Shown here piece after piece: positions 1 through 24,839 of a stretch of DNA of 24,839 nt. Positions within the stretch are counted from its first letter, which is position 1, and each line of letters begins with the position of its first letter. Position numbers and translations under genes: made by a program. Under the pieces are notes generated by a model that searched no databases, had not been told where the DNA came from, and saw only the letters and a list, made by a program, of their open reading frames with translations. This DNA is from a virus: positions 1-24,839 of IMG/VR virus record IMGVR_UViG_3300042541_001447. The stretch is one strand, 5' to 3'.

Positions 1-82
1 TACCAAATTCTACCCATCCTTCATTACGTGATTCAGTAATTACAGGTGTAGTGTACTGACTTAACTCAATTACTTTATTCAT
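1..82 (-). CDS. probable phage portal protein, N-terminal fragment
   Basis: The gene starts at 82 and runs off the left edge, so only 27 codons are visible. They read MNKVIELSQYTTPVI followed by TESRNEGWVEFG. In Bacteroidota phage portals as I remember them, the N-terminus has a similar pattern: a short leader, then a W-V-x-x-G stretch leading into a GEDNxY motif. The start codon overlaps the last codons of the upstream Ig-like gene by 8 nt (75-82), so translation is probably coupled. A portal forms the dodecameric DNA channel at one capsid vertex. It would complete the head set, since no other portal candidate is in the window. With so few residues the call rests on resemblance and on context; another structural protein is possible. 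Confidence 0.5.
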   Translation of the reverse strand, partial: MNKVIELSQYTTPVITESRNEGWVEFG

Positions 83-494
83 ATATTATAAAATCATTTG
101 TCGTTTCTCTCTTGTTATAAATACCCTCATTTACCGTATATGGTAATGATTGATCTGTGGCTAAAACTTTACCTAAAAAACGTGTGTTTGTTTTTGAATC
201 TCTGTAAATTCTCATTAAATAAGTATGTCCTTCAATTAATCCACTAAAAGCAAGTGTAATTGTATGATAGTATTCGCTAGTAGTAAAACTAGATACATTA
301 TAAGTAACACTTGTATTTGTTTGTTCATCCGTTAAATCTAGTTTATTATAGTCAGTATAAGAAGTGTTTACCCTGAAATTAAATATAACATTTGTTTGCT
401 CGTCTTGAATTGGGAAAACGTCGAAATCTACATCCTCCGTTCTAGGAACGAAATTAAAACTTTGTGCTGTTGTATCTGTTGTTAATACTATCAT
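75..494 (-). CDS. Ig-like / beta-sandwich virion protein
   Basis: This 139-residue protein alternates short beta-strand-like stretches with polar loops (for example NVIFNFRVNTSYTDYNKLDL) and ends in RETTNDFIIYE. The MIVLT start and the later 'G-x-T-Y-L-M-R-I-Y' segment (about residues 90-97) resemble a family of small Bacteroidota phage structural proteins that I know only as hypothetical. No catalytic motif, signal peptide or membrane segment is present. It follows a terminator after the tail-tube-like gene, and its stop overlaps the start of the probable portal gene by 8 nt. The likely role is a virion component such as a head or neck accessory protein. This is inferred from position and composition. 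Confidence 0.6.
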   Translation of the reverse strand: MIVLTTDTTAQSFNFVPRTEDVDFDVFPIQDEQTNVIFNFRVNTSYTDYNKLDLTDEQTNTSVTYNVSSFTTSEYYHTITLAFSGLIEGHTYLMRIYRDSKTNTRFLGKVLATDQSLPYTVNEGIYNKRETTNDFIIYE

Positions 495-527
495 AGTTTG
501 TAAACGATAATTTGATAAATTGTATTC

Positions 528-559
528 AAAAAAAAAGGCTACCGATTAAGATAGCCTTT
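528..559 (-). terminator. intrinsic terminator after tail-tube-like gene
   Basis: A perfect 8-bp stem (534-541 with 552-559, AAAGGCTA/TAGCCTTT) encloses a 10-nt loop. On the minus strand it is followed by a U tract templated by the A run at 528-536. It lies between the stop of the 181-residue gene (579) and the start of the next gene (494). Confidence 0.8.
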
Positions 560-578
560 AAAGTAGTAATAGTAAGTA

Positions 579-1124
579 TTAAACAGTTACCATTGTAGCA
601 CCAGTAAACAAAGTAAGCATTGCTGCTTCTGTTGTAGCATCTAATAAATTAGCGTAACAAACTTCTTCGCCTTTAAACGTCAAAGAATAACCGTTAAAGT
701 CAGCCATTTTTGCACCGCCTGAAATCTCTCCACCCGTTACATCTAAGCCATTCAATAGACCAGCAATATAAAACTTGCCATTATAGTCCTGCAAAATACA
801 ATGAGGCATGGAATAGGCCAATAATTTCACATTTTTTGAGGTTGCAGCATCTTGTTTTTTTAATTTGATACTTAAATTTTGCTCAAAATAAGTTGTTCCA
901 GCGATCGGGTCCGCCATAATAGTTTGATTAAAACTATTTTCTCCTTTTAATTCAAATTTGTATAAAGTATCTACATTTACAATTGTGTCAATTACATCTG
1001 TGTTTGTAGCATCATAAGTAATATCACTTTTTACAATTTGATTGTTGATAAAGTAAAGTGCTTTGAATCCACCTACACTATCTTTATCTTGTTCTTTTCT
1101 TCCGTTTGCAATTGTTATCGGCAT
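579..1124 (-). CDS. probable major tail (tube) protein
   Basis: This 181-residue protein has a polar N-terminus and a strongly beta-type middle. It has a segment with 'ELKGENSFNQTIMADPIAGT' at about 78-97 and a Gly-rich 'GLDVTGGEISGGAKMADFNG' stretch at about 126-145, followed by YSLTFKGEE. This 'G-x-x-N-G-Y-x-L-T-F-x-G-E-E' ending matches my memory of proteins encoded next to the major capsid gene in Bacteroidota phages. They are usually left unnamed or called tail tube. Size, beta content and isolation between two intrinsic terminators fit an abundant virion protein. A head decoration protein is the main alternative. It directly follows the major capsid gene. Confidence 0.5.
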   Translation of the reverse strand: MPITIANGRKEQDKDSVGGFKALYFINNQIVKSDITYDATNTDVIDTIVNVDTLYKFELKGENSFNQTIMADPIAGTTYFEQNLSIKLKKQDAATSKNVKLLAYSMPHCILQDYNGKFYIAGLLNGLDVTGGEISGGAKMADFNGYSLTFKGEEVCYANLLDATTEAAMLTLFTGATMVTV

Positions 1125-1137
1125 AATATTTTGTATT

Positions 1138-1170
1138 AAAAAAGGGGTGGCGTATTTCTCACCACCCCTT
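1138..1170 (-). terminator. intrinsic terminator after major capsid gene
   Basis: A 9-bp GC-rich stem, AAGGGGTGG (1142-1150) with CCACCCCTT (1162-1170), has an 11-nt loop. On the minus strand it is followed by a U run from the A tract at 1138-1143. It is the most GC-rich hairpin of the structural region and sits between the capsid stop (1193) and the next start (1124). It probably lets only part of the transcripts continue into the downstream genes. Confidence 0.85.
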
Positions 1171-1192
1171 AGATTATTAATTTAATTTAATT

Positions 1193-2209
1193 CTATCCTC
1201 CGTAAAGAACACCTTTAGTCGCTTGACCTACGTGTGCAGCCATTGTATAGATTGCTCTAATAAATTGAGTATCTCCGTCTGCAACTAGTTTGTCCACTGT
1301 AAAACGAGAAATATCATCTGCTAGGTCCGTCGCCCAAATTACAGCTGCTTTTCTTTGTGCGTAAGCCATTAAATTGTTAGGAGTTGGTACGAATAAAATC
1401 TCAACACCATTATAGTAACATCTTGCGTCGTTTGCTCCTGATTCAAACTCGAAGTTAATTTGTTGTGCTGCTCCTACTGAGTTGTTAGCAATACGTGCTA
1501 ATTGTCTCCATGCTCTTGGTGCATAAATAACTGTTGGCGAAACTGTATCTGCTAAATTTTCCGCTGGTATTGCAGCATACAGTAGGGCCATTTGCGCCGC
1601 TATATTGGAAGAAGTTACCGTTGTTCCAGTTACCTTAATATAACCACCTAAAGCAGAATTATCGTACAACACTTTCGAGAAGACTCCATCCACCAAACCA
1701 GCAGTCAAAGCAGCCACAGCTGTTTGAGTAGCAGCAGTCATAGAACCTTGTCCTGCTCCCGGAGTTAATGCAGCAATTGCTGTTTTTGTAGTTGAAGTAA
1801 TACCACCCCAAAAGATTGATTCAGCATCTTGTGAAACTTGTGGCCCATATTGTGCTAATACAGTAGAAGCAAACTCAGAAGATTCAATGTTAAATGCTCC
1901 AGGATTCATTGAACGTCCAAAACGACCAGCTCTTAATGATTCTTGTAAGAATGTTTGTTTGTACTCTAATTTAGTTGGTGTGATGATTCTGTCAGTAATG
2001 TTGATTGAACCTGAGTTAGATAATGCAGCACCCGTATATAATTGTGCTGTTACGTCCATACCAGCCTCTGTAAAAATTGTTCCTGCTTTTACGTCAGTTG
2101 CAAATGTTACATAGTTGTCTGAAATTGTTTTGTTTGCGAATAGTACTTCTTCTAAGATTGGCTCAACTGCCTTTCCTCTGATGTCCACTCCTGTTAATGA
2201 AATTGCCAT
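1193..2209 (-). CDS. major capsid protein
   Basis: This 338-residue protein begins MAISLTGVDIRGKAVEPILEE. It has the features of phage capsid subunits: a polar helical N-terminal part, an Ala/Thr/Gly-rich middle (about 140-210), and a C-terminal region with 'PTVIYAPRAWRQLARIANN' and 'GVEILFVPTPNNLMAYAQR'. Length and composition fit an HK97-fold major capsid protein. The upstream genes supply the expected partners: a XkdF-type protease, then a coiled-coil acidic scaffold. A strong terminator directly follows. I know similar proteins from Bacteroidota phages but cannot name a family with certainty. Confidence 0.8.
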   Translation of the reverse strand: MAISLTGVDIRGKAVEPILEEVLFANKTISDNYVTFATDVKAGTIFTEAGMDVTAQLYTGAALSNSGSINITDRIITPTKLEYKQTFLQESLRAGRFGRSMNPGAFNIESSEFASTVLAQYGPQVSQDAESIFWGGITSTTKTAIAALTPGAGQGSMTAATQTAVAALTAGLVDGVFSKVLYDNSALGGYIKVTGTTVTSSNIAAQMALLYAAIPAENLADTVSPTVIYAPRAWRQLARIANNSVGAAQQINFEFESGANDARCYYNGVEILFVPTPNNLMAYAQRKAAVIWATDLADDISRFTVDKLVADGDTQFIRAIYTMAAHVGQATKGVLYGG

Positions 2210-2212
2210 TTT

Positions 2213-2380
2213 TTATTTGTTTTTATTTTGTTTATAATGTTTTAAATCTTCAATTAACCATTCAATCTGTTCTATGGTTAGTTTTCCCTTGCAATATGTT
2301 TTAATTGTTTTGCTTCCAACTGCTTTTAAGAACATTTCGTAATTTACACCCATTTTAAATGGGTCTACAAAACTATCCAT
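2213..2380 (-). CDS. small conserved-looking protein between scaffold and capsid genes (55 aa)
   Basis: This short gene was found by reading the gap. ATG at 2380 and TAA at 2213 encode 55 residues starting MDSFVDPFKMGVNYEMFLKA, then a helical, lysine-rich C-terminus. Its start overlaps the stop of the scaffold gene by 8 nt, and its stop is 3 nt before the capsid start codon. It therefore fits exactly into the gene chain and is very likely translated. The 'DPxKxGxxYExFLxAVGxKTI' pattern resembles small proteins I recall at this place in other Bacteroidota phages. The function is unknown. A role in head assembly is suggested only by position. There is no signal peptide or membrane helix. Confidence 0.75.
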   Translation of the reverse strand: MDSFVDPFKMGVNYEMFLKAVGSKTIKTYCKGKLTIEQIEWLIEDLKHYKQNKNK

Positions 2381-2936
2381 TCATTCTACTTTTTGCGTAT
2401 CTATATCTCTCTAATGAAGACATAGATTCAAAGTTAATCACTTCCTTTTTTTCAGGATTGTGTTTGATTGGTTTCACTTCTTCCAATTCTACAACCTCAA
2501 CCACTTCTTCAACTTTAGATAACTCTAAAATCTTCGCTTCCAACTCCTCAATCTTCGCTTCTAACTTTGAGAAGTGTTGCTCTTCAACTGTTGAACGAAC
2601 GATTTTTTTCGCTGTTGTTTGTTGTTGTACTTTCTCCGCTTCAACTGGCACTTCCGTAGGTTCTACTGTTTCAGCTTCTTCCTCTACCATTTCAACTGAA
2701 GCAATGATTCCCTCAACTTCAACTTTTAAAATTCTACCATCTGCTAACTCATACTCTCCAATCGGCAAAGGTACTGGCTCTGCTTCGGGCATAACGATAA
2801 AAACCGCTTGTCCTTCCTCAAAACTTTCCGCTTGTATTGTAGTCATACCGTCCGCTAATGGTAAATCTTCCAATTTTGTCTCCATTCCTAAAAATGCTTT
2901 AATTGTTTTTAATGCTTCTTTAACATTCTCTTTCAT
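2373..2936 (-). CDS. probable capsid scaffolding protein
   Basis: This 187-residue acidic protein has a folded-looking N-terminal half that includes 'PLPIGEYELADGRILKVEVEG' in parts (about 57-77). A Glu/Val/Pro-rich linker covers about 80-107. A predicted coiled coil with heptad-like KLEAKIEELEAKILELSKVEE is split over about 124-144, and the C-terminus is short and basic-aromatic (SLERYRYAKSRMNG). An acidic helical protein with a short basic tail, encoded between the maturation protease and the capsid protein, is the usual signature of a scaffold. It would guide prohead assembly and then be cleaved by the protease. Primary sequence similarity is weak in this class, so the call depends on composition and position. 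Confidence 0.65.
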   Translation of the reverse strand: MKENVKEALKTIKAFLGMETKLEDLPLADGMTTIQAESFEEGQAVFIVMPEAEPVPLPIGEYELADGRILKVEVEGIIASVEMVEEEAETVEPTEVPVEAEKVQQQTTAKKIVRSTVEEQHFSKLEAKIEELEAKILELSKVEEVVEVVELEEVKPIKHNPEKKEVINFESMSSLERYRYAKSRMNG

Positions 2937-2992
2937 AACTTTTTAACATTTAATTATTGATTTGTATTTATTTATTTACTTAACTTATTGAT

Positions 2993-3520
2993 TTATAATT
3001 CTGTAACTATAACGTTAAAGTGTGCTAATGTAACATTGTTTGAACTTTGATTTTTTATCCATACTTCTAAATAGTCATCAACTGCCATATTTGTAACACA
3101 TTGAATCGAATTAGATTGAGCTTTACCACTACCCGAGCAAGTAACATCAATTTCACTTGAATCTACTTTAACACCATTCTTGAAAAAAGCAATATTTAAT
3201 ACGTTATTATTCCCGCTTGAAACAGAAACATTACATTCTGCTTTTACGTTTCTCGAGTTTACTGTATTTGTAATTCGATTATTTGTGTGTGTAAAATTAT
3301 CGTTGTATAAACCTAATGTAGTACTGCTATTTAATTTATAAAAATTTGTAGTTGTGATCGTTGTTACTGAATTAGAAACTACATCGTAATAATTTATAAA
3401 ACTATTAAATTTACTTCTAACAAGTTGTTGAAGTATTCCCGTTCCATTATCAAAGTAAATTGAATCTGTAGCAGAAATATGGGTTGCTTCTTTGTATCGA
3501 ACGTTATAGTTTAAACTCAT
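2993..3520 (-). CDS. beta-rich structural protein, possible head fibre or decoration (C1q/TNF-like)
   Basis: This 175-residue protein is rich in Ser, Thr and Asn, with alternating hydrophobic residues. The C-terminal half (about 88-175) reads like a jelly-roll domain: NVKAECNVSVSSG..., NIAFFKNGVKVDSSEI, then a segment with MAVDDYLEVWIKNQSSNNV and a final strand HFNVIVTEL. This resembles C1q/TNF-like domains used for trimeric receptor-binding or decoration proteins in phages. The first 60 residues look like a phage fibre attachment region ('ATDSIYFDNGTGILQQLV'). It starts inside the end of the protease gene (17-nt overlap) and precedes the scaffold gene, so a capsid-associated fibre is plausible. 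The fold assignment is by eye. Confidence 0.5.
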   Translation of the reverse strand: MSLNYNVRYKEATHISATDSIYFDNGTGILQQLVRSKFNSFINYYDVVSNSVTTITTTNFYKLNSSTTLGLYNDNFTHTNNRITNTVNSRNVKAECNVSVSSGNNNVLNIAFFKNGVKVDSSEIDVTCSGSGKAQSNSIQCVTNMAVDDYLEVWIKNQSSNNVTLAHFNVIVTEL

Positions 3521-4097
3521 TGATTAAGTCTTTAATTAAATCAATTAATTCTTCATCTTTTGTTTCACTCATTTTAAGTTGGTCCAATCCGTCGAACATA
3601 CCCTCGATTGAAAACCCGTTGAATTTACCCAATTTAACACCCTCATAAACTTCATCGTTATAGATTTTCATCTTAACAACCCAACTACCTTTAACAGCAT
3701 TTAAGTTGTAAATATTAGACTTATCGTTTTTAGGGTCTTCAACAATCCATGATTCAATAAGACTAACTCCGTTAACTGGCTTTTCATGGTCGATTGTAAC
3801 GTTGTTGGCACGTAAATTCTTCAAATATAATTCCTGAACTTTCTCAATAGTTTGTTCTGAAAACTCAATATAAAATTCAGTATCGTCTTTACGTCTTAAT
3901 ATCTTTTTATTAGGCACTAAAGCAAGACCTACAACCTCTCTCTTTTCCTCATTAATTACTTTTAACTCTACTTCTAAAGCATTAAGCATTAAGAATGGTT
4001 CTTCTATTGCAGGTTTATCGACAAAACTTATTGCGAATACACCTTCTTTTAATTCGTCTTTAATCGTTAATTCTATTGTTTGCAGTTCTTTTTTCAT
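3504..4097 (-). CDS. prohead maturation protease, XkdF / S78-like
   Basis: This 197-residue protein matches the XkdF-type putative serine protease family (Peptidase_S78_2). The visible blocks are 'VVGLALVPNKKILR' (about 55-68), 'NNVTIDHEKPVNG' with the candidate catalytic His at 104, 'SLIESWIVEDP' (about 112-122), 'GSWVVKMKIYNDEVYEGVK' (137-155) and 'GKFNGFSIEGMF' with the candidate catalytic Ser at 163. Such proteases process the scaffold and capsid protein during prohead maturation. Next downstream are a beta-rich structural gene, the scaffold and the capsid, as expected. Unusually, it lies directly after the tape measure gene (4-nt gap) rather than after the portal gene. Confidence 0.85.
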   Translation of the reverse strand: MKKELQTIELTIKDELKEGVFAISFVDKPAIEEPFLMLNALEVELKVINEEKREVVGLALVPNKKILRRKDDTEFYIEFSEQTIEKVQELYLKNLRANNVTIDHEKPVNGVSLIESWIVEDPKNDKSNIYNLNAVKGSWVVKMKIYNDEVYEGVKLGKFNGFSIEGMFDGLDQLKMSETKDEELIDLIKDLINEFKL

Positions 4098-4101
4098 ATT
4101 A

Positions 4102-5949
4102 TTACAATGTTGCGTTTCTAACTCTATTTCTATCTAAACTTTGTGCTGTTGACATCGCACCACTTACTACATATGCTTGAACGGGTGCTTGTTTTAATTG
4201 GCTCAATTGGTTCAGTCCATTATTCCCTACTATGTTAAACGAAGGAGCTTGTATTTGTGCGTTATTTCCACCGCCACCGCCCGAAGGAGTTGAACCACCG
4301 CCACCACCACCACTAGAACCGCCACCGCTTGAAAATTGAGTTGAAGCAATTTTTTTAACATTTAATAAACCAGCCGTTAATGCGGCTCCTGCTGCTGCAA
4401 TACCTAAACCAACTCCAACAACTGGAATAGCGGACAAAGATGAATAAGCACCGTTTGCAGCCTTAAACGCATCTATTGAAGCATTTGCTATATTAGCAGC
4501 CTTTTGAATTTTAAATGCAATCTCTTGTTGTTTTCTAGATTTTCCAGCGAATAATTCGGCTAAATTTCCAATAGTTGTAAAAGTGTCTTGAACCGCTTGT
4601 ATTTTTTGAGCTTGTAAAGTTTTAGCAGCTAAATCTGCCGCCTTATCATCTTCTAGTTTTTTTGCATTTGCTAATTTATTCGCATCTGCAACATCTTTAT
4701 TGAATGAATCTAAATCTGCTAAATCTTGTTGTCTTTTCTTTTCTTGGAGTTCTCTTTCATCTTTATTCCATTGCTCTACTAATGCTAAGTCGTCTGATTT
4801 CTTTTTATAAGCCGCTTCATTGTCTGCGTTTATTTTGTCAAGTTTGGATTTATTTTCGGCTACTTCTTTTTTATCTATCTCTTTAATTTGAAGTAATAAA
4901 CCAGCCTTATCATTTTCTAATTTTACTAAACCCTTTTTATGCTCTTTAATTACATCGTCCGCTTTTTTAGAAGTTTCGGATGGGTCGAAAATTAAGTTTG
5001 CTATTTTGTTATTAATTCCGTCAAAATCTTTAAGTATTGTATTTACATTAAATTTAGCAATGTCTACTCCTGGTATCTTATTTAATATTCCTATCGCTTC
5101 ATTCACAAAGACAAAAAAGAACTCAGTTAGTTTCTTTTGAGGATATGTTATAAAGTCAAGGAAACCTTTTAAATATTCTTTATTTCTTTTTGCGGCTGCT
5201 ATTTGATTTTGTTTAGTTACAAAGTCATTTTCTAATTGAATTTTAGATGCTAATTGCACCGCTTCAATTTGAGCAATTTTATATTGTAATATTTGTTTTT
5301 CGCTTTTACCTTGAAGTTTTAAAACGTTATCTTGTTCACCTATTTTATCTAACTTTTCATTTTCTAAAACAACATTTCTATTTACTTCCTCATTAAGTTT
5401 GCGTTGCTCATCACTTACACCGCCTACCAATTCTTTAATGTCGTCCCAATAAGCGTATAAAGTCCCTAAAGCAATAACTAGTAAACCTATTCCCGTTGCT
5501 CCAATTGCTGTTTTAATACCTTTAAAAGTATCTATTGCAACCGCTTTTAATTGTTTAAATGAATCTCTCGCTTCTCCAAGTCCTTGCAAACCTTGAGAAA
5601 TAGCCATAGCACTTTGAACCTTTAAAAGTTGCTTTTCTAAATCTTTAGATTCAACACCAACTAAACCTAATGCACCTTGATAGGCAGCGAATCCACTCGC
5701 TACACCACCCAAAGAACTTGTTAAAGCGTTGAATTTAGCGTCGGGGTTGAATCCTTCCGTTAATGCTTTTGCATCTCCTATCGCATCTTTTAACTCTGCG
5801 GCTTTTTTAGCTGCTTTAACCGCTTCGTCCGAAGTTGCTCCAAACTTTGCCGCTAAGGCTTCAACTTCTTTTTGTGCTTCTCTAAGTTGCTTTTTTAACG
5901 GTTCTACATTCGTCTTTACTTCTAAATTTACTACTTTAGTTTCTGCCAT
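4102..5949 (-). CDS. tail tape measure protein
   Basis: This 615-residue protein is rich in Lys, Ala, Glu and Gln. Long predicted coiled coils cover about 10-65 and 340-470. A hydrophobic segment, GATGIGLLVIALGTLYAYW, lies at 150-168, and a second Gly/Ala-rich hydrophobic stretch near 500-530. A Gly/Ser-rich linker of about 20 residues follows, with a conserved-looking C-terminus ('APVQAYVVSGAMSTAQSLDR'). These are the usual marks of a tape measure, which sets tail length and is ejected into the host. At about 0.15 nm per residue the length implies a tail near 90 nm. Its start ATG shares one base with the stop of the 49-residue gene upstream (TAATG). Confidence 0.85.
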   Translation of the reverse strand: MAETKVVNLEVKTNVEPLKKQLREAQKEVEALAAKFGATSDEAVKAAKKAAELKDAIGDAKALTEGFNPDAKFNALTSSLGGVASGFAAYQGALGLVGVESKDLEKQLLKVQSAMAISQGLQGLGEARDSFKQLKAVAIDTFKGIKTAIGATGIGLLVIALGTLYAYWDDIKELVGGVSDEQRKLNEEVNRNVVLENEKLDKIGEQDNVLKLQGKSEKQILQYKIAQIEAVQLASKIQLENDFVTKQNQIAAAKRNKEYLKGFLDFITYPQKKLTEFFFVFVNEAIGILNKIPGVDIAKFNVNTILKDFDGINNKIANLIFDPSETSKKADDVIKEHKKGLVKLENDKAGLLLQIKEIDKKEVAENKSKLDKINADNEAAYKKKSDDLALVEQWNKDERELQEKKRQQDLADLDSFNKDVADANKLANAKKLEDDKAADLAAKTLQAQKIQAVQDTFTTIGNLAELFAGKSRKQQEIAFKIQKAANIANASIDAFKAANGAYSSLSAIPVVGVGLGIAAAGAALTAGLLNVKKIASTQFSSGGGSSGGGGGGSTPSGGGGGNNAQIQAPSFNIVGNNGLNQLSQLKQAPVQAYVVSGAMSTAQSLDRNRVRNATL

Positions 5950-6098
5950 TATTTCACCGCTTTTAATTGTCTAACTCCTTGCTTATATGCTTCCTTTATT
6001 GTTTTAGGTATTTCGTTTTTACCTTTTACAATATCAATCGCTTCACTTTCTCCGTAGAAGTTAGATAAGGCTAACATTTCTAATATATTCTTTATCAT
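5949..6098 (-). CDS. small protein coupled to tape measure (49 aa)
   Basis: This was found by reading the gap between the 788-residue tail gene and the tape measure. ATG at 6098 overlaps the upstream stop (ATGA), and the stop TAA overlaps the tape measure ATG (TAATG). It encodes 49 residues starting MIKNILEMLALSNFYGESEA, with a basic helical second half. Exact two-sided coupling is strong evidence that it is real. The place immediately before the tape measure is where tail assembly chaperone frames are often found. However, the chaperone-like gene with frameshift is elsewhere (10473-11242), so this one is left without a function. It has no signal peptide or transmembrane helix. Confidence 0.75.
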   Translation of the reverse strand: MIKNILEMLALSNFYGESEAIDIVKGKNEIPKTIKEAYKQGVRQLKAVK

Positions 6099-8461
6099 TC
6101 TTGTAGTATATTAATTGTATAAGCATCTGTTGAACCGTCTCTCATCGTTTCATCAACATCAATTACTATTGTTGCATCGTCTCCTTGTTGGCTTCTTAAA
6201 TTAAACGAATCTTGACTAATTAGTATTTCTCCACTTTGAGAAGTTAAAATATATTTAGGGTTAGGATTGGAAGGAATCGTAACCAAAACATTTGTATCTG
6301 TTGTAATTGTCGACGTACTAAATGTAACTCCAGATGTTACTGTCGATATATTACTACTTTGGGCTGTTGTTGTTAACCCAACTCCAACCTCAACCGTTCC
6401 GCCTAAGTCATCAACAGTAAACAAGCCCGTTGAATTTCTAATTGGTCTAAAATCGTTTATCAATTCTAATTGTACTTTACCGTTTGTGATCTCAGAATTA
6501 ATTGTGTTGATTAAATATCGCTTATCTTTTATCACTAATCTATCATTCAATTTCAATGAAGTAATTAATGAAATTGGGAAGTATGCCGTTAATTTTGTTA
6601 ATCTGTTTTTTGAGTTAAATAAATTCGATAAGTAACCAAAATAATAATTAGCAAATAAACTATTTTCAATTGGTGTGTTATACCAAGTTGAAGTTTCGGG
6701 AGCAAAGTTTAAAGAATAGATTTGATTGTTGTAAGATAAGTCATTACCGAATAAAGCCAAGTTAGTTTCTGTTGTTTCTGTCGTACCGTCGTAGAATCTA
6801 ATTGCTGTTGTCATAGCACCGTTATAATACAATAAAACTGGCTTCGGAATATAAGATTTATAATCGGGATATTTTGTCAAACTATAAGCCACTTGCATAG
6901 GTGTTGTACTAAACTTACTAAACTGTAAATTTTCAAATGGTAGTTTAACGGTATAATCGCCTCCGTCGTAATCGTAATTCAAAGAAGTATCTCCCCACTC
7001 TCTATTTGAAGCATCACCAAAGGCTCTATTAATAAAACTTTCGCTTTTTTCGTAGTTAAAAGAAATATTTTTGTACAATGGTAACCTATCAACTGAGATT
7101 GTATCTACATCAATATGTTTAGTAATGTCAATTACAGCCCCTTTACTATACCAATCGTCCACTGGCTCAATCTGAAAAGTATTGAAAGCGGTTGCATAAC
7201 AAGTCAAGTTGAATTGCTTAAGAATACCGCTAAAGAAGTCTGCTATTGTTATGTTTGGAACGTTTAAATAGATGCTATTAACACCACTTGTCAAAGAAAA
7301 TAAATTAGTTTGTCTTGCTATAACACTACCCTGAGGTAATACATAAACTGTCTGTCCAGTATTCAAATCAAAAAAAGTACCTAGCCATAGTTTTTCAACT
7401 ACTACATTGTATTTTATATCACAATTTACATCTGTTTTAACTCTTAATGTTACAACCTCGTTAAATTCAGTATTACCTTGTGTAACGTTAATTAATGTAT
7501 GATTGTTTGATGTTGAAACTGTTTGTATTGTGTGAGAAAATAAATCATTTTTGTAAACATCAATATCTAAATTTACAGCAGTTCCAACTGATATGTAATC
7601 TAAATTAAAATACACATTATATTTTACCCATATCGTAGCATTTTGTGAACCTACTAAATTAAATTTTCCATTGTCATATACTTCTGGCGTTATTGTATTT
7701 TCTGTTGCACTATAAGTTAGTGAATTACCATTTAATTTTGTATCTAAGTTCTCTGTATTTTTACACCAAAGAAACAACTTTTTAAATAACTCAGAATTTA
7801 AAAAGTTAGAATTGAAAGTCAATCCGAAATCTGTTTGTATTGCTTCAAATATCTTTGATACTTTTATAGCAGGAAATAACTCATTCCAAGTTAATCGACC
7901 TGTTGAAGTGCTTAAATCTGTTGAACTTGCATCTCCATACGTCCAATAACCATCACTTGAAATTAAAGGGTAACGTACATCGTAATCTGTCGTAGTGTCT
8001 GTAATTCTCGCTTTAACTCCAGCAGCATTGTATGGGTTAGATATTGCTGAATAGTCTAAATCTGAAAGTTTCTTATTGCTAAATGTATCTTTTAAACTTA
8101 CCAAATCACCATAGAAAGTTATTGTATAGTGTTCTGCTTTGCTATTCTTAACAATAGAACCCTCTAATTGAATCTTGCCACTTCTAAACGGTGTTTTACC
8201 TACTTCAATATAAGCATATCTTCGTAGGTTATGGTCGATTGAATTATCTACATCATTCTGATAAAAGTATTCAAAAATCTTATCATTGTTGGGAGTGCTT
8301 GGAACGGTAAACGATTGTGAGAAATCTGTATAAACTTTAGATAAATCTTGAATGTTTTGAATTGAACTTGAAATGTTAATAAATTCATCTTTGAATAAAT
8401 CAAGTTTGTCGTAATTGTTAACCGTAGTACCCTCAATATAAATCTCAACTTCCCTATTCAT
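6095..8461 (-). CDS. large tail protein (probable tail tip / distal structural protein)
   Basis: This 788-residue, Ser/Thr/Asn-rich, beta-rich protein begins MNREVEIYIEGTTVNNYDKL. It is followed by a block I recognise from Bacteroidota phage tail proteins: 'SIQNIQDLSKVYTDFSQSFT' at about 34-53, then SGKIQLEGSIVKNSKAEHYT and ITFYGDLVSLKDTF at about 94-128. The middle looks like repeated beta-domains, and the last 100 residues ('TAQSSNISTVTSGVTFSTST' near 690-710) resemble a short Ig-like or fibre-like module. It lies between another tail protein (346 aa, 4-nt overlap) and the 49-aa gene before the tape measure. A hub or tail-tip role is likely, but no enzyme motif is visible and the exact part is not determined. 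Confidence 0.6.
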   Translation of the reverse strand: MNREVEIYIEGTTVNNYDKLDLFKDEFINISSSIQNIQDLSKVYTDFSQSFTVPSTPNNDKIFEYFYQNDVDNSIDHNLRRYAYIEVGKTPFRSGKIQLEGSIVKNSKAEHYTITFYGDLVSLKDTFSNKKLSDLDYSAISNPYNAAGVKARITDTTTDYDVRYPLISSDGYWTYGDASSTDLSTSTGRLTWNELFPAIKVSKIFEAIQTDFGLTFNSNFLNSELFKKLFLWCKNTENLDTKLNGNSLTYSATENTITPEVYDNGKFNLVGSQNATIWVKYNVYFNLDYISVGTAVNLDIDVYKNDLFSHTIQTVSTSNNHTLINVTQGNTEFNEVVTLRVKTDVNCDIKYNVVVEKLWLGTFFDLNTGQTVYVLPQGSVIARQTNLFSLTSGVNSIYLNVPNITIADFFSGILKQFNLTCYATAFNTFQIEPVDDWYSKGAVIDITKHIDVDTISVDRLPLYKNISFNYEKSESFINRAFGDASNREWGDTSLNYDYDGGDYTVKLPFENLQFSKFSTTPMQVAYSLTKYPDYKSYIPKPVLLYYNGAMTTAIRFYDGTTETTETNLALFGNDLSYNNQIYSLNFAPETSTWYNTPIENSLFANYYFGYLSNLFNSKNRLTKLTAYFPISLITSLKLNDRLVIKDKRYLINTINSEITNGKVQLELINDFRPIRNSTGLFTVDDLGGTVEVGVGLTTTAQSSNISTVTSGVTFSTSTITTDTNVLVTIPSNPNPKYILTSQSGEILISQDSFNLRSQQGDDATIVIDVDETMRDGSTDAYTINILQE

Positions 8462-9498
8462 ATAATATCATTTGTAAAGTTAAATTCTAAAGGATAGTTT
8501 ATCATTTTATTGTTGATATTCTTTTGCAAGTCTATTTGCTTTGTGTTTAGTTTGGCGGGTCTATTGTTTACTAATATCCTATCACTTAATAATAGTTGTT
8601 TAATAGTTTCCTTGAATGATTCATCGACCCAACCGCTATTAACTTTAATTGATTCGGTCCCGTTAATATTAAATGTTTGTACTAAATTCTCTTGAGTGTT
8701 AAATGTCGTTTCTACATTTCTATAACTTTTGTATTCAGAGTTAGAAACATTCATAGAATCAACTGAAGCACCTAAGAAAAACTCCCTTTGAAAAGCACCG
8801 TATTTATTTACAAAATCAATCGTAACACTTCCGTATTTATTCGCTTCGATAGGTTTAAAATAATACGTTTTTAAAACTGTATTTGAAGCGTTTAAAATCT
8901 CTAACTTATTACCGTTAGATAAGTAACTAGAATAAACTCTAAACGGTTGCAAAACTCTTGAATCTACACTTGTATAAGTTCTGTTTGTTCCCGTTACCAA
9001 GTCAGTATATTTATACTTCCAACCGCTTGTATTATCAACCGATAAATCACCAGGATTTAAGTCTTTATTATAATAATAAGTACCCTCTGGAAGTAGATAA
9101 GCCCCTAAGTCAATATTAATACCTTCCGTATTATAAACGTAACCATTAAAGCAAGTGTAACTAACTGTATCAATTAACGTGTATGTAGAACCTATTAATT
9201 TATATCGTTTAATTCTAGCAAAACAAAAACTTTGTTCACTCATAAAGTTAGGCTCAGTTGTTGTGTTTACTGTGTAACTTGAATTACTTAAAAAGTTTTG
9301 TATATATTCCGAAATATCAAAATAACAAGTTGGAGCATTTGACGAAGCAATTAATTTACTAAGCGTATAACTTGGCGAAGTTGGATATACAACTACTCCG
9401 TTTTGTGGTTTTTTTAAATAAATTTCAACTTTAGCACCAATCTGACTGGCTTCGTTGATTTCAATAATATACGGACTTTTTGCAAATATTCTACTCAT
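8458..9498 (-). CDS. tail structural protein
   Basis: This 346-residue beta-rich protein starts MSRIFAKSPYIIEINEASQI. It carries 'PTSPSYTLSKLIASSNAPTC' at about 39-58 and 'YFDISEYIQNFLS' after it. This N-terminal pattern (FAKSPYxIEI...YTLSK...FDISEYI) is typical of an unnamed tail protein that I recall from many Flavobacterium and Bacteroides phages. It is encoded as a pair with the larger 'DFSQSFT' tail protein, as here. The ends overlap both neighbours by 4 nt (ATGA junctions), so the tail operon is translationally coupled. There is no catalytic motif. A distal tail or baseplate-like role is inferred from the pairing. Confidence 0.6.
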   Translation of the reverse strand: MSRIFAKSPYIIEINEASQIGAKVEIYLKKPQNGVVVYPTSPSYTLSKLIASSNAPTCYFDISEYIQNFLSNSSYTVNTTTEPNFMSEQSFCFARIKRYKLIGSTYTLIDTVSYTCFNGYVYNTEGINIDLGAYLLPEGTYYYNKDLNPGDLSVDNTSGWKYKYTDLVTGTNRTYTSVDSRVLQPFRVYSSYLSNGNKLEILNASNTVLKTYYFKPIEANKYGSVTIDFVNKYGAFQREFFLGASVDSMNVSNSEYKSYRNVETTFNTQENLVQTFNINGTESIKVNSGWVDESFKETIKQLLLSDRILVNNRPAKLNTKQIDLQKNINNKMINYPLEFNFTNDII

Positions 9499-10025
9499 TT
9501 TACTTTTGGTTGTTCTATTGTACTATTAAATAACGTAATTGCATCTAATCCGTATTTATCAATTAATTCTATTGGTAATTTACTAAATGCCTTTTCAAAT
9601 GGTTTAGTAAAAAATAAACTTGGTTTAATTCCGTTACGATAAATAGAATTTGCTATTGCATATTTTAAACTTGTTCTGCTAATAAATTTACCCTCTTTAT
9701 TTCTTGGTGCTATTCCTTTACGAACTATCCACTTATCAAGTGCTGAAATTGGCGGTCTTTTATTTGTGTATTTATAAGCACCATTTCTGACTACTGTTTT
9801 TCCTTTAGTAGCTGGACCAACTCCATTAACTCCTTTGTCTTGGTAATGTCCATAATCTTCCATTGAGAAGTAAACACCAAAAGAATTTTTAAACAACTTA
9901 CTTTCACCCTTTAATGAATCGTAAAGTTTCTTGCTACTATTCTTTTTTAGTTTTGTTAAATTGCTTCTACTTTGTTTTATAACATACTTAACAAACTTTT
10001 CTAACTCTTTTTCAGTTTCTAACAT
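9495..10025 (-). CDS. HK97 gp10-like head-tail / tail completion protein
   Basis: This 176-residue basic protein has a helical N-terminus (MLETEKELEKFVKYVIKQSR), then 'FGVYFSMEDYGHYQDKGVNG' at about 49-68. It ends with 'ISALDKWIVRKGIAPRNKEG' near 93-112 and a Lys/Phe-rich C-terminal helix ('PSLFFTKPFEKAFSKLPIEL'). The 'Y-G-x-Y-x-D-x-G' turn followed by a basic segment and a late 'F-x-x-P-F-x-x-A' motif is typical of HK97 gp10-type neck or tail completion proteins. It is followed, with a 4-nt overlap, by tail protein genes and preceded by a tail-terminator-like gene. This matches its usual place in the connector module. Confidence 0.7.
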   Translation of the reverse strand: MLETEKELEKFVKYVIKQSRSNLTKLKKNSSKKLYDSLKGESKLFKNSFGVYFSMEDYGHYQDKGVNGVGPATKGKTVVRNGAYKYTNKRPPISALDKWIVRKGIAPRNKEGKFISRTSLKYAIANSIYRNGIKPSLFFTKPFEKAFSKLPIELIDKYGLDAITLFNSTIEQPKVK

Positions 10026-10026
10026 C

Positions 10027-10476
10027 TCAATAAATTACCATTGTATTCTCAGTTGATATATCAAATGTCATAGTCCAACCCGCTACGGAATCTGTAAACT
10101 TATCAAAGAAAGGTTCGCAAGTCGCATCTGAAAGTATATCGTAATTTATCTTTAAACTACCTCTATACATTTGCTCATACAATCTGTTAAGTATTGCTAA
10201 AGTTGAGTTCATTACATCGTCTTCATTATTATTGCCAACATACAAAGTAACCGTTTCATCTTTGCTGAAATCAACTGCATCCATACAAATGATAGAAATA
10301 TTGTAGTTAACAACCTGATTTGAAAATGTTGTATTGTTGAACATTATATGACATAAAGGAAACATATTTTGTTTCTGCAATAATACTGCTGATAAATCAC
10401 CTTTAGTAACTTGGTTAACTAATGGGTCGGTGTTTAATGTATCATATAATTTTGTTGATATATCGAAGTAACTCAT
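10027..10476 (-). CDS. probable tail terminator / tail completion protein
   Basis: This 149-residue protein starts MSYFDISTKLYDTLNTDPLV, with conserved-looking blocks 'MFPLCHIMFNNTTFSNQVVN' (about 38-57), 'SIICMDAVDFSKDET' and 'CEPFFDKFTDSVAGWTMTFD' (about 120-139). This set is familiar from Bacteroidota prophages, where the protein is unnamed. A small alpha/beta protein ending in a beta-rich 'GWTxTFD' strand between a gp10-like gene and a chaperone gene fits a tail terminator that caps the tube. Its ATG overlaps the stop of the frameshifted chaperone reading frame by 4 nt (ATGA), which supports that frame. Confidence 0.5.
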   Translation of the reverse strand: MSYFDISTKLYDTLNTDPLVNQVTKGDLSAVLLQKQNMFPLCHIMFNNTTFSNQVVNYNISIICMDAVDFSKDETVTLYVGNNNEDDVMNSTLAILNRLYEQMYRGSLKINYDILSDATCEPFFDKFTDSVAGWTMTFDISTENTMVIY

Positions 10477-11242
10477 TTTAATTGATTTTTTTTAATTTGG
10501 TTTATTTCTATTTGTGTCTTTTGCTTTTCAAATGTCAAAAAGTTAAGGACGGTAAATAATTCAAGTTTGAGAACTTCATCGAACTTTCTAAGGTCTCCTT
10601 GAGCGACTTGATATATTGATTGATACCAACCCCACTGTTTGCTAAATTGAGCCTCTTCACTAAAATCTGTTGGTTGCTCATCGTCAATGTCTTGAGGCTC
10701 TTCTCTAAATAATTTACTGTAGCCTTCAGTAACTCCCTTTCTAAACTCAAAAAAAAAACGTGTGCTGAAAGTGCAACTGATAAAGGTGTGTACTTCATCA
10801 TTTCACCAAACTCATCGACGTTGTTAAATGGTGCTATTAAATACTGACCTTTCTTATTCTTTTCAATAACTGGTCTATACAAAACCGCCAATGCTTTATG
10901 AAATGAATCAAAGTTTACAATGTGCGTTTCCGCTTCGATATATTCTTCCCAACTTATTTTGTCGAAGTTAGGAATTAAGCCTAATTCTAATTCGTTAATT
11001 TTAAATGTCGTTTGTAATTTGGGAATCTCGCTAAATAGTTTATTAAAATGATTTACCAATTCAACCATATCATTGAATTTAATCTTAACAACTTCTTTCA
11101 ATTCAATCCCACAAAATATCTGAATCATCTTTTGCCCTAGAAATTCGGGGTCGGTATTATTCTTACAAATATCCATATACTTTTGATAGTGAAGCAATGG
11201 AATTTCACTTAATGAAGTTGGAATTGTTAAATTTAATTTCAT
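10473..11242 (-). CDS. tail assembly chaperone, -1 frameshift product (256 aa)
   Basis: Translation starts at 11242 in the zero frame. It shifts -1 at a run of ten T on the coding strand (10758-10749, zero-frame codons GTT TTT TTT TTG) and continues open for 92 more codons to TGA at 10473. The new frame reads like real protein: FEFRKGVTEGYSKLFREEPQ, an acidic linker, then QWGWYQSIYQVAQGDLRKFD and a helical Lys/Gln-rich end. Its stop overlaps the ATG of the next gene by 4 nt, like the other junctions in this operon. The zero frame instead leaves a 58-nt gap. G/GT-type programmed frameshifting is typical of tail assembly chaperones. The product would be 164 plus 92 residues. A sequencing error in the homopolymer would give the same protein as a single ORF. 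Confidence 0.75.
10535..11242 (-). CDS. tail assembly chaperone, zero-frame product (235 aa)
   Basis: This is the unshifted product of the same start. The first 164 residues are shared with the frameshift product. They include 'MKLNLTIPTSLSEIPLLHYQ', a helical domain with ISWEEYIEAETHIVNFDSFH, and 'KALAVLYRPVIEKNKKGQYL' near 118-137. After the T10 run the zero frame continues for 71 codons ('LSLERELLKATVNYLEKSLK' onward) to TGA at 10535. I recall database proteins with such tails. They may be the shadow of the conserved shifted frame, or a genuine dual-coded region. If the slip is programmed, this shorter form would be the more abundant G-like product. It would act with the longer form around the tape measure during tail assembly. 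Confidence 0.6.
   Translation of the reverse strand: MKLNLTIPTSLSEIPLLHYQKYMDICKNNTDPEFLGQKMIQIFCGIELKEVVKIKFNDMVELVNHFNKLFSEIPKLQTTFKINELELGLIPNFDKISWEEYIEAETHIVNFDSFHKALAVLYRPVIEKNKKGQYLIAPFNNVDEFGEMMKYTPLSVALSAHVFFLSLERELLKATVNYLEKSLKTLTMSNQQILVKRLNLANSGVGINQYIKSLKETLESSMKFSNLNYLPSLTF
10749..10758 (-). promoter_or_regulatory. T10 slippery site for -1 ribosomal frameshift
   Basis: Ten consecutive T residues on the coding strand contain a canonical T-TTT-TTT heptamer in the zero frame, preceded by G and followed by GAG. A -1 slip re-reads the T at 10751 and opens the 92-codon frame ending at 10473. I did not find a convincing stimulatory hairpin directly downstream. Confidence 0.7.
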
Positions 11243-11247
11243 AGTTT

Positions 11248-11259
11248 TTAAACGTTTAA
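11248..11259. repeat. 12-bp perfect palindrome before chaperone gene
   Basis: TTAAACGTTTAA lies in the 31-nt gap between the large terminase stop and the chaperone start. It is its own reverse complement. In such AT-rich DNA it could be chance, or an operator for a dimeric regulator. Confidence 0.4.
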
Positions 11260-11273
11260 TTTTGTAAATGTGT

Positions 11274-12473
11274 TTAGTAGATTGAATAGTTGCCTTTGTT
11301 TGGATTGCTTAATTGATAACTTACAGCATATCTAACAGCATCGAGTGCGTGGTTAAATTTATCAATCGGAGTTTCTGACTTACGTTCTAACCAACTGTAA
11401 TTATTCAACTCCTTAATTAAATCAATCGAATCGCAATCTATTATCATTTCGTAATCTCTTAACATCTCAATACCCTCTGTAATCTTATGCTTAACACAAG
11501 CCACTACATTGTTCCCCTGATGTTTTAATTCACTTATTAATCTAGGTTCTGCATTATCTCCTACAATTAAACCACCTTTAGTAAAATGATTATTTAGCCT
11601 TGCAAGTTCTGTCGTTACTAATTGAGTTTGATAAATATGTAATTTAAGATAAATTAATTTTCTTCCTTTGTCGATTGAAGTTTCTACTAATGTTGTCGGG
11701 TCGTTACTAAATCCATAATCTTGACCGAATACACTGCCGTTATCATTATTAAATTCTCCTATTCTCCAGTTGTTATAAATAACTCCTTCTGCCTTATCTA
11801 ACCAACCGCCTAAAATAGTATGTTTATACTTTTCGGGTCTACGTTCTTTAATGTCGTTAATTTGCTCTAAGAATGATTTAGATAGGTTTTCTTTATTGTC
11901 TAAGTAAGTTGTATGAATGTATGTAATATCGTCGTTTACAATCGTGCTTCCACCCTCAACACCTTTATTCTCAAAAAACTTTTGGTAAATGAAATGTTCT
12001 TTAGTTGCAGGATTTAAAACTAAAATAACTCTATTCTGTTTTTCTTTATGCCTTATTGAGTAATCAATTTTATCAAATGTATCTTCGTCTGTCAATTCTT
12101 CCGCTTCATCTAGTACCCACGTTGTAACACCCGCCAAAGATTTAAGATTCGCTGTCTGTTGTCCTGAACTTGTTTTAATACCTTTAAATAAAATCTTTGA
12201 ACCAGTGCGAACATTTATAATTTCATCCTTTGTAATATGAAAATCTGAATGTCTATCTATTAAATCAATCTTCTCTATGAATTCGGGAATGATTGAAACG
12301 TGAGCAGATGTTAACGTATATCTAGTGAATAAAATAACGTGACCTACTTCGTAAGTTAGTGTAAGCAAAAAGGTAGTAACAGAAAAAGATTTTCCACTAC
12401 CACGACCACCAGTTATAACAAAGTAACGTGAGTCAGAAAATAACCCATTATATTTTTTACTTAATGTTAACAA
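11274..12473 (-). CDS. terL: terminase large subunit
   Basis: This 399-residue protein has all hallmarks of the Terminase_3-type packaging motor and nuclease. Walker A GGRGSGKS is at 22-29. A coupling-like segment lies around 'TSSGQQTANLKSLAG' (101-115). Walker B WVLDEAEEL is at 119-127, and NPATKEHFIYQKFF follows at 154-167. The C-terminal RNase H-fold nuclease has three acidic clusters: GQDYGFSNDPT (D252), IVGDNAEPRLISEL (D306) and FNHALDAVRYAV (D378). It pumps DNA into the prohead and cuts the concatemer. It overlaps the small-subunit-like gene by 17 nt. The length is normal and all catalytic residues are present. Confidence 0.95.
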   Translation of the reverse strand: MLTLSKKYNGLFSDSRYFVITGGRGSGKSFSVTTFLLTLTYEVGHVILFTRYTLTSAHVSIIPEFIEKIDLIDRHSDFHITKDEIINVRTGSKILFKGIKTSSGQQTANLKSLAGVTTWVLDEAEELTDEDTFDKIDYSIRHKEKQNRVILVLNPATKEHFIYQKFFENKGVEGGSTIVNDDITYIHTTYLDNKENLSKSFLEQINDIKERRPEKYKHTILGGWLDKAEGVIYNNWRIGEFNNDNGSVFGQDYGFSNDPTTLVETSIDKGRKLIYLKLHIYQTQLVTTELARLNNHFTKGGLIVGDNAEPRLISELKHQGNNVVACVKHKITEGIEMLRDYEMIIDCDSIDLIKELNNYSWLERKSETPIDKFNHALDAVRYAVSYQLSNPNKGNYSIY

Positions 12474-12741
12474 GGTCTTTAATACTAAAATCGTTTAATG
12501 AAATATTATTATCTACAACATCTTTAGCCTTACCAAATAAATGCTCTGAAATAAATATTTTTCCACGTTCAAAAGTTAACAAATCTTTAGCAAGTTCAAT
12601 CCTTGCTTCTTCATCTGTTTCAACATTCTTAACTTGTTTAATTGCAGCAATAAAAATAGCATTTGTTTTTTGCTCATCTGCTATTGGTTTGCGTCCTCCA
12701 TTTGTCTTATGACCTCCGTTGTTTTTTCTTTTATCTTCCAT
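12457..12741 (-). CDS. probable terminase small subunit
   Basis: This 94-residue basic protein starts MEDKRKNNGGHKTNGGRKPI. The Lys/Gly-rich N-terminus with a 'GGRKP' motif is typical of small terminase-like proteins in Bacteroidota phages. It continues with a helical segment (KTNAIFIAAIKQVKNVETDE) and 'FERGKIFISEHLFGKAKDVV', which resembles the 'G-x-x-K-x-I-x-x-L-x-G-K-P' region of such proteins. It is short for the class and no clear HTH is visible, so the call leans on its 17-nt overlap with the large subunit gene and its place just upstream of it. It would recognise the packaging site and regulate the large subunit. Confidence 0.6.
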   Translation of the reverse strand: MEDKRKNNGGHKTNGGRKPIADEQKTNAIFIAAIKQVKNVETDEEARIELAKDLLTFERGKIFISEHLFGKAKDVVDNNISLNDFSIKDLVNIK

Positions 12742-12767
12742 AATTAATAAAAGTATTAATTAATTAA

Positions 12768-13013
12768 TTATATACATTTACCTATTACTGGCTTATTTCC
12801 ATTCCATTGCTTATCTCTTTGCAATCCACTACAATCGTTTATAGTTGAATAGTGTCCCCATTTTCCATAGTCAGGCATATTAAACTCATTAACAAAAACT
12901 ACCCTATCACAATTACAATCTTTTACAACTGTTTGTTGTGCTGAATTAGTTGTTGTGTTACTCTCTTTTTTACAACCTAAAATTATTAGGCTAATTAATA
13001 TCAAATATCTCAT
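12768..13013 (-). CDS. small phage lipoprotein
   Basis: This 81-residue protein has a short lipoprotein signal peptide MRYLILISLIILGC, with lipobox LILGC-like (I-I-L-G-C, Cys at 14), followed by KKES. Lys rather than Asp after the Cys allows export to the outer membrane. The mature part has a Thr/Asn-rich linker, then 'DCNCDRVVFVNEFNMPDYGK' and 'WGHYSTINDCSGLQRDKQWN', with four Cys that could form disulfides. I recall similar small proteins in Bacteroidota phages and mobile elements, without a known role. The start lies 23 nt inside the end of the sigma factor gene. Superinfection exclusion or envelope modification are possible but not shown. Confidence 0.75.
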   Translation of the reverse strand: MRYLILISLIILGCKKESNTTTNSAQQTVVKDCNCDRVVFVNEFNMPDYGKWGHYSTINDCSGLQRDKQWNGNKPVIGKCI

Positions 13014-13452
13014 TTCTTATTTTTTCTTTAGTTGTCTTTAAACTTCTCATTACCGTAGATGGTGCTATATTAAACTTAGCCGCTATTCCTCTAATCGTTA
13101 AACCTTTCTTGTAGTAAGCATCTAGTATTATAACGTCGGAGTAGTGTGTTTTGTATCGTATCTTTTCAATTTGTGCTTGTATCTCTTCAAATCTAATAAA
13201 TTTATCTATATCAAGTTCATCGCTTACAAGTTCTTTAACATCGTTTAAATCTACTTTCTTAAATCTACTTTCTAATCTTATTTTATCCACGCAAATCGAA
13301 CGTAAAGTACACCAAACGTAAGCAGTATTAATATCTTTGTTTAGTTCAATTAGTTTGATGTACATATCTTGGACTTCATCTTCACACCCTCCAAACTGTT
13401 TAGCAATATTTATCCACTTTTTATGGTGTTTAGTTAGGTCCTGAATCGTCAT
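12991..13452 (-). CDS. sigma-70-like (ECF-type) transcription factor
   Basis: This 153-residue protein has the two-domain layout of small sigma factors. A region-2-like helical part spans about 8-64 ('QFGGCEDEVQDMYIKLIEL' then 'YVWCTLRSICVDKIRLESRF'). After a variable linker comes a region-4-like HTH at about 104-146 ('DVIILDAYYKKGLTIRGIAA' then KFNIAPSTVMRSLKTTKEKI). In ECF factors these bind the -10 and -35 elements. It sits at the boundary between the replication genes and the terminase and structural genes, so a late-gene sigma or regulator is a good inference. A non-sigma HTH regulator cannot be excluded. Its ATG overlaps the upstream stop (TAATG). Confidence 0.7.
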   Translation of the reverse strand: MTIQDLTKHHKKWINIAKQFGGCEDEVQDMYIKLIELNKDINTAYVWCTLRSICVDKIRLESRFKKVDLNDVKELVSDELDIDKFIRFEEIQAQIEKIRYKTHYSDVIILDAYYKKGLTIRGIAAKFNIAPSTVMRSLKTTKEKIRNEIFDIN

Positions 13453-13589
13453 TATACAAGTGCTTTAATGTATTCTTTACAGTAGATTTCAAACGATATA
13501 CCAACAATCTCTTTAATCTTATGATTGATGAAATTACCGTAAAGTAACTGTTTCTTTTCTTTCTTAATTAGTCTGCTGTATTTTATCAT
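13452..13589 (-). CDS. small basic protein coupled to sigma factor (45 aa)
   Basis: This was found by reading the gap before the sigma gene. ATG at 13589 overlaps the upstream stop as ATGA, and the TAA at 13452 overlaps the sigma ATG as TAATG. It encodes 45 residues starting MIKYSRLIKKEKKQLLYGNF and ending in an amphipathic helix with one Cys. Coupling on both sides makes it very likely real. The high Lys content and small size could suit a nucleic-acid- or RNA-polymerase-binding peptide. Its exact pairing with a sigma-like gene makes an anti-sigma or co-regulator role worth testing, but no motif supports it. Confidence 0.75.
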   Translation of the reverse strand: MIKYSRLIKKEKKQLLYGNFINHKIKEIVGISFEIYCKEYIKALV

Positions 13590-13804
13590 AAATTCAATAT
13601 TATTTTCTTATTCTTCATCGCTTCAATAACGGTCTTAAAGTCGTAACGTATAAAAGCCAGTTCAACATAGTTAGGGTATGTAACTACCCTATGCCCTACT
13701 TTAATCGTTGGTAATGGACTAACTAATCTCCCATCAACGAAAACTGCATCGGGTATGTGCTTCTTAACTTTACTTTCTCTTAACTCTTGCTTTAATGTTG
13801 TCAT
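13586..13804 (-). CDS. hypothetical protein (72 aa)
   Basis: This 72-residue protein reads MTTLKQELRESKVKKHIPDA, then a beta-rich middle 'VFVDGRLVSPLPTIKVGHRV' and VTYPNYVELAFIRYDF, ending KNKKIILNL. The composition looks like a small alpha/beta domain. There is no signal peptide, metal site or HTH that I can recognise. It overlaps the upstream gene by 35 nt and the downstream 45-residue gene by 4 nt (ATGA), as part of a chain of small coupled genes leading to the sigma factor. I do not recognise the family. Confidence 0.65.
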   Translation of the reverse strand: MTTLKQELRESKVKKHIPDAVFVDGRLVSPLPTIKVGHRVVTYPNYVELAFIRYDFKTVIEAMKNKKIILNL

Positions 13805-13973
13805 AGTTTTCGTATAAAGCCTTTAATAAAAGATTATCTTCTGGTTTGTTTTCATCGAATAGTCTAACTGTTCTGTGCATATCTTGTAAATACCCAATAG
13901 GACTATTTAAATTTTTCCTATTGGGTAAAGATAACAATTTTTCTTTAAAATTTATATTTAACTTTATATCCAT
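13770..13973 (-). CDS. hypothetical protein (67 aa) with internal RNA hairpin
   Basis: This 67-residue protein starts MDIKLNINFKEKLLSLPNRK and ends in a basic helix (YENYDNIKARVKRK). The family is not recognised. It overlaps the upstream MazG-like gene by 29 nt and the downstream gene by 35 nt, and the reading frame is the only one that fits the chain. Codons 16-28 contain a perfect 12-bp inverted repeat (13891-13902 with 13916-13927), unusual inside a gene. The helical, charged C-terminus 'LLLKALYENYDNIKA' could mediate dimerisation. No function is proposed. Confidence 0.6.
   Translation of the reverse strand: MDIKLNINFKEKLLSLPNRKNLNSPIGYLQDMHRTVRLFDENKPEDNLLLKALYENYDNIKARVKRK
13891..13927. 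repeat. 12-bp perfect inverted repeat inside a small gene
   Basis: TACCCAATAGGA (13891-13902) and its exact reverse complement (13916-13927) flank a 13-nt A/T-rich spacer. The RNA of either strand could form a stable hairpin. No U tract follows on the coding strand, so it is not a standard terminator. Confidence 0.6.
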
Positions 13974-14364
13974 TTTCTCTAAGATATTCTACCATTTCAG
14001 ACATAGAAAAATCTTCTAAGCAAGGTTTAATAGTTTTCAACTTTTGGATGTATAAAGTAGCATCCATCAACTCCTGTTGTAAATGCTCAAGGAAGTCATC
14101 TGTATTATTTTCTGCTAAAGTAGTACCGTACTTTTCGATTCCAACTTTTGAACGCTGTTGAAAACTATCAACAACTTGCTGTACTATCGGGTCTTCTTTC
14201 ATATTTCCTTTTATATCTAATGTAGATGTACTCCAATAATCGACTGCACCTACCTTGTTGAATGTATCACCAACTAAGACTTGACCTCTAGTTATATGAC
14301 TATCCATATAATTAACTTGAATAATTAAGTCAGTCGTTTTTGATTTCGCTATTATATTTTTCAT
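13945..14364 (-). CDS. MazG-like nucleotide pyrophosphohydrolase candidate
   Basis: This 139-residue protein has an N-terminal part of unknown type (MKNIIAKSKTTDLIIQVNYM to about 55). A helical domain follows at about 60-115: 'VVDSFQQRSKVGIEKYGTTL', then DFLEHLQQELMDATLYIQKL. This 'K-x-G-x-x-K-Y-G ... H-x-x-x-E-L-x-D-A-x-x-Y' pattern is shared by small phage proteins grouped with all-alpha NTP pyrophosphatases, where the E-x-x-D helix binds Mg. They may hydrolyse dNTPs or modified nucleotides. The second E-x-x-D helix of a full enzyme is not clear, so activity is uncertain. The gene is in the replication operon, after the SSB-like gene and a 47-residue gene that overlaps its start by 35 nt. 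Confidence 0.55.
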   Translation of the reverse strand: MKNIIAKSKTTDLIIQVNYMDSHITRGQVLVGDTFNKVGAVDYWSTSTLDIKGNMKEDPIVQQVVDSFQQRSKVGIEKYGTTLAENNTDDFLEHLQQELMDATLYIQKLKTIKPCLEDFSMSEMVEYLRENGYKVKYKF

Positions 14365-14473
14365 TTAAGTAAATTTGAATCATGTGTTCAATTGGATGAC
14401 ATACGTATTTCTCTCCGTTTTCTCTAAACCAAATAAAAAACTCGAATAATTTTAAAGCTTCGTTATCTTCCAT
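14330..14473 (-). CDS. small hypothetical protein (47 aa)
   Basis: This was recovered by reading between the SSB-like and MazG-like genes. ATG at 14473 and TGA at 14330 give 47 residues starting MEDNEALKLFEFFIWFRENG, with an aromatic amphipathic first helix and a charged end (YLNEKYNSEIKND). It overlaps the end of the SSB-like gene by 22 nt and the start of the MazG-like gene by 35 nt. Without it the 87 nt between those genes would be empty, in an operon where gaps are very small. The composition is protein-like. The family and function are not recognised. Confidence 0.65.
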   Translation of the reverse strand: MEDNEALKLFEFFIWFRENGEKYVCHPIEHMIQIYLNEKYNSEIKND

Positions 14474-14727
14474 GCGTTCAAACTATTAAAATACTTCTCA
14501 ACTCCTTCAGCATTCACCCAACATTTGCCCGATAAATTCACCTCAACTTCCAACATATCCCCGATATTAATATCGTTAATCAATGTAACTTTATCTTTCG
14601 TCAACTGAATTAAGATGTCATTCGAGAATGCACCGTCAACAACTGTTAAGACGAATTCACGTTTTGAGAATTGCTCCGATACTATTTGAGTATCTTTTTT
14701 GATTTTTAATGTTCCGTTTAATTTCAT
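14452..14727 (-). CDS. DUF3127-type single-stranded DNA-binding-like protein
   Basis: This 91-residue protein matches the DUF3127 pattern of Bacteroidota. Its beta-strands fit an OB fold: MKLNGTLKIKKDTQIVSEQF, then 'SKREFVLTVVDGAFSNDILI', 'QLTKDKVTLINDINIGDMLE', VEVNLSGKCWV, and the family-like end 'EKYFNSLNAWKITKL'. Proteins of this type are thought to bind single-stranded DNA. Here it would coat ssDNA made by the helicases and the ERF recombinase. It follows the helicase-HNH gene. A weak promoter-like TATATTTA (14750-14757) lies just upstream, but its last base departs from the consensus. No acidic SSB tail is present. Confidence 0.75.
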   Translation of the reverse strand: MKLNGTLKIKKDTQIVSEQFSKREFVLTVVDGAFSNDILIQLTKDKVTLINDINIGDMLEVEVNLSGKCWVNAEGVEKYFNSLNAWKITKL

Positions 14728-14768
14728 AACTTTTTAGTTTAATTTTCCGTAAATATAGTTAATTATCT

Positions 14769-16364
14769 TTATACTGTTTCAATTATTCCGTATTTTTCTA
14801 CTTTTGTTTTTTCTGAATGACAAGTTTTGCAAATCGCTTGTAAATTGTCAACTGTATTTTTACCACCATTAGCAATAGGTATAATATGGTCTACGTCAAA
14901 TTCTCTATTATCATTTAATTCAATTTCACAAATATTACAATTATAAGATTGACTTGAAGCAATTGCTGAACGTTCCATTTCTGAAAAAGAATATCTATTT
15001 GAATTATCTTTAAAATTAGAATGTTTATCTACAAAAATTATTCTTCCATTTGCTCTTGACATTGCTACATACATTAATTGATTAACGTCTTGAGGATATC
15101 TATTTGCATAATCATAAATTGGAATTATAACATCATTATAAGTACTTCCTTGACTTTTATGTGAAGTAATAGCAAAAGGCTTTTTAAGTGTCGCAAAACC
15201 TAGTTTTAAATCATTATACTTTGTATTTAATTCTGCTATTTGCTTTTGAAGTACAAATTTATATTTATTACCTTCATTTAACTTTTCAATCTCTTTTTTT
15301 ATTTTTCCAACTACTTTATCAATTCTGTATTTAATAGGGTACAAAGTATTTTGATAACCATTACCAACATAAATAATAACACTAACTCCACTTTCTTTTT
15401 TAACTAATATTTTTTTATAATTAAATTTAGCAATTTCATTTGTGTATATTTCTTTTTCTTCTTCAACAAAATTTTCAATATCAATTATCTCAACTGTTTC
15501 TGAAGTATAAAACTTTTCGTTTTCTCTTGAATAAAAACCATCAAAAAAAACAATATCCCCTATATTTAATTCATTTACTTTATATCCTAAATTATTTGAT
15601 TTTGTAGAGCCTATTAACCAGTTAAAAGAAAGACAAGTTAAATTTTTAAAGCATACCGCAATTGGATTTTGTCCTTTAATTATTTGCCTGAGTTCTTTTG
15701 AATTATTATTATAAAAAAGAATATCATTATCATTTTTATATTTTTTAGCCATTTTATCAAAGTTAATTTGAAGGTGCATATTTTCTCTGAATTTTTTAAT
15801 TAATTCTTTTAAATCTGTACCATCTTTTTGTCTTTGCTGAATAGTTAACTCGGTGCAATAATCAAATTTATTGAAAATTTTACTCACTTTAAAACCCATA
15901 CTATCTCGTTCAAATTCATCTTCAATAGGGGGTATTTGTCTATTATCCCCTATTAAAATAAACTTTCTTTTGTTTTTTAACTTCATTAATAATTCAAAAC
16001 ATTCATTATTTATTAAAGATATTTCATCAATAATTATAATTTTTGGAATGTCCTCTAATTTTGGCAGTTTTCTTTTAGTAATTGTTCTGTTGTTATGGTC
16101 TTTTATCATTTTAAAACCTAAAAAACTATCTATTGTTTTTGCTTTAAAATTTGTTTCTCCATCTTTTATTAGTTGTTTTTTTAAATTACCAACTACTTTA
16201 TTAGTTGCACCTAAAAAAATTGCTTTTGAAACGTCTATTGATTTGCAAATAGTATAAGTTTTCCCAGTTCCCCCAGCTCCAATTACACCAAAAAACCCTT
16301 TTTCATTACCATCTACAAAATTAATTAATTCATTTTGTAATTCTTGTTGTTCTTCGTTTAACAT
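14769..16364 (-). CDS. SF1 (RecD/Dda-like) DNA helicase fused to an HNH endonuclease domain
   Basis: This 531-residue protein has superfamily 1 helicase motifs in order: Walker A GAGGTGKT (29-36), Walker B IIIDEISLIN (110-119), motif III LIGDNRQIPP (137-146), 'IQQRQ' (175-179), the RecD/Dda-like SHKSQGST (401-408) and YVAMSRA (432-438). After residue 470 a complete zinc-containing HNH nuclease follows: CNIC (476-479), VDHIIPIANGG (491-501), an Asn-Leu-Gln segment, and CKTCHSEKT (512-520). The first part would unwind DNA at the phage replication fork. The second could nick or cut DNA. The fusion is in one frame with no stop. It follows the primase-helicase gene by 7 nt. Confidence 0.9.
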   Translation of the reverse strand: MLNEEQQELQNELINFVDGNEKGFFGVIGAGGTGKTYTICKSIDVSKAIFLGATNKVVGNLKKQLIKDGETNFKAKTIDSFLGFKMIKDHNNRTITKRKLPKLEDIPKIIIIDEISLINNECFELLMKLKNKRKFILIGDNRQIPPIEDEFERDSMGFKVSKIFNKFDYCTELTIQQRQKDGTDLKELIKKFRENMHLQINFDKMAKKYKNDNDILFYNNNSKELRQIIKGQNPIAVCFKNLTCLSFNWLIGSTKSNNLGYKVNELNIGDIVFFDGFYSRENEKFYTSETVEIIDIENFVEEEKEIYTNEIAKFNYKKILVKKESGVSVIIYVGNGYQNTLYPIKYRIDKVVGKIKKEIEKLNEGNKYKFVLQKQIAELNTKYNDLKLGFATLKKPFAITSHKSQGSTYNDVIIPIYDYANRYPQDVNQLMYVAMSRANGRIIFVDKHSNFKDNSNRYSFSEMERSAIASSQSYNCNICEIELNDNREFDVDHIIPIANGGKNTVDNLQAICKTCHSEKTKVEKYGIIETV

Positions 16365-16371
16365 TTATTTT

Positions 16372-18732
16372 TTAATTAGTTTTTATTTCAAAATATCTTC
16401 CTTTTTGATCTCTATTTTTTTCAAAATCATACCCTTTGTAATCGCAATACTCTCGCACCCACTTCATAAAATCACGTGGACTTAATTCTTTATAGTTTTT
16501 ATATTCCTGAAGAAACAAAGCGACAATATCAACTGTGTAAATTCTTGTATTAATCACTAAATTTCCCTCTTCAGTCCAGTCAAAGAAGTCTTTTGTCGAA
16601 CCTTGAATAAATCTTTTTGCATTACCATTTATTGAAATTGTTTTTACCAAGCCTTCATTTAAAAACATTTGCAAATTATTAATAAAATAGTTGTCAAATT
16701 TATTCCAATCATTTACATTCCAACTATCAAAAAGTAATCTACCATATTCAGAAAGTGGACTTCTTTTATTATTAAAATACTGAAAAAATTCGATTTCGTG
16801 TCTTCTTCTTTCGTGTGAGCTTCCTATTCCATTAATTACATAATTAGTTGTTATTATAATTTTAGGAGATCGTTCAAACGGAATAAATATCTCATCTTTA
16901 TTTTTTCGATTAACTGTTATTCCTTCAGTAATTAAAGAAAATAATTGTTCAAAATTAAAGTTCTTTTTAACATCATCAAAAGAAAGTATTTGAGTATCTA
17001 AATTAACACGTTGGTAAACAAAATCTGACTTCTTAGGATCAAAAGATTTACCATCTATTTTAATTAATTTTCTAAAATTTGAAAGTGAAGTTAAAACTAA
17101 ACTTTTTCCACTTCCCCCGTTTGGGTTGTCATCAATTTCTTGGTCATTAAATATAACCGCCTTTTGGTCTGTTTTATCTTTATAAGTGTGAATTAAATAA
17201 CCTAATGTTAGTTCTAATGACTTTGTTCTTTCATCATCATTTGCACTTACTTTTCGTATAAAATCTTGAAAGTCATTTGTAAAATCGCTTACTTTTTTAA
17301 ATTCTCTATTTATAATTTGATTTTCCCAAATATACCCATCTACATCAATAAAATTAAGAAGTTCCGTATTGTTTGCAGTAACTTTAACAACTCCATTTTT
17401 AAAAGGAATATAAGCGGTGTCTTTTTCATCTGCTAACATTTTTAAGTAAATACTATCAATCATATTTAAATGACTTTCAGTAAACAAATAAGGACTTTTT
17501 GAACAATAGTTCCATACATTTATTAAACCCCTTTCAAGTAAATAATTTAATACAAAATCTTTTATTTGAGCAACTGAAGAAAGATTTACTTTATTTTCTT
17601 TTACCCTTACAAATGTTGGATTTTCTGAAGTTTCAGGATAGTATTTATTAAACCCATTCTTTACCAAAAATGAAGAATATTTAAATGGTTCTATTGTTAT
17701 TGTTTCACCACCGTTTTTATTAACTTGAATATTCCAGAATATATCTTCAGATTCAACTAACTGAAATTTAATTTCGTTAATTACTTCTTTGTCAACATTA
17801 AGTTGTTTTTGAATGTCCTCTAAATTTATTCCACTTTTTATTTTATTTTGTATTGTTTTAATTGTAGAAAAATCCTCAAAATATTTACTATCAAAATTTG
17901 TCTTTCTATAAGCTGAACGAATAGTGTTTACAGTTTCTGTTTCTGAAAAATCACCAATAACAACATTGTTAAAAATATATCCTTCCGCAGTGTCTTGACT
18001 GATTCCATATTCTGAAAATGACATTGCTAATTTTAAAATGTAGTTGTTTCTATTACCTTCTTCAAAACCACCTTTAAAATCAAATTTCATTATTCTTTCA
18101 ATTATTTTTCTCTCATCTCTTAAAATAATTGAAGGCACTTTTTCAGAATAAGTAAACCCTTTTTCTTCTTCTATTTCTGTAAACTCTTCACAAAATTGAT
18201 TTAAATAAATTTCAGGGTCATAACTTTCAAAACATACCCTTGAAACATTACAGTTCTTCTCATCAAAATAATCACTTTCAAAATACTTTCTAAAAGCATT
18301 AAATCTTCTTTTATGTTCTAATTTATTACTTTTTGGAATACGAATTAAAGCCTTTAACCCATTACCACTTGGAGAAGTAAAAACCATTAAAACGTGCTTA
18401 TCATTTATCAATTTTTCACGTTCTTCATTCATTATCTCCAAAGAAGGGTACTTATCAAAATCTAAAACACAACAACCTGAATGTTCTTCTAATGAATTAT
18501 CTGTTCTTTCAATAAAAACACCGTTAAACATAATAGCTAGTAAACTATTTTTAGTATTACTTCTTAGGTCTTTATCTGGACTTGTTCTAATTATATTTAT
18601 CTTATCAATTAAAACTGGATTCCCTATTTTTATACGTTCGTAAACATCTGTTATTGTTAAACTAAACGGAGTATCTTTAGCATTAAATAAATTTTTAAAT
18701 ACACTAACTTTTGTATTAAATGGTTCTTTCAT
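16372..18732 (-). CDS. primase-helicase (VirE-N/AEP-like primase plus SF3 helicase)
   Basis: This 786-residue replication protein begins with a BT4734/VirE-N-like archaeo-eukaryotic-primase domain. It has VLDFDKY (89-95, the catalytic D-x-D), 'FTSPSGNGLKALIRI' (118-132) and 'CNVSRVCFESYDP' (161-173). A helical PriCT-like linker lies around 206-254, with 'EEGNRNNYILKLAMSFSEYG'. The C-terminal SF3/D5-like ATPase has Walker A NPNGGSGKS (536-544), Walker B ILSFDDV (582-588), motif C KIIITTN (624-630) and basic residues ERRRHEIEF (641-649). It probably loads at the phage origin, primes and unwinds DNA. A candidate origin lies about 0.7 kb upstream. It starts one base after the stop of the preceding gene. 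Confidence 0.9.
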   Translation of the reverse strand: MKEPFNTKVSVFKNLFNAKDTPFSLTITDVYERIKIGNPVLIDKINIIRTSPDKDLRSNTKNSLLAIMFNGVFIERTDNSLEEHSGCCVLDFDKYPSLEIMNEEREKLINDKHVLMVFTSPSGNGLKALIRIPKSNKLEHKRRFNAFRKYFESDYFDEKNCNVSRVCFESYDPEIYLNQFCEEFTEIEEEKGFTYSEKVPSIILRDERKIIERIMKFDFKGGFEEGNRNNYILKLAMSFSEYGISQDTAEGYIFNNVVIGDFSETETVNTIRSAYRKTNFDSKYFEDFSTIKTIQNKIKSGINLEDIQKQLNVDKEVINEIKFQLVESEDIFWNIQVNKNGGETITIEPFKYSSFLVKNGFNKYYPETSENPTFVRVKENKVNLSSVAQIKDFVLNYLLERGLINVWNYCSKSPYLFTESHLNMIDSIYLKMLADEKDTAYIPFKNGVVKVTANNTELLNFIDVDGYIWENQIINREFKKVSDFTNDFQDFIRKVSANDDERTKSLELTLGYLIHTYKDKTDQKAVIFNDQEIDDNPNGGSGKSLVLTSLSNFRKLIKIDGKSFDPKKSDFVYQRVNLDTQILSFDDVKKNFNFEQLFSLITEGITVNRKNKDEIFIPFERSPKIIITTNYVINGIGSSHERRRHEIEFFQYFNNKRSPLSEYGRLLFDSWNVNDWNKFDNYFINNLQMFLNEGLVKTISINGNAKRFIQGSTKDFFDWTEEGNLVINTRIYTVDIVALFLQEYKNYKELSPRDFMKWVREYCDYKGYDFEKNRDQKGRYFEIKTN

Positions 18733-18733
18733 A

Positions 18734-19249
18734 TTATCTTTGGCTTAAAACTTGGTTTATTAAATCTTCAATTTCTTCTTGTGTATTTTCTTTAATTACT
18801 GCATCATAAAATCTACTGAAATAATGAAAATAATATTGACTTCTGTAATACTCTCTAGTGCATTCATCTTCAAGTTCAAAATTAAATCTAATAAAGTAAT
18901 CTTTTGTAAAATCTACTCTATGCTTTACGGCTAATAATGATCTTAATTTTTTAATGTGTTTGTTAATGTCCCAGTCATTAAAGGCATTATCTAAAGCATT
19001 TGACAACTCTTTTAATGTTACCATTTCATCACCATAAAAATAACCACATCTATTTAATTCTTTATGAAAAGGATTTAAGTATAAAAATACTTTACTTTCT
19101 TCATCGTAAAAAATTGTCTTGGGTTTTTTAAACTTAACAAGTTTTCTAACTTGTTTTTGATTTACCAGCTCAATAAAAGCATTAAAATCAATTCTAGGAA
19201 GATTATCTATCTTCGCTAATGTTTCTTCTGAAATTTCTTTCACTACCAT
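18734..19249 (-). CDS. hypothetical protein leading the replication operon
   Basis: This 171-residue charged protein starts MVVKEISEETLAKIDNLPRI. A basic stretch (about 33-44, QVRKLVKFKKPK) precedes a beta-like 'TIFYDEESKVFLYLNPF'. The second half is helical and aromatic ('RFNFELEDECTREYYRSQYY' then FHYFSRFYDAVIKEN). I recognise no family. It is the first gene after the leader with two hairpins and a terminator (19254-19340), and is followed by the primase-helicase with a single-base gap. Helicase loading or initiator accessory work is suggested only by this position. Its start codon lies 12 nt after the terminator hairpin, so its expression is probably governed by that element. Confidence 0.6.
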   Translation of the reverse strand: MVVKEISEETLAKIDNLPRIDFNAFIELVNQKQVRKLVKFKKPKTIFYDEESKVFLYLNPFHKELNRCGYFYGDEMVTLKELSNALDNAFNDWDINKHIKKLRSLLAVKHRVDFTKDYFIRFNFELEDECTREYYRSQYYFHYFSRFYDAVIKENTQEEIEDLINQVLSQR

Positions 19250-19253
19250 AAAT

Positions 19254-19303
19254 AAAAAAACCTATTAAGATTTCGAGGGCAAGGTCTCTACTTTCTTAAT
19301 AGG
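19254..19303 (-). terminator. intrinsic terminator or attenuator just before the replication operon
   Basis: A perfect 10-bp stem (19294-19303 with 19261-19270, CCTATTAAGA/TCTTAATAGG) is followed on the minus strand by seven U (19260-19254) and then, 4 nt later, an ATG at 19249. A small inner 3-bp stem (19275-19277 with 19286-19288) presents an 8-nt loop. A terminator directly before a start codon suggests attenuation rather than the mere end of a transcript. Confidence 0.75.
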
Positions 19304-19345
19304 AATTATTTTAATTTCTTAAACGTGCCTTGCCAACACGATAAC
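19254..19345 (-). ncRNA. structured leader or small RNA with kissing-loop complementarity
   Basis: Hairpin 1 (19340-19324) is CGTG/CACG with the loop TTGGCAAGG. Hairpin 2 is the terminator hairpin, whose inner loop is ACCTTGCC. The 7 nt GGCAAGG (19334-19328) and CCTTGCC (19284-19278) are fully complementary, five of the seven pairs being G-C, in very AT-rich surroundings. A kissing interaction is therefore possible. A promoter candidate ends only a few bases upstream, so the RNA would start close to hairpin 1. It would end after about 80-90 nt at the U run, or read through into the replication operon. The pairing is seen in the sequence; the function is inferred. Confidence 0.5.
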
Positions 19346-19378
19346 AAAAATACTAATAATATTAATATAAATAACAAA
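19345..19378 (-). promoter_or_regulatory. Bacteroidota-type promoter candidate for the replication operon leader
   Basis: On the minus strand TATTTTTG (19352-19345) matches the -7 consensus TAnnTTTG, with TTTG (19378-19375) upstream at a spacing of 22 nt, slightly longer than usual. Transcription would begin near 19338-19342, at hairpin 1 of the leader. The AT-rich surroundings raise the chance of a random match. Confidence 0.45.
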
Positions 19379-19452
19379 AATTTAAAAATAAAGTTAAAAT
19401 ATATTCAAAAATCAACTTAACTAATTGAAAGCCAAACATATAAATATTACTC

Positions 19453-19611
19453 CATATATTCGCCACATAAAAACCACTATAACTATTTTAAAATCAATTA
19501 ATTACATATATCTGCCACCACAAACGCTTTTTTTTAGGGGTACCCCTTTGTTTTTTGTTTTACTCAATAGTTGGTATATAAGAGGTATGAGGTTTATGTG
19601 GCTAAATATAT
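19453..19611. repeat. three related 20-bp repeats in gene-free DNA (candidate origin or operator)
   Basis: Copy A (19453-19477) reads CATATATTCGCCACATAAAA on the plus strand. Copy B (19504-19526) is a direct copy with CATATATCTGCCAC. Copy C (19590-19611) is inverted, its minus strand reading ATATATTTAGCCACATAAAC. The shared core is ATATAT-n-GCCACATAA. Copies A and C bracket a 12-bp palindrome and AT-rich DNA, 200-360 nt upstream of the first replication gene. Copy C overlaps the last codons of the lipoprotein gene. Iteron-like repeats next to AT-rich DNA and upstream of a primase-helicase suggest an origin. A repressor-binding operator is the alternative. Confidence 0.5.
19536..19547. repeat. 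12-bp palindrome AGGGGTACCCCT
   Basis: This is a perfect 12-bp palindrome with a GC-rich core, flanked on both sides by T-rich plus-strand DNA. It lies between repeat copies B and C. Its dyad symmetry suits a dimeric DNA-binding protein. A plus-strand hairpin would have only a 4-bp stem, so a terminator is less likely. Confidence 0.5.
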
Positions 19612-19787
19612 TTATTCTGCGTTCTTTTCACTAACTTTTTTTTACTCTCCCTCCCACTTCTAATTTTCTGCTGAGTTTTCCTACTTTGCTTGTCGTATTT
19701 CAGCATCGTTTTACGTTGTGTGATCATATTGGCTTCATGGATGGAATAGGAGCAACTGGATAGCAATAAAATTAAAAGGTATTTCAT
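19602..19787 (-). CDS. small putative lipoprotein (61 aa)
   Basis: The first ATG in a protein-like context is at 19787, giving MKYLLILLLSSCSYSIHEAN and a very basic C-terminus ('KQSRKTQQKIRSGRESKKKL'). An upstream TTG at 19814 is unlikely as a start because it lies inside the terminator hairpin. Residues 1-12 form a short signal peptide with an LSSC lipobox-like end (Cys at 12). The rest, rich in Lys and Arg, might bind DNA, RNA or lipids. GGGTAAAGATAA (19789-19800), which gives a near-consensus -7 on the minus strand (TATCTTTA), lies directly before the ATG, so a very short leader is possible. The role is unknown. Confidence 0.55.
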   Translation of the reverse strand: MKYLLILLLSSCSYSIHEANMITQRKTMLKYDKQSRKTQQKIRSGRESKKKLVKRTQNKYI

Positions 19788-19798
19788 AGGGTAAAGAT

Positions 19799-19828
19799 AA
19801 AAAAAACCAGCCAAATGAATGACTGGTT
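19799..19828 (-). terminator. intrinsic terminator after methyltransferase gene
   Basis: The stem AACCAG (19805-19810) with CTGGTT (19823-19828) has a 12-nt loop. On the minus strand it is followed by a long U run from the A tract at 19799-19806. It separates the methyltransferase (stop at 19896) from the small lipoprotein. Confidence 0.75.
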
Positions 19829-19881
19829 AATATAAGACTAATAAACTGTTCTTAAGGTAAGTAGTATTAGTACTGTTAAGA

Positions 19882-19910
19882 CAAAGATAAAAAAATTATA
19901 TTACATCAAA
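19882..19910 (-). promoter_or_regulatory. promoter candidate at the methyltransferase 3' end
   Basis: The minus strand shows TATCTTTG (19889-19882), an exact match to TAnnTTTG, with TTTG (19910-19907) upstream at a spacing of 17 nt. It would give a transcript of about 75 nt ending at the terminator at 19799-19828, or reading through to the lipoprotein. Confidence 0.45.
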
Positions 19911-20576
19911 AATTGATACTTGATTAACATTTGATTTTTTTTCTATACCTAAAAATGTTTCAAATATAGTTTTTCCAGCTTCGTAGTCAACTAGATTTCT
20001 AGCTATTTTATCCGTTCTTTGCTCTCCTTTATACTTTCTAAAATCGTAGTCGTGAAATTTAGATAATACATCTACTTCATTTTTTGCTTTACTTATAATA
20101 CCGTTCCCCTCTTTTCTTTCTTTTAAATCGCTAGGTAAATTAAAGTTAGTCCAATATAAGTGCCGACCTCTTTTTTTCGCTTGTATTAAAGGTTCATAAT
20201 ATGGGATAACATTTTCAACTACATATTTCCCTTTGAAATAATGTTGTAAAAATAATATTTCTTGGTACAAAGCCATTTCAGGATAAACTGCATCCGTTTT
20301 AGTATCATAATTATTAGCTACTGCAAATCTAGCTCTTGAATGACTAGGGCAAGGCGGTGAACTCCAGATAAAATCAAACTCTTTGAAATGGTCTAGTAAA
20401 TATTGATGAGCATCTGCAACTATTACTGTATCGTTTGGGAATCGTTCCTGATATAGTTTAGCTAGTTCTTCATCCCATTCAACTGCCGTTACTTCTATAT
20501 CTGCTACTTCATCCCAAAGATACCTGTTACCACCCAAACAAGCGTAAAGATTTAATACTTTAATCTTCTTCATCAT
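19896..20576 (-). CDS. C5 cytosine DNA methyltransferase, compact phage type
   Basis: This 226-residue protein has motif I 'KVLNLYACLGGNRYLWDEV' (SAM binding, about 6-24), an acidic motif II-like AVEWDEEL (31-38) and motif IV 'WSSPPCPSHSRARF', with the catalytic Cys at 76. Motif VI ENV is at 121-123, a motif VIII-like GRHLYWTNF at 137-145, and a C-terminal 'ARNLVDYEAGKTIFETFLGI' at 192-211. These identify a 5-methylcytosine methyltransferase. At 226 residues the target-recognition part is very short compared with the usual 300-400. No restriction enzyme is adjacent, so self-protection against host restriction is likely. Its start overlaps the upstream gene by 17 nt. The start could be either of two adjacent Met codons. 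Confidence 0.9.
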   Translation of the reverse strand: MMKKIKVLNLYACLGGNRYLWDEVADIEVTAVEWDEELAKLYQERFPNDTVIVADAHQYLLDHFKEFDFIWSSPPCPSHSRARFAVANNYDTKTDAVYPEMALYQEILFLQHYFKGKYVVENVIPYYEPLIQAKKRGRHLYWTNFNLPSDLKERKEGNGIISKAKNEVDVLSKFHDYDFRKYKGEQRTDKIARNLVDYEAGKTIFETFLGIEKKSNVNQVSIFDVI

Positions 20577-20787
20577 TCACATATTTAGATTTAAAATTTG
20601 TCAAATTAAAGCCGAATAACTCTCTTTTGTTGTGCTTCATTAATACTTTGCTTCGTAGATGCTCACCGTAGGCTATTTTTTTAATGCTTTTAATCGTTTT
20701 AAAGAAGTTGTACAACTTGCGGTGATTATTGCTACCTGGTGAACTTAGGTAACACTTGAAGCGAATTTCTCTACTTAAATCTTCCAT
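20560..20787 (-). CDS. small basic hypothetical protein (75 aa)
   Basis: This 75-residue protein starts MEDLSREIRFKCYLSSPGSN and has a Lys/Arg-rich middle ('LYNFFKTIKSIKKIAYGEHL'), ending in an acidic tail (NDEED). The basic middle suggests nucleic-acid contact, but no HTH or zinc motif is clear. It overlaps the methyltransferase start by 17 nt and follows the 104-residue gene by 2 nt, so it belongs to the same operon. I do not recognise the family. Confidence 0.6.
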   Translation of the reverse strand: MEDLSREIRFKCYLSSPGSNNHRKLYNFFKTIKSIKKIAYGEHLRSKVLMKHNKRELFGFNLTNFKSKYVNDEED

Positions 20788-20789
20788 AA

Positions 20790-21104
20790 TTACTTAACTT
20801 TAAATGTTTGTTCTACAATTGCTCTAAACTCTTTTAAATTATCCGTGTGTTCTTGTGCTAATTGGTCTTTATCTTCCTCGTTATTCTTCCAATATAGACT
20901 ATTTGCGTTGCGTTCTAAAACTTTTATAACATCGTTTGTAAAGAACTCAGGCATAACACTATTTAACTCCTCGAAGTATTCAATAAATAAAGGTGTCCAA
21001 GTTACTATTATACCGATTAATTTATCGTAGTGGTTTTTATCACTTAAATACATTTGCTCTCTGTACTCTCTCGCTAATTTTCTTTTGTATTTAATTTGTG
21101 TCAT
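20790..21104 (-). CDS. hypothetical helical protein (104 aa)
   Basis: This 104-residue protein begins with a basic segment, MTQIKYKRKLAREYREQMYL, then has a hydrophobic-aromatic centre 'LIGIIVTWTPLFIEYFEELN' at about 29-48 and an acidic, helical C-terminus ('NNEEDKDQLAQEHTDNLKEF'). The central stretch is too short and charged at its end to be a confident membrane helix. It overlaps the DnaA-like gene by 4 nt (ATGA) and so is probably co-translated with it. No family is recognised. An accessory of replication is possible only by neighbourhood. Confidence 0.6.
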   Translation of the reverse strand: MTQIKYKRKLAREYREQMYLSDKNHYDKLIGIIVTWTPLFIEYFEELNSVMPEFFTNDVIKVLERNANSLYWKNNEEDKDQLAQEHTDNLKEFRAIVEQTFKVK

Positions 21105-21529
21105 AGTGCTAATCGTTTTAAATCGTTTTTTAAATTAGAAGTACATTCACGAAAGTACTTATCGGACTTTAATTTCTGATACTGCCCTAAATAGTAGATG
21201 ATAGTATCGTGCTGTAATTCAAAGAAACTTCCAATAAACTGCAACGTCATAGTTGTGTTCTGTTTTAGATAGTTTACAAGCACTATTCTATTGTAAACTA
21301 GCATTTGCTTTCTGCTTCTGTTTTTCAATCCGTACAATTCAATTAAATCTAGTAACTTAATCGGCGTTTCTTCCGTTGGCTCTACTTCTTCTGTCGGTGT
21401 GTATTCAAGGACATCGTTTACAAATTTGTCTAATCCAGTTAGATCAAACTGTATTTTTGTGTTAAACCTAATCGACTGTAGGATATTCAATTCATATCCT
21501 AAGTCTTTCAGCATTTTTAAGTTTTTCAT
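21101..21529 (-). CDS. DnaA domain IV-like HTH protein
   Basis: This 142-residue protein has an acidic, Pro/Thr-rich segment at about 42-55 ('TPTEEVEPTEETPIKLLDLI' region). The C-terminal half resembles the DNA-binding domain IV of DnaA: 'NRSRKQMLVYNRIVLVNYLK', then MTLQFIGSFFELQHDTIIYY and LGQYQKLKSDKYF, about 71-126. In DnaA, a basic helix, an HTH and a conserved 'D-H-S/T-T-V' turn contact DnaA boxes. Here 'QHDTIIYY' replaces it. There is no ATPase domain. It may bind the phage origin or mimic host DnaA. The gene lies in an early operon, coupled by ATGA overlaps at both ends. Confidence 0.6.
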   Translation of the reverse strand: MKNLKMLKDLGYELNILQSIRFNTKIQFDLTGLDKFVNDVLEYTPTEEVEPTEETPIKLLDLIELYGLKNRSRKQMLVYNRIVLVNYLKQNTTMTLQFIGSFFELQHDTIIYYLGQYQKLKSDKYFRECTSNLKNDLKRLAL

Positions 21530-21762
21530 ATTGTTATCGGTTTTTCTGCTAATGCAATCGCTATTGTTTCACTCTCGAATCTCATATTTTTATATAACTC
21601 GCTCCATTGTATCTGATAACCTTTATCAAATAGTAGTTTTTCCATTTCAGGCGTGTACCAGCCCAATAAACTAACTTTGTATTCTGTGATGTCTACATTG
21701 AAGAAGTTCTCTAAGTTTAACTCATAATGTAGTTTTGTCACTAAATCTAATTTGCTTTTCAT
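21526..21762 (-). CDS. hypothetical protein (78 aa)
   Basis: This 78-residue protein reads MKSKLDLVTKLHYELNLENF, then a beta-type 'FNVDITEYKVSLLGWYTPEM', a helical 'EKLLFDKGYQIQWSELYKNM' and a C-terminal 'RFESETIAIALAEKPITI'. It looks like a compact alpha/beta domain. There is no signal peptide or metal site. The leader AGAAATTATG fits the Bacteroidota pattern. It follows the 51-residue gene by 5 nt and overlaps the DnaA-like gene by 4 nt. The family is not recognised. Confidence 0.65.
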   Translation of the reverse strand: MKSKLDLVTKLHYELNLENFFNVDITEYKVSLLGWYTPEMEKLLFDKGYQIQWSELYKNMRFESETIAIALAEKPITI

Positions 21763-21767
21763 AATTT

Positions 21768-21923
21768 CTATTTGTTTTTTTGTTTATACTCGTTTTTATC
21801 CCATCCTTGTTTAACTTTCCCTAATTCTACTGCATACAAGCCGAAGAAATACATGCTCCATTGATTGAAATTCTCAGGACGATCCTTTGGAAATACTGTT
21901 TTGCTAATTCTAATTGTTTTCAT
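21768..21923 (-). CDS. small hypothetical protein (51 aa)
   Basis: This gene was found by reading the gap between 21762 and 21953. ATG at 21923 to TAG at 21768 encodes 51 residues, MKTIRISKTVFPKDRPENFN, then 'QWSMYFFGLYAVELGKVKQG' and a polar end WDKNEYKQKNK. The aromatic-rich middle and the AAAAATTATG leader support a real gene. It ends 5 nt before the next start. No function is recognised, and the middle is too short and charged for a membrane helix. Confidence 0.7.
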   Translation of the reverse strand: MKTIRISKTVFPKDRPENFNQWSMYFFGLYAVELGKVKQGWDKNEYKQKNK

Positions 21924-21952
21924 AATTTTTGTTTTTAGTTATTTTACTTTTT

Positions 21953-22141
21953 TTAGAATAGTTTTAATGATTCCTCAATTACTTCTGTTGCTTGTTCTTG
22001 ATTTAAGTTAAAATTTTGCATCAACATATTTGACAATGCGAAGATGTGTTCAGCATCTGTATAACCTTGTGTAATCATTTTAGTTAATGCTTCTTTTGAA
22101 GTTAAGATTGCTTTTCCGATGTTTAATTCTGCGTTTTTCAT
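21953..22141 (-). CDS. small helical protein, first gene after promoter (62 aa)
   Basis: This 62-residue protein, MKNAELNIGKAILTSKEALT, continues with 'KMITQGYTDAEHIFALSNML' and 'NLNQEQATEVIEESLKLF'. It appears fully alpha-helical with a UBA-like or CUE-like look, but this is not certain. It is the first gene behind the best promoter of the window (22174-22205) and has an AGAAATTATG leader. As the first and likely most expressed early gene it may act on host functions. No direct evidence is seen. Confidence 0.65.
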   Translation of the reverse strand: MKNAELNIGKAILTSKEALTKMITQGYTDAEHIFALSNMLMQNFNLNQEQATEVIEESLKLF

Positions 22142-22173
22142 AATTTCTAAGTATTAATTGTTTTTGTCTACAG

Positions 22174-22205
22174 CAAATCTACGGAACATATATTGATCTA
22201 CCAAA
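22174..22205 (-). promoter_or_regulatory. early promoter, Bacteroidota consensus
   Basis: On the minus strand TTTG (22205-22202) and TAGATTTG (22181-22174) are separated by 20 nt, matching the Bacteroidota -33/-7 promoter TTTG-N(19-21)-TAnnTTTG. The intergenic position after a terminator and before the 62-residue gene fits. The -7 context CGTAGATTTGC is shared with the promoter at 24288. Confidence 0.75.
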
Positions 22206-22240
22206 CATTATTCACATTATTTTTAAAATAATTAACAAAC

Positions 22241-22273
22241 AAAAAAATAACTGCCTAATATTTAGACAGTTAT
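22241..22273 (-). terminator. intrinsic terminator of the recombination operon
   Basis: The stem ATAACTG/CAGTTAT (22247-22253 with 22267-22273) continues, after one mismatch, as CTAA/TTAG with a 3-nt loop. On the minus strand a run of seven U follows. It lies 8 nt after the stop of the 52-residue gene. Confidence 0.85.
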
Positions 22274-22280
22274 TAATAAA

Positions 22281-22439
22281 TTATTTTTTCTGAAATGATT
22301 TAACCACTTCTTTAAACTCGCAAATTCTCTCAATTGGAATTAAAGCCTTGACTATCTTTGCGTTGTTTATTTTCGGGCGTCCTGGTGAATGGTAGGTAGT
22401 TTGTTTCACTTCCTTTATTACTTCTATATTCTGTTTCAT
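22281..22439 (-). CDS. small hypothetical protein (52 aa), out of frame with its neighbour
   Basis: ATG at 22439, preceded directly by an in-frame TAA, opens 52 codons to TAA at 22281: MKQNIEVIKEVKQTTYHSPG, then RPKINNAKIVKALIPIERIC and EFKEVVKSFQKK. The sequence is basic and protein-like, and it ends 8 nt before a strong terminator, as expected for the last gene of the operon. The 68-residue ORF overlaps it by 110 nt in another frame. The amino-acid pattern here looks more natural than the tail of that ORF. The SPGRPK segment could contact nucleic acid. No family is recognised. Confidence 0.65.
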   Translation of the reverse strand: MKQNIEVIKEVKQTTYHSPGRPKINNAKIVKALIPIERICEFKEVVKSFQKK

Positions 22440-22536
22440 TTAATTCTAGTATTTGTAACTGTTCTTTTTGTTTGTGTGTACGGAGTAGCAAGATTAACAC
22501 TACTCCGATACAAGGCATGATTAATACTTTAGACAT
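22330..22536 (-). CDS. small single-helix membrane protein (68 aa)
   Basis: The N-terminal MSKVLIMPCIGVVLILLLRT forms one hydrophobic helix (about 3-18), followed by a polar cytoplasmic or periplasmic tail (HKQKEQLQILELNETEYRSN and so on). The start lies 16 nt inside the end of the HEXXH gene, which supports coupling. The last 36 codons overlap the 52-residue gene in another frame and are of unnatural composition (Asn/Ser/Thr/Arg-rich), so they may be overprinted or incidental. A role as a small membrane effector is possible; nothing identifies a holin, since no lysin is nearby. Confidence 0.5.
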   Translation of the reverse strand: MSKVLIMPCIGVVLILLLRTHKQKEQLQILELNETEYRSNKGSETNYLPFTRTPENKQRKDSQGFNSN

Positions 22537-22895
22537 ATCTTACTAATTTTAATTGCTAATTGTTCGCTTTCTGTTATCAATTGCTCCTCTCTATTTTGCA
22601 AATCATTCCAATATTTTCTAAAATGATAATGTGTACATTCGTGAAAGATTAAACCAAAGTCAATTAATAAATCATTTGTTATAGCACTTTTATTTATAAA
22701 TAAATAGTATTTTTTTGAGTCTGTTGGTAATTGATTGCACATTCCATCTATGTAGGTTCCGCCCTCTTTAATTCGTTTAATACAATCTATTCTATTCAAG
22801 CCGTGCAATTCATCAACTTCAAAATAATCAAACAAACTAATTGCTGAATCGCCTACTAATAGCACTAAGTCAGCCTTTATGTCTAATTTAAACAT
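22521..22895 (-). CDS. HEXXH zinc-metallopeptidase-like protein
   Basis: This 124-residue protein shows 'FGLIFHECTHYHFRKYWNDL' at about 80-99, in which HECTH (85-89) is an HEXXH zinc motif within a helix. It is followed 20 residues later by 'EEQLITESEQLAIKI', with Glu candidates (about 109 or 111) for the third zinc ligand, as in gluzincins. The rest is beta-type (YYLFINKSAITNDLLID). The protein is small for a peptidase and could be a minigluzincin-like domain or an inactive relative. It has no signal peptide, so it would act in the cytoplasm, perhaps on a host factor. It overlaps the upstream gene by 8 nt. Confidence 0.6.
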   Translation of the reverse strand: MFKLDIKADLVLLVGDSAISLFDYFEVDELHGLNRIDCIKRIKEGGTYIDGMCNQLPTDSKKYYLFINKSAITNDLLIDFGLIFHECTHYHFRKYWNDLQNREEQLITESEQLAIKISKICLKY

Positions 22896-23328
22896 TCTTA
22901 ATTGATATAGAATTTTTGCTAAACGTTATTATCGGACGTTTAAGAATTTCCCCAGTTGATTCGTCTAAACTTGTCAAACTACTTAAAGCAACTTGTTTAT
23001 ATTTGTCCTCAATCTCTTTTAGATTAGCCTTAGCAATCTGATATTCTTCAATATTAGAATAGTCAATCATACGTCTACCCTCTACTTTAGTAACTTTGAA
23101 GTTTCCAAAGTTAAATGTTTTCTCGGTTCTTTTTTCAGCCTCTTCAATCGCTAAACTTTGCACTTCGATTTTTACTTTCTGTGCGAGGTCTTCAATCTCT
23201 TTTGCTTTACCGTAAAGTTCTAAAGGATTTAATTCTCCATTCCTAACCGCTTCAATTAATATTCCGAAGTAGTCCTGTAACGTTGTTGGTGTTACTTCTA
23301 CTACTGACTGTCTTTGTAAATTTTCCAT
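22888..23328 (-). CDS. coiled-coil protein of the recombination operon
   Basis: This 146-residue protein starts MENLQRQSVVEVTPTTLQDY, then a long helix with 'YGKAKEIEDLAQKVKIEVQS' (39-58). A beta-hairpin follows, 'KTFNFGNFKVTKVEGRRMID' (70-89), then a second helix 'YQIAKANLKEIEDKYKQVAL' (95-114) and a short beta end. This helix-hairpin-helix layout resembles phage Gp157-like or other recombination-associated proteins encoded next to ERF or RecT genes, but I cannot assign it. It follows the 67-residue gene by 4 nt and overlaps the HEXXH gene by 8 nt. A partner of the annealing recombinase is a reasonable guess. Confidence 0.6.
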   Translation of the reverse strand: MENLQRQSVVEVTPTTLQDYFGILIEAVRNGELNPLELYGKAKEIEDLAQKVKIEVQSLAIEEAEKRTEKTFNFGNFKVTKVEGRRMIDYSNIEEYQIAKANLKEIEDKYKQVALSSLTSLDESTGEILKRPIITFSKNSISIKNV

Positions 23329-23332
23329 TGTC

Positions 23333-23536
23333 TTATTTATTAAATTGTTTTTTGTAATAATCTTCTCCAGTTAACCAATATTCAAAACTTGTAGTACCTG
23401 ATGAAATTTTTAATTTATCTCCGTGTGCATCAATTATTTGTTGCTTTTCCATTTCTAATGCTTGTTCAAACATATCATCTGAAGGCTCTAAGCACTCAAA
23501 TAACATTTTACTTCTTAACCACTCTACTGCTGTCAT
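23333..23536 (-). CDS. conserved-looking small phage protein (67 aa)
   Basis: This 67-residue protein has MTAVEWLRSKMLFECLEPSD, then MFEQALEMEKQQIIDAHGDK and 'SFEYWLTGEDYYKKQFNK'. The pattern 'T-A-V-E-W-L ... A-x-E-M-E-K-Q-Q-I-I-D-A ... G-E-x-Y-Y-x-x-x-F' is one that I recall in many phages of Bacteroidota, without any known function. It is helical in the middle. Gaps of 4 nt to both neighbours place it in the ERF operon. Confidence 0.7.
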   Translation of the reverse strand: MTAVEWLRSKMLFECLEPSDDMFEQALEMEKQQIIDAHGDKLKISSGTTSFEYWLTGEDYYKKQFNK

Positions 23537-23540
23537 AATA

Positions 23541-24047
23541 TTATTTATTTAGTATTTCGTTAATTTCTAATTCTTGTTGTGCAGTTAACATAAATGATTC
23601 TTTTAATTTTCCTATAATTTCAACCTCTCCATTTTCTAAACGTTCACAAATTTTATTAAATTGCTTTTCATTAATTAATTGTTTAGGCTTTTCAGCACTT
23701 GCTTGTTGTCCATCATCGTCCTGAGATTGCATAGATAAAAGATTTTGTAAAGTGTAACGACGAAAATAAGTAAGGCAGCTCCCAGTTGCTTGTGCGGTTA
23801 ATCCTAAAGGAAGTGTTAAGTAACTTTCAATAAAACTTCCGTCTTCCGCATCTATTATTCTAGTGTATTGTTTACCGTCTTCTATTGGTTGTAATAGAAG
23901 CAAACCATGACTTAATAGTACTGGCTCAACTGTATCAATTAATGCGTTTATATCAACGTATTTGTTTTTAAAGTGTGGATTGGTTGCGTTTTTAGTTGCT
24001 TTACCAATTTCTTTCTTTGCTTCTAATAATTTTGTGTAATTTTTCAT
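23541..24047 (-). CDS. erf: ERF-family single-strand annealing recombinase
   Basis: This 168-residue protein matches the ERF superfamily: 'NYTKLLEAKKEIGKATKNAT' (3-22), 'NPHFKNKYVDINALIDTVEP' (23-42), LLSHGLLLLQPI (44-55), a beta-rich 'TRIIDAEDGSFIESYLTLPL' (62-81), and the signature 'QATGSCLTYFRRYTLQNLLS' (86-105) followed by a Gln/Asp segment with DDDG. Such proteins bind ssDNA and anneal complementary strands in phage recombination and replication, like RecT or Red-beta. The C-terminus (about 115-168) is helical and less conserved. It overlaps the 71-residue gene by 4 nt (ATGA). The phage SSB-like protein is a likely partner. Confidence 0.9.
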   Translation of the reverse strand: MKNYTKLLEAKKEIGKATKNATNPHFKNKYVDINALIDTVEPVLLSHGLLLLQPIEDGKQYTRIIDAEDGSFIESYLTLPLGLTAQATGSCLTYFRRYTLQNLLSMQSQDDDGQQASAEKPKQLINEKQFNKICERLENGEVEIIGKLKESFMLTAQQELEINEILNK

Positions 24048-24259
24048 AATTCGTTTTCAATTTGTAGATTAATTCTCTCCTTAATGTCAATGATTTGATT
24101 TTCGTCAAACAAGTCTGAAACTTCCGTTTCCTGAACGTAAATAAACAAGTCATACATTTGACCGCCTGACTCTGGCTCGTGTTCTGTTTGCTCAAAGATT
24201 GGGTAAATTTCAAATTCGCATCTTAGTTCGATGCCTCTGTAATCGATTTTTGTTTCCAT
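24044..24259 (-). CDS. small acidic hypothetical protein (71 aa)
   Basis: This 71-residue acidic protein starts METKIDYRGIELRCEFEIYP, continues with 'FEQTEHEPESGGQMYDLFIY' and ends in 'LFDENQIIDIKERINLQIEN'. The 'Y-x-G-I-E-L' start and the closing 'I-x-x-I-x-E-x-I' helix resemble small phage early proteins of unknown role. It is the first gene behind the promoter at 24288, with a TAAAAATTATG leader, and overlaps the ERF gene by 4 nt. The negative charge could mimic DNA, but this is conjecture. Confidence 0.65.
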   Translation of the reverse strand: METKIDYRGIELRCEFEIYPIFEQTEHEPESGGQMYDLFIYVQETEVSDLFDENQIIDIKERINLQIENEL

Positions 24260-24287
24260 AATTTTTAGTATTTAGTTATTAATACTG

Positions 24288-24295
24288 CAAATCTA
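24288..24295 (-). promoter_or_regulatory. -7 element of the recombination operon promoter
   Basis: The minus strand shows TAGATTTG (24295-24288) 29 nt before the ATG at 24259, within the context CGTAGATTTGCAGTA, close to the promoter at 22174 (CGTAGATTTGCTGTA). The -33 element is weak (no clean TTTG at 19-21 nt). Confidence 0.6.
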
Positions 24296-24340
24296 CGAAA
24301 CTTATTTTAATAAAAGGTACTTTTTATTATTTATTTTCAC

Positions 24341-24372
24341 AAAAAAAAGCGAGTAGTAATAAAACCACTCGC
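24341..24372 (-). terminator. intrinsic terminator after homing endonuclease gene
   Basis: The stem GCGAGTGGT/ACTACTCGC (24372-24364 with 24357-24349, one G-U pair) has a 6-nt loop. It is followed on the minus strand by eight U (24348-24341). Confidence 0.9.
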
Positions 24373-24408
24373 CTTAATTAACTAAAACACCTAAAATTAT
24401 GAATGAAT

Positions 24409-24416
24409 CAAAGATA
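24409..24416 (-). promoter_or_regulatory. -7-like element between endonuclease gene and terminator
   Basis: TATCTTTG on the minus strand (24416-24409) is an exact TAnnTTTG match but has no good -33 partner. It lies 37 nt before the terminator stem and could yield an RNA of about 60 nt. Confidence 0.3.
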
Positions 24417-24426
24417 CTATAATTTT

Positions 24427-24839
24427 TTAAGCATATATAAATTTAGTGTCATTTTTTAAAGATCCATTTAGTTTAGCTCTTAATGTACTATAATTATATA
24501 AATTAAAGTCAGAACATTCTTTTATTGAATTATAAAATACTCCATTTTCTATGTTTAAAATTATCTTACTCATACTTAAATTAGAATGTCCTTTTTTACC
24601 TTTATTGTATGGTGTTTTACCTATTTTAGATAAACTAATTTTTCTTCTTGTTTCTACAGTATGCTTTTTTCCGTAAAAACTATTTAATTCTCCCTTTTTA
24701 CTATCGGACATTTTCTTTTTAGTTTCTTTTGATGCACCTATTTTTTCTTCATTATTTTTAGGTAGTATTAAATTTAAACCATTAATATTTAAAACGTCAT
24801 ATAAATCTCCGTAATATCTTTCTCTTTGATATATTACAC
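24427..24839 (-). CDS. homing endonuclease C-terminal part (NUMOD3 and NUMOD1-like), partial
   Basis: The frame is open to the right edge, so the N-terminal catalytic domain is outside the window. The visible 137 residues show 'ERYYGDLYDVLNINGLNLIL' near the edge, then NUMOD3-type DNA-binding repeats ('KIGASKETKKKMSDSKKGEL', then NSFYGKKHTVETRRKISLSK) and a NUMOD1-like C-terminus ('ENGVFYNSIKECSDFNLYNY', then AKLNGSLKNDTKFIYA). This arrangement is typical of GIY-YIG, less often HNH, phage-encoded homing endonucleases. The internal ATG at 24711 is not the true start, because the frame upstream of it stays coding-like. It is followed by a strong terminator, as expected for a self-contained inserted gene. 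Confidence 0.8.
   Translation of the reverse strand, partial: VIYQRERYYGDLYDVLNINGLNLILPKNNEEKIGASKETKKKMSDSKKGELNSFYGKKHTVETRRKISLSKIGKTPYNKGKKGHSNLSMSKIILNIENGVFYNSIKECSDFNLYNYSTLRAKLNGSLKNDTKFIYA

Follow-up and report, generated by a model that had tools for sequence, protein, structure and literature searches.

A predicted kissing-loop leader RNA with variable loop pairs at the head of replication genes in Bacteroidota phages

The immunity of phage N15 is of the same kind as that of phage P4, with its CI RNA and the segments seqA, seqB and seqC. In P4, the CI RNA pairs with seqA and seqC, so that transcription of the P4 replication genes stops too early (PMC4825925), and in the attenuation of pT181 a kissing hairpin is used, whose loop and upper stem set the specificity (PMC3753616). 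A leader with complementary loops was predicted in a viral DNA stretch of 24,839 nucleotides (hereafter the window; IMG/VR virus record IMGVR_UViG_3300042541_001447), in which the gene order is almost entirely minus-strand. This leader (19345-19254, minus strand) stands directly before the replication operon, with a methyltransferase operon on its upstream side. What had been observed in the original prediction was confirmed and proved larger than claimed, and its interpretation was supported in part. All elements of the leader are present on the minus strand:

19352-19345, minus strand: predicted -7 promoter box of the Bacteroidota type, TATTTTTG, recognized by sequence directly 5' of H1
19340-19324, minus strand: hairpin H1, CGTG-TTGGCAAGG-CACG, which folds
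19334-19328, minus strand: X, kissing loop 1, GGCAAGG, complementary to X' at all 7 nt
19323-19304, minus strand: linker TTTAAGAAATTAAAATAATT, 20 nt, from leader comparison
19303-19261, minus strand: hairpin H2, CCTATTAAGA...GAG-ACCTTGCC-CTC...TCTTAATAGG, which folds
19284-19278, minus strand: X', kissing loop 2, CCTTGCC, complementary to X at all 7 nt
19260-19254, minus strand: U7 run, intrinsic-terminator-like by sequence, 3' of H2
18734-19249, minus strand: first operon gene, 171-aa protein, an orphan without family match
16372-18732, minus strand: primase-helicase, 786 aa, matching BT4734-like_N, PriCT_1 and phrog_28855
14769-16364, minus strand: Dda-like helicase, 531 aa, fused to a C-terminal HNH endonuclease domain, by domain matches

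The two hairpins with perfectly complementary 7-nt loops, GGCAAGG and CCTTGCC, were found again both by coordinates and by folding, and the leader lies, as had been claimed, 5' of the replication operon, with a terminator-like H2 and a U run ending 4 nt (spacer ATTT) before the ATG of the first operon gene at 19249-19247. H2 consists of a 10-bp outer stem, an internal loop, a 3-bp inner stem GAG/CTC and the apical loop ACCTTGCC carrying X'; together with the U7 run it has the G+C-containing stem followed by a U run of an intrinsic terminator. Both hairpins were recovered in the minimum free energy fold, with a moderate z of -2.2 against shuffles, and when the window leader was dinucleotide-shuffled 5000 times, 7 of the shuffles contained a G+C-rich complementary 7-nt pair (at least 5 of 7 positions G+C) at the same distance. 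A descriptor combining promoter, pair and terminator gave 24 matches in 0.69 Mb of related loci versus 6 in 3.43 Mb of shuffles. Taken alone, the window leader is suggestive only; the question was decided by its relatives, from which the predicted structure, with its hairpins and kissing pair, appears near certain.

The RNA is predicted to start at or just before H1, from the -7 box TATTTTTG, and a TANNTTTG box was present 7-15 nt 5' of X in all complete leaders belonging to the large subfamily, and outside it in almost every leader. The consensus-like promoter of the E. coli type, which had been proposed to end at H1, was not borne out, the Bacteroidota -7 box fitting better: a sigma70-like TTGGCA-17-TAAAAT was rejected as the main promoter because its start would fall downstream of H1, so that H1 would be missing from the RNA; transcription probably does not use this E. 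coli-like promoter.

More than 100 viral contigs show the same leader anatomy, as do cultured phages of Flavobacterium, Cellulophaga and Olleya, and it was located at the head of replication genes in all cases checked. The modules headed by it included the primase-helicase, a DnaD-like loader with a helicase, and the operons of the elemo, mumin and Cellulophaga phages. Close relatives of the 171-aa protein were present in six viral loci and those of the primase-helicase in at least 80, and the gene behind the leader varied among relatives from the orphan and small genes to a DNA methyltransferase, an HNH-like gene or the primase itself. The HNH-like gene followed the leader directly in L020, L024, L035, L039, L043, L046, L051, L062, L064 and L140, and its start resembles, as judged by eye only, the NUMOD4 homing endonucleases (IPGF..YQVSNLGRVKS). 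Many primase-helicase relatives with 64% identity had no leader near the primase and carried GTGACGAT-like repeats in its place. Numerous iteron- or origin-like ATCGTCACG/CGTGACGAT repeats were also seen around the primase-helicase of L027, L029, L051, L080 and L083, most of which were without the leader. In the window itself, the region 19453-19605 between the methyltransferase operon and the leader contains the repeats CATATATTCGCCAC/CATATATCTGCCAC, the inverted repeats TTCGCCACATAAA/TTTATGTGGCTAA and the palindrome AGGGGTACCCCT, with similar sequence in L010-L012, and may represent a candidate replication origin.

Alignment of the same locus in related phages, which had been proposed as a check, revealed compensatory loop changes both between the window type and L004/L007 and within a second group of leaders, subfamily B. 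The loops of L002 and L003 were identical to those of the window, while L004 and L007 had GTCGAGA in the H1 loop and TCTCGAC in the H2 loop: 3 of the 7 positions differed from the window, each on both sides, despite approximately 91% identity between the two types over 300 nt behind the leader. The X labels ACTTCTAC/ACATCTAC in this comparison of loop types are misread types; the identities are valid. Other perfectly matched pairs were found in L005 (GCCTGAGAA), L010 (GTCGGAAAAC), L011 (GCGTGGAA), L012 (CATCCTAC) and L013 (GCTCTCACA). For the window's own subfamily the support consists of such individually listed pairs, and MAFFT misaligned H1 across nine sequences. The window linker appears to share ancestry with the AAGG-TATTATT linker seen in other subfamilies. 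The matches of a first broad pattern scan were mostly due to chance and were discarded.

Subfamily B was collected with a motif of linker and H2, in which only the first two bases of X' were fixed and H1 was unconstrained. The motif yielded about 90 leaders, and the 53 that were distinct once related loci had been added were analyzed on alignment A2. The kissing helix was paired in 98.6% of the cells versus 74.1 ± 1.5% in shuffles, and its covariation reached 0.637 versus 0.209 ± 0.019 in shuffles, never exceeding 0.099 when the partners were slid, with double (compensatory) changes at five of the eight pairs. The four helices together were 99.3% paired, with 305 double-change cells against 98 ± 9 in shuffles; the H1 stem (double changes at 4/5 pairs), the outer H2 stem and the inner H2 stem all covaried, G-U pairs included. 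The shuffle statistics retain the kinship among the 53 sequences, and an artefact of relatedness is argued against by the control with slid partners as well as by the independent loop types. A change of one loop without the other, named in the original prediction as evidence against it, was not seen in 52 of the 53 leaders. The mosaic-like exception, L281 (3374-3468), has the only truly mismatched pair, with H1 of the CCTTCGAC type and H2 of the CATCCGAC type, and looks like a recombinant or a chimeric assembly. The remaining unpaired cells were due to L293, which is offset by one in the alignment.

These results bear on the reading of the locus as a DNA-level element (operator or origin repeats) merely resembling RNA hairpins. 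The origin-like repeats adjoining at 19453-19605 would fit it, but covariation of the kind expected of RNA pairs, G-U included, is seen in three stems as well as in the loop-loop helix, and a transcription start box stands before and a U run after the structure, so that a DNA element can be given hardly any probability; a DNA operator was rejected on the stem covariation.

About 29 distinct loop pairs were recognized across the family, and among the 27 tabulated loop types the median duplex energy was -11.4 kcal/mol for cognate versus -1.3 kcal/mol for foreign loops. The U run was retained in most relatives and was weak in L005, L010, L011b, phi18:3, FCV-1 and phi10:1; with a weak U run in several lineages, termination may not be the common function. 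Two leaders with similar but distinct codes were present in L011 (at 2479 and 3889), GCGTAGGA before an HNH-like gene and GCGTGGAA before the primase, and a possible extra leader type, GCGTT-ATGCAAC-AACGC with X' GTTGCAT, was seen before a DnaD-like gene in L176 (13437-13541). In subfamily B the linker (AAGGUAUUAUU) and the loop tail (A-NN-AUA) were conserved amid freely variable stems and loops, as would be expected if the folded RNA bound a factor. This would suit an attenuator acting in cis only, in which kissing within one nascent RNA tunes the terminator, perhaps via a phage or host protein on the linker and loop tails, and the loops drift freely if they remain paired; a linker of 15-21 nt, as reasoned from the sequences, would let H1 reach the tip of H2.

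Free drift in cis does not, however, predict the exchange of whole alleles. L292 and L304 were 98-100% identical over roughly 400 nt on the upstream side of the leader and 700 nt on its downstream side, with only 72% identity in the leader, where H1, X/X' and the inner and outer stems were all changed in paired fashion; a contrast of the same kind, with a divergent leader in near-identical flanks, was observed in L039/L268 and in L310/L312. The Cellulophaga phages phi13:2, phi46:3 and phi19:3 shared 92-100% identity with phi18:3 over 49 nt up to the promoter, beyond which the leader was different. Nor are a type-matched third copy of X outside the folded leader and the presence of several loop types among the phages of one host predicted by such drift, and action in cis only is considered possible but doubtful. 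The allele swapping could also reflect recombination among abundant alleles, without selection for new types.

The third X copy (6-7 nt), which matches the type of its own leader, was found in 16 of the 80 leaders just behind the U run, adjoining the start codon. It was scored as a match of at least 6 nt within 50 nt of the U run, a criterion that foreign X sequences satisfied in 0.45% of comparisons. At the start of one and the same gene the sequence is ...ACTTCGACAATGGCAAAAGAC when a CCTTCGAC leader precedes it and ...ATATTTGCAATGGCAAAAGAC when the leader is of another type. The third copy was absent from the window and from most loop types. The possibility that the leader is a stand-alone small RNA gene with another target, the operon being read from another promoter or by antitermination, draws on the complete set of promoter, 5' hairpin and terminator and on the variable first gene behind it. 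It is nevertheless unlikely, because the leader heads replication genes wherever checked, often a few nt from the start codon, because X varies between phages, which leaves no fixed external target, and because X is repeated at the start codon of the operon in some types. As a separate observation, Flavobacterium phage laban6-1 (L343, MN812211; 13230-13081, minus strand), a temperate phage of the same host with a different genomic context, has X TGCGAAAAGA and X' TCTTTTCGCA in a terminator-like hairpin, with X repeated at an ATG and the last match reaching approximately 16 nt; this element could be a related or a convergent RNA control.

Direct BLAST of the window and of one subfamily-B leader against GenBank phages gave no match, and the cultured carriers were reached via protein matches followed by DNA similarity. 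A scan of annotated phages around the replication genes yielded elemoE_10-3D and phi18:3, and similarity to their flanks and leaders yielded the further carriers:

Flavobacterium phage elemoE_10-3D: X GTGGAGG, by replication-gene scan
Cellulophaga phage phi18:3: X CTTCTGAC, by replication-gene scan
elemoA_7-9A: X TGAGAGC, by DNA similarity
elemoA_2-5C: X GTGAGATG, by DNA similarity
Olleya phage Harreka_1: X GTGGTGG, by DNA similarity
morran9-1: X GTGAGAAG, by DNA similarity
filifjonk9-1: X GTGAGACG, by DNA similarity
mumin6-1: X GTGGAACG, by DNA similarity
phi13:2, phi46:3 and phi19:3: X CTCTCACAA, by DNA similarity
F. columnare phage FCV-1: X GTAGAGAG, by DNA similarity
phi10:1: X GTACGAC, by DNA similarity

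A perfect loop pair was present in all of the cultured phages located through DNA similarity (11/11). Weaker matches in PTm1 and a crAssphage covered only the AT-rich promoter-like stretch, with no leader seen, and were rejected. The H2 motif of elemoE and Harreka_1, GTAGAG/TTAGAG-X'-CTCGAAA, is that of the window (general form GTAGNG-X'-CNCGAAA). The subfamily-B model matched phi18:3 with an E-value of 6.5e-7 and mumin, filifjonk and phi13:2 with E-values of 0.02-0.05, and the leaders of subfamily B and of the cultured phages are therefore likely to form one family. In mumin, filifjonk and morran, the two kinds of loop (10-nt AAGTGAGANN and the longer NNTCTCACANNA) were on opposite hairpins compared to subfamily B. 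Several loop types coexisted among phages of one host. Rapid paired loop change among otherwise near-identical phages might also be driven by a host defence recognizing the RNA, from which phages escape by changing the loop and keeping the fold. We know of no host sensor of such RNA, the types recur across phages (CTCTCAC-like in contigs and Cellulophaga phages) instead of scattering, and the third X copies would be left unexplained, which makes this explanation highly improbable.

The carrier phages appear to be mostly virulent. None of 13 virus records, comprising the window with 12 relatives and including some fragments, matched PF00589 (Phage_integrase), and mumin-type phages, in which no lysogeny genes were found, have been described as only lytic (PMC7077304). 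The leader pattern gave 20 matches in about 85,000 genomes, all of them chance matches in coding sequence, and a covariance-model search of 395 Bacteroidota genomes, run with strict filters and no positive control, detected no leader; a prophage origin was rejected on these grounds. Lysogen immunity, the setting of P4, is thus probably not applicable, and effects of the leader would probably be exerted during lytic growth and co-infection.

The reading preferred here, to which a probability of about 0.5 is assigned, is that the leader serves both as an attenuator and as a self-recognizing small RNA restraining the replication genes by negative feedback; within it, attenuation is likely and action in trans plausible. 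The replication operon would be governed by a leader RNA some 90 nt long, transcribed from an early promoter of the host type, with H1 folding at the 5' end of the transcript and H2 bringing the complementary loop, followed by the U run in most relatives as well as in the window. Some transcripts would end behind H2 as a stable small RNA, and the remainder would proceed into the primase-helicase genes. X and X' could kiss within one RNA or between RNAs sharing the loop type, the latter because the terminated RNA holds both loops; the same RNA could also satisfy both loops by pairing them in cis, at the expense of the action in trans. More phage templates would then give more leader RNA, and all templates sharing the type would yield less full-length replication mRNA; the effect would come about through termination, and also through a block of translation wherever a third X adjoins the start codon. 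Phages with a different loop type would escape, which would explain the ready swapping of types. Sensing of copy number, one of the two inputs suggested earlier, is compatible with this scheme, while no evidence pointed to sensing of a phage protein. Loop-pair allelic diversity, the third X at the start codon of some relatives and the occurrence in cultured phages and before replication modules unrelated to one another had not been part of the original prediction.

More tentatively, virulent Bacteroidota phages may carry a type-specific incompatibility made of RNA only, whereby the leader RNA of a resident would silence the replication operon of a co-infecting phage with the same code, and codes would diversify by allele swapping. 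If true, this would mean RNA "immunity groups" without lysogeny. The loop code covaries and is swapped between near-identical phages, and cultured sets with different codes exist on one host (mumin, filifjonk and morran on Flavobacterium LMO6/LMO9; elemoA and elemoE on BAL314), which allow questions of copy control, co-infection and superinfection exclusion to be put to direct test in virulent phages. The natural orthogonal kissing pairs are also usable as regulators.

No description of the family was found in the open-access literature searched. An Rfam scan of the window and its relatives with 4227 families, including Flavo-1 and Bacteroidales-1, gave no match at the gathering score, and at E ≤ 1 the leader gave nothing above chance-level noise; it resembles Flavo-1 and Bacteroidales-1 as an RNA structure of Bacteroidota, but differs from them in having no covariance-model match. 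It shares H2 and the U run with intrinsic terminators, and differs from plain ones in the inner stem of H2, in the loop pairing with H1 and in the weak U run of several lineages. As with the P4 CI RNA, a short RNA would be produced from a leader that precedes a replication operon encoding a primase-helicase, complementary segments lie on the same strand of that leader (X/X' in all, X-X'-X in 16 of 80), and the proposed output is premature termination of the operon. In contrast to P4, which is temperate and whose RNA is processed from the leader, the carriers appear virulent, without signs of lysogen immunity by integrase search, genome searches and the mumin literature; here the RNA would be a primary transcript ended by termination, and the pairing is loop-loop. 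With the pT181-type attenuators and other kissing-loop copy control (pMU720) the leader shares kissing hairpins with type-specific loops, specificity in the loop and upper stem and, as proposed here, transcription attenuation controlling a replication gene; unlike in the pT181 type, where an antisense RNA transcribed from the opposite strand acts as partner, both loops are placed on one sense RNA. The leader appears to represent an undescribed structured-RNA family of Bacteroidota phages and a variant of kissing-loop replication control outside the P4 and pT181 systems.
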